A stretch of 59,998 nucleotides of DNA from Oscillospiraceae bacterium (GTDB lineage: Bacteria > Bacillota > Clostridia > Oscillospirales > CAG-272): contig SVSL01000006.1 of assembly GCA_015064315.1 (NCBI GenBank), forward strand, positions 1 to 59,998. The letters are read 5' to 3'. A program made the translations under genes and the position numbers. The notes under the pieces are model-generated. The model worked only from the letters and a program-made list of their open reading frames with translations. It made no database searches and was not told the DNA's origin. The number at the start of each line of letters is the position of its first letter. The stretch's first letter is position 1. Shown piece after piece: positions 1 through 59,998 of the stretch.

Positions 1-328
1 CATTCCGCCGTGCGATCTGACAAAGATTGGAAAACTCACCTTCCAAAAGCCCGATACCGAGACCTTTGTTCTGCTAAAGCTGGCACTGGAATCGATTGCC
101 GAGGGGGGAGCGGTTCCTGCAGTCCTGAACGCCGCAAACGAGGTGGCAGTGGACGCATTCCTGCATAAAAAGCTGAGCTTTACGGGCATTATGGACGTCG
201 TTACCGAAACGGTGCACGCACTCTCGGATGCCAAGCACATAGCCTCTGTGGAGGATATTTTCGCCTTTGACCGAGCCGCACGAGCCAAGGCAAAGGAAAT
301 TCTCGCATCGGGCATTTCCATTACTTGA
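1..328 (+). CDS. dxr: 1-deoxy-D-xylulose 5-phosphate reductoisomerase, C-terminal part (cut by window edge)
   Basis: This is the last ~108 residues of DXP reductoisomerase, the NADPH enzyme that turns DXP into MEP in the non-mevalonate isoprenoid pathway. The reading frame is open from base 2. It shows the C-terminal stretch with the motif LNAANEVAV and the closing helical region ending AKEILASGISIT. The N-terminal NADPH and catalytic domains lie outside the window. The order dxr-rseP-ispG is a common Firmicutes arrangement, and ispG downstream belongs to the same pathway, which supports the call. The gap to rseP is 31 bp and contains an AAGGAG ribosome site. Confidence 0.9.
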   Translation, partial: IPPCDLTKIGKLTFQKPDTETFVLLKLALESIAEGGAVPAVLNAANEVAVDAFLHKKLSFTGIMDVVTETVHALSDAKHIASVEDIFAFDRAARAKAKEILASGISIT

Positions 329-359
329 TAAAATCCATTAAGGAGAATCCTTTTTTCGC

Positions 360-1763
360 ATGTTTATTCTGATTGCAATTTTGATCTTTGGACTTTTAAT
401 CTTTATCCATGAGTTAGGGCACTTTATTGCCGCGCGTATTTGCGGCGTTCACGTGTTGGAATTTGCCATTGGTATGGGTCCCAAGATCTTTTCCGTAAAA
501 TCCAAAAAATCAGGAACTGTCTATTCCATTCGTCTGTTTCCCATGGGAGGCTTTGTCAGCATGCTGGGAGAAAACGGCATGGAGACCGTACAAGGCGACA
601 ACGGTGAAAACGAAACCACCGAAAACAGCATTCTGATCAACAAAGAAATTGATGAGAAAGAAGCGGAACCCAAGGAGGAAATCGTTGATTCCGATCCTCG
701 CTCTTATAGCAACCAAAGCGTTTGGAAACGGATTTTTATTTCGATTGCCGGTCCCTTTATGAACGTGTTTCTCGGCTTTTTGATGATGCTTGTGGTTGTT
801 TTCGCAACTGCTACGCAATCTCCCTTAGGGAGCACTCGCATCGGCGCATTCAACGTGGTCTATTCAGCGGAAGAAGCCTACGGCGAGCTGGAAACCGGCG
901 ACTATATCTACAAGGTAGACGGTGTGTTCCTGCAATCCTACTCTCAACTCTCAAAAATGGTAGAGGAAAGTGAAACAGGACTCTTTTCCATCGAGGTCTT
1001 GCGTCTTGTGGGAGAAGGTGCAGAGGAAAGCGTTGAAAATATTATTTTCACAGACGTCTATCTCAATGCCGATATTCTCGCCGAAAAATTTGATTATTCC
1101 TTGAGTGAAAAAACAGGTCTTCGTCTGAATGATCAGGTCATTAAGGTCAACTCCACCTCAGTGCATACGCAAAACGAATTGGCGTATGAAATGATGAATC
1201 AAGGGTACGACACTGCCAACGAGCCCTTGACGCTTACCGTGATCCGAAACGGCGAAACCGTTGTACTGGATGGAATTCAGATCCCAAATTTTGAGGATAG
1301 CGGAGCGGTTTTTGGCAACATCGACTTTAAGGTGTGGCCCGAGCAGCCTGTCAATGGACACGAAACCATGCCAAGCTTTGGTGTTTTGTTAAAGCATGCG
1401 TGGTTCCGTTCGGTATCCACTGTAAAAATGGTCTATGATTCGCTCATCGGTCTCTTCTCGGGACGCTTTGGCGTAGAGGCGGTTTCGGGTCCCATCGGAA
1501 TTACCAAAACGGTGGCAACCGTGGCAAAGACCGGATTTTTGAACGTGCTTTACCTGGTTGTGATCATTTCCATCAATCTCGGTATTATGAATTTGTTGCC
1601 GTTCCCGGGGCTCGACGGCGGACATCTGATGATCTATGCCGTAGAGGTGGTTCGGCGCAAGCCCATGAAAAAGGAGCTGGAGGGTACCATCAACTTTATT
1701 GGACTGCTGATCCTATTGGCTTTGGCGGTTCTCATCGCAATTAAGGATATTATCAACTTATGA
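360..1763 (+). CDS. rseP: RseP-type site-2 intramembrane zinc metalloprotease
   Basis: Membrane protease of 467 residues that cuts substrates inside the bilayer; in Firmicutes this class acts in sigma-factor and envelope signalling. The first membrane segment carries HELGH at residues 17-21 (zinc and catalytic residues). The third zinc ligand lies in the C-terminal LDGG motif near residue 419, followed by the last membrane helix. A PDZ-like region sits between, roughly residues 160-330. Between the first two membrane segments, about residues 74-108, is an acidic Asn/Glu-rich insertion that I do not expect in the family. The ATG has AAGGAG upstream, and the stop overlaps the ispG start (ATGA). 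Confidence 0.95.
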   Translation: MFILIAILIFGLLIFIHELGHFIAARICGVHVLEFAIGMGPKIFSVKSKKSGTVYSIRLFPMGGFVSMLGENGMETVQGDNGENETTENSILINKEIDEKEAEPKEEIVDSDPRSYSNQSVWKRIFISIAGPFMNVFLGFLMMLVVVFATATQSPLGSTRIGAFNVVYSAEEAYGELETGDYIYKVDGVFLQSYSQLSKMVEESETGLFSIEVLRLVGEGAEESVENIIFTDVYLNADILAEKFDYSLSEKTGLRLNDQVIKVNSTSVHTQNELAYEMMNQGYDTANEPLTLTVIRNGETVVLDGIQIPNFEDSGAVFGNIDFKVWPEQPVNGHETMPSFGVLLKHAWFRSVSTVKMVYDSLIGLFSGRFGVEAVSGPIGITKTVATVAKTGFLNVLYLVVIISINLGIMNLLPFPGLDGGHLMIYAVEVVRRKPMKKELEGTINFIGLLILLALAVLIAIKDIINL

Positions 1764-2854
1764 TTTATAATAACATTCGTAGAAAAAGCAGAGAAGTTAC
1801 CGTAGGAAATAAAAAAATAGGCGGCAACGCTCCTCTTGCCATTCAATCCATGACCAACACCGATACGTTGGATGCCGTGGCAACCGTTGCGCAGATCAAG
1901 GCAATGGAGGCAAAGGGATGTGATATCGTTCGCGTTTCGGTTCCCAGCCTTGAAGCTGCCGAAACCATTCTCAAAATCAAGGAAGCAGGTATTCTGATTC
2001 CCATTGTGGCAGATATTCATTTTGATTACAAGATCGCTTTGCGTTGCGCAGAACTGGGATTTGATAAAATTCGAATCAATCCCGGAAATATTGGTGATGA
2101 GGACCGCGTCAAGGCGGTTTGCGATGCCTGCCGAACACGTGGAATTCCAATCCGCGTAGGCGTAAACAGCGGATCTCTTGAAAAGCATATTTTGAGGAAG
2201 CACGGCGCCCCCACACCCGCTGCGCTTTGTGAGAGCGCGCTCTATCACGTTTCCTTGCTTGAAAAATTTGATTTTTACGACACGGTGATCTCCATTAAGG
2301 CATCTACCGTTGCCGATATGATCGAGGCAAACCGACGCCTTGCCGATGCTTGCCAATATCCTCTGCACCTCGGCGTTACCGAGGCGGGAGGTGGCAACCG
2401 AGGACTCATCAAGAGCTCCATCGGTATTGGCTCGCTGTTGTGCGACGGAATTGGCGACACCTTACGCGTTTCCCTTACCGACGATCCCACCGAGGAGGTG
2501 GATGCCGCAAAGCAGATCCTGCAAGCGGTGGGTATAGAAGGTCAATGCGGATTGGATATCGTCAGCTGTCCCACCTGCGCCAGAACAAAAATCGATCTGA
2601 TCCCCTTGGTCAAGTGCTTTGAAAGTGCCGTTGCCAAGGAAGGGCTTTCCGACGTTCCCGTCAAGGTTGCGCTCATGGGATGCGTAGTCAACGGTCCCGG
2701 TGAAGCCAGAGAAGCCGACGTGGGCATTGCAGGGGGCATTGGAGAAGCGGTTTTGTTCCGCCATGGCGAAATCGTAGAAAAAATTCCCGAAGAAGAAATC
2801 ATCAGCCGTTTGATCGCTGAGATTCGCATCTTAAAGGACAAGCTTGCAAAATGA
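1760..2854 (+). CDS. ispG: 4-hydroxy-3-methylbut-2-enyl diphosphate synthase (IspG/GcpE)
   Basis: Iron-sulfur enzyme of the MEP isoprenoid pathway that reduces MEcPP to HMBPP. The 364-residue protein has the TIM-barrel start with IQSMTNTDT, and a C-terminal [4Fe-4S] domain with ligand motifs CPTC (near residue 272) and GCVVNGPGEA (near residue 314). Length is typical of the bacterial single-barrel form. It overlaps rseP by 4 bp and polC by 4 bp, so translation is probably coupled through the cluster. Together with dxr it places two MEP-pathway steps in one transcript. Confidence 0.96.
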   Translation: MIYNNIRRKSREVTVGNKKIGGNAPLAIQSMTNTDTLDAVATVAQIKAMEAKGCDIVRVSVPSLEAAETILKIKEAGILIPIVADIHFDYKIALRCAELGFDKIRINPGNIGDEDRVKAVCDACRTRGIPIRVGVNSGSLEKHILRKHGAPTPAALCESALYHVSLLEKFDFYDTVISIKASTVADMIEANRRLADACQYPLHLGVTEAGGGNRGLIKSSIGIGSLLCDGIGDTLRVSLTDDPTEEVDAAKQILQAVGIEGQCGLDIVSCPTCARTKIDLIPLVKCFESAVAKEGLSDVPVKVALMGCVVNGPGEAREADVGIAGGIGEAVLFRHGEIVEKIPEEEIISRLIAEIRILKDKLAK

Positions 2855-5800
2855 GCAGAACCATACTTGAAATCTTCAATCGATATACCCCTGACGACGA
2901 GGCGCGTGAGATCTTGCTCTCAGCAGACGCCGAAAGCATCAAGCTTCGCGCGGATAAGGAGCAAAGGCTGATTGAATTGAGCGCTTCCTTTCCAAGGCAG
3001 ATCCCCAAGCTGACGCTCTATCGCATTGAGGAGGCTATTCGTCAGGTCTATGAATTGAATGCCGTTTATCTGCGCCCTCGCTATCCCTCCGAGCTCTTTG
3101 GACAGCATTGTATTCCCGAGCTTTTGATGGAGACCAATCGGCAGGGAATTGTGGCAAAGGGCTTTTTTGACCGTTGCAGCTACCGTTTGGCGCAGAATCA
3201 ACTGCATATTGAAATTCCCTTTTTCAAAAGTGGAGTGGATTTGATCTACGATGCAAAAACGCCAAAGCTGATGGAAGAGATCATCTTCCAAGAATACGGC
3301 GTGAATATCTCTGTCTCCATTCAGCAGATGCATGAAGACGATATTCTTGCGTACCAAAACGCGCTTCGCTCTCAACAGCAGGATCTGGAGCACTATGCCG
3401 CGCAGGTAGAGGTGGAATATCAGAGAATGCAGTCTCATCCGCCTACAGAAAGCGCTCCATCCGCTCCCGCGGAAGAGGAAAAGGAAGTGCTCCCGCGCGC
3501 TTCTTCGATCTATCAGCAGGACTTTACGCCGCAGATTGAGGACGGAAAATGCCGCATCGGCAATTCGATTTTTGATATTTCCGCTCCCGAATACATATTT
3601 GGAGATGCTTTTGAGATTCTTCCTACTCCCATCGCCGCCATTCAGCGCCCGCAAAAGAATATTGTTATTCTTGGCGAGGTGTTCAACTTCCAAATGGAGG
3701 AAAGCCGCGGCGGAGATAAGTTCGACGTCTCCTTTGATATCTTTGACGGCAACGCCTCCATTGAGCACAGAACCTTTGGAATGGAGACCGAGCTTGCCAA
3801 CGAGCTTGCGGGGATTCTGAAATCCGGTCCTGTGGTGGCAATGCGAGGATATGCAAAAAAGCTGACGCGAAAAGGTAAGGTTGACACCGATTTTACCTTT
3901 TTCTTCACCGACATTGCCAAAATCTCCAAGCTTGCGCGCAAGGACAAGGCCGATAAAAAGCGCGTAGAATTACATCTTCATACCACCATGTCCTCCATGG
4001 ACGCACTCATCGCCCCCGGAACGGCGATCAAAACCGCCATGAAGTGGGGACATCCCGCCGTTGCCATCACCGACCACGGAAACGTACAGGCATATCCCGA
4101 TGCCATGCTCGCCCTTGAGAAAATGGCAAGCGAGGATAATCCGTTTAAGGTGATCTACGGCATTGAAAGCTATTTTGTAAACAACACCGCCGGAGCGATC
4201 TCCGGACAGTTCGACCCCGATTTTACCGCCGAATGCGTAGTCTTTGATATTGAGACCACAGGTCTTTCGGTGATGAATTGCAAAATCACCGAGATCGGCG
4301 CGGTCAAAATCAAGAATGGGGAAGTCTTGGATCGATTTAACACCTTTGTGGATCCCGAGGTGCCGATCCCCGAGGAGATCGTAAAGCTGACCGGCATTAC
4401 CGATGAAATGGTTGCAGGAGCCCCCAAGGTCAAGGAAGCGCTTGAAGCCTTTTTCGAATTCATTGGAAATCATACCGCCACAGGAAAGCACAAGCCTCTT
4501 CTGATTGCGCACAACGCAAACTTTGATATCGGTTTTATCCGTCACTTTGCCAAGCTTTCGGAATTGCCCTTTGAAAATCCTTATCTTGACACAGTGGCAC
4601 TTTCCCGACATATTAATCCCGAGCTGAAAAAGCACACGCTTGACAGCATCGCGGATGCCTATAAGCTGGGAGAGTTCAATCATCACCGCGCCTGCGATGA
4701 CGCGGAGATGCTGGCAATGATCTACTTCCACATGATTGAGATCATGCAAAAAATGGATATTGCCGATTTGCACGCCCTGCAAAAGGATATGTCGGAAAAG
4801 GCAGATCCTCTCAAGCTCAAGCCTTATCATCAGATCATTTTGGTCAAGAATCAGACAGGGCTTAAGAACCTTTACAAGCTGGTCTCCAAGAGCTATCTTG
4901 ATTACTTCAAGCGTTATCCCCGTATTCCCAAAACGGTTCTGGAGCAACACCGCGAGGGCTTGATCGTTGGTTCCGCCTGCGAAGCGGGCGAGCTCTTTAC
5001 CGCAATTCTGGAAAACAGACCTGAGGCGGAAATTGAGGATATCGTTAATTTCTACGACTATTTGGAGATCCAGCCTATTTGCAACAACCGATTTCTCATT
5101 GCCGACGGCAAGGTTGCCGATGACGAGGGCTTGCGGGATCTGAATCGCCGCATCGTGGAGCTGGGTGAAAAATACAACAAGCCCGTTTGCGCCACCTGCG
5201 ACGCGCATTTTCTCAACCGTGAGGACGAGCTTTACCGCAAGATCCTTTTGGCGGGAATGAAGTTTAAGGACTATGACAAGGATGTTGGCATTTATTTCCG
5301 CACCACCGACGAAATGCTGGAGGAATTCTCCTATCTCGGTGAAGAAAAAGCGTACGAGGTGGTAGTTGCCAACACCAATCTCATTGCTGACATGATCGAG
5401 CAGGTACGCCCGATTCCCAAGGGCTCTTATACCCCGGAAATGGAAGGTGCCGAGCAAGAGCTGCAGGATATGTGCTGGGAGCGCGCCAAGAGTATGTACG
5501 GCGATCCGCTTCCCGAGCTGGTGTCGGCACGACTGGAGAGGGAATTGACCTCTATTATCAAAAACGGCTTTGCGGTTCTTTATCTGATTGCGCAAAGGCT
5601 GGTGCATTACAGCGAGGAGCAGGGCTATCTGGTCGGCTCACGTGGATCGGTGGGATCTTCCTTTGTCGCTACCATGGCGGGCATCTCCGAGGTAAATCCT
5701 CTGCCACCGCACTATTACTGTCCAAATCCCGAATGTAAGCACAACGAGTTCTTCACCGACGGCAGCGTGGGATCGGGCTTTGATCTGCCCGACAAAAAAT

Positions 5801-7311
5801 GTCCCAAGTGCGGAACCAAATACAAGGCCGACGGTCACGATATTATGTTCGAGACCTTCCTGGGCTTCTACGGAGACAAGTCCCCCGATATCGATTTGAA
5901 CTTCTCGGGAGACGTACAGGGACGCGTTCACAAATACACCGAGGAGCTCTTTGGCGAGGGACACGTGTTCCGCGCGGGAACCCTTGGAACACTTGCTGAC
6001 AAGACCGCCTACGGTTACGTTGCAAAATACGTGGAGCAAAAGGGAATCAGCCTTCCCAGAGCCGAGATGAATCGCCTTGTCATGAACTGCGTAGGTGTTA
6101 AGAAGACCACGGGACAGCATCCCGGCGGCATCATCGTAGTCCCTCAGAAATACGACGTTTACGATTTTACCCCCATTCAGCACCCTGCGGATGATCCGAA
6201 CTCGGATATTATCACCACACACTTTGCATTCTCCTATCTGCATGATACCATTCTGAAGCTGGACGAGCTTGGACACGATATGCCTACCAAGTATAAGTGG
6301 CTGGAAACCTTTACCGACTCCTCGGTTCTGGACGTTGCCATGAATGACCGTTCGGTTTACGATCTCTTTAAATCCACCGAGCCTCTTGGAATCAAGCCCG
6401 AGGATATTGAAGGCTGTACCATTGGCACCTACGGACTTCCTGAGTTGGGAACCCCCTTCATCCAACAGGTGCTTCTTGATGCAAAACCGCAAAACTTTGC
6501 CGACCTGCTTCAGATCTCGGGACTAACCCACGGTACCAACGTGTGGCTTGGAAACGCACAGGATCTGATCAAAGAAGGCATCTGTGATATTTCCCGCGTA
6601 ATCGGTACCCGTGACGGTATCATGCTGGATATGATCCGCTACGGCCTCGACAACTCCACCTCCTTCAAGATCATGGAGGCGGTGCGAAAGGGAAAGGGCT
6701 TGACGCCCGAATGGGAAGCCGACATGGTTGCGCATAACGTCCCCGAATGGTATATTCTTTCCTGTAAGAAGATCAAATATCTCTTTCCCAAGGCACACGC
6801 GGCGGCATACGTTATGTCGGCAATCCGTCTTGCGTGGTATAAGGTTCACAAGCCCGTAGCATTCTACTGTACCATGTTTACGGTTGCCCCCGACGGATTT
6901 GATGCCGAGATCGTAAGAGGTGGAAAATCCCACGTGGTGGCCGTTATGCGAGACATTCAAAAGCGCGGCAAGGAGGCATCTCCCAAGGAGCAAGCCAGTG
7001 TTACCGTACTGCAGCTGATCAACGAAGCAATGGCGCGCGGTATCAAGTTCCTTCCTGTGGATCTGGAAAAATCCCACGCGTATATCTTCCAGCCCGAAAA
7101 CGGCGGCATTCGTATGCCGTTCTCGTCGCTTCCGGGACTTGGAGAACGTGCCGCAAAGAACATTCTGGAGGCAAGGGAAGAGGAGCCCTTCTTCTCGGTA
7201 GAGGATCTTCAGATCCGCGCCAAGCTCAGCAAAGCCGTGATTGATATTCTTCGCAACAACGGCGTGCTGGATAATGTAAACGAAACCGATCAGTTGACCA
7301 TACGTTTTTAA
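2851..7311 (+). CDS. polC: DNA polymerase III, PolC-type alpha subunit
   Basis: The replicative polymerase of low-GC Gram-positives, 1486 residues and slightly longer than the usual ~1440. Order of parts: N-terminal domain, OB fold near residues 260-360, a PHP domain (VELHLHTTMSSMD near 371) interrupted by a DEDDh 3'-5' proofreading exonuclease (DIETTGL near 465, HNANFD near 553, the HHRACDDAEM region near 611), a CxxxxC/CxxC zinc element near residues 956-990, and the polymerase active site SPDIDLNFSGD near 1010. All expected catalytic motifs are present. The start overlaps the ispG stop by 4 bp. Placement after ispG is common in Clostridia and Bacilli. Confidence 0.98.
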   Translation: MSRTILEIFNRYTPDDEAREILLSADAESIKLRADKEQRLIELSASFPRQIPKLTLYRIEEAIRQVYELNAVYLRPRYPSELFGQHCIPELLMETNRQGIVAKGFFDRCSYRLAQNQLHIEIPFFKSGVDLIYDAKTPKLMEEIIFQEYGVNISVSIQQMHEDDILAYQNALRSQQQDLEHYAAQVEVEYQRMQSHPPTESAPSAPAEEEKEVLPRASSIYQQDFTPQIEDGKCRIGNSIFDISAPEYIFGDAFEILPTPIAAIQRPQKNIVILGEVFNFQMEESRGGDKFDVSFDIFDGNASIEHRTFGMETELANELAGILKSGPVVAMRGYAKKLTRKGKVDTDFTFFFTDIAKISKLARKDKADKKRVELHLHTTMSSMDALIAPGTAIKTAMKWGHPAVAITDHGNVQAYPDAMLALEKMASEDNPFKVIYGIESYFVNNTAGAISGQFDPDFTAECVVFDIETTGLSVMNCKITEIGAVKIKNGEVLDRFNTFVDPEVPIPEEIVKLTGITDEMVAGAPKVKEALEAFFEFIGNHTATGKHKPLLIAHNANFDIGFIRHFAKLSELPFENPYLDTVALSRHINPELKKHTLDSIADAYKLGEFNHHRACDDAEMLAMIYFHMIEIMQKMDIADLHALQKDMSEKADPLKLKPYHQIILVKNQTGLKNLYKLVSKSYLDYFKRYPRIPKTVLEQHREGLIVGSACEAGELFTAILENRPEAEIEDIVNFYDYLEIQPICNNRFLIADGKVADDEGLRDLNRRIVELGEKYNKPVCATCDAHFLNREDELYRKILLAGMKFKDYDKDVGIYFRTTDEMLEEFSYLGEEKAYEVVVANTNLIADMIEQVRPIPKGSYTPEMEGAEQELQDMCWERAKSMYGDPLPELVSARLERELTSIIKNGFAVLYLIAQRLVHYSEEQGYLVGSRGSVGSSFVATMAGISEVNPLPPHYYCPNPECKHNEFFTDGSVGSGFDLPDKKCPKCGTKYKADGHDIMFETFLGFYGDKSPDIDLNFSGDVQGRVHKYTEELFGEGHVFRAGTLGTLADKTAYGYVAKYVEQKGISLPRAEMNRLVMNCVGVKKTTGQHPGGIIVVPQKYDVYDFTPIQHPADDPNSDIITTHFAFSYLHDTILKLDELGHDMPTKYKWLETFTDSSVLDVAMNDRSVYDLFKSTEPLGIKPEDIEGCTIGTYGLPELGTPFIQQVLLDAKPQNFADLLQISGLTHGTNVWLGNAQDLIKEGICDISRVIGTRDGIMLDMIRYGLDNSTSFKIMEAVRKGKGLTPEWEADMVAHNVPEWYILSCKKIKYLFPKAHAAAYVMSAIRLAWYKVHKPVAFYCTMFTVAPDGFDAEIVRGGKSHVVAVMRDIQKRGKEASPKEQASVTVLQLINEAMARGIKFLPVDLEKSHAYIFQPENGGIRMPFSSLPGLGERAAKNILEAREEEPFFSVEDLQIRAKLSKAVIDILRNNGVLDNVNETDQLTIRF

Positions 7312-7327
7312 AATATGGAGGTTTAAA

Positions 7328-7999
7328 ATGAAAGTTGAATTGATCAATCATACCCAAAATCCCATTGGTGCCATTGAAAACGCCGCCAGCACCTGCTATG
7401 ACAGTATGCCTTCCGGCGAAGGAAAGATTTTTCGTCATTGCTACAAGAGCGGACATCACAGTGTATTGGAATTCGCCGAGTTTTCCTTCCGTATTTCGGG
7501 TGTCAGCCGTGCGCTCACCCATCAGCTGGTACGCCACCGCATGGCAAGCTATGCACAACGCAGTCAACGCTATTGCGTGGAGGACGGCTTTGAATTTGTA
7601 ACGCCAAATAGTGTTTCCGCCAATGCAGAAGCGAATGATATCTATCAGAATGTCATTCAAAACATTCAAAAGGCTTACAACGAGCTGATCGCGCTCGGCG
7701 TTCCTGCGGAAGATGCCAGAATGATTCTTCCTAACGCCTGCGCATCGGTTATCTGTGTCAAGATGAATCTGCGCGAGCTGATCCATTTTTGCAACGAAAG
7801 ACTCTGTGCTTGCGCACAGTGGGAAATTCGTGCCATGGCAAGAGAAATGGTCAAAGCTGTGGTGGAGGTTGAACCCGAGCTGAAAGCGCTGCTGGTTCCC
7901 AAGTGCGAGGCTCATGCGCCTTACTGCTTTTGCACAGAAACCAAAAAAAGAAGCTGCGGCAGACATCCTGTCATTGCCGACGTTATCAAGGAACAATAA
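7328..7999 (+). CDS. thyX: Flavin-dependent thymidylate synthase ThyX
   Basis: Converts dUMP to dTMP using FAD, NADPH and methylene-tetrahydrofolate. The signature RHRxxSxxxxSxRY is intact at residues 69-82 (RHRMASYAQRSQRY). Length is 223 residues, normal for the family. The C-terminus carries a Cys-rich tail (PYCFCTETKKRSCG) whose role I cannot state. A GGAGG ribosome site precedes the ATG, 16 bp after the polC stop, so it probably shares polC's transcript; supplying dTTP beside the replicase makes functional sense. A strong bidirectional terminator follows. Confidence 0.96.
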   Translation: MKVELINHTQNPIGAIENAASTCYDSMPSGEGKIFRHCYKSGHHSVLEFAEFSFRISGVSRALTHQLVRHRMASYAQRSQRYCVEDGFEFVTPNSVSANAEANDIYQNVIQNIQKAYNELIALGVPAEDARMILPNACASVICVKMNLRELIHFCNERLCACAQWEIRAMAREMVKAVVEVEPELKALLVPKCEAHAPYCFCTETKKRSCGRHPVIADVIKEQ

Positions 8000-8005
8000 A
8001 ACAAG

Positions 8006-8040
8006 AAAAAGCAGTGTGTCAAAACGACACACTGCTTTTT
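8006..8040. terminator. Bidirectional intrinsic terminator between thyX and the flavodoxin-fold gene
   Basis: A perfect 15-bp stem (AAAAAGCAGTGTGTC with its complement) closes a 5-nt loop and is flanked by A-run and T-run. It therefore ends transcripts from both convergent genes. Confidence 0.9.
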
Positions 8041-8079
8041 CTTCCTTTGCAAAAGGGAAGTAGGGAAGTACCCCGAATA

Positions 8080-8499
8080 TTACTTCAGATTTGCGATCAC
8101 ACGATCGACCCAAGCAAAGATCTCGGCCTTTTCCTCGGGCTTAACAGCGCTTCCAAAGAGAGGAACATTGATGTAAAGGACCTCGTCGATTACGTTGGTG
8201 CCTGCCTCGGTAAGGATCTCCTTGAGGTTCTTGGCGGCAGCCTCGTCACCGTGAATCATCAGCGCAACGTTCTGAGCGCGTGCCTTGGTCAACTCGCGGC
8301 AGAAAAGGCGAACGGAATCGCTTACGTTGCCCTTTGCGGAAACGATCAAAACAACGATTCTTTCCTTATCACAAGAGTAAGCAGGGGGAATTACGTCAAC
8401 GGCGTTGAAAGCCAACTCGCGCTCAGCCTTGATCATATTAGCGATCTGATTAACCTTCTTCTTTCCGGACGCATAGAGAATTCTCATTTTAATAGCCAT
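8080..8499 (-). CDS. Flavodoxin-fold-like small protein of unknown function
   Basis: 139-residue soluble protein. It begins with a beta strand and a small-residue loop (MRILYASGKKK) and continues with alternating hydrophobic strands and helices (IVVLIVSAKGN, NVALMIHGDEAA, VIDEVLYINVPLFG), as in flavodoxin-like folds. The classic FMN loop T/SxTGxT is replaced by SGKKK, so FMN binding is doubtful. I chose the ATG at 8499 because GGAGG lies 7 nt upstream; the longer TTG start would put the ribosome site inside the gene. Transcribed alone from a TATAAT promoter, convergent with thyX. Function not recognised. Confidence 0.6.
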   Translation of the reverse strand: MAIKMRILYASGKKKVNQIANMIKAERELAFNAVDVIPPAYSCDKERIVVLIVSAKGNVSDSVRLFCRELTKARAQNVALMIHGDEAAAKNLKEILTEAGTNVIDEVLYINVPLFGSAVKPEEKAEIFAWVDRVIANLK

Positions 8500-8541
8500 G
8501 ATTTTTTCCTCCAAAAGTTTTATGGAAATAGTTGCCCTTAT

Positions 8542-8570
8542 ATTATAGCATACTTTATCGAAAAATGGAA
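8542..8570 (-). promoter_or_regulatory. Promoter of the flavodoxin-fold gene
   Basis: On the minus strand TTCCAT and TATAAT are separated by 17 bp, about 40 bp upstream of the chosen start. The -10 is perfect; the -35 is weak. Confidence 0.6.
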
Positions 8571-8677
8571 TGGTTTTTTATAAAAAAAGAGAAATATTTT
8601 TAAAATATTTTGTAAAAAAAGAAAAATTGCAATTTTTTAAGAAAAAAGACTGATAATCAAAACAATCATCCTCTTTG

Positions 8678-8737
8678 GAGAGGAAGGTGTCCTCATCGCG
8701 CGCGTAGGGAAAGTATATGCCCAATTATACAAAAGGC
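8678..8737 (+). repeat. Dispersed direct repeat, copy 1
   Basis: Shares GGAGAGGA, TCATCGCGCGCG and the run TATGCCCAATTATACAAAAG with copy 2 exactly 990 bp downstream. The intervening bases between these blocks differ, so this is not a recent duplication. Its right side is not a perfect hairpin, unlike copy 2. Confidence 0.8.
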
Positions 8738-9019
8738 GACTGAGCTTTTGTTTGGAAAGATTGAAAGAAAAAAGATTTGTTCGCAAAATCCCAACCGAGA
8801 AAGAAAAAAGAGGGAATTTGTGAACAGATCTTTTTTCTTACCTTAGTCCTTTTCATACAAAAGCGGGTATTTTGTAGTCGCCTTGACTCCGCTTTGCGGG
8901 GCGACTCCTAATTGGGCAAAAAGCAGTTGAACGCGCGTGGAGACTACATAAAATCGGTGTTCTGAAAGAACTTTTTTGAAGAAAACAGGAAAAATATTCC
9001 AAAACGCCCCCAAAACCCC

Positions 9020-9048
9020 TTGACAAGCCGTCAAAGATGTGCTATGCT
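9020..9048 (+). promoter_or_regulatory. Consensus-like promoter inside the gene-free region
   Basis: TTGACA and TATGCT are separated by 17 bp. No coding sequence follows; the predicted start near 9055 leads straight into the 9068-9097 hairpin and then the palindrome cluster. Confidence 0.7.
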
Positions 9049-9054
9049 ACAAGT

Positions 9055-9104
9055 ACAATTGAATAACGCCCCGAGGCTTAGGGATGAGCTAAGGGGCTCT
9101 CCTT
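9055..9104 (+). ncRNA. Candidate small RNA
   Basis: Downstream of the 9020-9048 promoter lies a GCCCC/GGGGC stem (9068-9097) with an internal TTAG/CTAA pairing, followed by CTCTCCTTTT, which could act as a short terminator. Promoter plus terminator-like hairpin without an ORF is the basis for calling an RNA. The layout recalls antitoxin RNAs of type I toxin-antitoxin loci, but I find no small hydrophobic ORF facing it. Read-through could give a much longer RNA ending near 9626. Confidence 0.35.
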
Positions 9105-9584
9105 TTGAAATAAAATTGGAATCGGCTCAAGCCGATTCCTACCCCGAATGACCGCTTGCGGTCATTGATAGGCGATAGCCGGAACCCATGAGCACGAAGG
9201 AACGAGCAGACGAAGGACGAAGGATTACAGTGCGAAGTCTTAGGAACGAGAGGGAAGCATCCCCCACCTTGGCTACCGCACGCAGTGCCTCTGCATGAAG
9301 GTTTACGTGCTGCCTATGCCTCCGCGAAGCGGACGGAAGACTGCATGGGGCACGCGCTTGCGCGTGTCCGATTGCTCCACCCGTATGGGGAGCATCAGAC
9401 CGCGCGAAGCGCGGCAGGCAACCTTACCGCGTCAAAGGTTGCCTGAGAAATTGAGAAAGAAATTCAAAACGACATCTGGAAGAGCCTTTTCGCATAAGGC
9501 TCTAAGGCTATTTTAGAATGATTCTAAAATTCTCAACTTAAAGTGGAAAAAACACCTTTTTTCTCACCCCAAAACACCCCCCAA

Positions 9585-9626
9585 AAAGCCGAACTACAGA
9601 GCGCGTAGTCCGACTTTCTTTTTTAT
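9585..9626 (+). terminator. Possible intrinsic terminator
   Basis: An imperfect stem (AAAGCCGAACTAC against GTAGTCCGACTTT, with two mismatches) is followed by CTTTTTTAT. It could end a transcript begun at the 9020 promoter. Confidence 0.4.
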
Positions 9627-9667
9627 CTGTTCTGAACCGCGTGGAAGGAAAGAAACAACCACCAAAG

Positions 9668-9745
9668 GAGAGGAGAAAAGCTTCATCGCGCGCGATTGGG
9701 AACTATATGCCCAATTATACAAAAGGCAAATTTTGTATAATTGGG
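9668..9745 (+). repeat. Dispersed direct repeat, copy 2, with a perfect 15-bp hairpin
   Basis: Second copy of the repeat at 8678. Its end forms a perfect 15-bp inverted repeat (CCCAATTATACAAAA and its complement, arms 9710-9724 and 9731-9745) around a 6-nt loop. A G-run follows rather than a T-run, so it is not a standard terminator. Confidence 0.75.
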
Positions 9746-9842
9746 GGGGAGGTGAAAGCGCGTGAATGGTGAATCTGTTTCATAAAAGCGGCGATTGTAC
9801 GCGTTTTTGATGCTTTGTAGAAAAAGCGCAATAAAAGCCCTC

Positions 9843-9871
9843 TTGACGAAGGCTTGGTTTTATGGTATAAT
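9843..9871 (+). promoter_or_regulatory. Promoter of the PHP-like gene
   Basis: TTGACG and TATAAT with 17-bp spacing, about 38 bp before the ATG at 9910. Confidence 0.8.
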
Positions 9872-9909
9872 CTTATTGTATCAAACAAAGGAATATAATT
9901 GATGAATTT

Positions 9910-10617
9910 ATGAAAAAACTGGTTGATTTCAACGCGCATCTTTTGCCTTGCATGAGAGAGTACGTTACCGATCCCTCGGTAAGCGTACGGATCATGCAGG
10001 AAATGGCAGAACGCTTTGGTATTGATTCCTTTTGCCTAACAGCTGACTTTGATGCCACTGCCGAAACCGTAGCGATGTTTCTTCTGCGTATGGAACGCTC
10101 AAAAAAGCTATTAAAGCCTTATCTTCCCAAGAGCCTTTCGGTCAAGTATTTTACAAGCGTTTTACTGTTGCGCGACCTTTCCTTGACACCGGATCTTGAT
10201 AAACTGCTTTTTTCTTCCGAAAAATTATTACCCCTCAGGCTTCCCATGTGTAGCTATGAGGATTGGATGGATCTTGAATTCAATCACTTACTTTACAAGA
10301 ACAAATTTGGTTTATTCTTTACATCCTTTGAGATTGCTGTTTTGCTATATCCGCAGGAGATCTTGGATAAGCTGATCCGAATATCGCGTGCGGTATTTCA
10401 ATTCAATTACAGAGCGCTTGCCGATCCAAAGGTTTGTAAGATCATCAAACAAATGATCGCCCAAAGAAAGCCGGTGCTCTTGGGAACCTCTTTGGATTCC
10501 ATGGAAAAGGTCTATTTTTATGAAATGAGCCATTATCTGCGTTGCGCAAGAACCCAATTTTCTGCTGAGGAGCATCGCATTCTACTTGGTCAGGCACAAT
10601 GGTTTGAGAATCTCTGA
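9910..10617 (+). CDS. Divergent CpsB/YwqE-like PHP-fold protein
   Basis: 235-residue soluble protein, not confidently recognised. The start DFNAHLLPCM, a following region like a long first helix, and DSFCLTADF resemble CpsB/YwqE tyrosine phosphatases, which begin DxHxHxLPG and use three metals. Here the first His of the motif is Asn, and later His ligands are not obvious (RHIL-type positions are missing), so catalysis may be lost. It has its own promoter, a very short 5' region, and a convergent neighbour, spoIIID, 14 bp away. A non-enzymatic or sporulation-linked role is possible but only inferred. Confidence 0.4.
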   Translation: MKKLVDFNAHLLPCMREYVTDPSVSVRIMQEMAERFGIDSFCLTADFDATAETVAMFLLRMERSKKLLKPYLPKSLSVKYFTSVLLLRDLSLTPDLDKLLFSSEKLLPLRLPMCSYEDWMDLEFNHLLYKNKFGLFFTSFEIAVLLYPQEILDKLIRISRAVFQFNYRALADPKVCKIIKQMIAQRKPVLLGTSLDSMEKVYFYEMSHYLRCARTQFSAEEHRILLGQAQWFENL

Positions 10618-10631
10618 ATTATACAAAATTT

Positions 10632-10901
10632 TTAAAGCTCTCTATCTTTTTCCCCGTATTTTCGCCTGGTGGCTTCACCTCCGCGCAAATGACGCTCCTG
10701 CTTATTTTTTTGCAAAAGCCTTTGCACCTCGGCATATAAGCCCTTGTTCACGTTCTGCAACGTCTGCGTAACATCCTTATGTACGGTGCTTTTGCTCACC
10801 CCAAACACGCGGGCAGCAGAACGGACGGTTGCTTGATGCTCGATCAAATATTCCCCCAAAGCAACGCATCGTTCCCTACCGTTCCAATAAGAAGTCGTCA
10901 T
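10632..10901 (-). CDS. spoIIID: Stage III sporulation transcriptional regulator SpoIIID
   Basis: DNA-binding regulator of the mother-cell programme, acting with sigma-E and switching toward sigma-K. The 89-residue product contains the hallmark helix-turn-helix FGVSKSTVHKDVT and the conserved RHLRGGEATRRKY near its C-terminus; both are diagnostic. I chose the ATG at 10901 (MTTSYWNG...), which gives the family's length; an open frame continues upstream but would add an unrelated 86-residue extension. GGAGG lies 13 nt upstream of the ATG, with AGGTGG closer. It is divergent from the TrmH-family gene. Its presence argues for an endospore former. Confidence 0.95.
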   Translation of the reverse strand: MTTSYWNGRERCVALGEYLIEHQATVRSAARVFGVSKSTVHKDVTQTLQNVNKGLYAEVQRLLQKNKQERHLRGGEATRRKYGEKDREL

Positions 10902-10975
10902 AACCACCTGTTCCTCCCCTGCCCCAAAAATATTTTGTACTATTATATGAAGGGAGCCCTTTGGTTTAGAAGCAA

Positions 10976-11758
10976 ATGAAAGAAACGATATTGCAAAAAG
11001 AAGAAGAAAAATTTGGTCATTCCGATATTTTGGAAGGTATGACCTCAATCTCCGCACTCCTGAACTCCCAAGGTGAAAACGATCGAAGCATCCAAAAGAT
11101 CTGGATCGATCAAGCAAAAAAGAGATCAAAGGCTGCTGAAATCGGATTTTTGACCGCAAAATCTCACGAGCTTGGTTTTTTGATGGAATTTGTATCCGCC
11201 GAACAGATCGAAGCCCATACCATCGGCAACACCCATGGCGGCATCATTGCCTTTTGCACCGCAAGAACACTTCCTCCTCTGTGCGCTGAAAAGATTCTCC
11301 CCAATGGTTTTTACGTCTACGTGGAAGGAATTGAAGACCCTTATAATTTCGGGTATACCATTCGTTCACTGTATGCCGCCGGTGTTACCGGTGTTGTGCT
11401 TTCTCCCAGAAACTGGATGAGCGCCGCAGGTGTAGTTGCAAGATCCTCGGCAGGTGCCTCCGAGCTGATCCCGATTTATACCGCAGACCCGGAGGATGCC
11501 GTGGATCTCTTTCGCACAGCCGGCTATCAGATCCTCTGCGCAGGCATTCGCGATTCGGTCTCCTTATTTGATGAGACCTTTCGATTCCCCGTGCTTTTGG
11601 TGATTGGCGGCGAAAAAAGAGGCATTTCCCGTAAGCTTTTGGACAAAGCAGATCAAATCGTTCGCATTGACTACGGTCGAAGCTTTCGAGGCTCTCTTTC
11701 CGCAGCCTCTGCTGCAACGGTTATGGCATTTGAGCTTTTTCGACAAAATAAACAATAA
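10976..11758 (+). CDS. TrmH/SpoU-family RNA 2'-O-methyltransferase
   Basis: 260-residue SPOUT-class methyltransferase. The C-terminal domain shows the three family motifs in altered form: motif 1 EDPYNFGYTIRSLYAAG (about residues 123-139), motif 2 IGGEKRGI (near 213), and motif 3 SLSAASAATVMAFEL near the C-terminus, which form the AdoMet-binding trefoil knot. An N-terminal substrate-binding-like part precedes it. The target (rRNA or tRNA site) cannot be read from sequence; motif 1 has Tyr/Phe where most relatives have HNLG, so it is a divergent paralogue. The ribosome site upstream of this ATG is weak. A strong terminator follows. Confidence 0.85.
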   Translation: MKETILQKEEEKFGHSDILEGMTSISALLNSQGENDRSIQKIWIDQAKKRSKAAEIGFLTAKSHELGFLMEFVSAEQIEAHTIGNTHGGIIAFCTARTLPPLCAEKILPNGFYVYVEGIEDPYNFGYTIRSLYAAGVTGVVLSPRNWMSAAGVVARSSAGASELIPIYTADPEDAVDLFRTAGYQILCAGIRDSVSLFDETFRFPVLLVIGGEKRGISRKLLDKADQIVRIDYGRSFRGSLSAASAATVMAFELFRQNKQ

Positions 11759-11764
11759 AAAAAC

Positions 11765-11802
11765 ACGTCATCGATTTCAAAAAAGCATCGATGACGTATT
11801 TT
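11765..11802. terminator. Bidirectional intrinsic terminator
   Basis: Perfect 11-bp stem ACGTCATCGAT with an 11-nt loop and A/T runs on both sides, between convergent genes. Confidence 0.88.
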
Positions 11803-12933
11803 TTATTTTTGGGGCTTGGAATTCTCTTTTGGAGGAAACAGATCCGAGAGGATCGTTTTTGTATTCAAGCCGATTAAAGTGGTAACAGTCTTTTGAATGG
11901 TTTTATGCACATGAGGATCCAGTTTTTTTCCTTTTGCGAGCCATTTATTTCGAATAGAAACCAACTCGGTTAAAGTCAGTGCGTTGTCAGCGGACAGAAT
12001 CTGAAAAAGCGCATCGGTAAATTGCTCTCTCTGCTCCGGGCTCATTTCGCGAACCCATTCCTTGAGAACCTTGTCCAAGCGCTTGGACTCGTTAGAGCGC
12101 TCCTTTAAATAAACGAAAGAGCCTCCCATAACCTCCCAGGAAACGCCGTCGTGCTGAAACATTCCCTTTTGTCGGCTTTTTACAACGGTATAATTCTCAT
12201 CATGCTCCAAGAGCATTCCAACCACAGCATTTTCGGGAACAAAGGATTTGATCATATGGCGCATATCGATATAATCCTCGTCTTCCAAAATATTCTTATT
12301 GAAGCCGGGACCGTCGTTACTCCATACGTTAATCAATCTTTTTTTAACTTCCGCAGCGCAATTCACCGCCGCAAAAACAGCCAGATTTCCGCCCTTACTG
12401 TGTCCGGTGAGACGAATAGAAGAAAATGAAGCATTGCTCTTTGCCGCTTGATTCAAATAATCCGCAGCGGCAGCTTGCGCCGGCACCACCGGAAGAAAGC
12501 TCATGTTAAAATTTTCCTTCCACCCCACAATGGTATCGTCGGTTCCTCGGTAAGCGATTACCATAGTTCCATCTCCCGGAAAAACGGTAATTGCCGAAAA
12601 TTGCGTCTGCTCCTCCAAATCCACGTGATTCACGTAAGCGGAAAGCTCCACGTTACGGAATCGCCTGCAATCCTTCAGTGCGCGAAACAGCTTGACGATA
12701 TCCTTGGGAACGATCAGTCCCACGGATATCTTTTTCATATCCGGATTTTTGGTGAAATACGAATTTGCCGCCGCCTTGATAGGCACCTTAGTACCACCAT
12801 GCAGATTCGAAACGATTCCATCAAAATCAACGTAGGAGATCAAAGAAAAAATCAAACTATCCACCTCATTAAAGGGGGCTTCGGTAAAGCTCAGATCTCC
12901 GCGCCATTTTACGTAGTCAAACAAGGTTCCCAA
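11803..12933 (-). CDS. Mbeg1-like (DUF2974) alpha/beta-hydrolase
   Basis: 376-residue lipase-like protein. The N-terminus LFDYVKWRGDLSF and NEVDSLIFSLISYVDFDG are typical of DUF2974. The nucleophile elbow is GHSKGGNLA (Ser in GxSxG), preceded by the strand AYRGTDDTIVGWKENF. No signal peptide or membrane helix is visible, so it is probably cytoplasmic or surface-associated; the substrate is unknown. I chose the TTG at 12933 because AAGGAG lies 8 nt upstream and the protein then starts at the family's usual point; a longer TTG at 12981 would overlap the DUF1846 gene. Last gene of a three-gene minus-strand run with DUF1846 and the M18 peptidase. Confidence 0.8.
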   Translation of the reverse strand: MGTLFDYVKWRGDLSFTEAPFNEVDSLIFSLISYVDFDGIVSNLHGGTKVPIKAAANSYFTKNPDMKKISVGLIVPKDIVKLFRALKDCRRFRNVELSAYVNHVDLEEQTQFSAITVFPGDGTMVIAYRGTDDTIVGWKENFNMSFLPVVPAQAAAADYLNQAAKSNASFSSIRLTGHSKGGNLAVFAAVNCAAEVKKRLINVWSNDGPGFNKNILEDEDYIDMRHMIKSFVPENAVVGMLLEHDENYTVVKSRQKGMFQHDGVSWEVMGGSFVYLKERSNESKRLDKVLKEWVREMSPEQREQFTDALFQILSADNALTLTELVSIRNKWLAKGKKLDPHVHKTIQKTVTTLIGLNTKTILSDLFPPKENSKPQK

Positions 12934-12974
12934 AACAACTTGCTCCTTTCCTTTGCAATCATCGATGGAAAAGC

Positions 12975-14462
12975 TCAACAACCGTGATAGAGACGCTTGC
13001 TTTCGTACTGTGGCTCACAAGTCAGATAAATTCCCAGCTTTTTGAGCGTATGCTCATCACTCTCCGAAAGAATTACCGAGGAATGCATTTCGCAGTTGCG
13101 CAAGCTTGCCAGCTGCTCCTGCGCTTTTGCGGCAACAGGATCGGTAACGGCACAGATCGAAAGAGCAATCAAAAGCTCGTTGGGATGGAGTCTTGGATTC
13201 TTGCTTCCCAAGACCCGAACCTTGAGGTTGGTAATAGGCTCAAGGATCTCCGGAGAGATCAGATCAATCCGATCATCGATATTCGCAAGCGTCTTGAGCG
13301 CATTGAGCAATGCAGCGGATGCCGCGCCGAGAAGTCTGGAGGTCTTTCCGGTAACGATTCTACCGTCACCAAGCTCAATCGCAATAGCAGGCTTTCCGGT
13401 TGTTTCCGCCTTTTGACGAGCCACCTCGGCAACCTTGCGGAAATCGGTATCAATCCCTGCGGATTGCATGATCAAATGCAATTTATCCACGTCGCGGCTA
13501 TCACCGCCACTCTTTCTCTGATTGCAGAGCGCGGTATAATAACGGCGAACGATCTCCATTTTGGAGGCTTCACAAACGGCATCGTTATCAAAAATGCAGT
13601 TGCCCGCCATATTGACTCCCATATCCGTGGGAGACTTATAGGGCGACGTTCCGCTGATCCGCTGGAACATGGCGTTGAGTACGGGAAAAATCTCCACGTC
13701 ACGGTTATAGTTGACCGTGGTAACGCCATACGCCTCCAGATGGAAGGGATCGATCATGTTCATATCATTCAGATCCGCGGTAGCAGCCTCGTATGCAATG
13801 TTTACGGGGTGCTTCAAAGGAAGATTCCAAATAGGAAAGGTCTCAAATTTGGCATATCCCGAAAGAGTGCCCCGCTTGTGCTCGTGATAAAGCTGGCTCA
13901 AACAGGTTGCCATCTTGCCGCTTCCGGGTCCCGGCGCGGTTACAACCACCAAGGAACGGGAGGTCTCGATATAATCGTTTTTGCCAAAGCCTTCATCGCT
14001 CACAATACGGTCGATATCCGATGGATATCCTTGAATATGATAATGTCTGTAAACACGCACGCCGAGAGATTCCAAGCGCTTTTGGAATTTCACCGCCGCA
14101 GGCTGATCCTGCCAACGCGTCAGCACCACGCTTCCCACAAAGAGACCAAAGCTGCGAAAGGCGTCGATCAAACGAAGGGTGTCCAGATCATAGGTGATTC
14201 CAAGATCTCCACGAACCTTGTTCTTTTCAATATCATTGGCATTGATGGCGATCACGATCTCGGCTTCATCCTTGAGCTGGATCAACATACGAATTTTACT
14301 GTCGGGCGCAAAGCCGGGCAATACGCGGGCGGCGTGATAGTCGTCAAAAAGCTTGCCGCCAAACTCCAGATAAAGCTTGCCGCCAAACTGATCAATGCGT
14401 TTGCGAATATGCTCGGATTGCGTTGCGATATATTTTTCATTATCAAAGCCGATCTTATGCAT
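12975..14462 (-). CDS. DUF1846 family protein
   Basis: 495-residue protein of a widespread Firmicutes family with a P-loop-like fold and no settled function. Family features seen are the start KIGFDNEKY, the glycine-rich VVTAPGPGSGKMATCLSQ near residue 175 (a plausible nucleotide-binding loop), and SPTDMGVNMAGNCI further on. The ATG at 14462 is preferred over a GTG 9 nt earlier because the AAGGAGG site abuts the GTG but sits 9 nt from the ATG. It overlaps the end of the M18 gene by 8 bp, implying coupled translation. Confidence 0.88.
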   Translation of the reverse strand: MHKIGFDNEKYIATQSEHIRKRIDQFGGKLYLEFGGKLFDDYHAARVLPGFAPDSKIRMLIQLKDEAEIVIAINANDIEKNKVRGDLGITYDLDTLRLIDAFRSFGLFVGSVVLTRWQDQPAAVKFQKRLESLGVRVYRHYHIQGYPSDIDRIVSDEGFGKNDYIETSRSLVVVTAPGPGSGKMATCLSQLYHEHKRGTLSGYAKFETFPIWNLPLKHPVNIAYEAATADLNDMNMIDPFHLEAYGVTTVNYNRDVEIFPVLNAMFQRISGTSPYKSPTDMGVNMAGNCIFDNDAVCEASKMEIVRRYYTALCNQRKSGGDSRDVDKLHLIMQSAGIDTDFRKVAEVARQKAETTGKPAIAIELGDGRIVTGKTSRLLGAASAALLNALKTLANIDDRIDLISPEILEPITNLKVRVLGSKNPRLHPNELLIALSICAVTDPVAAKAQEQLASLRNCEMHSSVILSESDEHTLKKLGIYLTCEPQYESKRLYHGC

Positions 14463-15789
14463 GCTTGCCACCCTCCTTGCCGTTTTTCAAAAGCTGATAG
14501 CTTCCGTCGCCGATCGCCTTCAGCTCGTATTGGTAAAACGCGGTCATTGCCCGAATCAGGTATTCGATATCCTTACAGCCTGCCGTCTCGTAGGAGGAAT
14601 GCATGGCAAGCTGAGCCATGCCGATATCCACCGTAATCAGCGGCACCTGCGTGTTGGAAATGCTTCCCAAGGTGGATCCACCGGGAAGATCGCTTCGATT
14701 GGCGTAATACTGAACGGGAATCTCCGCATTCTTGCAAATGCTCTCAAACAGCGCACAGGAGATGCCGTCGGTGGTGTATTTTTGCGCCGCGTTGGATTTG
14801 ATCACCACACCGCCGTTGAGATGAGGCGCATTTTTGGCGTCGCTCATTTCGGAATGGTTGGGGTGCTTGGCGTGTCCGTTGTCGGCAGAGATCATCATAG
14901 AGGATGCCAGCATCTGACGCTTGTCGGCATTCAGAGACTCGCAGATGCGGGACAGCGTATCCGAAAGGAACAGCGATCCCGCGCCCTGCTTGGTGGCGCT
15001 TCCGGTCTCCTCGTTGTCGGCGGCAAGAAGCAGATTGACGGTGTGCAAGGGGTTTACCGCAAGAAGTCCCTCCAGCGTGCCGTAGAGGCACATAAGATTA
15101 TCGATGCGGGGAGAGGAGAAGAATTCCTCGTTTGCGCCCCAAACGCTTCCCTTTTGGCGGTTGTAGAGGAAGAGGTCAAATCCTCGGATATCCTCAACTG
15201 AGCAGCTCAGCTCTTGGGCGAGAATGGATTTCAGCGTCTCCTTTCCTTGATTGTTCTGAGAGAACAAAGGAAGCATATCTACCGCGGCGTTCCACTTGTA
15301 ACCCGTGTTGACCTCGCGATTCATGTGAATGGCAAGATTGGGAATGAGCACCAGATCACGGTCGATTTTTACGGTTTTTGCAAGGAAATTCCCATCCTTT
15401 TCCAAAATCACGCGTCCGGCAACCGAGAGCGGACGGTCGGTCCAGGTGGAAAAGATCGAGCCGCCGTAGGGCTCTACCACAAGGCGTACATATTGATCAA
15501 AGGCGGGAGCCTCAAACTCGTTTTTGAGCTTGAAGGTAGGAGAATCGGTATGGCTTGCCGTGATCATAAAGGAGGATGCCGACTTTTCGGGCATACGGAA
15601 GGCAATGATCGAGGATTGATTGCGGGTTACAAAATAGCCCTTCCCTAACTCCAAATTCCAGTTTTCACCTTCCAGAAGCCTTACAAAGCCGTTCTTTTCC
15701 AACAGCTCTGCCGTATTTTCCACCGCGTGAAACGCCGTGGGAGAGGCTTCCAAAAAGGACAATAAATTTTCCATAGCTTGCGTGCGCAT
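14455..15789 (-). CDS. apeB: M18-family aminopeptidase
   Basis: Zinc aminopeptidase of 444 residues that removes N-terminal residues, often acidic ones, from peptides; family members assemble into dodecamers. Metal and catalytic motifs are all present: ITASHTDSPTFKLK (His/Asp), SPRIDNL, DNEETGS (catalytic Glu pair) and, late, IGMAQLAMHSSYE (final His ligand). The region SADNGHAKHPNHSEMSD is typical of M18. It is the first gene of the run leading into DUF1846. The start has AAGGCGGTGA upstream. Confidence 0.92.
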   Translation of the reverse strand: MRTQAMENLLSFLEASPTAFHAVENTAELLEKNGFVRLLEGENWNLELGKGYFVTRNQSSIIAFRMPEKSASSFMITASHTDSPTFKLKNEFEAPAFDQYVRLVVEPYGGSIFSTWTDRPLSVAGRVILEKDGNFLAKTVKIDRDLVLIPNLAIHMNREVNTGYKWNAAVDMLPLFSQNNQGKETLKSILAQELSCSVEDIRGFDLFLYNRQKGSVWGANEEFFSSPRIDNLMCLYGTLEGLLAVNPLHTVNLLLAADNEETGSATKQGAGSLFLSDTLSRICESLNADKRQMLASSMMISADNGHAKHPNHSEMSDAKNAPHLNGGVVIKSNAAQKYTTDGISCALFESICKNAEIPVQYYANRSDLPGGSTLGSISNTQVPLITVDIGMAQLAMHSSYETAGCKDIEYLIRAMTAFYQYELKAIGDGSYQLLKNGKEGGKHA

Positions 15790-15885
15790 TTCGTCACCGC
15801 CTTACGTTTTAAAAATCATATCTATTATATCACATTTTTTTATCGAATGCAACACAAAAGAACAGCTTTTTAAAATATTTTTCAC

Positions 15886-15920
15886 GCAAAAAGGTCAGCA
15901 GACAACACGCCTGCTGACCA
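15886..15920 (-). terminator. Intrinsic terminator after the serpin gene
   Basis: Read on the minus strand: a 9-bp stem GGTCAGCAG/CTGCTGACC with a 9-nt loop, followed by TTTTT. Confidence 0.85.
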
Positions 15921-15925
15921 AGTGA

Positions 15926-17371
15926 TTATTGAGGTTGGTTTACGATACCTACAAACAAAGGAAGGTTCGAGGGCGAATAGATCACGAACAAAAATGGGCG
16001 GTCAACCACAAAATCGATTTCTTCATTTGGAGACAAGGCGCCGTCTGTTTCCGTTATAATGGTATATGCAGCAGCGACACAGCCCTCTTCATCGATCTGA
16101 ACGCGAGCTCCGTGGGTTGCTTGTTCAACCTTTGCCATATAGGCTTCAGGAATAATGGAGGAAAAATCAGCCACCGTTGGATCAAAAACGTCTGTCACCC
16201 CCAACGACTTAAGCCCCTCCTCCAGATCGATCTGCGAGGAAACGTCAAATTTTGGAAGCGAGAGATTTACAAGAACGTACTTTTCGTTTTCCCATCCACT
16301 TTGACCGATCACAAAGTCCATGCATTGGGAATCGGCAAGCAGATCTTCTGCCGAAGTGCCTTCGTCGGGAAGAACGATCTTCATTCTGCCGCTGTCCTTA
16401 AAAAACAGCGTTACGGCGCCAAAGTGATCTCCCCAACAATAACTCATACCGTCGCTTTTGCTCATAAAAGCGCTTTCAACGTCTCCATTGGGAGCATGAA
16501 AAGTGCCGGTATAGGTAAATCCTTTGTTGAACACGTCGCTCCACGAGGCTTCAAACCAAACAGTGCTTACGATCGCGAGAAAGGTATCGGGTGTCATTTT
16601 CAGGTTGTTGATCTGATCCTCCAAAAGTCCTCCCGTTTGCTGATTCATCCAGATCTGCAAAGCCTTGTTATAGTCTTCGGAGCCCATTTCTCCGCGAAAG
16701 GTAGAGGCGTAATATTCTCTTGACAAAATTCCAACCGTATCTTCTTGATAATCCAAACGATCATCGCTTAACCAAAGAGAGTTTGCCAAAAGGCAGGTAG
16801 TTCTGCCATCGTCCCGATAATTCGCCTTCCAGATGGCGTTGGCTTCTTGGCGCAGCTGATGAACACCGGGAGCCCCCAACAGATCCAAGATCTGGGCACG
16901 GCTGTTCCCTTCCGTTGTCTCCGCCAGCATCGCAAGCGCCATATAGACGTTCAAAGGAGAATAAACCATGTTTTCTTCTTCATTCCCCGAAAGAAAAACG
17001 GGAATGCTTTGTGAGAAAAAGTGATCGAGATCAATATTCATGGACTTGTAATCCTTTGTCAGCTCTTCGATCGACTCTCGCCATTCGCTCCAATTTTCAT
17101 TGCTGTATTGTACCGTCTCCGGATAAAACGCGGCACCTATGGCATAGTTGTTTAAAAAATCCTCATCCGAAAGAGGAATGTGCTCCTCTTCCGCAGGAGT
17201 CCAAAGCTTCCCCAAAAGCGCCCCGATCAGAATCGCGCAAGCCAAAACTGCGGCAATTCCCGAATAAAACCACTTGGATCGATATATCTTTTTTGGGATC
17301 GGCTTTTTGGCGTCTTGGATATATTCATCCTTCACCATTCCAATGGCGTCAAACAGTTTATTCGATTTCAT
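15926..17371 (-). CDS. Membrane-anchored serpin with anti-sigma-like N-terminus
   Basis: 481 residues. Residues 1-33 are cytoplasmic and carry LFDAIGMVKDEYI, like the start of membrane proteins that partner ECF sigma factors in gut Clostridia. A single membrane helix spans about 35-54, then ~50 linker residues, then a full serpin domain (about 110-481) on the outside. Serpin hallmarks seen are VYSPLNVYMALAMLAETT, TVWFEASW, the hinge EEGCVAAAYT near 428-437, and DRPFLFVIY with FVGIVNQP at the end. The hinge has small residues, so loop insertion and protease trapping are plausible; hinge position P14 is Cys rather than Thr/Ser. The start overlaps the sigma gene stop by 4 bp (ATGA). A role as protease sensor or anti-sigma factor is inferred. 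Confidence 0.88.
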   Translation of the reverse strand: MKSNKLFDAIGMVKDEYIQDAKKPIPKKIYRSKWFYSGIAAVLACAILIGALLGKLWTPAEEEHIPLSDEDFLNNYAIGAAFYPETVQYSNENWSEWRESIEELTKDYKSMNIDLDHFFSQSIPVFLSGNEEENMVYSPLNVYMALAMLAETTEGNSRAQILDLLGAPGVHQLRQEANAIWKANYRDDGRTTCLLANSLWLSDDRLDYQEDTVGILSREYYASTFRGEMGSEDYNKALQIWMNQQTGGLLEDQINNLKMTPDTFLAIVSTVWFEASWSDVFNKGFTYTGTFHAPNGDVESAFMSKSDGMSYCWGDHFGAVTLFFKDSGRMKIVLPDEGTSAEDLLADSQCMDFVIGQSGWENEKYVLVNLSLPKFDVSSQIDLEEGLKSLGVTDVFDPTVADFSSIIPEAYMAKVEQATHGARVQIDEEGCVAAAYTIITETDGALSPNEEIDFVVDRPFLFVIYSPSNLPLFVGIVNQPQ

Positions 17372-17934
17372 AACAGTTCCTCCTTTTCCAAATACTTTCT
17401 CAGTTTTTCCCGCGTGCGGTGAAGCATGGATTTGACCTTGCTTGGGCTGAATCCAAATTGCTTCGCGATGACCTCAAGTGAATCCACGTACCAATAGCGG
17501 CAAAGGAAAACACGACGTTCGATTTCGGAAAGCTCTTCCAAAAAAGAATTCAGCGCTTCGGCGAGGATCTGCGCATCCAATTCCTTTTGCAGATCATCAC
17601 GCGCGGAAAGGCATTCCTCCAGCTCCTCCAACGCCAGCGTAAGATTGCTTCCACCTCTTTTTTCGGCGTTTCGGGCGCGCAGCTTATCAATGGAAATGCG
17701 CCGCGTGATCTTGCCGAGAAAGGTAGAAAGAATTGCAGGACGGTGCGGCGGCATACTGTTCCATGCATCCAAGTAGGTGTCATTGACACTTTCCTCAGAA
17801 TCCTCGCGGTTTCCAAGAATGTTATAGGCAATGGCATAGCAATAGTCTGCGTATTTGGAAGCGGTTTCCTTAATTGCTTGTTCAGAACGTTCCCAGTAGA
17901 GCTCTACAATGCGATGATCATCCAATGGTTTCAC
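17368..17934 (-). CDS. ECF-type RNA polymerase sigma factor
   Basis: 188-residue alternative sigma factor. Region 2 spans residues ~20-90 (NILGNREDSEESVNDTYL is sigma 2.2-like and ITRRISIDKLR is near 2.4). Region 4 is at ~125-180, with a helix-turn-helix around AKQFGFSPSKVKSMLHRTRE. It starts DDHRIVELYWERSEQAIKET, typical of a large Clostridia ECF group whose genes are followed by a single-pass membrane partner. Here the partner is the serpin. GGAGGTGA precedes the ATG. Target promoters cannot be read from this window. Confidence 0.93.
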   Translation of the reverse strand: MKPLDDHRIVELYWERSEQAIKETASKYADYCYAIAYNILGNREDSEESVNDTYLDAWNSMPPHRPAILSTFLGKITRRISIDKLRARNAEKRGGSNLTLALEELEECLSARDDLQKELDAQILAEALNSFLEELSEIERRVFLCRYWYVDSLEVIAKQFGFSPSKVKSMLHRTREKLRKYLEKEELL

Positions 17935-18036
17935 CTCCCACAGAAGTATTTTGAAGGTCCTTCATCTATCTACTCGTAAAAAAATCGAATTGGTTGCACG
18001 ATTTTTAAAAAATATTAAAAAAATTGCAAAAAGGGG

Positions 18037-18065
18037 TTGCTTTTTCGAAAAATATATGATATAAT
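18037..18065 (+). promoter_or_regulatory. Promoter of tRNA-Val
   Basis: TTGCTT and TATAAT with 17-bp spacing, ending 11 bp before the mature 5' end of the tRNA. Confidence 0.8.
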
Positions 18066-18076
18066 ATCACTCGTTT

Positions 18077-18153
18077 GGAGGCATAGCTCAGTTGGTTAGA
18101 GTACTTGCTTGACATGCAAGGGGTCACTGGTTCGAATCCAGTTGTCTCCACCA
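18077..18153 (+). tRNA. tRNA-Val (anticodon GAC)
   Basis: A full cloverleaf can be drawn: acceptor GGAGGCA with TGTCTCC, D arm GCTC/GAGT, anticodon arm CTTGC/GCAAG around TTGACAT (anticodon GAC at 18111-18113), T arm ACTGG-TTCGAAT-CCAGT, discriminator A and encoded CCA. It stands alone between the sigma operon and the palindrome array, with its own promoter and terminator. Confidence 0.96.
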
Positions 18154-18155
18154 AC

Positions 18156-18192
18156 AAAAAAGGAACTTTTGTCTACCAAAAGTTTCTTTTTT
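18156..18192 (+). terminator. Intrinsic terminator of tRNA-Val
   Basis: 16-bp stem with one G-T pair (A-run plus GGAACTTTTG against its complement), a 5-nt loop and a T-rich 3' arm, beginning three bases after the CCA end. Confidence 0.9.
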
Positions 18193-18198
18193 GTTTAT

Positions 18199-18382
18199 CC
18201 AAGCCGCAGGCTTGGCATATCATCACCGCGCGAAGCGTGGTGCATATCATCAAGGGCGGCAAGCCGCCCTTGTATCTCATCACGCGCCAGCGTGCATATC
18301 CCTGCGGCTTGATGATATCCAGCCCTACGGGCTGATGATATACCGCAACGAGTTGCAGATGATATACAAGGCTTACGCCTTG
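18199..18382. repeat. Array of seven short palindromes with mirrored spacers
   Basis: Hairpins of 12-22 bp (18199-18215, 18224-18242, 18251-18272, 18281-18294, 18320-18334, 18345-18356, 18367-18382), each of different sequence, are separated by CATATCATCA-type spacers in the left half and by the complement TGATGATAT in the right half. CAAGCCGCAGG of the first hairpin recurs inverted as CCTGCGGCTTG at 18301-18311, so the whole array can also fold on itself. Similar small-palindrome arrays occur in gut Clostridia; their function is unknown to me. Confidence 0.85.
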
Positions 18383-18408
18383 ATTTGTTTACAAAAGTGT
18401 GGTATAAT
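18380..18408 (+). promoter_or_regulatory. Promoter of the ADP-ribosylglycohydrolase gene
   Basis: TTGATT and TATAAT with 17-bp spacing. The -35 element overlaps the last palindrome of the array. Confidence 0.8.
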
Positions 18409-18431
18409 AAACACAGAAAGGCGGTGAGGCA

Positions 18432-19247
18432 ATGTTTGGAGCAATATACGGAGATGTAATCGGTTCGTATTACGAGGTTCATTGTACAAAGGATTACAAT
18501 TTTGAATTTAACAAAGACAGCTTTTTTACAGATGATAGCGTATTGATCGCGGCAGTCTGCAAGGCAATTCTCAATAATCCATCCAAAATATCCAAATGGA
18601 CTCTTCGTGCTCGCGCAAAAGAATACGCCTCACAATACCGTCAATATTATTCGTATCACCCACACGCCGGATTTGGCAATATGTTTGCCGCTTGGGCGAA
18701 AGATCCGTATGCAAGAAACGGACACAGTTATGCAAACGGTGCCTCCATGCGCGTTATCCCGATCGGATATGCGTATGATTCGTTAGAACAAACTCTCTTG
18801 CAAGCAAAAGCAAGCTGTCTTTCTACCCACAATCACCGCGAGGCAATTGTTGGAGCGCAAGCAGTTGCCACATCAATCTTTATGGCACGAAACGGTGCGA
18901 ATAAAGAGCAAATTAAAGCGTATTTGGAAAAAGTGTTCAAATACAAGCTGTCAACGCCACTTTCCATCATCAAAGAAACGCACGTGTTTGATAGCCGTAC
19001 ATCGTATAGCGTTCCACCTGCAATTATTGCATTCTTGGAATCGACAGATTATGAAAGCGCAATCAGAAATGCAATCTCTCTTGGCGGTGATGCAGATACA
19101 CAGGCTTGTATGGCCGGCGGTATTGCAGAAGCTTATTACAAAGAGATTCCTGAGCATATTAAACGTTTTTGTGATAGTAGAATTGATTTTTCAATAAAAT
19201 CTGTTGTGAAAGAGTTTGCAAAACAATATTGCACAGAAAAAAGTTGA
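18432..19247 (+). CDS. ADP-ribosylglycohydrolase (DraG) family protein
   Basis: 271-residue hydrolase that removes ADP-ribose from proteins or small molecules using two metal ions. The N-terminal GAIYGDVIGSYYE and the metal motif FTDDSVL (near residues 33-39) supply ligands, and the C-terminal GGDADTQACMAGG supplies the remaining Asp/Thr ligands. All are intact, so it should be active. It has its own promoter and terminator and stands alone. No ADP-ribosyltransferase is nearby, so its substrate is unknown. Confidence 0.93.
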   Translation: MFGAIYGDVIGSYYEVHCTKDYNFEFNKDSFFTDDSVLIAAVCKAILNNPSKISKWTLRARAKEYASQYRQYYSYHPHAGFGNMFAAWAKDPYARNGHSYANGASMRVIPIGYAYDSLEQTLLQAKASCLSTHNHREAIVGAQAVATSIFMARNGANKEQIKAYLEKVFKYKLSTPLSIIKETHVFDSRTSYSVPPAIIAFLESTDYESAIRNAISLGGDADTQACMAGGIAEAYYKEIPEHIKRFCDSRIDFSIKSVVKEFAKQYCTEKS

Positions 19248-19302
19248 CCTTTTCTTCGCTTTTACCTCGATTTTTGACCTTTTATCAAGTTTAAGGCAAG
19301 CA

Positions 19303-19334
19303 AAAGGCGTTTGTGAACAACAAACGTCTTTTTT
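19303..19334 (+). terminator. Intrinsic terminator after the ADP-ribosylglycohydrolase
   Basis: Stem AAAGGCGTTTG/CAAACGTCTTT with one G-T pair and a 7-nt loop, continuing into a T-run. Confidence 0.75.
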
Positions 19335-19382
19335 TATTGATTATACCACAAAAAAGAGATAAAAACAATATTTTTATTTTTC

Positions 19383-19411
19383 TTGACACACAAATTCTTT
19401 TGTGCTACAAT
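19383..19411 (+). promoter_or_regulatory. Promoter of the CDF transporter gene
   Basis: TTGACA and TACAAT with 17-bp spacing, 32 bp before the ATG; AAGGAGA is the ribosome site. Confidence 0.85.
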
Positions 19412-19443
19412 AAATACAAACAGATCCGAAAGGAGATCCTTTT

Positions 19444-20346
19444 ATGAAAACCGAACGAAATATTCTGATCGCCTTTATTCTGAATCTCGCCTTTTCCATT
19501 TTTGAATTCGTGGGAGGCATTCTGACAGGAAGCGTTGCCATCCTCTCGGACGCGGTACATGACGTTGGAGATGCTGCCAGCATTGGTATTTCCTACGGCT
19601 TGGAAAAGAAAAGCAAAAAGCAACCCGATGAAAAATACACCTACGGCTACGCCCGATATTCTGTGATCGGAAGCGTCATTACCACCTTGATCCTTTTGGC
19701 GGGATCTCTGATCGTTGCCTACAACGCAGTTCAAAGGATTTTTGATCCCTCGGATATTCATTATGACGGTATGATCCTTTTTGCCGTCGTCGGCGCAGCG
19801 GTCAATTTTATTGCTGCATTCTTTACCCGTGAGGGCGATTCGCTGAATCAAAAGGCTGTCAATCTCCATATGCTGGAGGACGTTCTGGGCTGGCTTGTAG
19901 TTTTGGTGGGCGCTATTATCATGCGATTTACCGATTTTGTCATCATTGACCCTATCATGTCCATTGGTGTAGCGACGTTTATCTTTATCAACGCCATAAA
20001 AAATCTTCAGGAAGCGCTGAATCTTTTTTTGGAAAAGACGCCTCACGGAATTGACGTCAATGAAATCAAGGAGCATCTTTGCGAAATTCACGGAGTTCTC
20101 GACGTTCACCATATTCACGTCTGGAGCATGGACGGAAGCCACCATTACGCTACGCTTCACGCCGTTACCAATGAGGATGCCCACGGGATCAAGGCGCAGA
20201 TTCGCGAGGAGCTTGCGGAGCACGGAATCGGACACGTAACCGTTGAATTGGAGCACGAGGGCGAGCATTGCCATGAGGATCATTGCCACGTAAAAGTTGA
20301 AGAACACGGGCATCATCACCATCACCATCATCACCATCATCATTGA
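19444..20346 (+). CDS. Cation diffusion facilitator (CDF) metal exporter with His-rich tail
   Basis: 300-residue inner-membrane antiporter that exports divalent metal such as zinc. About six membrane helices occupy residues 8-200. The transport site is given by DAVHDVGD (H39, D43) and HMLED in a later helix. A cytoplasmic domain follows at about 205-275 with HHIHVWSMDG. The C-terminus is a metal-binding tail (EHEGEHCHEDHCH) ending in 11 consecutive His. Single gene with its own promoter and terminator. Zinc is the likeliest substrate from the H/D site, but iron or cobalt cannot be excluded. Confidence 0.93.
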   Translation: MKTERNILIAFILNLAFSIFEFVGGILTGSVAILSDAVHDVGDAASIGISYGLEKKSKKQPDEKYTYGYARYSVIGSVITTLILLAGSLIVAYNAVQRIFDPSDIHYDGMILFAVVGAAVNFIAAFFTREGDSLNQKAVNLHMLEDVLGWLVVLVGAIIMRFTDFVIIDPIMSIGVATFIFINAIKNLQEALNLFLEKTPHGIDVNEIKEHLCEIHGVLDVHHIHVWSMDGSHHYATLHAVTNEDAHGIKAQIREELAEHGIGHVTVELEHEGEHCHEDHCHVKVEEHGHHHHHHHHHHH

Positions 20347-20378
20347 AAAAAGAGCCGATCTGCGATCGGCTCTTTTTT
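20346..20378. terminator. Bidirectional intrinsic terminator
   Basis: Perfect stem AAAAAGAGCCGATC with its complement around a 3-nt loop, between convergent genes. Confidence 0.92.
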
Positions 20379-20380
20379 GA

Positions 20381-21094
20381 TTACAGCTTTGTATTTTTGA
20401 TTCTCTTTTTCATGCAGCGCAGATCCTTCAGCATACGAAGCGTATCCTTGATCACATTTACCTTGGATTCCCCGTGATTGATGATCTTCACCGGCATTTC
20501 CACAATCTTCATATCCATCTTGATCGCCCAAAGGATCGCCTCAAAGTCAAAGGCAAAGCGATTGACCTCGCATCTTGGAAAGATCCTTTGTACCGCGTCC
20601 TTGGTGAATGCCTTGCATCCGCATTGAGAATCCGAAAGCTTAAAGCCGCCTGCAATGCAAAGCACCTTGATATAAACCTTGGACATGAGCTTGCGCAGGA
20701 AGGTATAGCCTTCATAGCCATCCTTGTGCAGATTACGAGAGCCGATAACCATATCGGCATCGGGATTCTCCTCGAAGGTCTTGTAAACGCGAGAAATCAC
20801 CTCGGTTCCGTATGCAAGATCGGCATCGGTAAACATACAAACGTCTCCCGTTGCCGCCAGCAGAGCGGTACGCACCGCATAGCCCTTTCCCTGATTGGGC
20901 TGATATGCGATCACGTTTACGTTGGGAAGCTTCATCTCCCGTACGATCTCATCACAACCGTCAGAGCTTCCGTCGCTGCAAAAGATCACCTCATAGTCCT
21001 CAAAATGTGCCTCCATATAATCGGAAAGCTCCTGCGCCGATTTTGCAATGACGCGGCTCTCATTATACATGGGAATACAAACCGAAATTTTCAT
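20381..21094 (-). CDS. Family 2 glycosyltransferase (dolichyl-phosphate sugar synthase-like)
   Basis: 237-residue GT-A fold enzyme that moves a sugar from a nucleotide donor, probably to a lipid carrier. The motifs CIPMYNE at the start, CSDGSSDG, GKGYAVRTAL, the DxD-type TDADLAYG and QCGCKAF are typical of the DPM1/ALG5-like group. No membrane helix is evident. It is the last gene of the htrA-led minus-strand run, starting 6 bp after the rlmA stop. Acceptor unknown. Confidence 0.9.
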   Translation of the reverse strand: MKISVCIPMYNESRVIAKSAQELSDYMEAHFEDYEVIFCSDGSSDGCDEIVREMKLPNVNVIAYQPNQGKGYAVRTALLAATGDVCMFTDADLAYGTEVISRVYKTFEENPDADMVIGSRNLHKDGYEGYTFLRKLMSKVYIKVLCIAGGFKLSDSQCGCKAFTKDAVQRIFPRCEVNRFAFDFEAILWAIKMDMKIVEMPVKIINHGESKVNVIKDTLRMLKDLRCMKKRIKNTKL

Positions 21095-21100
21095 AGTGGG

Positions 21101-21928
21101 TCAATTGTCCTTTCTGAAAAGATAAATATCAAAATCCAAATCCGTGGTAAGAGAATCCAATCCAAGAAGCTTTCCGCGATCCTCCTCGGAGGTACGCCAA
21201 TAGTAAGGCGTCATGGAAAACAGTGCCGCGATCTGCTCGGCGGAGCTCACGGTCACCGAATACTGTAAACGATCCTTGGCAATAAGCTTCATTTTGCGCG
21301 GCAGATCCGCCCTTCCCCGATTGAGATAGGTGTTTTCGTAAAGCTTTTCCTTCAGCCCGATAAGATGCTCTTCTCCCGCGGCAACCACGATTCCGTATCC
21401 CCCCGGCTTCAAAACGCGAAGGAACTCGTCCTCCGCGCACGGCGCGAAAATATTGATCACTGCATCCATTGTTCCATCGGGAATCGGCAAAGAAAAGAGA
21501 CTTGCAATCACAAAGCCGGCTCCCGTCTGATTGCTTTTGGAGACTTTGGCGGCTGCATCAATGCCATCCTTGGAAAGATCCACGCCAACGACGTCTCTTT
21601 GAAGCGCGAACCGATTGGTATAATAGCCTTCTCCGCATCCTGCGTCCAAAAGGCTTTTCACGCCAAGAAGATCCAATTTTCCGGAAAGATGATCTGCCAA
21701 GGGCTGATAATACCCGGCGTTCAGAAACAAACTGCGCGCGCGGATGGCATCCTTCTGATCGCCCGCTCCTCCGTGAGGTCCGGCAAGATTCAAATATCCG
21801 CTTTTGGAAAAATCGAAGCAATGCTTTTTGTTGAATCCCTTACATTGACAGCTTTTCCCCTCGTTTGCAAGCTCCAAGCCCGCATGGCAGATCGGGCAAT
21901 GTAACAGTTCTAAAACAGAGCTTTTCAA
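21101..21928 (-). CDS. rlmA: 23S rRNA (guanine-N1)-methyltransferase, RlmA family
   Basis: 275-residue AdoMet-dependent enzyme that methylates N1 of a guanine in 23S rRNA helix 35; relatives affect macrolide/tylosin binding. The N-terminal zinc ribbon has CPIC (residues 11-14) with later Cys/His, followed by the family stretch FSKSGYLNLAGP. The methyltransferase domain has motif I LDAGCGEGYYTN and later INIFAPCAEDEFLRVLKPGG. It overlaps the histidine kinase gene by 4 bp, so it is in the same transcript. Whether the target is G745 or G748 cannot be read here. Confidence 0.88.
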   Translation of the reverse strand: MKSSVLELLHCPICHAGLELANEGKSCQCKGFNKKHCFDFSKSGYLNLAGPHGGAGDQKDAIRARSLFLNAGYYQPLADHLSGKLDLLGVKSLLDAGCGEGYYTNRFALQRDVVGVDLSKDGIDAAAKVSKSNQTGAGFVIASLFSLPIPDGTMDAVINIFAPCAEDEFLRVLKPGGYGIVVAAGEEHLIGLKEKLYENTYLNRGRADLPRKMKLIAKDRLQYSVTVSSAEQIAALFSMTPYYWRTSEEDRGKLLGLDSLTTDLDFDIYLFRKDN

Positions 21929-23454
21929 TGGAATCCCTCCTCATAGCCTTGTGTTATCACAGGAAGCTCAAACCAAAACGTAGATCCCGCCCCCGGAGTG
22001 CTGGTAACACCGTAGGCGGCGTGATGCTTGTCCAGAATTTCCTTAACGATGGAAAGTCCAAGACCCGAGCCAACCTCGGCACGGCGGTGAACCTTATCCA
22101 CCTTATAGTAGCGGTCCCAGATCAAGGCAACCTGATCCTGCGGAATACCGCTTCCGGTATCGGTAAAGCTGATGCGGACTCTTTGATCCTTCACGGTCTG
22201 ACGAACCCACACCTGCTTGTCTTCTCCGGTATAGTTAATGGCATTGTTGATCAAATTACAAAACGCCTGTAAAATCATTTTGCGGTCAGCAAGCACGGGA
22301 GCCATGCCCTCTGCCGACCAATGGATCGAATACCCCTGACGCTTGGTAAAGGCATCGTAGCGCGCCATGACCTCGGATAGCACCTCGGTCAGATCAAACT
22401 GCGTCATCTGCGGCACGGTAGCACCCGCCTGAAGCTTGGAAATATCCAAAAGATCGTTCACAAGCGCCGAAAGGCGCTCGGTCTCATCCAGAATCAGCTG
22501 CATATTTTCGGGTGTGTTTTCATCGGGGATATCCCGCATCATCTCACCGTAGCCCTTGATCATCGTCAGAGGCGTGCGCAAATCGTGAGAAATATTGGCA
22601 ATCAGTTCCTTTTGCAAGCGATCCAGCTGAGAAAGCTCCGATGCGGCATAATCCAGAGTTTGTGCCAGCTCCTTAGTCTCACGGTATCCCTTTCCCGAAA
22701 AGGAAACGTCATATTTTCCGTCAGCCAATTGCTTTGCGGAGGCATTCATACGAATCAAGGGCTTGGATATCTTTCGATAAAGAAAATGCACCATCAGCGC
22801 CGCAAGCACCAAAAGGAACATGGTGATCCAAACGAACTGCATCTTCAAGGTGGCAACCGTTACGTCCAGAGGCAACAGAGGCGCATCCAAAAACAGCAGA
22901 TATTGATTGCCGGTGGAATCGCTTGCCAGCAAAATATGAACCAATCGGATATTCTTGGCGGGAATGCGGCTGTCCTTATAATTTTCACGTCCAAAGGGGA
23001 AAAATGCAAATCCCCCCTCTTCCAATTCTTTTCCGCCAAAAGCCACCTTAGTATCGTAAACGCCGTTGTTTTCGGAAGCCTTTTGATAGAAAGAAGAAAG
23101 CTGCTCTTGTCCCAACCAAAGGGTTTTGCCGTCCCCCCATGCGTTTACGTCTACAACGGGAGTCGCTCCACTTTCGGAAATGCGGTAGATCGAAATACTC
23201 ATAAAGCGTTCTGATGCATATCCCAGCGCGCTTCTTTCCAGGGAGTCATCGCCCAAAAGCTCAGAAAGCTGATCAGCGGTTCTGCCCAGCTCCTTTTTCT
23301 TGGTGTTTTCCACAAAAACATCCAGCAAAAGGATTTGAAAGAGCCAAACCACCAGAAGCGTCAATATAACAAAGACCAACAAATAAGCGGCAAGCTTCCA
23401 GCCGATGCTGACTCCCTTGAAGTGTCTTTTTGTTTTCATTTCCAACGACTTCAT
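21925..23454 (-). CDS. Membrane sensor histidine kinase
   Basis: 509 residues: membrane helix at ~20-44, an extracytoplasmic sensor region at ~45-200, a second helix at ~205-225, a HAMP linker, the phosphoacceptor box NISHDLRTPL with His290, and an ATPase domain with NLINNAINY, DTGSGIP and GSGLGLSI. It pairs with the response regulator just upstream (4-bp overlap). An HtrA-type protease is upstream in the same run, which suggests envelope or secretion stress as the input; this is inferred. Confidence 0.95.
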   Translation of the reverse strand: MKSLEMKTKRHFKGVSIGWKLAAYLLVFVILTLLVVWLFQILLLDVFVENTKKKELGRTADQLSELLGDDSLERSALGYASERFMSISIYRISESGATPVVDVNAWGDGKTLWLGQEQLSSFYQKASENNGVYDTKVAFGGKELEEGGFAFFPFGRENYKDSRIPAKNIRLVHILLASDSTGNQYLLFLDAPLLPLDVTVATLKMQFVWITMFLLVLAALMVHFLYRKISKPLIRMNASAKQLADGKYDVSFSGKGYRETKELAQTLDYAASELSQLDRLQKELIANISHDLRTPLTMIKGYGEMMRDIPDENTPENMQLILDETERLSALVNDLLDISKLQAGATVPQMTQFDLTEVLSEVMARYDAFTKRQGYSIHWSAEGMAPVLADRKMILQAFCNLINNAINYTGEDKQVWVRQTVKDQRVRISFTDTGSGIPQDQVALIWDRYYKVDKVHRRAEVGSGLGLSIVKEILDKHHAAYGVTSTPGAGSTFWFELPVITQGYEEGFH

Positions 23455-24149
23455 TCTCCCTCAAAGCGGTATCCAACACCGCGCAGCGTCACGATGTACT
23501 TGCTGTATTTTCCAAGACTCTTGCGCAGCAGCTTGATGTGCGTATCCAGCGTTCGCGCATCGCCGTAGAAATCATACCCCCATACCTCACAGAGCAGCTT
23601 TTCGCGAGAAAGCGCAATATTGCGATTGGAAAGCAGATAAAAGAAGAGATCGTACTCCTTGGGAGACATATCTACGCGCTCTCCGTCAATCAAAACCAAA
23701 CGCGCCGTCACGTCAGCACGCAGACCGCCATGGTCCATTTCCACGATCACGTTGGGCTTGTTTGTTCCCTTGAGCGGATCGATGGAACGCGAAACACGCT
23801 TCATAATGGCATCCACGCGAAGCATCAGCTCCTTGGGGGAGAACGGCTTGGTCACGTAATCATCCACACCAACCTCAAATCCGTTGATGCGGTCATACTC
23901 CTCGCCGCGCGCGGACAGCATAATAATGGGTGTGTTCGATACCTTGCGGATCTCACGGCAAGCCGAGAAGCCGTCCAGCTCGGGCATCATAATATCCATA
24001 ATGATCATGTCGTACCGATTTTTGCGGCACAAAAGCACAGCCTCCATACCGTCACCTGCCTCGGTTACCTCATGACCTTCAAATTCCGCATACTTTCGGA
24101 TCACGGAACGAATGCGCGACTCGTCATCTACAACTAAAATATGATACAT
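23451..24149 (-). CDS. OmpR-family response regulator
   Basis: 232 residues. The receiver domain has the acidic pair DDE near residue 9, phosphoacceptor Asp52 (IIMDIMMPELDG), a Ser in IIMLSARG and Lys in YVTKPF. A winged-helix DNA-binding domain covers ~135-232 (SPKEYDLFFYLLSN, VWGYDFYGDARTLDTHI, LRGVGYRFE). It is cognate to the overlapping histidine kinase. GGAG lies upstream of the ATG, 45 bp after the htrA stop. Confidence 0.96.
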   Translation of the reverse strand: MYHILVVDDESRIRSVIRKYAEFEGHEVTEAGDGMEAVLLCRKNRYDMIIMDIMMPELDGFSACREIRKVSNTPIIMLSARGEEYDRINGFEVGVDDYVTKPFSPKELMLRVDAIMKRVSRSIDPLKGTNKPNVIVEMDHGGLRADVTARLVLIDGERVDMSPKEYDLFFYLLSNRNIALSREKLLCEVWGYDFYGDARTLDTHIKLLRKSLGKYSKYIVTLRGVGYRFEGE

Positions 24150-24166
24150 TGCGCTCTCTCCTTTCT

Positions 24167-24193
24167 TTTATAGTCAAAATCCTATGATGTCAA
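24167..24193 (-). promoter_or_regulatory. Possible internal promoter ahead of the response regulator
   Basis: TTGACA and TATAAA on the minus strand with 15-bp spacing, in the htrA-regulator gap. The short spacing makes it doubtful, but it would allow two-component expression apart from htrA. Confidence 0.4.
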
Positions 24194-24194
24194 T

Positions 24195-25508
24195 TTATTT
24201 GTTTTTGATATGCTCGGGAACGTATTCCTGAAGCGTTAATTGGGTTGTATAAGTGTTGCCGTCACGGGAATACAGAACTTCAACCGTATCACCGATCTTG
24301 CAGGTCTTGCAAACGGCGTTCAACTGTGCTTCGGTGGTGATCTCCACGCCGTTGATCGAGACGATGCGATCCTTATTGTTCAGATCCTCACAGTAGAGAG
24401 AATCCACCACGTACACACCGTAGGTTTTGATGCCGTAGGAAGAATAATAACGATAGTTGTCGGCGTTTACCTCGGCAACCGTCAATCCGTTGTCCACTAC
24501 TCCACGAACGTAACCGTATTCGATCAGATCCAGTTGAACCTCGTATGCCCAATCGATAGGAATGGCAAACGCCAACCCCTCCACACCGGTTTGTGCATAC
24601 TTGGCATTGACAATGCCAATGAGCTCGCCGTCCAGATTGAAAAGTCCACCTCCCGAGTTGCCGGAATTCACCGCAGCATCGGTCTGCAAAAGCGTCATAA
24701 CGCTTCCGTCAGAATTTGCGATCTTTCGGTCCAGACCGCTGATATATCCTGCGGTCACGGTTCTGTAAAGCTGCCCCAAGGGATTGCCCACGGCTACAAC
24801 CATCTCTCCCAGCACCAGATCCGCACTGTTACCAAGCTTTGCAGATGGCAATGCTTTTTGGGTATCAATATACAGCAGAGCAACGTCGCTGGCTTCATCG
24901 GATCCAACCAAGGATGCCTCGTATTCCTCACCGGAATTGAGCTTTACTGTAATCTTTACCGCCTGATCGATTACGTGATGACATGTTACAATGTATCCGT
25001 TTTGGGTAATGATCACACCGCTTCCCGTACTAACACTCGTTTGAGCGGTTCCAAAAAAAGATTGTGTTTCAATAGTTGCGTTTACCACAACCACAGTATC
25101 CAAAACGATATCCGCAACCTGCGAGACAGAAAAAACGTCCTCTCCTGCCGATCCGAACTTAGAAGGATCCACAGGATCTTGCTGCAAAAGCACCTCCGGT
25201 GTTTCTACGTACAGATTTTTTCTGTCATCTTCCTGCACGGCATTTTTGCGATCGGTAAAAAAGCTTGCGCAAAGAGAGCCTCCAAAGCCTGCGCAAAACG
25301 CCAATGCGATGCTGAGAACAGCCGTACAAACGCTTAAAAATCTTTTGGGGGAACGCGTCTTCTGATACGACTGCTCCTCAAAAAGGGGCGGTGTGTCCAT
25401 CATTCCTCTGGAAAATACGTATTCGTAAGAGCTTTCGGAAGACGTTTCCCGCGTGGGGGTGTTTTCTTCAAAGCTGTTATCATTCAATTGTTGATCGTTG
25501 TTATTCAT
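24195..25508 (-). CDS. htrA: HtrA/DegP-type serine protease with PDZ domain
   Basis: 437-residue membrane-anchored quality-control protease. A cytoplasmic N-terminus is followed by a membrane helix at ~57-80, then a trypsin-like domain facing outward with triad His178 (CHHVID), Asp208 (ASDVAL) and Ser285 (GNSGG). One degenerate PDZ domain lies at ~340-425. I chose the ATG at 25508 because GGAGG precedes it by ~10 nt; the frame stays open upstream to 25673, but that extension is not typical. It lies upstream of, and co-directional with, a two-component system, like the B. subtilis CssRS-HtrA link. A TATAAT box sits at 25564-25569. Confidence 0.93.
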   Translation of the reverse strand: MNNNDQQLNDNSFEENTPTRETSSESSYEYVFSRGMMDTPPLFEEQSYQKTRSPKRFLSVCTAVLSIALAFCAGFGGSLCASFFTDRKNAVQEDDRKNLYVETPEVLLQQDPVDPSKFGSAGEDVFSVSQVADIVLDTVVVVNATIETQSFFGTAQTSVSTGSGVIITQNGYIVTCHHVIDQAVKITVKLNSGEEYEASLVGSDEASDVALLYIDTQKALPSAKLGNSADLVLGEMVVAVGNPLGQLYRTVTAGYISGLDRKIANSDGSVMTLLQTDAAVNSGNSGGGLFNLDGELIGIVNAKYAQTGVEGLAFAIPIDWAYEVQLDLIEYGYVRGVVDNGLTVAEVNADNYRYYSSYGIKTYGVYVVDSLYCEDLNNKDRIVSINGVEITTEAQLNAVCKTCKIGDTVEVLYSRDGNTYTTQLTLQEYVPEHIKNK

Positions 25509-25632
25509 AGATCTGATCCTCCAATTTCCGACGTTCCGGCAACGTCTTTTGATTCCACCGTTTATTATAGCGGACAAATGTGACAGAAAGATGAAGACGG
25601 CAGAAAAAAACCTTGAAAAATAAGAATTCTTC

Positions 25633-25661
25633 TTGTATTCCATCTGTTTTTTTGATATAAT
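25633..25661 (+). promoter_or_regulatory. Promoter of the queG-addB-addA operon
   Basis: TTGTAT and TATAAT with 17-bp spacing, 69 bp before the queG-like ATG. Confidence 0.7.
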
Positions 25662-25730
25662 AGAGACAAGCACGGCAAGGACGTATGCTTTTTGCTATAT
25701 TATACCACAAAAACACGCGGAGGAAAAGGG

Positions 25731-26567
25731 ATGTTTGCATTTTTATCGTCTTTTTTTGAAAAAGAATTTATTGATTGCTATGCCCCGATCCCGCTTTCGG
25801 ATTGTCGCATTGTAAAGCCCTATCTGCTGGAGCGCGCGGGAATTCGGAACGGCACCGTTATCATGATGGCAATTCCCTATTTTTCTCCCGCATGCAGGGA
25901 TTCCGAGCGCAATATTTCCGCATACGCAGTATCAAGGGACTACCATTTGTTTTGTAAAGAATTGTTTGAAAGATTGCTTCCGGCACTTCAAGCACGTTAT
26001 CCGCAAAGCAAATTTGCCGCCTTTGCCGATCACTCCCCCATTGACGAGCCGGATGCTGCCGCCAAGGCAGGGCTGGGATGCGTTGGAAAAAATCACCTTT
26101 TGATCACTTCAAAATATTCCTCTTACGTATTTTTGAGTGAGCTGATTACCGACATGGAGCTCCCTTGCCAATCCAATCCGATCAAAGAATGCGCGGGATG
26201 CGGAAAATGCATGGAGCTTTGCCCGATCAAGGAATGCGGCGGTTGTCTCTCGGCACTCACACAAAAGAAGGGCGAGCTTACCGAGGAGGAAAAGAACTGC
26301 ATTCTGAAATTCGGCTCTCTGTGGGGATGCGATATCTGTCAAGAGGTATGTCCTCATACGCAAAGGGTGTTGCGGGACGGAAGCATCGAATCTCCCATTC
26401 CCTTTTTTGCTCAAAACGCAATTCCCCATCTCACCGAGGAAATCGTGGAAGGGATGTCCGATGCGGAATTTTCAACGCGCGCCTACTCCTGGAGAGGAAG
26501 AAATACCATTTTGAGAAATCTGCGCCTTGCGAAAGACCAAGATAAGAAAGGAGAAACGCTATGCTGA
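25731..26567 (+). CDS. Epoxyqueuosine reductase-like iron-sulfur protein (short QueG)
   Basis: 278 residues. Matches QueG in the catalytic loop (AFADHSPIDEP, with the Asp equivalent to the VDTGP motif), the KAGLGCVGKNHLLIT stretch and two [4Fe-4S] clusters (CAGCGKCMELCP, and WGCDICQEVCP later). QueG uses cobalamin to reduce epoxyqueuosine in tRNA. This copy lacks the C-terminal HEAT repeats that help bind tRNA, as some Clostridia homologues do, so its substrate may differ. I chose the ATG at 25731 (GGAGG upstream) over one at 25692. It overlaps addB by 7 bp. Confidence 0.75.
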   Translation: MFAFLSSFFEKEFIDCYAPIPLSDCRIVKPYLLERAGIRNGTVIMMAIPYFSPACRDSERNISAYAVSRDYHLFCKELFERLLPALQARYPQSKFAAFADHSPIDEPDAAAKAGLGCVGKNHLLITSKYSSYVFLSELITDMELPCQSNPIKECAGCGKCMELCPIKECGGCLSALTQKKGELTEEEKNCILKFGSLWGCDICQEVCPHTQRVLRDGSIESPIPFFAQNAIPHLTEEIVEGMSDAEFSTRAYSWRGRNTILRNLRLAKDQDKKGETLC

Positions 26568-29500
26568 ATTTGATCTGCGGCCCCTCGGGCTCCGGGAAAA
26601 CCGCGCGCTTACTTCAAGATATTTCCGCAGACATCCAAGCCCAAAGAAAATGCTTTTTGTTGGTTCCCGAGCAACAGGCTTATATCAGCGAGAGAGATTT
26701 TCCTTCTGTTTTGCCGCAAAACGCGGGACGTTACTTTCAAATCGTTCATTTCTCGGGACTTGCCGAGGATGTTTTTCGCCAATACGGCGGTGTTACGCAA
26801 AGCAATATCAACGGCGGACTTCGCGCGCTTTTGATGTGGGATACCCTTCGCACCGTTTCCCCTTTGCTCAAATGCTACGGACACAACGCTCAAAACGACA
26901 ACACGTTGACCGAGCTTCTGCTGCAGACGCTTTCCGAGCTTCATGCCAACGGCATCAACGGAGAACTGCTGGAGGACACTGCGAACAAGCTTTCGGCAAA
27001 TTCTCCTCTGCAGAATAAGCTGATGGATCTGGCACTCATCGACTCGGTGTTCCGTCAAAAGCTGAAGGATTGCTTTGGAAGCGATCCGGAGGACAAGCTT
27101 GTCCGACTTACCGAAAAGCTGCGGGAGCATGATTATTTCCAAAACGCACAGGTTTATATTGATTCCTTTACCAGCTTTACCGAGCAGGAATACGGTGTTC
27201 TGCGAGAGATCCTGCGACAGGCTGACAGGGTGACTGTTTCCCTTTGCGCCGACAGCTTCACCTCACGGCTTCCCCATTTTGAAACCGTAATTCAAACCTA
27301 TAAAAGACTGCAAAAGCTTGCAAGCGAAGCTGACGTCGATCTTCAAAAAAAGCAACTTTTTATGGAAAGTGCCGAGAAAAACGCTGTTTTTTCACGCATC
27401 GAGCGCGATCTTTGGCGATTTGACGCCCCTGTTCAAAAGTGCGAAGGCAACAACGAGGAGACATCCCCCGTCACCCTTTTGCGCTGCAACAATCTGTACG
27501 AGGAATCCGAAGCGGCAGCCCTGAACATCCTTGATTTGGTGCAAACCGGAATGCGCTACGGAGAGATCGCCGTAGTAGTCAGAGATACAGAGACCTATCG
27601 CGGTGTACTGGATGCCGCAATGGAACGGCATGGAATTCCCTACTTTATTTCCGAGCGCACCGATTTCTCCTCCAAGCCACTGTTTCGTCTGATTCTGTCG
27701 GCACTCAAAGCAGTATGCCGGTATTATCCCTTGCAGGAAATTCTGACATTGGTAAAAACCGGACTTGCCGGTGTCAGCGTACGCGACGTTTCCCTGTTTG
27801 AGGAATATTGCGAGACCTGGAGAATCTCGGGCTCCCGTTTTTTGGATGAGGTCTGGAGCATGAATCCGGACGGTCTTACCACCGAACGCAGTCCACGCGC
27901 AGAGGAGATTTTAAAATCCGCCAACGACGTACGAAAAGCGGTTATTGATCCCATGAAGCATCTCGCCGCAGAGTTAAAGGCGTCCCCAAGACTCCAAGAC
28001 AAATGCGCAGCCCTGTATCACTACTTAATCAATCTGGAGATTTCCGAAAAGCTTTGCGAGCAAGCCAAGTCGGAAATGAAGGCCGGCAGGCGTCGCGAAG
28101 CCGGCGAAGCGCTCCGACTCTACAGCCAGTTGTGTGAAACCTTGACAACGCTATGCAAGCTTCTTCCCAACACCGAAATGACCACAGAGGAGTTTGCCGC
28201 TGCGCTAAATCTTCTCTTTGCCGGTACCGACATGGGTTCTGTTCCAAACCTCCATGACTGCGTAATGATCGGCTCTGCCTCCACAATGCGTGTGGAAAAG
28301 ATCCGCGCCGCACTATTGTTGGGACTCTGCGAGGGAGAATTTCCCAAGGCGATCTCCGATGACGGAATCCTCTCCGAGCACGAAAAGGAAGCACTGGAGC
28401 CCCTGGGGCTGGTGCTTCAATCCCGTGAAAAAACACGGGTTTCCGAGGAATTGCTCTACGTTTACCGTGCAATCACCAAACCAAGCGAACGGCTTTTCCT
28501 TTCCACGGTCGCCAGCGAGCCGGACGGCTCGGCGCGCACGCCCTCTTTGGCGTTCAACCGTGTGGCGCTTCTTTTGGATCAAGCACCGCAAAAATTCGAT
28601 CTGACAGAGATCAAGTCACTTCGTCAGCTTCAAGAGAATACCACCGCAGAAAACGATCTCAGGCTCCCCCCCATGCCATCGGGAACCACGCTTCGGCTAT
28701 CCCAAAGCAAAATCAAATCCTTCGTTCTCTGTCCCTATAGCTATTACAGCACCTATTCTTTAAAGCTGCGCGAAGAAAAGAGCTCCACCCCCAGATATGC
28801 GGATGACGGCACTTTTTTGCACTACGTCTTTGAAAAATTCCTATCCTCTGCACTGCAAGAGGACGGAACGCTGGCATTACCGCCCGAGGAAGAGGTTGAA
28901 CCGATTGCCGATGAAATCATCACTGCGTATTTGGAGGAGGTATGCCCACTGGGGCTTGATCGTTTGAGCGGAAGACTCCTGCACCTATATACCCGATTGC
29001 GAAAGCTGGCACTTTTGATGCTGAGCGATATGATCGCCGAGCTTCACTTCTGCCAATTTATCCCCTCCCGCTTTGAGCAAGTGATCGGATCCTCTGAAGC
29101 AAACGGAATCCCCACCGTCAAGCTGGAGCTGAAGGACGGCTCGCGCGTGATCCTGAGCGGTATGATCGACCGTGTAGACCTTTACAAAACCGATGACAAG
29201 ATCTACGTCCGCGTGGTGGACTACAAGTCGGGCGAGCACAAATTCGCGCTAAAGGACGTCTCCACAGGTCTTGATATCCAGTTGATCCTGTATCTGTTTG
29301 CCATGCTTTCCTCCAACCCTCACAAATACGTGGCGGGAGGTGCCGAATATCTTTACACAACCACGGAAAAAGGCAAAACAGGTGTTTTTCGAAGCGGACT
29401 TGTACTGGCGGACGGAGAGATCGCGGAGGCCTTGGACGCTTCTGCCGACAAGCGCTTTTCCAAAAAGCTGATCCAACAGACAAAAGAAGAAATCGACGGC

Positions 29501-29638
29501 CTGATACAGGAAATGAAGCTTGCGGTAACGGAGATTGCCGAACGGATCCTGGCGGGAGAGGCACAAAAAACCCCCTCCAAGGACGCCTGTCGCTTCTGCC
29601 CCGTCATCAATCACTGCGACAAAGCATTTCACGAATAA
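26561..29638 (+). CDS. addB: ATP-dependent helicase/nuclease subunit B (AddB)
   Basis: 1025-residue partner of AddA in the double-strand-break resection machine of Firmicutes. A P-loop is at the N-terminus (GPSGSGKTARL, residues 7-17). The helicase-like middle is inactive in relatives and helps recognise Chi. The C-terminal RecB-type nuclease shows VVDYKSGEHK and QLILYLFAM. An iron-sulfur staple is formed by CPYSYY in the middle and CRFCPVINHC at the end. Starts inside the end of the queG-like gene and is followed 21 bp later by addA. Confidence 0.95.
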   Translation: MLNLICGPSGSGKTARLLQDISADIQAQRKCFLLVPEQQAYISERDFPSVLPQNAGRYFQIVHFSGLAEDVFRQYGGVTQSNINGGLRALLMWDTLRTVSPLLKCYGHNAQNDNTLTELLLQTLSELHANGINGELLEDTANKLSANSPLQNKLMDLALIDSVFRQKLKDCFGSDPEDKLVRLTEKLREHDYFQNAQVYIDSFTSFTEQEYGVLREILRQADRVTVSLCADSFTSRLPHFETVIQTYKRLQKLASEADVDLQKKQLFMESAEKNAVFSRIERDLWRFDAPVQKCEGNNEETSPVTLLRCNNLYEESEAAALNILDLVQTGMRYGEIAVVVRDTETYRGVLDAAMERHGIPYFISERTDFSSKPLFRLILSALKAVCRYYPLQEILTLVKTGLAGVSVRDVSLFEEYCETWRISGSRFLDEVWSMNPDGLTTERSPRAEEILKSANDVRKAVIDPMKHLAAELKASPRLQDKCAALYHYLINLEISEKLCEQAKSEMKAGRRREAGEALRLYSQLCETLTTLCKLLPNTEMTTEEFAAALNLLFAGTDMGSVPNLHDCVMIGSASTMRVEKIRAALLLGLCEGEFPKAISDDGILSEHEKEALEPLGLVLQSREKTRVSEELLYVYRAITKPSERLFLSTVASEPDGSARTPSLAFNRVALLLDQAPQKFDLTEIKSLRQLQENTTAENDLRLPPMPSGTTLRLSQSKIKSFVLCPYSYYSTYSLKLREEKSSTPRYADDGTFLHYVFEKFLSSALQEDGTLALPPEEEVEPIADEIITAYLEEVCPLGLDRLSGRLLHLYTRLRKLALLMLSDMIAELHFCQFIPSRFEQVIGSSEANGIPTVKLELKDGSRVILSGMIDRVDLYKTDDKIYVRVVDYKSGEHKFALKDVSTGLDIQLILYLFAMLSSNPHKYVAGGAEYLYTTTEKGKTGVFRSGLVLADGEIAEALDASADKRFSKKLIQQTKEEIDGLIQEMKLAVTEIAERILAGEAQKTPSKDACRFCPVINHCDKAFHE

Positions 29639-29659
29639 TCGGAAAGGAGATGATACTGT

Positions 29660-32600
29660 ATGGCAAGAACCTGGACCCCCTCACAAGAGGTAGCAATGAA
29701 TCTGCGCGACAAGACGCTGCTGGTATCCGCCGCCGCAGGCTCGGGTAAAACCAGCGTGTTGACAGAGCGCATTATCAGATCCCTTCTCGACCCCGATCAT
29801 CCCGCAGACCTTTCCAAAATGCTTGTGGTCACCTTTACCCGCGCGGCAGCAGCCGAGCTGAAATCCCGCATTGCCGAGGCACTTTCCGCGGCATTGGCGG
29901 CAAATCCCGGAGACAAGCATCTGTCCTCTCAGCTCTTTCTTCTCGGCAGCGCGCAGATCTCTACCATCGACTCCTTCTTCCAAAAAATCGTACGCGCTAA
30001 TTTTGATGCCTTGGGACTTCCCGCCTCCTTCCGTATCGCAAGCGAAAGCGAGATCAAGCCTATTGCCATGGAGCTTTTGGATGCTCTTATCACCGAATTT
30101 TACGAGCAAAACGAACCGAATACGCCCCAAAGCTCTCATTTTGACCGCATTTTGAAAAACAGATTTGCGGCTTCCATGGATCATCTTATGACCAATCGAA
30201 GCGACGGCAAGCTGGACAAGCTCCTCTTGGAATTTCTGGATACGGTATCCGCGTACCCGGACGGAATCGAGCTGTTGAAAAAGAACGCTGAGCAGCTACG
30301 ACAGGAAAGCCGATTTGACTTTTTGAAATCGCGCTACGGCATCGCATTATCGGCATCCCTGCGCGAGCAATATCAAGGTGATCTCGCGGAATTGCAAAAG
30401 ATCAAGGCATATTTGGATACCGATCCAGACGTAAACGCCAAGCTTGGCGGAATGGTTGCATCGGACCGCGATTACTGTCAAGCCATGCTGAACGCCTTGG
30501 AGGAGCAATGCTACGATCACGTCAAAGCGGTTTCGGCATCCTTTGGCAAGGGGCGGTTTCCCACCATCCGCGATAAAGCAAACGAAGTCATTCGATATCA
30601 AGGCTGGCGAAACAAATTCAAAGCCCGTCAGGACACCGTAGCGGGATACTTTCAATTCTCCCCCGAGGAAATTACCCGTCAAGCCGAAGAAACAGCGGCG
30701 CTTTGCGAAGCGCTCTATCGCTTTTACAGTGTATATTCCGCACGGCTTTTACAAGAAAAAAAGACCCGCGGCGTTTTGGAATTCAACGACGTCCGCACTC
30801 TTTTATATCGCTTGTTAAGCACTTCGGACGGAGCTCCCTCGGAGCTGGCAAAGAATCTTGCGGATCAATTTGATGCGGTCTACATCGACGAATATCAGGA
30901 CGTGGATTTCGTGCAAGACAGCATTTTTGCTATTCTTGGAGGCACACGCCGCTTTATGGTAGGCGACATCAAGCAAAGCATTTACGGCTTCCGCGGAAGC
31001 GAGCCATCGATCTTTGCCGATTATCGGCGCAAAATGCCGCTTCATGATGCCGCAAATGCCGCAGATGCCGACGGAAACTGCGTATTCATGTCTGATAACT
31101 TCCGCTGTGATCAGCCCGTAATCGACTTTACCAACGCAATTTGCGGTTTTCTTTTCTCGGCTTGTGAAAAATCCATTCAATACCGCAAGCAGGACGATCT
31201 GATCTGCGCCAAGCCAAAGCCGGAAGACCCGCTTCCCAATCATCCCGTTCCGGTTCAGGTGGCGTTTTTCGACAAAACACCGCGAGGATATCAGAGCGAT
31301 GACGAGGATGAGGATGCCAAGGATGAGGCACTGTGGGTCGCCGCGGAAATCTCAAGGCTGTTACGCGAGGAGCAGTTGGACAACGGAAAGCCCATCAAGC
31401 CCTCGGATATTGCCATTCTGATCCGTTCCAAAAAGCAGATGCCCCCCTTTCAAAAGGAGCTGGAGGCTTTAAATATCCCTTTCCGTCTGACTGCTTCATC
31501 GGATATTCTGCAGGATCCCTTGACCGTGGAAATGTTCAATCTGCTCAAGGCGATTGACAATCCCTACCGTGATATTCCCCTGTCTGAATTTTTACTTTCC
31601 CCCTTGGGAGGCTTTTCACTGGAGGAGCTGACCGAAATCCGCAAAGCAGCCCCCGAAAGCAAAGCGCTTTATGAAGCAATGGAATGTCTGGCGCGCTCCG
31701 AAGCCGTTTCACTCCTATCCAAAAAATCCACCGTATTGCTGGATTGGATGGAAAGACAACGCCAAAACGCAACCTCTCAGCCCGCAGACAAGTTTTTGCG
31801 AACGCTTTATCTGGAGGAGCGTCTGCTTCCGTATAGCCAACAACCGCCTCTTCTCTTCCTTTACGAGCAAGCGCGTCTGTATCAGAAAACCTCGTGGTGC
31901 GGTCTTTACGGCTTTTTACAGCACTTTGAAAAGCTGACGGAAAGCGGAACCGCCTCGGCGGGCGGCTTTTTGCAGGAGGAGGATGCCGTTTCCATTATGA
32001 CCGTGCATCATTCCAAGGGCTTGGAATATCCCGTGGTCTTTCTTTCCGCTTGCGGAACAAGCTTTAACAAGAGTGATCTGAAGGAAACGCTGGTCTATCA
32101 CAAGAACCTGGGACTTGCAACCAAGCTGTATTCCCCGATCAGCGGTGACAGCGAGGACAGCATCTTCCGTATGGCAGTGAAGAATGAGATCAATGCGGAG
32201 CAGACCGAGGAGCACATTCGCACACTTTACGTTGCCCTGACCCGTGCGCGCGAGAGACTCTACGTAACGGGCACGCTTGGCGGACTGTGGGAAAACGCTT
32301 GCCAAGCGGCATCTCTGATCGAGCGCGGCAACCGCACGGACATTCTCGGCTGCAACAGTTACCTTGCGTGGATCCTCGCCGCATTACAGCAGGAAGAAGC
32401 CAAAAAAGCCGAATTTCCTTGCACTTTCCGGCATTTTTCCTTGAAAGAAGCGCAAAAAGGTGTTCCTTTCGATCCTCAAAAAAGAGCGGAAGAGGAACCG
32501 GAAAAGGAACGGGCGGCAAATCCTGTTTCCCTTCACTACGCTAATATTATGCAAGCCGCGGAGCAATTTGAATATCCCCATTCGCTCCTTCACGGGCTTC

Positions 32601-33307
32601 CCACCAAGGCGGCGGCATCCAAGCTTCAACAAAATCTTTTGGATATCCAAGATGAGGAATCAACAGACCGGGGGCTTCTCGATGCACAGATCACGCTCAT
32701 GGAATCTGCTCCAAAGAGCTTTTCCGCCTTGCTGCAAAGAGATTCCCGTCCAAGCGCGGCAGAAATCGGCACGGCAACTCATGCCTTTTTGGAATTCTGT
32801 GACTTCAGACGTCTTGCGGACGGTGGCGTAGAAGCCGAGATCGCACGATTGATCGAAAACGGCTTCTTGCATCCCCATACCGCAGATATCATTCACAAGA
32901 AACAGCTTTCCCTCTTCTGTCAAAGCGATCTGATGAATTGGATCCTGAACGCAAGCAAAATTTATCGGGAACAAAAATTTGGATTGCATATTCCCATGAA
33001 AGAGCTTACGTCGGATTCCGCACGCCAAGAAGCGCTTGGAGATCAAATCATTTTTGTGCAAGGCTCTATCGATCTGCTTTTGGAGACGCACGAAAAACAG
33101 CTTGTCCTCATAGATTACAAAACCGACCGTGTGACCGAAGCCGAGCGGAACGACCTCGCGCTTTTGGCACACAATCTGAAAATGCGGCACAACGTACAGC
33201 TTTCCTACTACGCCAAAGCCGTCAGAGCGCTTTTCGGAAAAGAACCCGATAAAATCTGTATTTATTCAGTTCCTATCGGAAAAGCAATTGATATTTCTCT
33301 GTTCTGA
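29660..33307 (+). CDS. addA: ATP-dependent helicase/nuclease subunit A (AddA)
   Basis: 1215-residue UvrD-like helicase plus nuclease. Walker A is AAAGSGKTS (residues 24-32), motif II DEYQDVD, motif III GDIKQSIYGFRG, motif V MTVHHSKGLEYPVVF, motif VI YVALTRARERLYV. The C-terminal nuclease has LIDYKTDRV and QLSYYAKA. Together with AddB it unwinds and degrades broken ends until Chi, then loads RecA. AAGGAGATGA precedes the ATG. A strong terminator follows. Confidence 0.97.
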   Translation: MARTWTPSQEVAMNLRDKTLLVSAAAGSGKTSVLTERIIRSLLDPDHPADLSKMLVVTFTRAAAAELKSRIAEALSAALAANPGDKHLSSQLFLLGSAQISTIDSFFQKIVRANFDALGLPASFRIASESEIKPIAMELLDALITEFYEQNEPNTPQSSHFDRILKNRFAASMDHLMTNRSDGKLDKLLLEFLDTVSAYPDGIELLKKNAEQLRQESRFDFLKSRYGIALSASLREQYQGDLAELQKIKAYLDTDPDVNAKLGGMVASDRDYCQAMLNALEEQCYDHVKAVSASFGKGRFPTIRDKANEVIRYQGWRNKFKARQDTVAGYFQFSPEEITRQAEETAALCEALYRFYSVYSARLLQEKKTRGVLEFNDVRTLLYRLLSTSDGAPSELAKNLADQFDAVYIDEYQDVDFVQDSIFAILGGTRRFMVGDIKQSIYGFRGSEPSIFADYRRKMPLHDAANAADADGNCVFMSDNFRCDQPVIDFTNAICGFLFSACEKSIQYRKQDDLICAKPKPEDPLPNHPVPVQVAFFDKTPRGYQSDDEDEDAKDEALWVAAEISRLLREEQLDNGKPIKPSDIAILIRSKKQMPPFQKELEALNIPFRLTASSDILQDPLTVEMFNLLKAIDNPYRDIPLSEFLLSPLGGFSLEELTEIRKAAPESKALYEAMECLARSEAVSLLSKKSTVLLDWMERQRQNATSQPADKFLRTLYLEERLLPYSQQPPLLFLYEQARLYQKTSWCGLYGFLQHFEKLTESGTASAGGFLQEEDAVSIMTVHHSKGLEYPVVFLSACGTSFNKSDLKETLVYHKNLGLATKLYSPISGDSEDSIFRMAVKNEINAEQTEEHIRTLYVALTRARERLYVTGTLGGLWENACQAASLIERGNRTDILGCNSYLAWILAALQQEEAKKAEFPCTFRHFSLKEAQKGVPFDPQKRAEEEPEKERAANPVSLHYANIMQAAEQFEYPHSLLHGLPTKAAASKLQQNLLDIQDEESTDRGLLDAQITLMESAPKSFSALLQRDSRPSAAEIGTATHAFLEFCDFRRLADGGVEAEIARLIENGFLHPHTADIIHKKQLSLFCQSDLMNWILNASKIYREQKFGLHIPMKELTSDSARQEALGDQIIFVQGSIDLLLETHEKQLVLIDYKTDRVTEAERNDLALLAHNLKMRHNVQLSYYAKAVRALFGKEPDKICIYSVPIGKAIDISLF

Positions 33308-33310
33308 GAA

Positions 33311-33345
33311 AACGGGAGAAGTCAAGCCGACTTCTCCCGTTATTT
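33311..33345. terminator. Intrinsic terminator after addA
   Basis: Perfect 13-bp stem AACGGGAGAAGTC with its complement around AAGCC, then a T-rich stretch. Confidence 0.9.
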
Positions 33346-33882
33346 TTATGCATGAAACAAAATCGCAAAATTAAGAATCAACAGATAGATCAGCCAAACG
33401 TCGTGCAAAAGCAAGATCATTCCCGCAAACTTGGTCACTCGATAAAAGCAGACGGTAACGCAAACCGAAAGACAAAGGATCAAAACGCTTTCCAATGCGC
33501 TCAAAAATACCCAGGATGAGCCGAACAAGGTGGGATACCACAAAAGCTCCAAAACGGCAAGGAGCACAAAAAACATACCGCCCTTATATTTTTCTCCTTG
33601 ACATCCCGTCTCCCGATAGCCGAGCGCAAAGCCTGCGGCGCATCCAACAGTCAAAAAAGAGAGCGCGCGGATCATGCTCATGATCCAAACAGGTGGAAAG
33701 ATCGACTTGACGCCGAGCGCCAAAATAACGGGATATGGGCTACCGACCCGTACTTGCACAACCACCGATGCGATCAGCAGTCCAAAGCCAACCAAAAGCA
33801 TCAGCGCGGGACTGGATTGCGACAGCTCCAGATTCAGCCATGCGCTCACGGTGATCTTTCCGTACTTCTTTTTATGCAACAA
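33346..33882 (-). CDS. TspO/MBR-like membrane protein
   Basis: 178-residue protein with about five membrane helices. The last part, with ELLWYPTLFG, a central run of small hydrophobics, and VWLIYLLILNFAI at the end, resembles TspO (LNxxWxPLFFG and the W-x-x-Y-LN ending). TspO proteins bind porphyrins and act in stress. The match is weak: the usual tryptophan richness and PxW motif are reduced. I start at a TTG (33882, with a second TTG at 33879) because GGGAGGTG lies 6-9 nt upstream; the open frame upstream runs into the PBP gene and is not credible. Confidence 0.55.
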   Translation of the reverse strand: MLHKKKYGKITVSAWLNLELSQSSPALMLLVGFGLLIASVVVQVRVGSPYPVILALGVKSIFPPVWIMSMIRALSFLTVGCAAGFALGYRETGCQGEKYKGGMFFVLLAVLELLWYPTLFGSSWVFLSALESVLILCLSVCVTVCFYRVTKFAGMILLLHDVWLIYLLILNFAILFHA

Positions 33883-33932
33883 ACAGCACCTCCCACACAA
33901 GGCGCTGTTTTGCGTGCGCCTCACGGTATAAT

Positions 33933-36380
33933 CTATGAGGCGTTTTTTCGTTTTATTCGTTTTTCTTCCGTTCCAAAGAGATCCCAAAACCAATATTCTC
34001 GCGGAGCTTCTTCCTCCGAAAGCGCATGAGGCGTAACGCAAGAGCTGTTAAACTGCGTATTTCCCGATGAAATGCCGCAAAAATGCTCCAAAGAAGACTG
34101 AAAATACGGAAGAGACTTGTTCTCGTTAACGGGCATCTCACGGGGATCTCCGCGGTAAACGTATTGCGCATCGGTCACAAGGATCTGCATGGGAAAGCTT
34201 CGTTCCACTTGAATCAAGCCGACGCTCTCGCAACCGTACAAGGGACAGCTTCCGTGGGAAATACCGCCGCCCACACGGTCATAATCGCAAAGAATATGAC
34301 AGTCGCAAAGCGCACTCGGCTCGCGTCCTTTTACAAAATAACCGATCTCCGCGCGATTTCCTCTCGGATCAAGCGTGCAGGCTTCCGTCATCAGCTTTCC
34401 GGAATCCCTGCAATAGGTGGCACGGATCACGGAATCGGGAACCTCAAACCTCGTCTTGTAATTTCCGGATGCGCAAATCATTCCCATAACGTCATCCCAA
34501 ATCGAGGTGCAAAGATTTTTCCCCACCAACGGCTCGGGATATTCATAGCCGCACCATACGCCACAGATCAGCTCGGGAGTATATCCAATAAACCAGCGGT
34601 CAAAGTCCTGATTGGTGGTGCCTGTCTTCCCTGCGCATTCGGTGTGATTTTCCAGAGAGATCGAGGAAGACGTGCCCCTGTGAACCACCTCCTGCAAAAG
34701 CTTTGTCATGATCGCGGCGTTTGCTTCCGATATCACGTACTCGCTTCTGTCCGCATTGGAAAGCAAGAGGTTTCCATCGGCATCCAAAACCCGATAGTAA
34801 GAACGGTAGGGATGATAATTCCCCCGATCGGCAAAAACAGTATAAGCGGTAGTCAGCTCTCGCAGCGTTACGCCGTAATTGAGTTGTCCCAAAGCAAGCG
34901 CGGCAACGTCACAGTCGTTTCCGCGCTCGTCCGAGATCAGATGCGTAAGATGGAACCTTTCTTTGGCAAATCGGTAGGAATTTTCAAGCCCCAGCTCCTC
35001 CAGCACACGCACCGATACCGTATTGGTGGAATGTGCCACTGCATAAGAAATATTGGTAAGTCCACGGTAAACACCCGTGGCATTCTTAGGCCAAGGAGAC
35101 GTATTGGAAATTCCGAAATTCACGGGAACGTCATCGTACACGCTTGCCCAGTTGATCAGTCCTTTTTCAAGTGCCGGCGCATAGATGCTCAAAGGCTTGA
35201 TGGTAGATCCGGGAGGTCTGAGCGTCTGCGTTGCAAAATTCTGTACGCGATTCCCGCTCTTTTGACCGACCGCTCCTGCCACGCCGAGAATATCGCCGGT
35301 TTTTGCATCGATAACGATGAGTGCAGATTGCGCCGAGATGCCGTTTTCGTTGCTTGGAACTCGCACGGCGCTTCTGTAATAATCCTCCACAATATCTTGA
35401 ATCTTCCCGTCCATAGCGGTGTAAATCTGCAATCCGCCTCCGTAAAGATATCGGGATGCCACGGCTCTTGTCATGCCGTATTTTTCCACCAAACCGTCAA
35501 TCACATCCTCGATCACCATGTCCGCGTACCAGGAATTCCGCGTGTCCGCAGGCATTTCCTTGACACAAAGCGTCAGCTCCTCTGCCATAGCCTCTTCATA
35601 CTCAGCAAGAGAAATATATCCCTGCTCCTGCATAGCCCGCAGGATCAGCTCCCGTCGATATCGGTTGTTCTCCGGATGGCGGATGGGATTATAGTAGGAG
35701 GGATTGTTGGTAATGGCGGCAATGGCGGCAGATTCGTTTAAAGTCAGCTCGCTTGCTTTTTTGGAAAAATAATGCCATGCCGCATCGCCAATACCGTCAC
35801 AGCGATCCGAAAAATGGATCACGTTGAGATAAAGCTCCAGAATCTCTTCTTTTTTCATCTTTTTTTCCAAATCCTTGGCATAAAGGATCTCTTGAAGCTT
35901 TCTTTTTGGGGTGGCATCGGTATTTCCGGTAACGTTCTTGATCAGCTGCTGCGTAATGGTAGAAGCACCAAACCGATTGGAAAAGCCCAATAAATAATTG
36001 GCACCTGCCGCCAGCGTTCTGTACCAGTCCACGCCGCTGTGCTCCCAAAAGCGCTTGTCCTCAATGGCAACAAATGCGTTGATCAGATGCGGCGGCATTT
36101 CTTCAAAGGCGGTATACACCGAACGCTTTTGAAAAAACACGTCCTCGGTAATATCCACCGCCTCCCCCTCCCGTTCGGCTCTGTTATCAAACCGATACGC
36201 AAAAAATGTGGGCGTTTCACCCTTTGCGCACATTTCAAAAAAGCTGCTCGGCAATTCGCTTTCAAAATTTCTTTTTATATAAATACCAAGCCCTGTCACG
36301 GTGATTACAAGGCATGAAAAGAGCACCGACGCAAAAAGGAGCAAAATTTTGCCCACACGTTTTTTCTTTTTGTTTTTCAT
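33933..36380 (-). CDS. Class A penicillin-binding protein (PBP1A-like)
   Basis: 815-residue bifunctional peptidoglycan synthase. A short basic cytoplasmic start precedes a membrane helix at ~11-34. The GT51 glycosyltransferase has catalytic Glu107 in EDKRFWEHSG and ASTITQQLIKN. The transpeptidase has STIK (Ser near 391), STN near 453 and KTGTTN near 585. The ATG at 36380 is chosen because the protein then begins with the expected basic anchor; the longer frame back to 36749 covers the divergent BofC-like gene antisense. It lies divergent from the BofC-like gene. Confidence 0.94.
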   Translation of the reverse strand: MKNKKKKRVGKILLLFASVLFSCLVITVTGLGIYIKRNFESELPSSFFEMCAKGETPTFFAYRFDNRAEREGEAVDITEDVFFQKRSVYTAFEEMPPHLINAFVAIEDKRFWEHSGVDWYRTLAAGANYLLGFSNRFGASTITQQLIKNVTGNTDATPKRKLQEILYAKDLEKKMKKEEILELYLNVIHFSDRCDGIGDAAWHYFSKKASELTLNESAAIAAITNNPSYYNPIRHPENNRYRRELILRAMQEQGYISLAEYEEAMAEELTLCVKEMPADTRNSWYADMVIEDVIDGLVEKYGMTRAVASRYLYGGGLQIYTAMDGKIQDIVEDYYRSAVRVPSNENGISAQSALIVIDAKTGDILGVAGAVGQKSGNRVQNFATQTLRPPGSTIKPLSIYAPALEKGLINWASVYDDVPVNFGISNTSPWPKNATGVYRGLTNISYAVAHSTNTVSVRVLEELGLENSYRFAKERFHLTHLISDERGNDCDVAALALGQLNYGVTLRELTTAYTVFADRGNYHPYRSYYRVLDADGNLLLSNADRSEYVISEANAAIMTKLLQEVVHRGTSSSISLENHTECAGKTGTTNQDFDRWFIGYTPELICGVWCGYEYPEPLVGKNLCTSIWDDVMGMICASGNYKTRFEVPDSVIRATYCRDSGKLMTEACTLDPRGNRAEIGYFVKGREPSALCDCHILCDYDRVGGGISHGSCPLYGCESVGLIQVERSFPMQILVTDAQYVYRGDPREMPVNENKSLPYFQSSLEHFCGISSGNTQFNSSCVTPHALSEEEAPREYWFWDLFGTEEKRIKRKNAS

Positions 36381-36498
36381 GCATCTTTCTTCTTTCTTTT
36401 TTTGATGATAGTATTCCACCAAAAAAGGTATATCATTGCACAAACACGGAAATGCTATCATTACCCATATTACAAAAAAATGAAAGAGGAGAAATTCT

Positions 36499-36921
36499 AT
36501 GGATTTTTCAAAATTGATGGCGGTCATCAGTGCCTTTGTGCTGATCGTATGCCTTGTACTTTCCATCACAACACTGGTGGTTCTTCGCAACGCGGTAGCA
36601 GAAAACGGATTGATCCAAGAGGATGCAAAATCCTTGATCGGAGAATTGAACACCTCGGTAGATCGGTTAGAATCCACTACCAATTCCCAATCAGAGAACA
36701 CTACTGACGAAGAGCTTCCGGTCAACGCAGACACAGAACGGTTTACCATTCGGGAATATGAAGAAAAAATCGCAATCTTTACAGAGGACGGCAGGATGCT
36801 TCATTGGTTGGACGTAGATCTTTCCCTGCTCCCCAAAAACGAGCGCGAGGCATTGGCGGAGGGGATTGAAGTAAAAAGCAGAGCCTCCCTGCTTTCTTAT
36901 CTGCAGGACTATACAAGTTAA
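36499..36921 (+). CDS. Membrane-anchored protein with BofC-like C-terminal domain
   Basis: 140 residues: membrane helix at ~6-29, a Ser/Thr/Asn-rich linker at ~50-75, and a small C-terminal domain (FTIREYEEKIAIFTEDG, LLPKNEREALAEGIEV, SYLQDYTS). This pattern resembles the C-terminal domain of BofC, an intercompartmental signalling regulator in sporulating Bacillus, and similar domains in many Clostridia proteins of unknown role. Ribosome site AGAGGAG precedes the ATG. The topology places the domain outside the cell or in the forespore intermembrane space. Function not established. Confidence 0.6.
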   Translation: MDFSKLMAVISAFVLIVCLVLSITTLVVLRNAVAENGLIQEDAKSLIGELNTSVDRLESTTNSQSENTTDEELPVNADTERFTIREYEEKIAIFTEDGRMLHWLDVDLSLLPKNEREALAEGIEVKSRASLLSYLQDYTS

Positions 36922-36950
36922 AAAAATTGCGGCTTGCGCCGCAATTTTTT
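36921..36950. terminator. Bidirectional intrinsic terminator
   Basis: 13-bp perfect stem AAAAAATTGCGGC with its complement around TTGC, between the BofC-like gene and spoIVA. Confidence 0.9.
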
Positions 36951-36956
36951 TATAGA

Positions 36957-38435
36957 TCACAAAAGAATACAGATCAAACCGTTGCTGCCCTCGTTGATGA
37001 TGCGCTCCAGCGTTTCCGAAAGCTTTTTGCGGGATTCCTCCGGCATATGATCCAGCTTGGTGTGAAGCCCCTCGTTTACCAGCTCATACAGGGATTTTCC
37101 AAACATATTGGATTCCCAAATGCTCTTGGGATCCTCCTCAAACTCTCTGAGCATATAGCGCACAAGATCCTCGGATTGCTGCTCTGTTCCCACCATGGGA
37201 TTGATCTCTGCCTCAATATTGGCACGGATCATGTGGATCGACTGCGCGGATGCTCTGAGCTTCACGCCATAGCCTCCCGCCTGCTTGACAATCTGCGGCT
37301 CCTCCAAATAAAGATCCTCTACGTCAGGCATAACGATGCCGTAGCCCTTGTCGTTCACCTGCTCCAAGGCATCCTCGATCTTATCGTATCTTGCCTTGAT
37401 CTCTGCCAGATCCTTCATCAGGGCAATGAGCTCACACTCACCGGAAACAGAGAATCCTGTCAGCTCTCCGATCACCGAATAATAAAGCCCCTCCTTCATT
37501 TCCAGCGTCATATCGGCGCATCCCGTTCCAAGATCCAAAAGATCTGTGCGGATAGAAGCAACGTATTCATTCTCACACATTTCCTCAAAGGCTTTTTGTA
37601 CGTCTCCCATTTTGCGAACACCGTCCGCGCAATGTCGCAAGGAGCTTTGAAGAGCAATACGGATGCGATGGGATTCCTCCAGTGCCGTGGTCCACTCGGG
37701 AAGATGCACGTTGATCTGCGCCACCGGAAATTCCTCCAGCACCAATCCAAGAATGTGGCGGATATCCTCGGCATCCAGCTCCAGGCAGCTGATAAGCGCT
37801 ACGGGAACACCGTATTTTTCTTCCAGCTCATACGCCAATGCCTGCGCGCTCTCGCTCTCGGGCCTTGCAGAATTCAGAATTACGGCAAAGGGCTTGCCAA
37901 GCTCCTTGAGCTCTCTGACAATACGCTCCTCGGCATCGATATAGGACTCACGGGAGATCTCCCCAATAGAGCCGTCGGTTGTGATCAGCATTCCAATGGT
38001 GGAATGCTCGGTGATCACCTTGTGAGTCCCCATCTCTGCCGCCTCGGCAAAGGGCATTGGCTCCTCTCTCCAAGGGGTTCTCACCATGCGAGGCTGTCCG
38101 TTTTCCACGGCGCCCATAGCTTCGGGAACCAAATATCCCACACAATCGATCATGCGCACGTTCATTTTCGCATTGTTGTCCAGAATGATAGGTACCGCTT
38201 CCTCGGGAATAAATTTAGGCTCCGTGGTCATAACCGTCTTCCCTGCTGCTGATTGCGGCAATTCATCCCGCGCACGCTCCTTGGAATAGCCTTCACCAAT
38301 ATTGGGAAGAACCACCGACTCCATAAAGCGCTTAATGAAGGTGGATTTGCCCGTGCGAACGGGTCCCACCACGCCAACGTAAATATCACCGCCGGTCCTT
38401 TCGGCGATATCCTTATAGATTGAATGCTCAGGCAT
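36957..38435 (-). CDS. spoIVA: Stage IV sporulation protein A (SpoIVA)
   Basis: 492-residue ATPase that polymerises on the outer forespore membrane as the basement layer of the spore coat. The N-terminus IYKDIAERTGGDIYVGVVG and Walker A GPVRTGKST (residues 24-32) match strongly; other diagnostic stretches are DELPQSAAGKTVMTTEPKF, EHSTIGMLITTDGSIG and the end ETLERIINEGSNGL. Length equals B. subtilis SpoIVA. GGAGG lies 8 nt upstream of the ATG but inside the 3' arm of a terminator-like hairpin. With spoIIID it marks the organism as a sporulator. Confidence 0.97.
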   Translation of the reverse strand: MPEHSIYKDIAERTGGDIYVGVVGPVRTGKSTFIKRFMESVVLPNIGEGYSKERARDELPQSAAGKTVMTTEPKFIPEEAVPIILDNNAKMNVRMIDCVGYLVPEAMGAVENGQPRMVRTPWREEPMPFAEAAEMGTHKVITEHSTIGMLITTDGSIGEISRESYIDAEERIVRELKELGKPFAVILNSARPESESAQALAYELEEKYGVPVALISCLELDAEDIRHILGLVLEEFPVAQINVHLPEWTTALEESHRIRIALQSSLRHCADGVRKMGDVQKAFEEMCENEYVASIRTDLLDLGTGCADMTLEMKEGLYYSVIGELTGFSVSGECELIALMKDLAEIKARYDKIEDALEQVNDKGYGIVMPDVEDLYLEEPQIVKQAGGYGVKLRASAQSIHMIRANIEAEINPMVGTEQQSEDLVRYMLREFEEDPKSIWESNMFGKSLYELVNEGLHTKLDHMPEESRKKLSETLERIINEGSNGLICILL

Positions 38436-38437
38436 AG

Positions 38438-38484
38438 AAAAAACCTCCCATATTTCACGTTGGTAAAATATATGGGAGGCTTTG
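38438..38484 (-). terminator. Terminator-like hairpin carrying the spoIVA ribosome site
   Basis: On the minus strand CCTCCCATAT (38479-38470) pairs with ATATGGGAGG (38453-38444) and is followed by TTTTTT, CT and the spoIVA ATG. The GGAGG in the 3' arm is also the spoIVA Shine-Dalgarno, so transcripts reading through from azlCD would be terminated or have the site masked. CATATATT in the 5' arm resembles a sigma-E -10, but I see no convincing -35. Confidence 0.75.
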
Positions 38485-38514
38485 TATTTTTAGAACAAGA
38501 AAAGACAACCTTTC

Positions 38515-38823
38515 TCAAAAGGGCAAGAAACCGCCAAGATAAACCGCCACACAAGCACCGATGGCAACCACGATGAGGGACTGCTTACAGAAGGTCAATA
38601 CCACGGCAACCGCAAAGCCGCAGATCGCCGTTGTAATACTTCCCGTTGCCGAAAAGATTGCGGGAAAGGTCATCGCCGCAAGCACGGCGTAAGGGATGTA
38701 GGCAAAAAAGCTTTTGGCAAAGCGAGAGGTAAGCTTCTTTTGGAACAGAGTGAACGGAAGCATACGGACCAGATATGTGGTAAGCGCCATTGCCAACATA
38801 TAATAGAACATTTTAAGTGTCAC
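38515..38823 (-). CDS. azlD: AzlD-type branched-chain amino acid exporter subunit
   Basis: 102-residue membrane protein with three to four helices, the small partner of AzlC in exporting branched-chain amino acids or analogues. Seen: LTTYLVRMLPF, FFAYIPYAVLAAMTFPA and a Gly-rich C-terminal helix ending GGFLPF. GTG start at 38823 chosen because GGGAGG lies 9 nt upstream and the frame then overlaps the azlC stop by 11 bp; a longer upstream frame lies inside azlC. Confidence 0.88.
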   Translation of the reverse strand: MTLKMFYYMLAMALTTYLVRMLPFTLFQKKLTSRFAKSFFAYIPYAVLAAMTFPAIFSATGSITTAICGFAVAVVLTFCKQSLIVVAIGACVAVYLGGFLPF

Positions 38824-39562
38824 TTTGCGCAGCCTCCCTTCCACCGTCATTTTCTTCCTCTTGGGCGGGAGCCAGAATTGCCATAATGCACGCCGCAGGT
38901 AAGGCGCAGATGATAATGGCAAAGCCATCGGAAATAAAGGAGAAGAACGGAATATATTCCAGGCAGCAGCTCATGCCGACCGAAATAAGGATGGTTCCCA
39001 AAACACCTCTGCTCTTGCAGGCGGGCGGAATGATGATCGCAATAAACATGGCGTAGATCATGATCCCCAGCGCCAACTGCAGATCGGCGGGAAGAAGCTG
39101 TCCAGCCACGGCACCGAGAAGTGTGCCGAGTGACCAGCCAACGTATGGGCAGGTCATAAGACCGTAAAAATAAGAAGGACCAACAGGATACGGCTTGGAT
39201 GCCGCCACAGCGAAGATCTCATCGCCCATGCCAAAGGACATCAGAAGTCTGTGCCGCGTAGTACATCGGCTATCCAACCTCTGCGTTAGGGAAATTCCCA
39301 TGAGCGCGTACCGAAGATTGATCACCAGCTGTGTCAGAATCATCTCCATGATCCCGCCCGAAGCGGCAATGATAATGAATCCCGCCACCTCTCCGGCAGA
39401 GGTCATATTGGTCATGGAGATCAAAAGCGCCTCAAGCGCCTTGATCCCCATGCTCAGCGCGGTAATTCCCAATCCAAAGGAAACCGACAAATACCCAAGT
39501 CCTATTGGAATACCGTCCTTGAGTCCGTCTTTATAATGATAAGGGGAAATGGTTTTTGCCAT
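38813..39562 (-). CDS. azlC: AzlC-type branched-chain amino acid permease
   Basis: 249-residue large subunit of the AzlCD exporter with several membrane helices. The start DGLKDGIPIGLGYLSVSFG and the stretch MTSAGEVAGFIIIAASGG are family-typical, followed by LVINLRYALMGISL. It has a strong promoter and GGAGG 5 nt from the ATG. Coupled to azlD by overlap. Exported substrate cannot be told from sequence. Confidence 0.92.
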   Translation of the reverse strand: MAKTISPYHYKDGLKDGIPIGLGYLSVSFGLGITALSMGIKALEALLISMTNMTSAGEVAGFIIIAASGGIMEMILTQLVINLRYALMGISLTQRLDSRCTTRHRLLMSFGMGDEIFAVAASKPYPVGPSYFYGLMTCPYVGWSLGTLLGAVAGQLLPADLQLALGIMIYAMFIAIIIPPACKSRGVLGTILISVGMSCCLEYIPFFSFISDGFAIIICALPAACIMAILAPAQEEENDGGREAAQSDT

Positions 39563-39598
39563 GAGAGCCTCCGTGATAGCATTTTCAACAACGGCTCT

Positions 39599-39627
39599 AT
39601 TATATCATCCCATCCCCTGTTTGTCAA
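39599..39627 (-). promoter_or_regulatory. Promoter of azlCD
   Basis: Perfect TTGACA and TATAAT with 17-bp spacing on the minus strand, 37 bp from the azlC start; the best consensus promoter in the window. Confidence 0.92.
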
Positions 39628-39661
39628 GAAAAGATTTTCTTTTTTCGACTTTTTTACAAAA

Positions 39662-40225
39662 TTAAGACTGCTTGACTTTGAAATATCCCTGAGGATGCGA
39701 ACAGGTAGGACAGATCTTGGGAGGCTCACTTCCCGTCACCACGTATCCGCAGTTGATGCAGATCCATTTGGTGTTGGGGTCACTTGCGGTGAAGCATTGC
39801 CCTGCTTTCAGCTTTTCATAAGCCTTGCGATAATGATCCTCGTGCATTTTTTCAATGGAAGCAACTCTGGAAAAAAGCTCGGCAATGGCATCAAAGCCTT
39901 CCTCTCGTGCAGTTTTTTCAAAATCGGCATACATGGTAGACCACTCAAAGTTTTCGCCCGATGCCGCAACGTCCAGATTGTGCTCGGTTCCCGACCATCC
40001 GCCAAGATAACGGAACCAGATTTCCGCGTGCTCCATCTCGTTTGCCGCCGTATCACGGAAAAGCTCGGATATCTCCACGTATCCGTCCTGCTTCGCCTTT
40101 TTCTCAAACCACTTGTATCGCAGATAAGCCTGAGATTCTCCGCTGAGTGCGGTATGCAGATTTTTTTCGGTCTGAGTTCCAACGATGTTTTCGGCAAATA
40201 CGCCGGGCTTGGTGTAGGTTGCCAT
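39662..40225 (-). CDS. Rubrerythrin
   Basis: 187-residue peroxide-scavenging di-iron protein of anaerobes. A ferritin-like four-helix part carries the Glu/His ligands (ALSGESQAYLRY, ANEMEHAEIW, EKMHEDHYRKA), and a C-terminal rubredoxin domain carries CINCGY and CPTCSHPQGYF for iron. The ATG at 40225 is chosen because GGAGG lies 7 nt upstream. Single gene. It points to an anaerobe with oxidative-stress defence. Confidence 0.95.
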   Translation of the reverse strand: MATYTKPGVFAENIVGTQTEKNLHTALSGESQAYLRYKWFEKKAKQDGYVEISELFRDTAANEMEHAEIWFRYLGGWSGTEHNLDVAASGENFEWSTMYADFEKTAREEGFDAIAELFSRVASIEKMHEDHYRKAYEKLKAGQCFTASDPNTKWICINCGYVVTGSEPPKICPTCSHPQGYFKVKQS

Positions 40226-40246
40226 ACTGTTTCCTCCAAAATTCAA

Positions 40247-40290
40247 AAAATCGGGAAAAAGCCCCGTTGCAAAAGGATTTTCCCGATTTT
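40247..40290 (-). terminator. Intrinsic terminator between the acetyltransferase and rubrerythrin
   Basis: 13-bp perfect stem AAAATCGGGAAAA with its complement around an 18-nt loop; the T-rich 3' arm ends the upstream acetyltransferase transcript before rubrerythrin. Confidence 0.75.
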
Positions 40291-40297
40291 ATGGAAT

Positions 40298-40894
40298 TTA
40301 TTCAGTTTTTGACTCTTTTTGCATGGCTTCCCATTCGGAACGCAGGATCGAGCATACTCCCACGTTTACGTATTTTCCCTTGACCAGCATTCCCTCACGC
40401 AAAACGCCCTCAAAGGTCATGCCGACCTTTTCCATTACGCGTAAGGAGCGCTTGTTCTCCTCGATAAATTTTGCTTCGATGCGATGAAGCTTCAGCTCTT
40501 CAAAGCCAAAGCGTAATACCCCGGTCAATGCCTCCACCGCAATCCCCTTGCCCCAGTAATCGGGATTGAGCACGTATCCCACCTCGGCACTGTCCGAGGT
40601 ACAGTTAAAAGAGGTAAACCCACAGGTTCCTACCATTTTGGAGTCATGATCGTAGATGATCGCCCAGTCGTAAAACATACCGACTGCATAGCGGCTACCC
40701 AGATACTGGAGATACTCCTTGGTGTAAGCGCGATCGGGATGAGGATTCCACGTCAGATATTTGGTTACGTCCTGTCTGCAAGCGTAATCATACATATCCG
40801 CGGTATCGGCAACCAGCATTTTACGCATGGTCAGGCGCGGCGTTTTCAATTCCGGCAGATGGGAAAATATACGGTAGATCTTTTCTTTTTTCAT
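40298..40894 (-). CDS. GNAT-family N-acetyltransferase (RimJ/RimL-like)
   Basis: 198 residues. The start LKTPRLTMRKM, the beta-bulge region SAEVGYVLNPDYWGKGIAVEAL with the acetyl-CoA loop (near residues 103-125), and HRIEAKFIEENKRSLRVMEKVGM are typical of the RimJ/L group, which acetylate protein N-termini or small molecules. Single gene; substrate unknown. Confidence 0.88.
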   Translation of the reverse strand: MKKEKIYRIFSHLPELKTPRLTMRKMLVADTADMYDYACRQDVTKYLTWNPHPDRAYTKEYLQYLGSRYAVGMFYDWAIIYDHDSKMVGTCGFTSFNCTSDSAEVGYVLNPDYWGKGIAVEALTGVLRFGFEELKLHRIEAKFIEENKRSLRVMEKVGMTFEGVLREGMLVKGKYVNVGVCSILRSEWEAMQKESKTE

Positions 40895-41017
40895 GCACTC
40901 TGTCTCTCTTTTGCGGTGATGCCTTCATTGTACCAAAAAAAGAAGAAAAAAGCAACAGTTTTTTTCAAAAAACAGGAAAAGTATTTTCATAAGCGTCTTT
41001 CTTTTTTGCAAAAACTG

Positions 41018-41026
41018 TGCTATAAT
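41018..41026 (+). promoter_or_regulatory. Extended -10 promoter of the racemase/MurE operon
   Basis: TGCTATAAT is an extended -10 box, 32 bp before the ATG; no good -35 is visible, which fits extended -10 promoters. Confidence 0.6.
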
Positions 41027-41057
41027 AAAAAGAGATGCAACAGAAAGGAGCGATAAG

Positions 41058-41456
41058 ATGGAAAAAATCACCCAAAACGCGTCGCGCGGGGATCTGATCC
41101 CCGTGTTGTTGGGGCTGTCCCCAATGACACTTGAGACTGCAAGATCCTTATACCATCGATGCTCCGCCGTCTCGCACGTGTTTTGCGGACTGATCCCTTT
41201 CCCGCTTCGCTTCTCTGTTTCTATGAGATTCCACCGCGTGGGACACACCAAAAAGGAACGGCTTATGCTTCAGGCACTGTTGGATTTTTCCAACCAGCTC
41301 GGCAACGCAGATACCATTCTTTATCTGATCCCCTGTACACGGGAATACACCGAAATGATCAAGCAAAACCGCGAGCTGCTGGAGAGTCGCTTCGTCATTG
41401 CCATGCCCGGACAAGCATCGCTTGAAGAAGGATTGGAAGGAGGATCGAACGCATGA
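41058..41456 (+). CDS. Stand-alone pre-ATP-grasp-like domain protein
   Basis: 132 residues, unusually short. The order LIPVLLGLSPMTLETARSLY, a basic middle, then TILYLIPCTREYTEMIKQNR and ESRFVIAMP follows the N-terminal pre-ATP-grasp domain of carboxylate-amine ligases such as D-aspartate ligases (compare LLGSDxNxYGMARSF and CGDGYAELLSRN). The ATP-grasp catalytic domain is absent: the gene ends and the racemase starts in a 4-bp overlap, so this looks like a designed short protein, not a frameshift. AAGGAG precedes the ATG. A binding or scaffold role is inferred. Confidence 0.5.
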   Translation: MEKITQNASRGDLIPVLLGLSPMTLETARSLYHRCSAVSHVFCGLIPFPLRFSVSMRFHRVGHTKKERLMLQALLDFSNQLGNADTILYLIPCTREYTEMIKQNRELLESRFVIAMPGQASLEEGLEGGSNA

Positions 41457-42202
41457 AACAAAATCAAATACTGCTGGGAATCTTAGGCGGCCTCGGACCT
41501 ATGTCCACCTTCCGCTTTTGCGAGCTGTTGACCGCACACACGCGCGCCACCTGTGACGCAGACCATATCGATATGATCGTCAGCAGCCGTGCCACCACCC
41601 CCGACAGAACAGATTTTATTCTTGGAAGATCCCAAAAAGATCCTCTGCCCGTTATGCTGGAGGAGCTTCGCAGATTGGAAAACGCGGGAGCTGATCTCAT
41701 CGTCATTCCCTGCAACACAGCCCATTATTTCTATCACGGACTGCAAAGAGAAAGTCAAGTTCCAATGCTCAATATCATTGAGGAAACGGTTTCCTTCCTG
41801 AAAAAAGGAAACGTCAAGCGAATCGGGCTTTTGGCAACCGAGGGCACGGTTCAATCAGGCGCTTATGCCGAGGCGTGCCAAAGAATGGGGATCGAATGTC
41901 TGACGCCTACCGAGGAGGAACAAGGGATCATATCCGATATCATCTATCAAAGCGTAAAGCAAAATCGCCCCGCTGACACGAAAGCCTTTGCGCGTGTGGC
42001 AAAGAATCTGCAAAGCCGAGGCTGTGAAAAGCTGGTGCTTGGTTGCACCGAGCTATCCCTTTTGGACCGTTCCGAAATGCCTGACGATCTGTTTCTCGAT
42101 TCGTTGGACGTGCTCGCTTACAAAACCATCCTCACCTGCAAAAAAACGCCCGTGGGGTTTGAAGCAAAAAGCAACTTGTTTTGCAATGAGGTGGCAAAAT
42201 GA
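41453..42202 (+). CDS. Aspartate/glutamate racemase family protein
   Basis: 249-residue two-Cys racemase. The first catalytic Cys lies in VIPCNTAHYF and the second in LVLGCTELSLL; the start GILGGLGPMSTFRF and the later EEQGII fit amino-acid racemases. It probably makes D-Asp or D-Glu; between these I cannot decide. It overlaps both neighbours by 4 bp, so it is produced together with the pre-ATP-grasp protein and the MurE paralogue, suggesting a wall or peptide-building step that uses a D-amino acid. Confidence 0.88.
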   Translation: MKQNQILLGILGGLGPMSTFRFCELLTAHTRATCDADHIDMIVSSRATTPDRTDFILGRSQKDPLPVMLEELRRLENAGADLIVIPCNTAHYFYHGLQRESQVPMLNIIEETVSFLKKGNVKRIGLLATEGTVQSGAYAEACQRMGIECLTPTEEEQGIISDIIYQSVKQNRPADTKAFARVAKNLQSRGCEKLVLGCTELSLLDRSEMPDDLFLDSLDVLAYKTILTCKKTPVGFEAKSNLFCNEVAK

Positions 42203-43683
42203 ACGCGCGCGTTTTGTTTGAGGCACTTGCGCTTCCCGTAGAAATCCCAAGCAAAGAAATTTCTTTTATCACGGAAGATTCCCGCACGGCGAATGAAAAC
42301 GCGGTGTTCGTTTGTATCAAGGGAGCACTTGCCGACGGGCACAAATACGCTGCCTCGGCTTACGAAAGAGGTTGTCGATTTTTTGTTGCGGAGCAGAAAT
42401 TGCCTCTTCCCGAGGACGCCTTCGTTTGGATAACGGAAAACACAAGAATTGCTCTTGCTCGCCTTGCGTGCAGACTTTATGACAATCCGTCTTCTTTCAT
42501 GAAAGTTATTGGCATTACGGGAACCAAGGGAAAAACGACTACTGCGCAAATGCTGGCGCATATTTTGAATCAAAACGGCATTGCCGCGGGATATATCGGA
42601 ACCAACGGAATTTCCTACGGAGAAATTCACCAAGTCACCGCAAACACCACCCCCGATGCCGTAACGCTTCAAAAAACACTCTTTGAGATGAAAAGCACGG
42701 GGATTCAAGCGGTCATCATTGAGATCTCTTCTCAAGCGCTCAAGCAATACCGCGCCGACGGAACCGTCTTTGATACGGTGATCTTCACCAATCTGTTCAC
42801 CGATCACATCGGTCCTCATGAGCATCCCGATTTTGAGGATTACAAGGAATGTAAAAAACGATTGTTCCGAGATTTTTCCTTCAAGCGTGCAATTTTGAAT
42901 GCGGACGACAAGCTTTTCGAAGAGTTTTGGAATGCCTCTGCTACCAAAAGCAGAAGCACCTGCTCCTCCAAAGACCCATCCTGCGGCTATTATGCCGAGT
43001 GCATTCGTTCGCTTTTCCAAAACGGTATGCCCTCTGTCTCCTTTACTCTTTGGAACGAAGATGAGAAGCAGACCTGTCATCTTCCTTTAATCGGAGCGCC
43101 CAACGTCTACAACGCCATGCTTGCCATGGCTTGCGCAAAGGAGGGCTTTGGAATCCCTCTCGCTTTGTCTGCCAACGCGCTTGCAAGCGTTTCGGTTGCG
43201 GGACGCTCGGAATGCATTCCCCTGCCCAACGGTGCCTGTGTCATCATTGATTACGCGCACAACGGCGAGAGCCTGCGGGCGCTTCTTCAAGGTCTACGCG
43301 CTTATTGCCCGTCAAGACTTTTGTGTTTGTTTGGCTCGGTGGGAGATCGCACCAAGGGGCGGCGCTTTGAGATGGGAGAGGTTGCCGCATCTCTCTGTGA
43401 TCTTTCCTTTTTGACCTCGGACAACCCGGGGTGTGAGGATCCGCAAAGGATATTGGATGACATTGCCGTAGCCTTTGAAGCCGTAAATGCGCCTTATATC
43501 CGAATCGCAGACCGTGAAAAAGCCATTGTAGAGGCTCTGCGACAAACAAAAGCAGGCGACATTCTGGTTCTTGCGGGAAAAGGCCACGAGACCTATCAGC
43601 TGATCCAAAACAAAAAGATCCCCTTTTCCGAAAAGGAGATCGTGGAAAACACGGTAAAAAGCAATTTGATCTTGTTTTCGTAA
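42199..43683 (+). CDS. MurE-like UDP-MurNAc-tripeptide ligase paralogue
   Basis: 494-residue Mur ligase. Uridine-binding N-domain with SFITEDSRTANENAVFVC, ATP loop GITGTKGKTTT, the TTPDAVTLQ region, EISSQALKQYR, TNLFTDHIGPHEH, the YKECKKRLF lysine region, DYAHNGESLRALL, and a C-domain with DNPG, where meso-diaminopimelate MurE has DNPR and lysine types usually DDPA or DNPA. Without the Arg, mDAP binding is unlikely. Its operon with a racemase suggests a second, specialised ligase rather than the housekeeping MurE. A terminator follows after a palindrome. Confidence 0.85.
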   Translation: MNARVLFEALALPVEIPSKEISFITEDSRTANENAVFVCIKGALADGHKYAASAYERGCRFFVAEQKLPLPEDAFVWITENTRIALARLACRLYDNPSSFMKVIGITGTKGKTTTAQMLAHILNQNGIAAGYIGTNGISYGEIHQVTANTTPDAVTLQKTLFEMKSTGIQAVIIEISSQALKQYRADGTVFDTVIFTNLFTDHIGPHEHPDFEDYKECKKRLFRDFSFKRAILNADDKLFEEFWNASATKSRSTCSSKDPSCGYYAECIRSLFQNGMPSVSFTLWNEDEKQTCHLPLIGAPNVYNAMLAMACAKEGFGIPLALSANALASVSVAGRSECIPLPNGACVIIDYAHNGESLRALLQGLRAYCPSRLLCLFGSVGDRTKGRRFEMGEVAASLCDLSFLTSDNPGCEDPQRILDDIAVAFEAVNAPYIRIADREKAIVEALRQTKAGDILVLAGKGHETYQLIQNKKIPFSEKEIVENTVKSNLILFS

Positions 43684-43719
43684 AAAAAGAACGGCACTGG
43701 GGGACTTCCATAAAGCAGA
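43683..43719 (+). repeat. Left copy of a ~38-bp inverted repeat
   Basis: AAAAAAGAACGGCACT, a G-run, then CTTCC and AAAGCAGA. The complement of 45148-45186 has the same order with a few changes. The pair brackets 1.4 kb containing the repeat elements and the XRE gene. Confidence 0.7.
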
Positions 43720-43747
43720 TTTTACCTACCGATAAGAAATTAAACTT

Positions 43748-43795
43748 GTAGGGGCGTTCTGTGAACGCCCGCGGGCGAACGCAGTTCGCCCCTAC
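43748..43795. repeat. REP-like double palindrome
   Basis: GTAGGGGCG and CGCCCCTAC enclose two adjacent hairpins (GGGCGTTC..GAACGCCC and GGGCGAAC..GTTCGCCC). This recurrent palindrome type is seen between genes in many gut bacteria. Confidence 0.85.
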
Positions 43796-43797
43796 GG

Positions 43798-43835
43798 AAA
43801 AGGACAGAGAACACGAAAATTCTCTGTCCTTTTTT
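43798..43835 (+). terminator. Intrinsic terminator of the racemase/MurE operon
   Basis: Stem AAAAGGACAGAGA with its complement around a 10-nt loop, then a T-run. Confidence 0.88.
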
Positions 43836-43900
43836 CACACGCCTTGCCCCGCAAGGTATAGTGTGTTACACCTTATAGGTGTACTGTCGGGCGGTAATAA

Positions 43901-44090
43901 GCCTCCCTTGTGTAAATGGGAGAAAATTTGCAAGCAAATTGGCACGGCTTGCCGTGACGGAGGGATTGTAAAAGAAAAAATTCCATCGTAAAACAATCCC
44001 TCAGCCGCCTTCGGCGTCAGCGCGAACTTTGCCGCAGGCAAATTCGTCGGCGGCTTGCCGCCTTCCCTTCTACACAAGGGAGCCTTTGGT
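43901..44090. mobile_element. Pair of head-to-head MITE-like elements
   Basis: Copy A (43901-43971) runs from CCTCCCTTGTGTAAATGGGAG to GACGGAGGGATTGT. Copy B (43993-44088) is inverted, from ACAATCCCTCAGCC to CTACACAAGGGAGCCTTTGG, with internal palindromes. Elements with these ends are widespread in gut Clostridia and are probably moved by a transposase supplied elsewhere. No ORF is present. With the flanking repeats this explains the gene-free stretch 43684-44175. Confidence 0.75.
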
Positions 44091-44175
44091 TTGTGCGTCA
44101 CGAAAGTCTGTCTGATTTTCTTGACAAGCACTGCTTTTGCGGACACAAAAACAAAGTCCCGCGCGGGGCGAGGAT

Positions 44176-44988
44176 TTATTCTGTGAGCAACGTTTCAATT
44201 TCTTTTCGTTGCTTTGCGGTGTATTCGTAAACGGTTCTTCTGAACCATTTGGCTTTTACGAAATCATCCGCAAAAGCATCTATTACTTTTTGCGCAATTT
44301 TGAATTGCAAAACAGCGTTTTCTATTTCGCCATTCTTTTTTAAATACTTTCCAGCAATAATCAGCATGTCAATTAAAGAAATGGCAGAAATATTTTTTTG
44401 CTTCAATGCAGATTCCAAACAAATCTCCCCATTTAGCAAGGACGCCATAAGCTCTAATTTAGTAAAATAAATTTCGGGAATCAGGTCAAGCGTTGGTTGT
44501 ATCAAATCGTCCTGTCCGTTTTCTTTATAACACGTTGCTAAAATTTGACAAACGTCATATTTTACGGAATCATCCTTGGTGGATTCAATGAGGGTTTTGC
44601 AAAGAGTGATTACCTCATCTGCTCTCGTTTTATAATCCAACGTATAAAGCAAATTGTTTAAAATGATTTCGTTGCCCGGAAACCGTTGAAGCCCATCACG
44701 CAAAATTTGTTCTGACTTTGGAGGATTGCTGATACGGTATTTATATGCTTCGTCACATATATCCTCAACTTGTTTTTCGATTTCATACAAATTAAAATTA
44801 AAAAGCTCATCTGTGGAAACACCGAAAAATGAAGCAATTGCAGGTATCATCGTTACATCCGGCAAGGTATATCCGTTTTCCCATTTTGAAACGGCTTGAA
44901 AGGATACACCAAGATAGTTAGCAAAAACCTCTTGGGATATGTTTTTCTGTTTTCTTAATGATTTTATTTTTTCTCCAAGTTTAATCAT
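44176..44988 (-). CDS. XRE-family transcriptional regulator
   Basis: 270 residues. An N-terminal helix-turn-helix (residues ~5-60: IKSLRKQKNISQEVFANYLG, AVSKWENGYTLPD) is followed by a helical, TPR-like region of ~190 residues (repeated helical pairs such as SEQILRDGLQRFPGN, LATCYKENGQ), which in relatives senses a ligand or peptide. The ATG at 44988 has AGGAGG 8 nt upstream; the longer frame is not credible. It sits alone inside the inverted-repeat-bracketed segment, with A/T-richer codons than its neighbours, a hint of recent acquisition. Confidence 0.85.
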   Translation of the reverse strand: MIKLGEKIKSLRKQKNISQEVFANYLGVSFQAVSKWENGYTLPDVTMIPAIASFFGVSTDELFNFNLYEIEKQVEDICDEAYKYRISNPPKSEQILRDGLQRFPGNEIILNNLLYTLDYKTRADEVITLCKTLIESTKDDSVKYDVCQILATCYKENGQDDLIQPTLDLIPEIYFTKLELMASLLNGEICLESALKQKNISAISLIDMLIIAGKYLKKNGEIENAVLQFKIAQKVIDAFADDFVKAKWFRRTVYEYTAKQRKEIETLLTE

Positions 44989-45033
44989 TGTTGTTCCTCC
45001 TAAATGTTTTGGATCAGCGCTTATCCTGATACT

Positions 45034-45061
45034 ATTATAACACATTCCTTTGTAAAAACAA
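45034..45061 (-). promoter_or_regulatory. Promoter of the XRE regulator
   Basis: TTGTTT and TATAAT on the minus strand with 16-bp spacing and an extended TGT before the -10. Confidence 0.75.
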
Positions 45062-45112
45062 TAACTCATTTGGAGAGAATTTTTCTAATGCGGGTTGAAT
45101 TTTAAATATAAA

Positions 45113-45148
45113 AAACGGTATAGTCGTATTTCTGCAACTATACCGTTT
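45113..45148 (-). terminator. Intrinsic terminator of the uvrC-to-flippase operon
   Basis: 12-bp perfect stem AAACGGTATAGT with its complement around a 12-nt loop; TTTTTTAT follows on the minus strand. Confidence 0.85.
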
Positions 45149-45186
45149 CTGCTTTGTGGAAGGCGCCCCCAAGTGCCGTTCTTTTT
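45148..45186 (-). repeat. Right copy of the ~38-bp inverted repeat
   Basis: Inverted partner of 43683-43719; the two differ by about six positions including small insertions. Also adjacent to the flippase stop, so it may have been transcribed as a 3' end structure. Confidence 0.7.
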
Positions 45187-45189
45187 GTT

Positions 45190-46599
45190 TCAGAATTCTT
45201 TTCTTCTGCGAAACCGTAAAATCCCCTTCAAGCTATCCCAAAGTGCGAGGGCATTCAGGGCCACGATCAAAAGCGTCAAGCCTGCCGTCCACCAAAAGCG
45301 TCCCGGAATTTCACAGGTCATTGCGACCACCGCCAACGTCAGCAAAATCGAGCTGATACAAAGTCGCGGTAAGCAAAGACGGAACGGGATCATGCGGCGC
45401 ACGTCGAAAAGGCGCACCAGCATCACGGCAAAATAGCTTGCCATGGTTGCAAGTGCCGCACCAAGCGCACCGATGCGAGGAATCAATAGGAAATTCAATA
45501 GTAAATTCGCAAGCGTTCCCACCATTGCCGTGACAAAGGAATGCATGCTCTTTTTGCGCACCATATAAACGGTTGCCAAAAAGGCTACCACCGCTTCGAT
45601 AGCCGCCGCGCAAAGGAGTGTGGGCATATAACGCCAAGCCTCAAAGTAAGCGGAATTGAGCAAAAGCCCCGATAAAAAGCGAGAGAACAGGATCAATCCC
45701 GCGGTTCCGATCATGATCACCGATAAAAAGCCCCGAAAGACCCGAGAGTAAAACTCTTTGCATTCCTCCTCGTTTGAGGATTCTGCCACCGCCGAAAACT
45801 GCCATGCCTGCAAGAAGATCCCCGATACCAGATTGATAATGGTAGGGATCTTGTACGCCGCGGAATAGATGCCGTTTTCATTCGCTCCGCAGAAATAAGT
45901 TACCATATATCGATCCGAAAGATCGGTGATCAGCCAGCAAACCGTGGTGGGAACCAACGGCAGGCTGAACCAAAGAAGCTCTTTGATGAGCTCTTTTTTG
46001 ATATTCGAGAATCGAAATGCCCTCCAAAGCTGCGCCACACACACCAAAAAGACCGTGGTGACGAGATTTCCCGCAATGACCGAAAGCACGTAGCCTGTCA
46101 CGCCGAGATCCAACCACCAAAGTAAAAGAAGGTTGAAAAGCACGGTAAAAACCGTATTGAGAATTCCCTGCACCGCAAACAACCGTGTCCTATCAATGGC
46201 ACGCACGTATTGAGCACAGACCGATTGCAGATTGGCGAGCAGAACGTAGAGAACGATCAGCCACAGATATCCGTCAAAATAATCGATCAAGCCAAGGAGT
46301 GGCGAGAGGATCAGGAATACACATGAACCGCCCAAAAGCAAGGCAATGCTTGAGGAAAAGACCTCTGCCTTATTGGACGCCCGATCGGCGGCAAAACGGA
46401 AAATACCGTTGGCAATGCCTACGCACGCCAAGGGGATCAACAAATTGGCGGTGCTTGTGATCAGCTCGGCGGTACTGTACTGATCGGTAGAAAGCCACGC
46501 CGTGTAAAACGGCATGAGCAAAAACACCAAAAGCTTTGAGCCAAAGGTTCCAAGCCCCAGGATCAAGGTGTCCGAGAAAAGCTTTTTATAGCGATTCAT
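45190..46599 (-). CDS. Oligosaccharide flippase family protein
   Basis: 469-residue membrane protein with 12-14 helices, of the MOP (Wzx/MATE-like) superfamily, which flips lipid-linked sugars outward. The start SDTLILGLGTFGSKLLVFLL and the later VPTTVCWLITDLSDRYMVTYF are typical of polysaccharide flippases. The substrate is unknown. The ATG lies in the 4-bp overlap with the DUF308 gene, so the two are probably co-translated. It may work with the O-antigen-ligase-like gene and GT2 elsewhere in the window. Confidence 0.88.
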   Translation of the reverse strand: MNRYKKLFSDTLILGLGTFGSKLLVFLLMPFYTAWLSTDQYSTAELITSTANLLIPLACVGIANGIFRFAADRASNKAEVFSSSIALLLGGSCVFLILSPLLGLIDYFDGYLWLIVLYVLLANLQSVCAQYVRAIDRTRLFAVQGILNTVFTVLFNLLLLWWLDLGVTGYVLSVIAGNLVTTVFLVCVAQLWRAFRFSNIKKELIKELLWFSLPLVPTTVCWLITDLSDRYMVTYFCGANENGIYSAAYKIPTIINLVSGIFLQAWQFSAVAESSNEEECKEFYSRVFRGFLSVIMIGTAGLILFSRFLSGLLLNSAYFEAWRYMPTLLCAAAIEAVVAFLATVYMVRKKSMHSFVTAMVGTLANLLLNFLLIPRIGALGAALATMASYFAVMLVRLFDVRRMIPFRLCLPRLCISSILLTLAVVAMTCEIPGRFWWTAGLTLLIVALNALALWDSLKGILRFRRRKEF

Positions 46600-47192
46600 T
46601 TGTCCTCGGATTCATGGATCACAGCATCGATCGTTCCGTCTCCGTCAACGTCCACAAACACACGGGAACCGGTCTGATTCTTGGGCTTTCTCAAGGAAAG
46701 CAAGGAAAGCAACGTATAGAACGCCGTCAGCACAATGATGACCCATCCTGCCACGTCAAAGAGAACCTCCAAGGTTCCTGCAGGTCCTACCACCAGCATG
46801 ACCACACCAAGGATCAGCTTGGGCAGCTCTGCCTTCAGTCGGGTCAGCTTATCCTTGGCAAGCAAAATCTCGATTGCGGGAAAAAGGATCAGGTATCCGC
46901 CAAGGAAAAACATCAAGTAGCTTTCATGCTGGAAGATCATCAAAAAGCCAAGCACTGCGGAAAGAATGGAAAAGATCAGCGTGACCTTTCCCGCGCCCGT
47001 GGAAAATCCCATCACTCCAACGGCAATACCGGGCAGGCTGTAAAAGACGGTGATCACACCCATGATCACAAAAATGATCTTGAGCAGAAAAGAAGGATCC
47101 AGCGCAAGGAGCAGAATACCTGCCAATACGCCAATGAGAGCAGTTAAAAGAATGCTGCCTCCAAGGTAACGGTTAAAGGTTTTGGTTTGCAT
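46596..47192 (-). CDS. DUF308/HdeD-like membrane protein with EF-hand-like tail
   Basis: 198 residues with about six membrane helices in three pairs, the pattern of DUF308 (HdeD) proteins. After the last helix comes a soluble tail with DVDGDGTIDAV, spaced like a calcium-binding EF-hand loop (D-x-D-x-D-G-x-I-D), then a charged end. Function not known; a calcium-responsive tail is only inferred. Second-last of the run uvrC-rsmD-coaD-this-flippase. Confidence 0.65.
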   Translation of the reverse strand: MQTKTFNRYLGGSILLTALIGVLAGILLLALDPSFLLKIIFVIMGVITVFYSLPGIAVGVMGFSTGAGKVTLIFSILSAVLGFLMIFQHESYLMFFLGGYLILFPAIEILLAKDKLTRLKAELPKLILGVVMLVVGPAGTLEVLFDVAGWVIIVLTAFYTLLSLLSLRKPKNQTGSRVFVDVDGDGTIDAVIHESEDK

Positions 47193-47222
47193 AATACGTA
47201 GCCTCCTGTATAAAATTGATTT

Positions 47223-47699
47223 TTAAAAATTTTTTCGAGAAAGAATGGAAATTACGTCGGGATGTACCAAAGCGGAAAGCTCCTCCCGATTTTTCATGGC
47301 GTTTCGCACGTCGGTGGAGCTGACGTTGGCATAACAGCCCTCCGAGGGAATCAACTCGGTGACAAAACGCGGATTGTGTTCCTGATTCCAATTCGCCATA
47401 TAGGTTTCGTAAGCAAGGTCGGTTTCGTTTCGAACGCCCTTGCAAACAGCGGTAGCGCCAAGTCGATCAAACAGATCGATCAGCATTCCGTCATCCGAGA
47501 TCACACGCACGTTTGGAAGCGCCGCAACGGTACGCCTTGCAATCTCTACACGCTCCTCGGTGGTAAAAAGATAGTTCTTTTCAGCGTTTTGCATCACCGC
47601 TACCACAACCTCGTCGTATCTTCGCGCGGCAATACCGATCAGCTCCAAGTGTCCAAGCGTCATGGGATCAAAGCTTCCCGGAACAATGGCAAGACTCAT
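47223..47699 (-). CDS. coaD: Phosphopantetheine adenylyltransferase
   Basis: 158-residue nucleotidyltransferase that makes dephospho-CoA from phosphopantetheine and ATP, the next-to-last CoA step. The start IVPGSFDPMTLGHLEL holds the (T/H)xGH nucleotide motif, and VSSTDVR is the C-terminal ISSTxxR equivalent. It overlaps rsmD by 4 bp; the rsmD-coaD pair is conserved in Firmicutes. Confidence 0.97.
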   Translation of the reverse strand: MSLAIVPGSFDPMTLGHLELIGIAARRYDEVVVAVMQNAEKNYLFTTEERVEIARRTVAALPNVRVISDDGMLIDLFDRLGATAVCKGVRNETDLAYETYMANWNQEHNPRFVTELIPSEGCYANVSSTDVRNAMKNREELSALVHPDVISILSRKNF

Positions 47700-48283
47700 A
47701 CCGACTCCCTTCCGCCATCCCCAAGATATTGAAGGATGGTCACGTGCGCGATTCCGTAACGCGTCTGTTTAACGACCTCAAAGTATTTTGAAAGTCCCTC
47801 CTCCTTGCCCAATACGTCCTCGGGCGATGCGGTTTCGCAAATCAGCTTTGCTCCCTTTGCAAGCATACGGTGCTCCGCAAGATAGGAAAGCGCCTGTGGG
47901 ATCAGAGACAGTGCGTAAGGAGGATCCAAGAACACCATATCAAAGGTGCAACGCTTTTCCAGCCTTTGCAGGAACACCCTATAATCTCCGCAATAAATAT
48001 CACATTGATCTTCAAGCCGTGTTTTCTTGGCATTTTCCTTGATAATCGCCACGGCATCCTTGGAAAGATCGCAGAAAAACGCTTTTTCCGCACCGCGACT
48101 GAGCGCCTCCAAGCCCATCTGCCCCGAGCCGGCAAAGAGATCAAGAACCTTAGCACCTTGGATCTCAAACTGTAATATGGAAAAAATCGCTTCCTTGGCT
48201 CGCTCCGACGTGGGGCGTGTGTTATTCCCCTCAAGAGTCGCCAAGCGAACGCCACGAGCCTTTCCCGTAATAATGCGCATCAT
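47696..48283 (-). CDS. rsmD: 16S rRNA (guanine966-N2)-methyltransferase RsmD
   Basis: 195-residue AdoMet methyltransferase acting on 16S rRNA G966. It begins MMRIITGKARG and has TRPTSERAKEAIFSIL, motif I VLDLFAGSGQMGLEAL and catalytic DPPY. I chose the ATG at 48283 because GGAAGG lies 8 nt upstream; an open frame continues into uvrC but is not used. It lies just downstream of uvrC (22 bp). Confidence 0.95.
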   Translation of the reverse strand: MMRIITGKARGVRLATLEGNNTRPTSERAKEAIFSILQFEIQGAKVLDLFAGSGQMGLEALSRGAEKAFFCDLSKDAVAIIKENAKKTRLEDQCDIYCGDYRVFLQRLEKRCTFDMVFLDPPYALSLIPQALSYLAEHRMLAKGAKLICETASPEDVLGKEEGLSKYFEVVKQTRYGIAHVTILQYLGDGGRESV

Positions 48284-48305
48284 AGCACCGACCTTCCCCT
48301 TTCCT

Positions 48306-50153
48306 CTATTGTTGTTCGTTTGATTCGTGATAATACCTTCGAATCTCCCGCGCGTCACGCAAAGAGATTCCCGAAACTGCGGCAAGCTCCTCCAAGGAAG
48401 CATTCTTTACCCTTGTGATACCGCCAAACGCCTTCAGCAGCTTTTTGGCTTTTGCATCACCGATCCCCGGAATCTTGATAAGCACCGAGGTCTTTACGGT
48501 CTTGCGCTTGGCATTTTCCATGCGTCCCACCGTAAAGCGGTGAACCTCCTCCTGAATCCGATAGATCAAGCCGTAGATATCCTGTTCTCTTGCAATACTG
48601 ATCTCCTCGGTATCGGTACAAAGGGCGCGTGTCTTGTGATAATCGTCCTTTACCATACCGAAAACAGGCAATACAATTCCCCTTTCCCGCAACAGCTCCT
48701 GAACGGTAGAAACGTGTCCCTTACCGCCATCCAAAAGAATGAGATCGGGATATTCGGAAAAGGATCCCTCATCATCCTTCAAATGCTCTAACCGACGGGA
48801 AAGCGCCTCACGCATGGAAGCGTAGTCATCGGTACCGTCCCGAACCGATTTGATATGAAAGGAGCGGTAATCGGACTTGGAAAATTTTCCATCCTTGTAA
48901 ACCACCATGCCGGCGGTAAGATGCTCGCTGCCGAGATTGGAAATATCGTATGCTTCAATTCGGGTCGGATAGCTTTCAAGCGCCAGCATTCCCGCAAGAC
49001 GCAAAAGCGTGCCTTCCTCTTTTTGGGTATTGATCTGATATTGCTTTGCCTTCTCAGCGGCATTCTTTTCCACCATATCACAAAGCTCTCTGCGCTGTCC
49101 GCGCTCGGGGATCTTCAGATAAACCCTGTGCCCCGAGGTCTTTGTCAGATACTCGGAAACCAGTGCAAGATCCTCTTCCTCCATTTCAAAGGACAGAAGG
49201 ATCTCCGAGGGAATATATTCACGCCGCTTGTAATGCTCACACAAAAAAGTGGTCATATCCTCGCGCTCCAAAATACTGTCCGCGCCGTACAAAAACTCGG
49301 CTTTATCCTGTAAAACGCCCTCTCGGATATAGAATACCGACACGCAGGAGCAAAGCTCATCGCTGTAAAAGGCAATCACATCCTGATCGGTAGAGGGAGC
49401 CGCCACCACCTTTTGCTTGCTCTCCAAAGCCTCCAGCGCAGCCAAGGTATCGCGACAGCTTGCGGCAGCCTCATAGCGCTCCGCCTCGGCATATGCATAC
49501 ATCTGCGCTTCAAGCTTCTTTTTCACCTCGCGGCTCTTTCCCGTGAGGATATCCGCCGCATACTTTACCGATTCGCGGTATTCTTCGGAAGAGATCTTTC
49601 CCGTACAGACACCGCAGCAGCGATTCATCTGATAGTAGATGCAAGGACGGGATTTTCCAATGTCCCTTGGAAAGACACGGGTGCAGTTGGGTAATCGCAA
49701 AACACGGTTGATCAGCTCAATAAGGGCATAAGCCGTTCCCGAGCCCGAAAAAGGTCCAAAATACTTCGCCTTATCGTTGCCGCGACTTCTGGTGAACACC
49801 AAACGGGGATATTCTCCCTCTGTCAGCTTGATATACGGATAGGATTTGGCATCCTTGAGACGAATATTGTATTTGGGAGTATATTGCTTGATCAAGGTAT
49901 TTTCCAAGGAAAGCGCCTCGATCTCGCTATCGCACAAATAATAGTCGAAATCCGAAACCGTGGATACCATGCGTGCGGTTTTGATATTCTTTTCGCTATT
50001 TTGAAAGTATTGAGAAACACGGTTCTTCAGCTTGCGGGATTTCCCCACGTAGATCACCTTTCCCAAGGCGTCACGCATGATATACACACCCGGACACAGG
50101 GGCAAGGAATTTGCCTTTTCCAAAAGCTTTTGACGTTTTTCCTCCGTCAGCAC
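48306..50153 (-). CDS. uvrC: Excinuclease ABC subunit C (UvrC)
   Basis: 615-residue endonuclease of nucleotide excision repair. The GIY-YIG nuclease is at the start (PGVYIMRDALGKVIYVGKS), followed by a Cys-rich RPCIYYQMNRCCGVCTG stretch, a UVR domain, the RNase-H-like second nuclease (DISNLGSEHLTAGM, LILLDGGKGH) and a C-terminal HhH pair (IPGIGDAKAKKLL, VSGISLRDAREI). GTG start at 50153 with AGGAGG 8 nt upstream. It follows HPr. Confidence 0.96.
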   Translation of the reverse strand: MLTEEKRQKLLEKANSLPLCPGVYIMRDALGKVIYVGKSRKLKNRVSQYFQNSEKNIKTARMVSTVSDFDYYLCDSEIEALSLENTLIKQYTPKYNIRLKDAKSYPYIKLTEGEYPRLVFTRSRGNDKAKYFGPFSGSGTAYALIELINRVLRLPNCTRVFPRDIGKSRPCIYYQMNRCCGVCTGKISSEEYRESVKYAADILTGKSREVKKKLEAQMYAYAEAERYEAAASCRDTLAALEALESKQKVVAAPSTDQDVIAFYSDELCSCVSVFYIREGVLQDKAEFLYGADSILEREDMTTFLCEHYKRREYIPSEILLSFEMEEEDLALVSEYLTKTSGHRVYLKIPERGQRRELCDMVEKNAAEKAKQYQINTQKEEGTLLRLAGMLALESYPTRIEAYDISNLGSEHLTAGMVVYKDGKFSKSDYRSFHIKSVRDGTDDYASMREALSRRLEHLKDDEGSFSEYPDLILLDGGKGHVSTVQELLRERGIVLPVFGMVKDDYHKTRALCTDTEEISIAREQDIYGLIYRIQEEVHRFTVGRMENAKRKTVKTSVLIKIPGIGDAKAKKLLKAFGGITRVKNASLEELAAVSGISLRDAREIRRYYHESNEQQ

Positions 50154-50178
50154 ACCGAATTCCTCCTTTCTTCATGAT

Positions 50179-50243
50179 AGCAAAACAGCGACGTGCTCCT
50201 CTGTTGACCGTAAGGTCCGAGACACGCCGCCATCCATTTTGCT
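50179..50243 (-). other. Three-tier hairpin between HPr and uvrC
   Basis: Arms AGCAAAA/TTTTGCT (outer), CGACGTG/CACGCCG with G-T pairing (middle) and GACC/GGTC around GTAA (inner) fit one structure that fills the gap. The T-run is short, so it is a weak terminator or a processing/attenuation site between the HPr and uvrC messages. Confidence 0.5.
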
Positions 50244-50250
50244 TTGGCTC

Positions 50251-50517
50251 TTAAATTTCAGAAAATCCGCTGTCTACCAACTCAACCAAGCCTGCAATCG
50301 CGGTATCCTCGTCCTGACCGTCAGCAATCAGGGTAATGGTCATACCCTTGGCAATTCCAAGAGACAGAACGCCAAGAAGGCTCTTTGCGTTTACCTTGCG
50401 GTCTTCCTTTTCGATCCAAATAGATGCTTTATAAGTGTTTGCCTTCTGAATGAAGAAGGTAGCGGGTCTTGCGTGGAGGCCGCTGGTGTTGGTAATAACA
50501 ATATTACGAGAAATCAT
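50251..50517 (-). CDS. ptsH: HPr family phosphocarrier protein
   Basis: 88 residues. Active His15 lies in SGLHARPATF and the regulatory Ser46 in NAKSLLGVLSLG, so it can act both in sugar phosphotransfer and in HPr-kinase-linked catabolite control. Not beside ptsI, so the gene symbol is likely but a Crh-like role is possible. GGAG precedes the ATG. Transcribed from an A/T-rich upstream region (50570-50600). Confidence 0.92.
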   Translation of the reverse strand: MISRNIVITNTSGLHARPATFFIQKANTYKASIWIEKEDRKVNAKSLLGVLSLGIAKGMTITLIADGQDEDTAIAGLVELVDSGFSEI

Positions 50518-50696
50518 ATCCGTTTCGCTCCCATTTCAGTCTCATTTTTTGCGCAATCCGCTTTTTGAGACAGTTATTATTATATAATAGTATATCAAAA
50601 ACAAGGTTAAATTTCAATAGGCGTTATATTGTTTTTTGCACATATTAACTGCGTTTTTTTGTGCAATTTGTTGCAAAAAATCATCGAATTAAAACA

Positions 50697-51938
50697 TCAA
50701 AGACTTTTTTTCGACCTTTTTTGTTCCAAGCAGACCGTGGATAGCGCCGCCATGATCCAAAACGTACAGAAAACGCCGTGATGATACCAGACATGATCAA
50801 AAAGCCCTGCCGTCAAAGCCCCTATCAGCGCAAATCCGCCGCCATAGAAAGAGAGCCGTGTGTCTCTCCCAAAGCCGGAACGATTTTTAAGCATTTGAAA
50901 GCCCAACACTCCCAAAAAGGAAAGAAACAGCAAAAGTCCGATCCCCCCAAGCTCGCAAAGGATCTGCAAAAAGATCTGGTGGGAATGGATCACGGTCTCG
51001 GTCCCCTTGACGGCATACGGAAGATAATGCTTGGTAAAGCTCTCATATCCCAATCCGATGCCCAAGGGGTGATCAAGGATCATCCGCAAGCACCCCTTCC
51101 AAACGAATAAGCGATACCGAACGGAGGATTCGTTCAGATCTCCAATGCTCCCAAAGCGGTTGACAATATTATGCGGCAGAAAGAAGCACGAAGCGACAAG
51201 CGGAAGCATCCCCACCGCTATACAAATCCGACTGCGGCGGCTGAAGAAAAGGAAAAAAAGAAGAAGAACAAGCATTGCCCCCAGCCATGCACCGCGGCAC
51301 CAGGTGAGGATCAAGCAAAGCAGCTCCGCGCATAAGCAAAGGAATGAAAAAAGGCGGGATAAAAACGGTTCCCCATCCCGAAACAGGATCACAAGCGAAA
51401 TGGGAAAGATCAGCAAGAGATAAACGCTGAAGACGTTGGGGTTTCCAAAGCCTCCCGTCACCCGTCCTCCAATGTCCGAAAAGCGCTCCGGATCCACCCA
51501 TTTCAAGAGTGCTTCTCCCCGAAAATACCGGAAAATACCGAGAAAAGCGGCTATTCCGCCCGAAAGCTGCAACGCAAACGCACCACGCTCCAGCCATACG
51601 CTTTGATCAAAAAAGGATCGTGCGGGAAAATAAAACAGCAACAGCAATGCCCTGACCAAGCCCTCGCAAAGCGCCACCCGATCACGGGTCAAGATGCCAC
51701 TCAGAAGGAACGCCAATGCCAATAATAAAACGAGTGAATCGAGCAAGCGAAAGTGAATGCCACACTTCCCTTTTCGGTTCTCCAAAATCCACGCCGCAAT
51801 CGTCAATCCGACAATCCCTGCCAGGATCAGCGTGGGATGCGGAAGATAACCGAGAAACGGAAACGATAAAAAAAGAAGAAGGATCATTCCCTTGGAAAGC
51901 GCGAATCCTTTCAAGTGCTGCTTGCCGCATTTTTTCAT
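50697..51938 (-). CDS. O-antigen ligase/polymerase (Wzy/WaaL-like) membrane protein
   Basis: 413 residues with about 10-12 membrane helices. The family region GNPNVFSVYLLLIFPISLV, the WCRGAWLG segment (a conserved RG in these proteins), and the large loop FGSIGDLNESSVRYRLFVWKG with HPLGIGLGYESF resemble the O-antigen ligase domain. In Gram-positives such proteins polymerise or ligate surface polysaccharide. Its ribosome site (AGGGGG) lies in the 3' arm of the trmD terminator hairpin. Confidence 0.85.
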   Translation of the reverse strand: MKKCGKQHLKGFALSKGMILLLFLSFPFLGYLPHPTLILAGIVGLTIAAWILENRKGKCGIHFRLLDSLVLLLALAFLLSGILTRDRVALCEGLVRALLLLFYFPARSFFDQSVWLERGAFALQLSGGIAAFLGIFRYFRGEALLKWVDPERFSDIGGRVTGGFGNPNVFSVYLLLIFPISLVILFRDGEPFLSRLFSFLCLCAELLCLILTWCRGAWLGAMLVLLLFFLFFSRRSRICIAVGMLPLVASCFFLPHNIVNRFGSIGDLNESSVRYRLFVWKGCLRMILDHPLGIGLGYESFTKHYLPYAVKGTETVIHSHQIFLQILCELGGIGLLLFLSFLGVLGFQMLKNRSGFGRDTRLSFYGGGFALIGALTAGLFDHVWYHHGVFCTFWIMAALSTVCLEQKRSKKSL

Positions 51939-51970
51939 AAAAAAACCCCCTACATAAGTTTATGTAGAGG
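51939..51970 (-). terminator. trmD terminator carrying the ribosome site of the O-antigen-ligase-like gene
   Basis: On the minus strand CTACATAA (51967-51960) pairs with TTATGTAG (51957-51950) around AC; the trmD stop codon lies inside the 5' arm. It is followed by GGGG, TTTTTTT and ATG. The purine run that ends the stem is the only SD candidate for the next gene. Confidence 0.7.
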
Positions 51971-52679
51971 ATTTCTCTTGCTCCAATAAATCGGGACGAA
52001 GCTTTTTGGTCATTTCCAGCGCCTGCTCATCGCGCCAGCGGTCAATATTGGCATGATGCCCCGAAATCAGCACGTCGGGAACCTTCACGCCGTGAAATTC
52101 GTAGGGTCTTGTGTATTGCGGGTATTCCAAAAGTCCGGAGGAAATGCTTTCCTTTTCGTAGCACTCGGCATCTGACAGCACACCGTCCACAAGACGCGCC
52201 ACACAGTCCACCAGAATGCAAGCGGGAATCTCTCCACCCGTCAGAACAAAATCTCCAATAGAGATCTCCTCGTCCACGATCTCGTCCACGATTCGGCGGT
52301 CAACCCCCTCATAATGTCCGCATAGCAGAATCAGATTGTCATAATTGTTTGCCAGTTCAGCGGCTTTCTTTTGATTCAGTACGCTTCCCGTGGGAGAAAG
52401 ATAGATGACTCTCCGACGTACAGGCGGCTCTGCCTCAGCACTCTGCTGTGCCAGGATCGCCTCGTAGCAATTATAGATGGGAGGCGCCATCATCAGCATT
52501 CCCTTGCCGCCTCCGTAAGGCGTATCATCCACACGGCGGTGCTTGTCCTCGGAATAGTCACGGATGTTATGTGTCTTTACAGTAATCGCGCCGCTTTTTT
52601 GGGCACGACCGATAATGCTCTCTCCCAGCACCGTGCGCACAAGATCGGGAAAGAGGGTCATAATATCAAAGCGCATCAT
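51960..52679 (-). CDS. trmD: tRNA (guanine37-N1)-methyltransferase TrmD
   Basis: 239-residue SPOUT methyltransferase that makes m1G37 next to the anticodon and prevents frameshifting. Typical stretches: FDIMTLFPDLV, HRRVDDTPYGGGKGMLM, LLCGHYEGVDRR, IGDFVLTGGEIPA, YTRPYEFHGVKVPDVL and SGHHANIDRWR. Two ATGs are possible (52679 or 52676); both overlap the rimM stop. The rimM-trmD pair is conserved. Confidence 0.97.
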   Translation of the reverse strand: MMRFDIMTLFPDLVRTVLGESIIGRAQKSGAITVKTHNIRDYSEDKHRRVDDTPYGGGKGMLMMAPPIYNCYEAILAQQSAEAEPPVRRRVIYLSPTGSVLNQKKAAELANNYDNLILLCGHYEGVDRRIVDEIVDEEISIGDFVLTGGEIPACILVDCVARLVDGVLSDAECYEKESISSGLLEYPQYTRPYEFHGVKVPDVLISGHHANIDRWRDEQALEMTKKLRPDLLEQEKSST

Positions 52680-53200
52680 ACGTTCTCTCCCTTTCCGTCA
52701 AGAAGTCCGGGAATCGGGCGCACGTAAATTGCATCCTCGGGATCGATTCTGATAATAAATTCGGGAACAGCGGGAACGATCGCCTCTCCAAAGGGCGTAG
52801 TCACAAAGTAAAGGTCGGTTGCACCTTGAGATGTAATATTCTTCAAGGTTCCCAGCTCCTCACCGGTGTCGGCGTGGCGTACGGGAAGCCCAAGCAGATC
52901 CACGATAAAGAAGTCGCCCTCCTCCAGCGGAAGCTCCTCTCGCGCGGCATATACCACGGTATTGCGGAGGGCGTTGGCGGCGGTCTCATCGGAAATCCCC
53001 TCCAGATTCATCAGCACAAACTGCTTGAAGATCGAAGCGCGCAGAACCTTGCGGGCGCGATAGGAGCTTCCATCCAAGAACCAAACGCGCTCCAAGGACG
53101 CCAAAACGTCGGGAGAATCGCACCACGATTCCAGCTTCACCGTTCCGCGAAAGCCGTGGGTGTTGATGATCTTGCCACATTCCAGATAAGCCTTTTTCAT
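52676..53200 (-). CDS. rimM: Ribosome maturation factor RimM
   Basis: 174-residue 30S assembly factor that binds ribosomal protein uS19. A PRC-barrel pair is visible: N-terminal LECGKIINTHGFRGTVKLES and C-terminal DFFIVDLLGLPV with FGEAIVPAVPEFI. It starts its own transcript from a TTGCAT/TATACT promoter and overlaps trmD. Confidence 0.95.
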   Translation of the reverse strand: MKKAYLECGKIINTHGFRGTVKLESWCDSPDVLASLERVWFLDGSSYRARKVLRASIFKQFVLMNLEGISDETAANALRNTVVYAAREELPLEEGDFFIVDLLGLPVRHADTGEELGTLKNITSQGATDLYFVTTPFGEAIVPAVPEFIIRIDPEDAIYVRPIPGLLDGKGENV

Positions 53201-53264
53201 AAAACAGACGCTGTTCCTTTCTATCCAAACGCCCTTGGGCGCGGTTTTGTCACGTTACCGATAT

Positions 53265-53293
53265 AGTATAACACATTTTTGATCAAAATGCAA
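53265..53293 (-). promoter_or_regulatory. Promoter of rimM-trmD
   Basis: TTGCAT and TATACT on the minus strand with 17-bp spacing, 65 bp from the rimM ATG. Confidence 0.6.
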
Positions 53294-53374
53294 GATTACA
53301 GGCTCTTTTTCTCAAAATCCTGCTTCCTTTTTTGTGAAAATCAAAAAAAACATGAAAATGTTTACAAATACCTC

Positions 53375-53403
53375 TTGTATTTCATCCCGTAATAGAGTAT
53401 AAT
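53375..53403 (+). promoter_or_regulatory. Promoter of yajC
   Basis: TTGTAT and TATAAT with 17-bp spacing, 32 bp before the ATG; GGAGG follows. Confidence 0.8.
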
Positions 53404-53435
53404 AATAGAAATTTTGTAAAACGGAGGAATCTGAA

Positions 53436-53750
53436 ATGTTTATTTATTCTTTGGCAGCAGCCGAGGCTGCGGGCAGTCTTCTGCTTCCCATTTCCTTGGT
53501 AATTATGGTCCTTGCCTTCTATTTCTTTGGCATTCGTCCTCAGAAAAAGCAGGAGCGCGAGGTAAACGCCATGCGCAACGCGCTGACGGTTGGTGACGAG
53601 ATCACTACCATTGGCGGACTCATCGGCAAGATCGTCAGCATTAAGGACGAGACCTGTGTCATCGAAACCACTCACGAGCGCACCAAGATCCGCATTCTCA
53701 AGAGTGCCGTCAGCCGCGTTGACGTAAAGGCTGAGGATTCCGAGGGCTGA
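53436..53750 (+). CDS. yajC: Preprotein translocase subunit YajC
   Basis: 104-residue single-pass protein associated with the Sec translocon. Membrane helix at ~15-32, then FFGIRPQKKQERE and the conserved cytoplasmic region VGDEITTIGGLIGKIVSI. No secDF beside it here. It ends in a terminator-like hairpin shared with the next gene's ribosome site. Confidence 0.95.
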   Translation: MFIYSLAAAEAAGSLLLPISLVIMVLAFYFFGIRPQKKQEREVNAMRNALTVGDEITTIGGLIGKIVSIKDETCVIETTHERTKIRILKSAVSRVDVKAEDSEG

Positions 53751-53767
53751 TCTCAAAAAAACGGAAT

Positions 53768-53823
53768 AAAAAAGCCTCCGCAGGAATATGCTTTATCAAG
53801 GCATACGATTACGGAGGTTTTTT
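53768..53823 (+). terminator. yajC terminator hairpin carrying the ribosome site of the next gene
   Basis: CCTCCG (53775-53780) pairs with CGGAGG (53812-53817); a nested TATGC/GCATA stem lies inside. TTTTTT, CC and the next ATG (53826) follow. GGAGG is thus both the 3' arm and the Shine-Dalgarno. Confidence 0.8.
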
Positions 53824-53825
53824 CC

Positions 53826-54284
53826 ATGAAAAAAGCAACGGCTGCAAAACGGAAGGTGCACGCAAAAAGACCGTCTCCCGAGGAAAGCACCTTGGGGATC
53901 TGGACCCTTCATCTTGGCAAAAGTCTTTTGATCACCCTGGCGGTGGGCTTGGGCATTTTATTGACCCTTTCCCTCTTTGCATACTTTTACACCGATCCCA
54001 ACACGCTGATCCTCCCACTCGCTTTGTCGGGTGCCGGCTTGACCGCCTTGATCAGCGGCATTATCACGGTAAAAATTCACGGTCACTCAGCATTGATCTG
54101 CGGGTTGCTCAGCGGTTGCCTGCTTCTTTGCGTGATGATGCTACTCTCCCTCTTCTTCACCAACGACGGCACGGGATATTCCACCGGCATTTCCTGCCTC
54201 TTGCACGTGGGAATTCCAATTCTTTCGGTCATTGGTGCCTATTGGGGAACCCCAAGAAAAGCATCCGGAAAGCATCGAAAATAA
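53826..54284 (+). CDS. TIGR04086-family membrane protein
   Basis: 152 residues, four membrane helices (about 32-52, 60-80, 90-110, 120-142) and a basic N-terminus. The pattern, with an Asp-bearing loop and Gly-rich helices, matches the small membrane protein often found beside yajC in Clostridia; function unknown. Its ribosome site is in the yajC terminator, so it may be expressed only when that hairpin is open or from a start within it. Confidence 0.75.
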   Translation: MKKATAAKRKVHAKRPSPEESTLGIWTLHLGKSLLITLAVGLGILLTLSLFAYFYTDPNTLILPLALSGAGLTALISGIITVKIHGHSALICGLLSGCLLLCVMMLLSLFFTNDGTGYSTGISCLLHVGIPILSVIGAYWGTPRKASGKHRK

Positions 54285-54388
54285 AACTTCACGGAGCACT
54301 GTCGAAAAAGCATCGGCGGTGCCCCTGTTTTATATAAATATTCACAATCAGTTCACGATATTTGACAATTTTCGCCTTAAAAATGATG

Positions 54389-54394
54389 TATAAT
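54389..54394 (+). promoter_or_regulatory. -10 box ahead of the ABC exporter genes
   Basis: TATAAT 43 bp before the chosen start. A perfect TTGACA lies 21 bp upstream (54362-54367), which is too far for a standard promoter, so only the -10 is certain. Confidence 0.5.
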
Positions 54395-54437
54395 AATAAG
54401 GTTATAGATAAAAGAAGAAAGGACATTGCGTTTCTCC

Positions 54438-56168
54438 ATGAAAAAGCTGTTGGTTTATCTGAAGCCATACAAAAAAGAAACCGTGATCAGCCCACTGTTC
54501 AAGCTGCTGGAAGCGATCTTTGATCTGTTGGTCCCCATTGTGGTCAAGCTGATCATCGACGTTGGCATTGAAAACCGTGATCATCCCTACATCTGGGGTA
54601 TGTGCGGTATTTTGGTGCTGTTTGCGCTGGTAGGACTTACCTGCTCCTTTATCGCCCAATATTTCGCGGCAAAGGCAGCGGTAGGATTCAGTACAGGGCT
54701 CAGAAGCGATCTTTTTGGAAAAATCCAAAAATTCTCCTATTCGCAAACAGATCAGATCGGTACATCCACGCTGATCACCCGAATGACCACTGACGTCAAT
54801 CAGGTGCAATCCGCGGTCAATCTCTTCCTGCGCCTCTTTTTGCGCTCGCCCATCATCGTGTTGGGTGCCATGATCATGGCGTTTACCGTAAGCCCGCGCA
54901 ACGCTTGGATCTTTGTGGTCATCATTCCTCTGCTTTCTATTGTGATCTTTTCCATTATGATCAAGAGTATTCCGCTTTACAAAAAAGTGCAGAAAAATCT
55001 TGACCGTGTGACCTCGGTAACCCGTGAAAATCTTTCGGGCTCCCGCGTCATCCGCGCCTTTGGCAAAGAAAAAAATGAAATCCGCCGCTTTGAGGAAGCC
55101 AACGAGGATCATTATCAGATTCAGAACTTTGTGGGAAAGATCTCGGCACTGATGAATCCCCTCACCCTGATCCTTGTGAATCTCGGTGTGGTCTTGATTC
55201 TTCTGTTTGGCGCCAAGGACGTAGACACAGGCAATCTTACCATGGGCGAGGTGGTCGCTCTGACCAACTACATGGCACAGATCCTTGTGGAGCTGGTGAA
55301 ATTCGCAAATACCATCTTTACCATCAACAAGGCATTGGCTTGCGCCAATCGCATTGAAGCAATTCTGGAAACGCCCGTTTCCGTAGAGCGTGTGGAATCT
55401 GTCTGCGAGAGCGCTGATATCGAGGGCTCCTCGGTATTCTTCCAAAACGTCAGCCTGACCTATGAGGGAGACGCAGAGCCCTCCTTGGAGGAGCTTTCCT
55501 TCCGTGTTCCCAAGGGCGCAACCGTAGGCATTATCGGCTCCACAGGCTCCGGAAAAACCTCTTTGATCAATCTGATCCCCCGTTTTTACGAAGCCACCGA
55601 GGGTAAGGTGTACGTTGACGGCATGGACGTACGCAGCTATCATCCAGACGATCTGCGTGAAAAGATCGCGCTGGTACCTCAAAAAGCCGTGCTCTTCCGC
55701 GGAACCGTTCGTTCCAATCTTCTTTGGGGAAATGAAAACGCCACCGATGAAGAGCTTTGGAACGCGCTTGAGGCGGCACAGGCCAAGGACTTTATCGCTG
55801 CGAAAGAAGGATTGGATACGCCCGTTTCTCAAAACGGAAAGAATTTTTCGGGCGGTCAAAGGCAAAGACTTACCATAGCGAGAGCACTGGTAAGAAAAGC
55901 CGACATTCTGATTCTTGATGACAGCTCCTCGGCACTGGACTATGCCACCGACGCCGCACTTCGCAGTGCGATCAAGGCACTCCCCTACGATCACACCGTA
56001 TTTATCATTTCTCAAAGGACCTCCTCGATTCGGCACGCCGATATGATTGTGGTTCTGGAGGACGGTCGCATTGTTGGAAACGGAACGCACGAGTCGCTTT
56101 TGGAAAGCTGTGAGGTCTACCGAGAGATCTATGATTCTCAGTTTCGGAAAGGCGGTGAAGAAGCATGA
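54438..56168 (+). CDS. ABC exporter subunit with degenerate ATP site
   Basis: 576 residues: six-helix exporter domain (~1-310) and ATPase. Walker A GSTGSGKTS near 369, signature FSGGQRQ near 471, Walker B LILDDSS where the catalytic Glu is replaced by Asp, and the switch-His position is Gln (ISQRTSS). This is the degenerate half of heterodimeric exporters such as BmrC/LmrC; the partner is the next gene, overlapping by 4 bp. Start ATG 54438 is preferred to a TTG at 54426; the upstream AAAGGA is loosely spaced. Substrate (drug or peptide) unknown. Confidence 0.92.
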   Translation: MKKLLVYLKPYKKETVISPLFKLLEAIFDLLVPIVVKLIIDVGIENRDHPYIWGMCGILVLFALVGLTCSFIAQYFAAKAAVGFSTGLRSDLFGKIQKFSYSQTDQIGTSTLITRMTTDVNQVQSAVNLFLRLFLRSPIIVLGAMIMAFTVSPRNAWIFVVIIPLLSIVIFSIMIKSIPLYKKVQKNLDRVTSVTRENLSGSRVIRAFGKEKNEIRRFEEANEDHYQIQNFVGKISALMNPLTLILVNLGVVLILLFGAKDVDTGNLTMGEVVALTNYMAQILVELVKFANTIFTINKALACANRIEAILETPVSVERVESVCESADIEGSSVFFQNVSLTYEGDAEPSLEELSFRVPKGATVGIIGSTGSGKTSLINLIPRFYEATEGKVYVDGMDVRSYHPDDLREKIALVPQKAVLFRGTVRSNLLWGNENATDEELWNALEAAQAKDFIAAKEGLDTPVSQNGKNFSGGQRQRLTIARALVRKADILILDDSSSALDYATDAALRSAIKALPYDHTVFIISQRTSSIRHADMIVVLEDGRIVGNGTHESLLESCEVYREIYDSQFRKGGEEA

Positions 56169-57919
56169 AAAAGACAAAATTTGACGTCAAAACCATCAAA
56201 CGCGTGTTGAAATATCTCAAGCGCTATCGTGCCATGCTTTTCTTCTCACTCTTCTTTGCCGCATTGAACGTGGCATTGACGCTGTATATTCCCCTTTTGA
56301 CGGGACAAGCCATCGACCTGATGTTGGGCAAGGGGCTTGTAGATTGGGACGGCGTTGTCGCTATTGTCATTCAGATCACCGTTTGCACGGGAATCTCGGC
56401 GCTCTGTCAATGGCTGATGAACGTGATCAACAATCGCATTACCTACGGCATGGTTCGCAAGCTCCGCCGCGATGCCTTTGCCAAATTCCAAAAGCTTCCC
56501 CTCTCCTATTTGGACAACCATTCGGTAGGCGAGATCGTCAGCCGCCTTATGACCGACGTAGAACAATTCACCGACGGTCTGCTCATGGGCTTTGCCCAGT
56601 TCTTTACCGGAATCCTGACCATTTTGGGAACGCTTGTGATCATGCTGGTCATCAAGCCCTCCATTGCCTTTGTGGTCATTCTGGTAACACCCCTTTCGCT
56701 CTTCGTTGCCTCATTTATCGCAAAGAAGACCTATTCCATGTTCCGCCTGCAAGCAGAGACCCGAGCGGAGCAGACCGCAATGATCGACGAGTATATCGGC
56801 AACCACAAGGTGGTGCTTGCCTTTGGTCGCGAGGATGAATCACAAAAGGAATTTGACGAGATCAATGGACGGCTCGGCAAATGCGCACTACGCGCAACCT
56901 TCTTCTCCTCCCTTACCAATCCTTCCACCCGATTTGTAAACAATCTGGTTTACGCCGGCGTTGCGCTCACCGGCGCATTTATGGTCATTGGAAGCGGTGG
57001 CGCCTTCAGCGTGGGTAGCCTTTCGGTCTTTCTGACCTACGCCAACCAGTACACCAAGCCCTTTAACGAAATTTCGGGAGTGCTCACCGAGCTGCAAAAC
57101 GCCATTGCCTGCGCCGCACGACTCTTTGAGCTGATGGATGAGCCCAACGTTCCCTCGGATGCCGAGGATGCTCGTGTTCTGGACGTAGCCGACGGCAACG
57201 TGGCACTCAAGAACGTGGCGTTCTCCTATACCCCCGAGCAGGATCTGATCCGAGATCTCAATCTCACCGTTCGCCCCGGACAGCGAATCGCCATTGTTGG
57301 TCCCACGGGCTGCGGAAAGACCACGGTGATCAATCTGCTCATGCGATTCTATGACGTAAACGACGGCGCCATCTTTGTCAGCGGAACCGATATTCGGGAT
57401 ATTACCCGATCCAGCTTGCGCGCAAACTGGGGTATGGTTCTTCAAGATACCTGGCTCAGAGCCGCTACGGTACGCGAAAACATTTGTATGGCAAAGCCGG
57501 ATGCCACCGATGAAGAAATGATTGCGGCGGCAAAGGCGGCACACGCCCATTCCTTTATCAAGCGTCTGCCCAAGGGATACGACACGGTGCTGGGCGAAAA
57601 CGGCGGCGATCTGTCACAGGGACAAAAGCAGCTGCTTTGCATTGCCCGCGTAATGCTCTGCCTGCCTCCCATGCTGATCCTTGATGAGGCAACCTCCTCC
57701 ATCGACACCCGTATGGAGCTGAAGATCCAAAACGCCTTCTCCAAGATGATGCAGGGGCGCACCTCCTTTATCGTGGCGCACAGACTCTCTACAATTGAGA
57801 GCGCCGACGTGATCCTTGTCATGAAGGACGGCAAGATCATTGAGCAAGGAGATCACCAAGCCCTTCTTTCTCAAAAGGGATTCTACTACAATCTCTACAA
57901 CAGTCAGTTCGCAAGCTGA
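56165..57919 (+). CDS. ABC exporter subunit with canonical ATP site
   Basis: 584 residues: six-helix domain (~20-320) and ATPase with Walker A GPTGCGKTT, Q-loop, Walker B LILDEATSS with the catalytic Glu intact, and switch His in VAHRLST. The signature reads LSQGQKQ instead of LSGGQ, as expected where the opposite site is the degenerate one. It forms a heterodimer with the upstream subunit; the two genes are coupled by ATGA overlap. Confidence 0.93.
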   Translation: MKKTKFDVKTIKRVLKYLKRYRAMLFFSLFFAALNVALTLYIPLLTGQAIDLMLGKGLVDWDGVVAIVIQITVCTGISALCQWLMNVINNRITYGMVRKLRRDAFAKFQKLPLSYLDNHSVGEIVSRLMTDVEQFTDGLLMGFAQFFTGILTILGTLVIMLVIKPSIAFVVILVTPLSLFVASFIAKKTYSMFRLQAETRAEQTAMIDEYIGNHKVVLAFGREDESQKEFDEINGRLGKCALRATFFSSLTNPSTRFVNNLVYAGVALTGAFMVIGSGGAFSVGSLSVFLTYANQYTKPFNEISGVLTELQNAIACAARLFELMDEPNVPSDAEDARVLDVADGNVALKNVAFSYTPEQDLIRDLNLTVRPGQRIAIVGPTGCGKTTVINLLMRFYDVNDGAIFVSGTDIRDITRSSLRANWGMVLQDTWLRAATVRENICMAKPDATDEEMIAAAKAAHAHSFIKRLPKGYDTVLGENGGDLSQGQKQLLCIARVMLCLPPMLILDEATSSIDTRMELKIQNAFSKMMQGRTSFIVAHRLSTIESADVILVMKDGKIIEQGDHQALLSQKGFYYNLYNSQFAS

Positions 57920-57977
57920 TAAAAAGTGAAAAATCTCTGTATTTTCAGAAATTCTTCACATTCACTTTAAAAAACAA

Positions 57978-57986
57978 TGATATAAT
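57978..57986 (+). promoter_or_regulatory. Extended -10 promoter of the MacB-like gene
   Basis: TGATATAAT, an extended -10 box, 33 bp before the ATG; the region upstream is A/T-rich without a clear -35. Confidence 0.6.
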
Positions 57987-58018
57987 GTTACATTCCATTT
58001 CATTCGCAGGAGGATTTT

Positions 58019-59998
58019 ATGCTCTCACTCAGAAATATCGTAAAGGATTATGCGACCGGAAACACCTCGGTGCGCGCCCTCAACGGCGTGTCTCTGGATT
58101 TTCGGAAAAGCGAATTCGTTTCGATTCTCGGTCCTTCCGGTTGCGGAAAGACCACACTCCTCAACATCATCGGCGGACTTGACCAATACACCAGCGGAGA
58201 TCTGATCATCAACGGAGTCTCCACCAAGAAATACAAGGATACCGACTGGGATACCTACAGAAACCATTCCATCGGCTTCGTATTTCAAAGCTATAACCTG
58301 ATCCCCCACCAGACCGTGCTTGCCAACGTGGAGCTGGCATTGACTCTCTCGGGTATCTCTCCCGCAGAGCGCCGTGCAAGAGCGATTGACGCCCTGAAGC
58401 AGGTAGGACTTGGCGATCAGCTTCGCAAAAAGCCCAATCAGATGTCGGGCGGTCAGATGCAGCGCGTTGCCATTGCCCGTGCGCTGGTAAACGATCCCGA
58501 TATCCTTTTGGCAGATGAACCCACGGGTGCTTTGGATACCCAGACCAGCACGCAGATCATGGAGATCCTCAAGGAAATCTCTTCCAAAAAGCTGATCATC
58601 ATGGTAACCCACAACCCCGAGCTTGCTTACGAATATTCCAACCGTATCATCAAGGTGTTGGACGGTAAGGTGGTGGATGATTCCAATCCCTTCCGGGCTA
58701 CTGAAGAGGAAATCCCCCAAAAGGCAACCGCCGAGGTCAAAAAAGAAAAAAGCGGAAAAGAAAAGAAGAAAAAAGACAAGAAAAAGAAATCCATGTCCTT
58801 CTTCACCGCCCTTTCCCTGTCGCTCAACAACCTGATGACCAAAAAGGCGCGTACCTTTATGACCTCCTTTGCGGGATCTATCGGTATCATCGGTATTGCG
58901 CTGATCCTCTCGGTATCCACCGGTGTGAACAACTATATCGATGCCGTACAAAGAGACACCCTCTCTACCTATCCGCTTACCATTCAGCGCGAGACCGCCG
59001 ACTATGATGCCATGCTCTCCGCCATGACCAAGGTCGACGAAATGGAAAACACCGATATCGATCCCAACAAGATCTACGTGGATGACTCTCTTGGCACCAT
59101 GATGTCGGCAATGAGCGCCACCAAGATCAACAATCTGGAAAAATTCAAGGCGTATATTGAAGAAAATTACGATGACATCAAGGACTATGTCAGCGATATT
59201 CAGTATACCTACGATTTTGACCTTCAGATCTTCACCGCTGACGGTAAAACCCAGGTTAATCCCTCCGAAATCTTTAACAACATGGGCGACGCTTTTGCCG
59301 GCATGGGTGAGATGATGAATTCCATGGGCGGTTTTAACATCATGTCGGAGATGATCAACAACCAAAAGCTTCTGGATGAGCAATACGAGCTGGTTGGAGA
59401 AGGCAGCCATTGGCCCGAAAATAAAAACGAGATCGTTTTGGTGGTCAGCCGCAACAATCAGATCAGCAAAATGGCTCTGTATATGCTGGGCGTTCTTGAT
59501 CAATCCGAGCTGGAAGACATTATGAAGGAGCTCATGCAGAACGGCACCTACGAGTCCAGCCACATGGAGCCCTACGATATTTCGGAATTTATCGGCAGAG
59601 AGTTTATGCTGCTCAACACCTCGGATTTCTTTGCTTTGAAGGACCCCGACGGCATCCATAAGGGTGAAGCCGAATACTACTACACGGTGGACGGTGTGGA
59701 ATATCCCATTTGGAAGGATCTTCGCAAGGATCTGATCCATTACGATCAGGAAAGCTTCGTTACCGAAAACGGAACCAAGCTGGTGATTTCGGGTATCGTT
59801 CGTCCTCGCGAGGGCGTTTCCGCCACCTCGATCTCCGGCGCCGTTGGTTATACCAAGGAATTGACCGACTATATTTTGGAGCAGAACACCAAGAGTGCTG
59901 TTTTAGCACAGCAAAAAGCGACCCCCGGCTATAACGTGCTGACGGGTCTGAGCTTTGAGCGTACGCCCTACACCCGTGAGAATATTCAAGAGCTCATT
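58019..59998 (+). CDS. MacB-like ABC ATPase-permease fusion (truncated by window end)
   Basis: Open for 660 codons to the window edge. N-terminal ATPase: Walker A GPSGCGKTT (38-46), signature MSGGQMQR near 142, Walker B LADEPTGALD near 163, and a His in MVTHNPE. A Lys-rich linker (~235-265), then a permease: first membrane helix ~280-303 and a long extracytoplasmic domain. This fits MacB/LolCDE-type transporters, which move lipoproteins, peptides or toxins mechanically. The remaining helices lie outside the window. GGAGG lies 7 nt upstream of the ATG. Confidence 0.9.
   Translation, partial: MLSLRNIVKDYATGNTSVRALNGVSLDFRKSEFVSILGPSGCGKTTLLNIIGGLDQYTSGDLIINGVSTKKYKDTDWDTYRNHSIGFVFQSYNLIPHQTVLANVELALTLSGISPAERRARAIDALKQVGLGDQLRKKPNQMSGGQMQRVAIARALVNDPDILLADEPTGALDTQTSTQIMEILKEISSKKLIIMVTHNPELAYEYSNRIIKVLDGKVVDDSNPFRATEEEIPQKATAEVKKEKSGKEKKKKDKKKKSMSFFTALSLSLNNLMTKKARTFMTSFAGSIGIIGIALILSVSTGVNNYIDAVQRDTLSTYPLTIQRETADYDAMLSAMTKVDEMENTDIDPNKIYVDDSLGTMMSAMSATKINNLEKFKAYIEENYDDIKDYVSDIQYTYDFDLQIFTADGKTQVNPSEIFNNMGDAFAGMGEMMNSMGGFNIMSEMINNQKLLDEQYELVGEGSHWPENKNEIVLVVSRNNQISKMALYMLGVLDQSELEDIMKELMQNGTYESSHMEPYDISEFIGREFMLLNTSDFFALKDPDGIHKGEAEYYYTVDGVEYPIWKDLRKDLIHYDQESFVTENGTKLVISGIVRPREGVSATSISGAVGYTKELTDYILEQNTKSAVLAQQKATPGYNVLTGLSFERTPYTRENIQELI

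Follow-up and report, generated by a model that had tools for sequence, protein, structure and literature searches.

The closest precedent for the system described here is RsiV, the membrane anti-sigma factor of sigma-V in Bacillus subtilis, which is both the receptor and the inhibitor of one enzyme; sigma-V transcribes the sigV-rsiV-oatA operon, and its induction yields more of the inhibitor (PMC5014341). In Clostridium thermocellum, several SigI/RsgI pairs per genome share one type of inner domain and carry swappable outer sensors, and RsgI is cut within its helix by RseP, after which ClpXP reads an XAA site (PMC12203970). Production of a serpin that responds to proteases and is autoregulated has been described for the SerRK-SerU system of the gut bacterium Bifidobacterium breve (PMC7822027). 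Gut bacterial serpins are also known from Eubacterium siraeum, whose siropins are inhibitors of neutrophil elastase and proteinase 3; pancreatic elastase and subtilisin were not inhibited by them (PMC5127057). In tengpin, which has been placed in the group T serpins, the native state is stabilised by an N-terminal tail docked near strand s1A (PMC8233489). A search of the open literature by titles and the beginnings of abstracts, with subscription papers outside its scope, returned no description of a serpin joined to an anti-sigma factor.

Here, we describe a locus of the Oscillospiraceae in which an ECF sigma factor gene overlaps a gene for a membrane-anchored serpin. The locus lies in a stretch of DNA of 59,998 nucleotides, hereafter called the window.

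The sigma-serpin operon

The operon comprises the following features:

17368..17934, minus strand: ECF sigma factor gene, ORF of 188 aa with a GTG start
15926..17371, minus strand: gene of the membrane serpin and putative anti-sigma factor, ORF of 481 aa with an ATG start
15893..15919, minus strand: terminator-like hairpin of 12 pairs at the end of the two-gene operon

The two ORFs overlap by 4 bp. The initial annotation had described a sigma factor gene overlapping by this length the gene of a serpin protein with one membrane helix, and the ORFs, the Pfam matches and the hydropathy profile all agree with it, the serpin being near-complete. Regions 2 and 4 and the Sigma70_ECF profile all match the sigma protein above the Pfam cut-offs, and with these two regions only and a length of about 190 aa the protein belongs to the ECF sigma factors. 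Three terminator-like sites occur in the window, against 2.9 expected from shuffles, and the hairpin behind the serpin gene has the longest stem among them. A tRNA-Val gene lies divergently upstream of the operon and an M18 aminopeptidase gene follows it; just past the tRNA-Val gene, positions 18175-18300 of the window are rich in palindromes (e.g., GGGCGGCAAGCCGCCC). The serpin occurs a single time in its own draft genome, which is 81.5% complete.

Conservation of the gene pair

Of 295 genomes searched across the family, 179 contain a serpin. A relative of the sigma factor adjoins the serpin in 24 of the 30 kept loci (own locus included), in 56 of 80 wider stretches under a stricter count (these 56 from 49 genomes), and in 52 of the 80 loci from named GTDB genomes, i.e., the best 80 of 271 relatives from a contig scan with alignment A1; all three locus sets consist mostly of the strongest serpin matches, and these counts are therefore not unbiased rates. 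The conservation across species that the initial annotation had proposed to survey is thus seen across genera. Under a looser count of the 80 wider stretches, a sigma relative lies within the set distance for 62 of 85 serpin ORFs, including three distant-only matches, L143 (where a gene intervenes) and, in L088, the two fragments of a broken copy. The pair is present in at least 47 of the 295 genomes (with G261), and the linked loci span 17 genera of the window's family, both numbers resting on the stronger serpin matches. Judged from these genomes, the sigma-serpin pair is beyond a chance neighbourhood, and we regard the pair and its anchor (see below) as firm.

The contig scan gave no relative with a single protein as query and 271 with alignment A1. 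Among the best 80 of these are members of the Oscillospiraceae, the Lachnospiraceae, Acutalibacter and others, many of them from herbivore guts, and also Pseudoflavonifractor phocaeensis An507. No serpin relative was found in viral contigs, and the plasmid search gave 18 records, each below 60% identity and none with 80% query coverage. A phage search returned two records at about 25% identity, MT835510.1 and MT835777.1, both of them unannotated records from human faeces that encode serpin-like stretches. Tandem sigma-serpin pairs were observed in L088 (and also in L215), where the upstream serpin copy is split across two frames.

The inner anchor and its sibling proteins

The serpin protein contains the following parts:

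17273..17371, minus strand: cytoplasmic anchor, residues 1-33, the putative sigma-binding part
17201..17269, minus strand: single membrane helix, about residues 35-57, from hydropathy
15932..16984, minus strand: serpin domain, residues 130-480, predicted outside (PF00079)

This is the layout of a membrane anti-sigma factor, with its gene beside that of the sigma factor, an inner N-terminus, one helix and an outer domain, according to the topology predicted from hydropathy. The best 19-residue hydropathy window starts at residue 35 (mean 2.33), and the next best outside it (1.57) falls inside the serpin fold. The N-terminus is short and charged; its residues 6-18 read LFDAIGMVKDEYI, and the consensus of the anchor is MKs.kLqDAIGmvDedLv..A...pKK.k..k.kW...vAAmLa. 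Residues 1-60 gave no match in Pfam or NCBIfam, and thus none to a Class I (zinc) anti-sigma domain.

We built an anchor profile from residues 1-56 of 21 sigma-linked serpins. At a threshold of E 1e-3, its matches in the two ORF sets include 106 of the 117 sigma-linked serpin ORFs and two of 55 unlinked serpins (L179 and L223), in which only the helix is matched and which both lie in operons of another ECF type. Three ORFs that are not serpins are also matched, all of them directly behind relatives of the window's sigma factor. Within the two ORF sets from the studied loci, the profile found no anchor-like N-terminus away from any sigma factor; identical N-termini in unrelated proteins, which the initial annotation had named as evidence against its proposal, were thus not seen, all matches being associated with a sigma factor. 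Besides, the distances between anchors correlate with those between sigma factors at r 0.62, compared to 0.46 for the serpins (94 pairs; bootstrap interval for the difference, 0.08 to 0.27).

The own genome (2.24 Mb) contains 11 relatives of the sigma factor, itself included, and eight of the ten further ones are at 39-49% identity. Behind 30 of the 32 serpin-less sibling sigma factors of the genus set there is an ORF of at least 80 aa, in 23 cases with the same 4-bp overlap. The anchor profile matches 13 of 29 sibling proteins with other outer parts at E 1e-3 and 25 of 29 at E 10, with no match in L034, L035, L038 (M23-bearing) and L054. Since the siblings share the anchor to a variable degree, and since the anchor tracks the sigma factor better than the serpin does, the serpin appears to be one swappable sensor. 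On these comparisons, a modular ECF/anti-sigma family carries many different outer parts, of which the serpin is one, and an anti-sigma function of the anchored serpin is likely.

A large paralogous set of ECF sigma factors was observed in the own genome (L032-L039) and in the genus (L045-L069), nearly all with a membrane protein behind them. These membrane proteins have a short, similar start and a differing outer part (LRR, M23, beta-propeller, mostly unknown). A Pfam scan of ten of the sibling proteins found LRR_5 in L039 and M23 in L038, both of the own genome, and a beta-propeller in L045 of G309; L034 has an fn3 match below threshold, and the remaining six match no Pfam family.

Evolution of the pair and joins to other regulators

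In the sigma tree, 98 of 129 rows are labelled 'serpin-linked' (counting L143 despite its intervening gene), and all non-serpin rows come from one genus. This label changes seven times, compared to a mean of 27.9 after shuffling, and none of 500 shuffles gave a number as low. At least five of these changes are forced by well supported branches. The small number of changes points to a pairing that is stable, with the sensor swapped in some cases. Supported branches of the serpin tree require at least eight interchanges between anchored and free forms; this tree contains noise from long branches, loci at contig ends and a small number of wrong labels. The 'free' forms include the contig-end loci L124, L169 and L203 and the first ORFs of L070 and L151, where the sigma factor is maybe cut off or under the score limit; L207 is labelled free, yet another ECF type adjoins it, and L176 was put in the other-ECF group on an unconfirmed sigma factor.

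Serpins are also joined to a second ECF type, which we take to be SigW-like, in L099, L107, L111, L179, L207 and L223, and to another ECF sigma factor in L126. In L127, L135 and L138, a protein with an XRE-type HTH and sigma region 4 lies upstream of an anchored serpin (L127:6275-6862, minus strand), and region 2 has no Pfam match in the hybrid of L127; the Pfam scan of these joins covered L107, L126, L179, L207, L223 and L127. Three-gene operons consisting of a sigma factor, another membrane protein and, in third place, a lipoprotein-like serpin were seen in L128 and L143, and the anchor profile matches the middle protein in L128 and gives no match in L143. These operons suggest that serpins may also serve as outputs. 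The lipoprotein-like serpin in L118 is found downstream of a long ORF, the end of which is presumably dockerin-like, as seen from its motif.

Promoter and likely output

A typical ECF promoter has an AAC-like -35 and a CG-type -10 element. The operon carries a promoter of this shape, read from its sequence:

17959..17998, minus strand: ECF-type promoter TGCAACC-N15-CGAGTAGATAGATGAAGG, before the sigma gene

Upstream of the sigma genes of the pairs, a TGYRACC-like -35 element is followed by about 15 bases, a CG-type -10 element and TATAGGTGAAGG-like DNA. This motif exceeds the threshold in 41 of 61 upstream regions, compared to seven of 1500 windows drawn at random from the same loci, and some of these windows may contain true promoters; the motif is not present in the other 20 regions. 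When the genus under study was left out of training, 30 of 57 regions still passed, and these came from 13 of the 17 genera.

A search of the own genome for the full motif, with a 15-base spacer and as many as three mismatches, gave a single match, and the reversed control gave none; weaker or differently spaced promoters would escape this search of an 81.5% complete draft. A looser pattern gave six matches, compared to three for the control. One of these is the promoter of the window, and the other five, lying inside open frames of at least 753 bp, were rejected as further targets. Across 22 genomes, a common pattern was found in 12 places, compared to five for the reversed control, and eight of these coincide by place with sigma-serpin promoters. 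The other four (L236, L239, L243 and L244) all lie inside long open frames and were likewise rejected, but this absence of other targets means little, because the pattern found the pair's own promoter in only eight of the 22 genomes. For the unlinked serpins L077 and L086, the motif scored 1.2 and 13.7, respectively, and neither is claimed as a target.

Of the promoter survey suggested in the initial annotation, the shared motif was borne out for the sigma-serpin pairs, but no second strong copy was seen in the own genome. As the only strong copy found is that of the operon itself, the likely output is the replacement of the serpin, and the operon is most simply read as a circuit that has itself as its main strong target. 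The sibling operons have related yet differing -10 cores, which could keep the sibling circuits apart.

Serpin domain and reactive loop

The Pfam profile PF00079 (Serpin) matches residues 130-480 with 9.6e-61 and covers profile positions 18-370 of 370. Together with the matches in the PDB, this places the outer domain in the serpin superfamily. Tengpin was the best PDB match in a single-sequence search, and in a profile search at 1e-30, which gave 123 sequences, conserpin came ahead of tengpin; neither alignment extends to the tengpin tail. Within the domain lies the following segment:

16010..16084, minus strand: hinge and reactive loop, residues 430-454, predicted P1 Gly444 and P1' Ala445

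In the family, the hinge follows the pattern G-[CV]-x-A-A-A-[YF]-T, the typical loop is G-[CV]-T-A-A-A-[YF]-T-V-M-x-A-[AC]-G-A-A-M-P-P, and its length from the P15 Gly to the next Phe is mostly 23, the loop counts leaving out 24 of 153 loops missed by the pattern. Alignment with conserpin bearing the antitrypsin loop places P1 at the Ala before Ala. For loops of exactly 23 residues, the residue predicted at P1 is small (A, S, G, T or C) in 55 of the 57 sigma-linked serpins and in all 29 others. The predicted P1 Gly of the window's own serpin departs from the A-G-A-A bait of the family.

Known inhibitory serpins have the hinge ExGTEAAAA from P17 to P9. The hinge of the window, EEGCVAAAY, has the canonical P17 Glu, P15 Gly and P12-P10 Ala but deviates at P14 and P9, which are mostly Cys or Val and Tyr or Phe, respectively, throughout the family. 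The initial annotation relied on a serpin that changes shape when its loop is cut, and the hinge, as far as its residues tell, would be compatible with loop insertion. Given the unusual P14 and P9, protease inhibition is likely but not assured. The small predicted P1 residues suggest elastase-like targets; since siropins inhibit some elastase-type enzymes and not others, the target enzyme cannot safely be guessed. A subtilase of the bacterium itself was considered as the target and rejected, as a search of the own draft genome for the families S8 and M50 gave no S8 match.

Membrane helix, stalk and signal transmission

Three further features bear on how a signal could cross the membrane:

17249..17254, minus strand: Ala40-Ala41 in the helix, from alignment A1 and a larger anchor set
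17042..17149, minus strand: pre-serpin extension, about residues 75-110, with an Ala-x-Tyr-Pro motif
375-1724 of the window: RseP-like M50 homologue with PDZ domains

The Ala-Ala pair at 40-41 occurs in 21 of 21 rows of A1 and in 78 of 94 anchors, and it resembles the XAA sites read by ClpXP in RsgI fragments. Of the 29 siblings with other outer parts, 28 have a hydrophobic residue followed by Ala-Ala in their helix, compared to 22 of 50 leader helices of unlinked serpins, an enrichment that falls short of proof because such helices are rich in Ala. The presence of the RseP-like gene is expected, as M50 was matched in all 14 control genomes. Taken together, the Ala-Ala pair in the helix and the RseP homologue point to regulated intramembrane proteolysis.

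The pre-serpin extension is present in anchored and in many free serpins and therefore belongs to the serpin. From the helix to the serpin core, the window protein has a stalk of about 70 residues, the length of which varies among relatives. The initial annotation supposed that the shape change would be passed straight through the helix, which is unlikely as stated with such a stalk in between. By analogy with tengpin, a docked stalk that lets go upon loop insertion is a conceivable trigger. An AXA motif occurs near the stalk in 27 of 73 sigma-linked and five of 34 free serpins. Even with a long linker, it keeps its place next to the Tyr-Pro motif, i.e., it follows the serpin fold and not the membrane, and a first cut by signal peptidase at this motif, as in RsiV, was considered but is not relied on. 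No site-1 protease or cleavage site emerged from the motif.

Proposed mechanism and alternatives

We propose a self-regulated switch in which the membrane serpin is both the receptor and the inhibitor of a protease, and in which its consumption frees the sigma factor and restocks the serpin, a reading that we consider fairly probable. It builds on features that the DNA itself carries, namely the pairing, the conserved anchor, the hinge with its small-residue bait, the promoter, the terminator-like hairpin, the Ala-Ala pair in the helix and the RseP-like gene. The membrane serpin would be the cognate anti-sigma factor, holding the sigma factor by its short inner anchor, and its outer domain would be bait, sensor and inhibitor for a broadly elastase-like protease that prefers small residues. 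A cut of the reactive loop would leave the serpin spent and irreversibly changed in shape, and this change would expose or alter the stalk and permit a first cut. RseP would then cut within the helix, and the freed anchor would be degraded by ClpXP through its exposed Ala-Ala end. The freed sigma factor would transcribe its own operon and thus restock the single-use serpin, and with it the brake. Sigma binding, protease sensing, its transmission, the order of the cuts and restocking as the main output are steps that we infer from these features; release of the sigma factor through proteolysis by RseP and ClpXP is probable, and for protease sensing with restocking we lean towards acceptance. 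In a more specific version, which we hold only tentatively, loop cleavage would flip the serpin once, freeing a docked stalk like that of tengpin for intramembrane proteolysis, and the sigma factor would mostly re-order the serpin. In that case, the consumption of the inhibitor would be counted directly in transcripts.

Other readings of the same data have to be weighed against this switch. The serpin might be a tethered protective shield of the cell surface, the anchor of which senses synthesis or insertion, so that scarcity would free the sigma factor and the copy number would be controlled without protease sensing. The operon's own promoter as the only strong copy found, the existence of unlinked, lipoprotein-like serpins bearing the same bait and the 4-bp overlap of the two genes would all fit such a shield, but the siblings with a similar start carry outer parts without an evident inhibitor role, e.g., a beta-propeller (L045) or an LRR (L039), so that sensing by the outer part looks like a habit of the family. 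With the hinge and bait being conserved as well, we regard the shield as unlikely.

Serpins undergo a large and irreversible change of shape. This speaks for the original proposal that the change is carried by the helix to the anchor, which loosens with no proteolysis involved, as do the conserved pre-serpin extension and the docking of the N-terminal tail of tengpin on the native body (PMC8233489). On the other hand, the roughly 70 residues from helix to core in the window protein, variable among relatives, and the Ala-Ala pair, which favours intramembrane proteolysis, make this direct mechanical coupling quite improbable. We give equally little credence to a serpin that has lost inhibition and senses by binding a ligand, maybe not a protease. 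The non-canonical P14 and P9 and the predicted P1 Gly of the window are what such a receptor could show, but P12-P10 are mostly small, P8 is Thr, the loop length is mostly 23, P1 is small in nearly all such loops, and the bait is common to linked and unlinked forms.

Comparison with known systems

The self-regulated sigma/serpin switch would share with RsiV a membrane anti-sigma factor that is receptor and inhibitor at once. It differs in that the lysozyme-sensing domain of RsiV, which binds the active site of the enzyme, is no serpin, and in that oatA is a further output gene; Serpin is the only Pfam match in the outer part of the window protein, which thus has no match to an RsiV-type lysozyme-binding domain. 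RsiV also receives its first cut from signal peptidase (PMC6066255). With RsgI, it would share several pairs per genome with exchangeable outer sensors, but SigI forms a separate sigma group and is not an ECF sigma factor. The periplasmic domain of RsgI cleaves itself, its sensors are mainly for carbohydrates, and the available part of the RsgI report names no serpin sensor (PMC12203970). No RsgI profile was among the Pfam and NCBIfam matches of the window's pair, and its sigma factor fits the ECF models. The available part of the siropin report mentions no sigma partner (PMC5127057), and SerRK-SerU is described as a two-component system with a separate serpin-like protein, with no fusion to an anti-sigma anchor (PMC7822027).

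If the serpin is wired to the sigma factor as proposed, it would have a concrete role and a reporter-ready assay, and gut commensals could directly read the protease activity of the host or of rivals. The wider anchor family, with its beta-propeller, LRR and many unknown outer parts, would be a test bed for swappable sensors that drive ECF sigma factors in gut clostridia. Overall, RsiV both senses and inhibits its enzyme and SerRK-SerU autoregulates a serpin, and the present system would unite both ideas in one protein.
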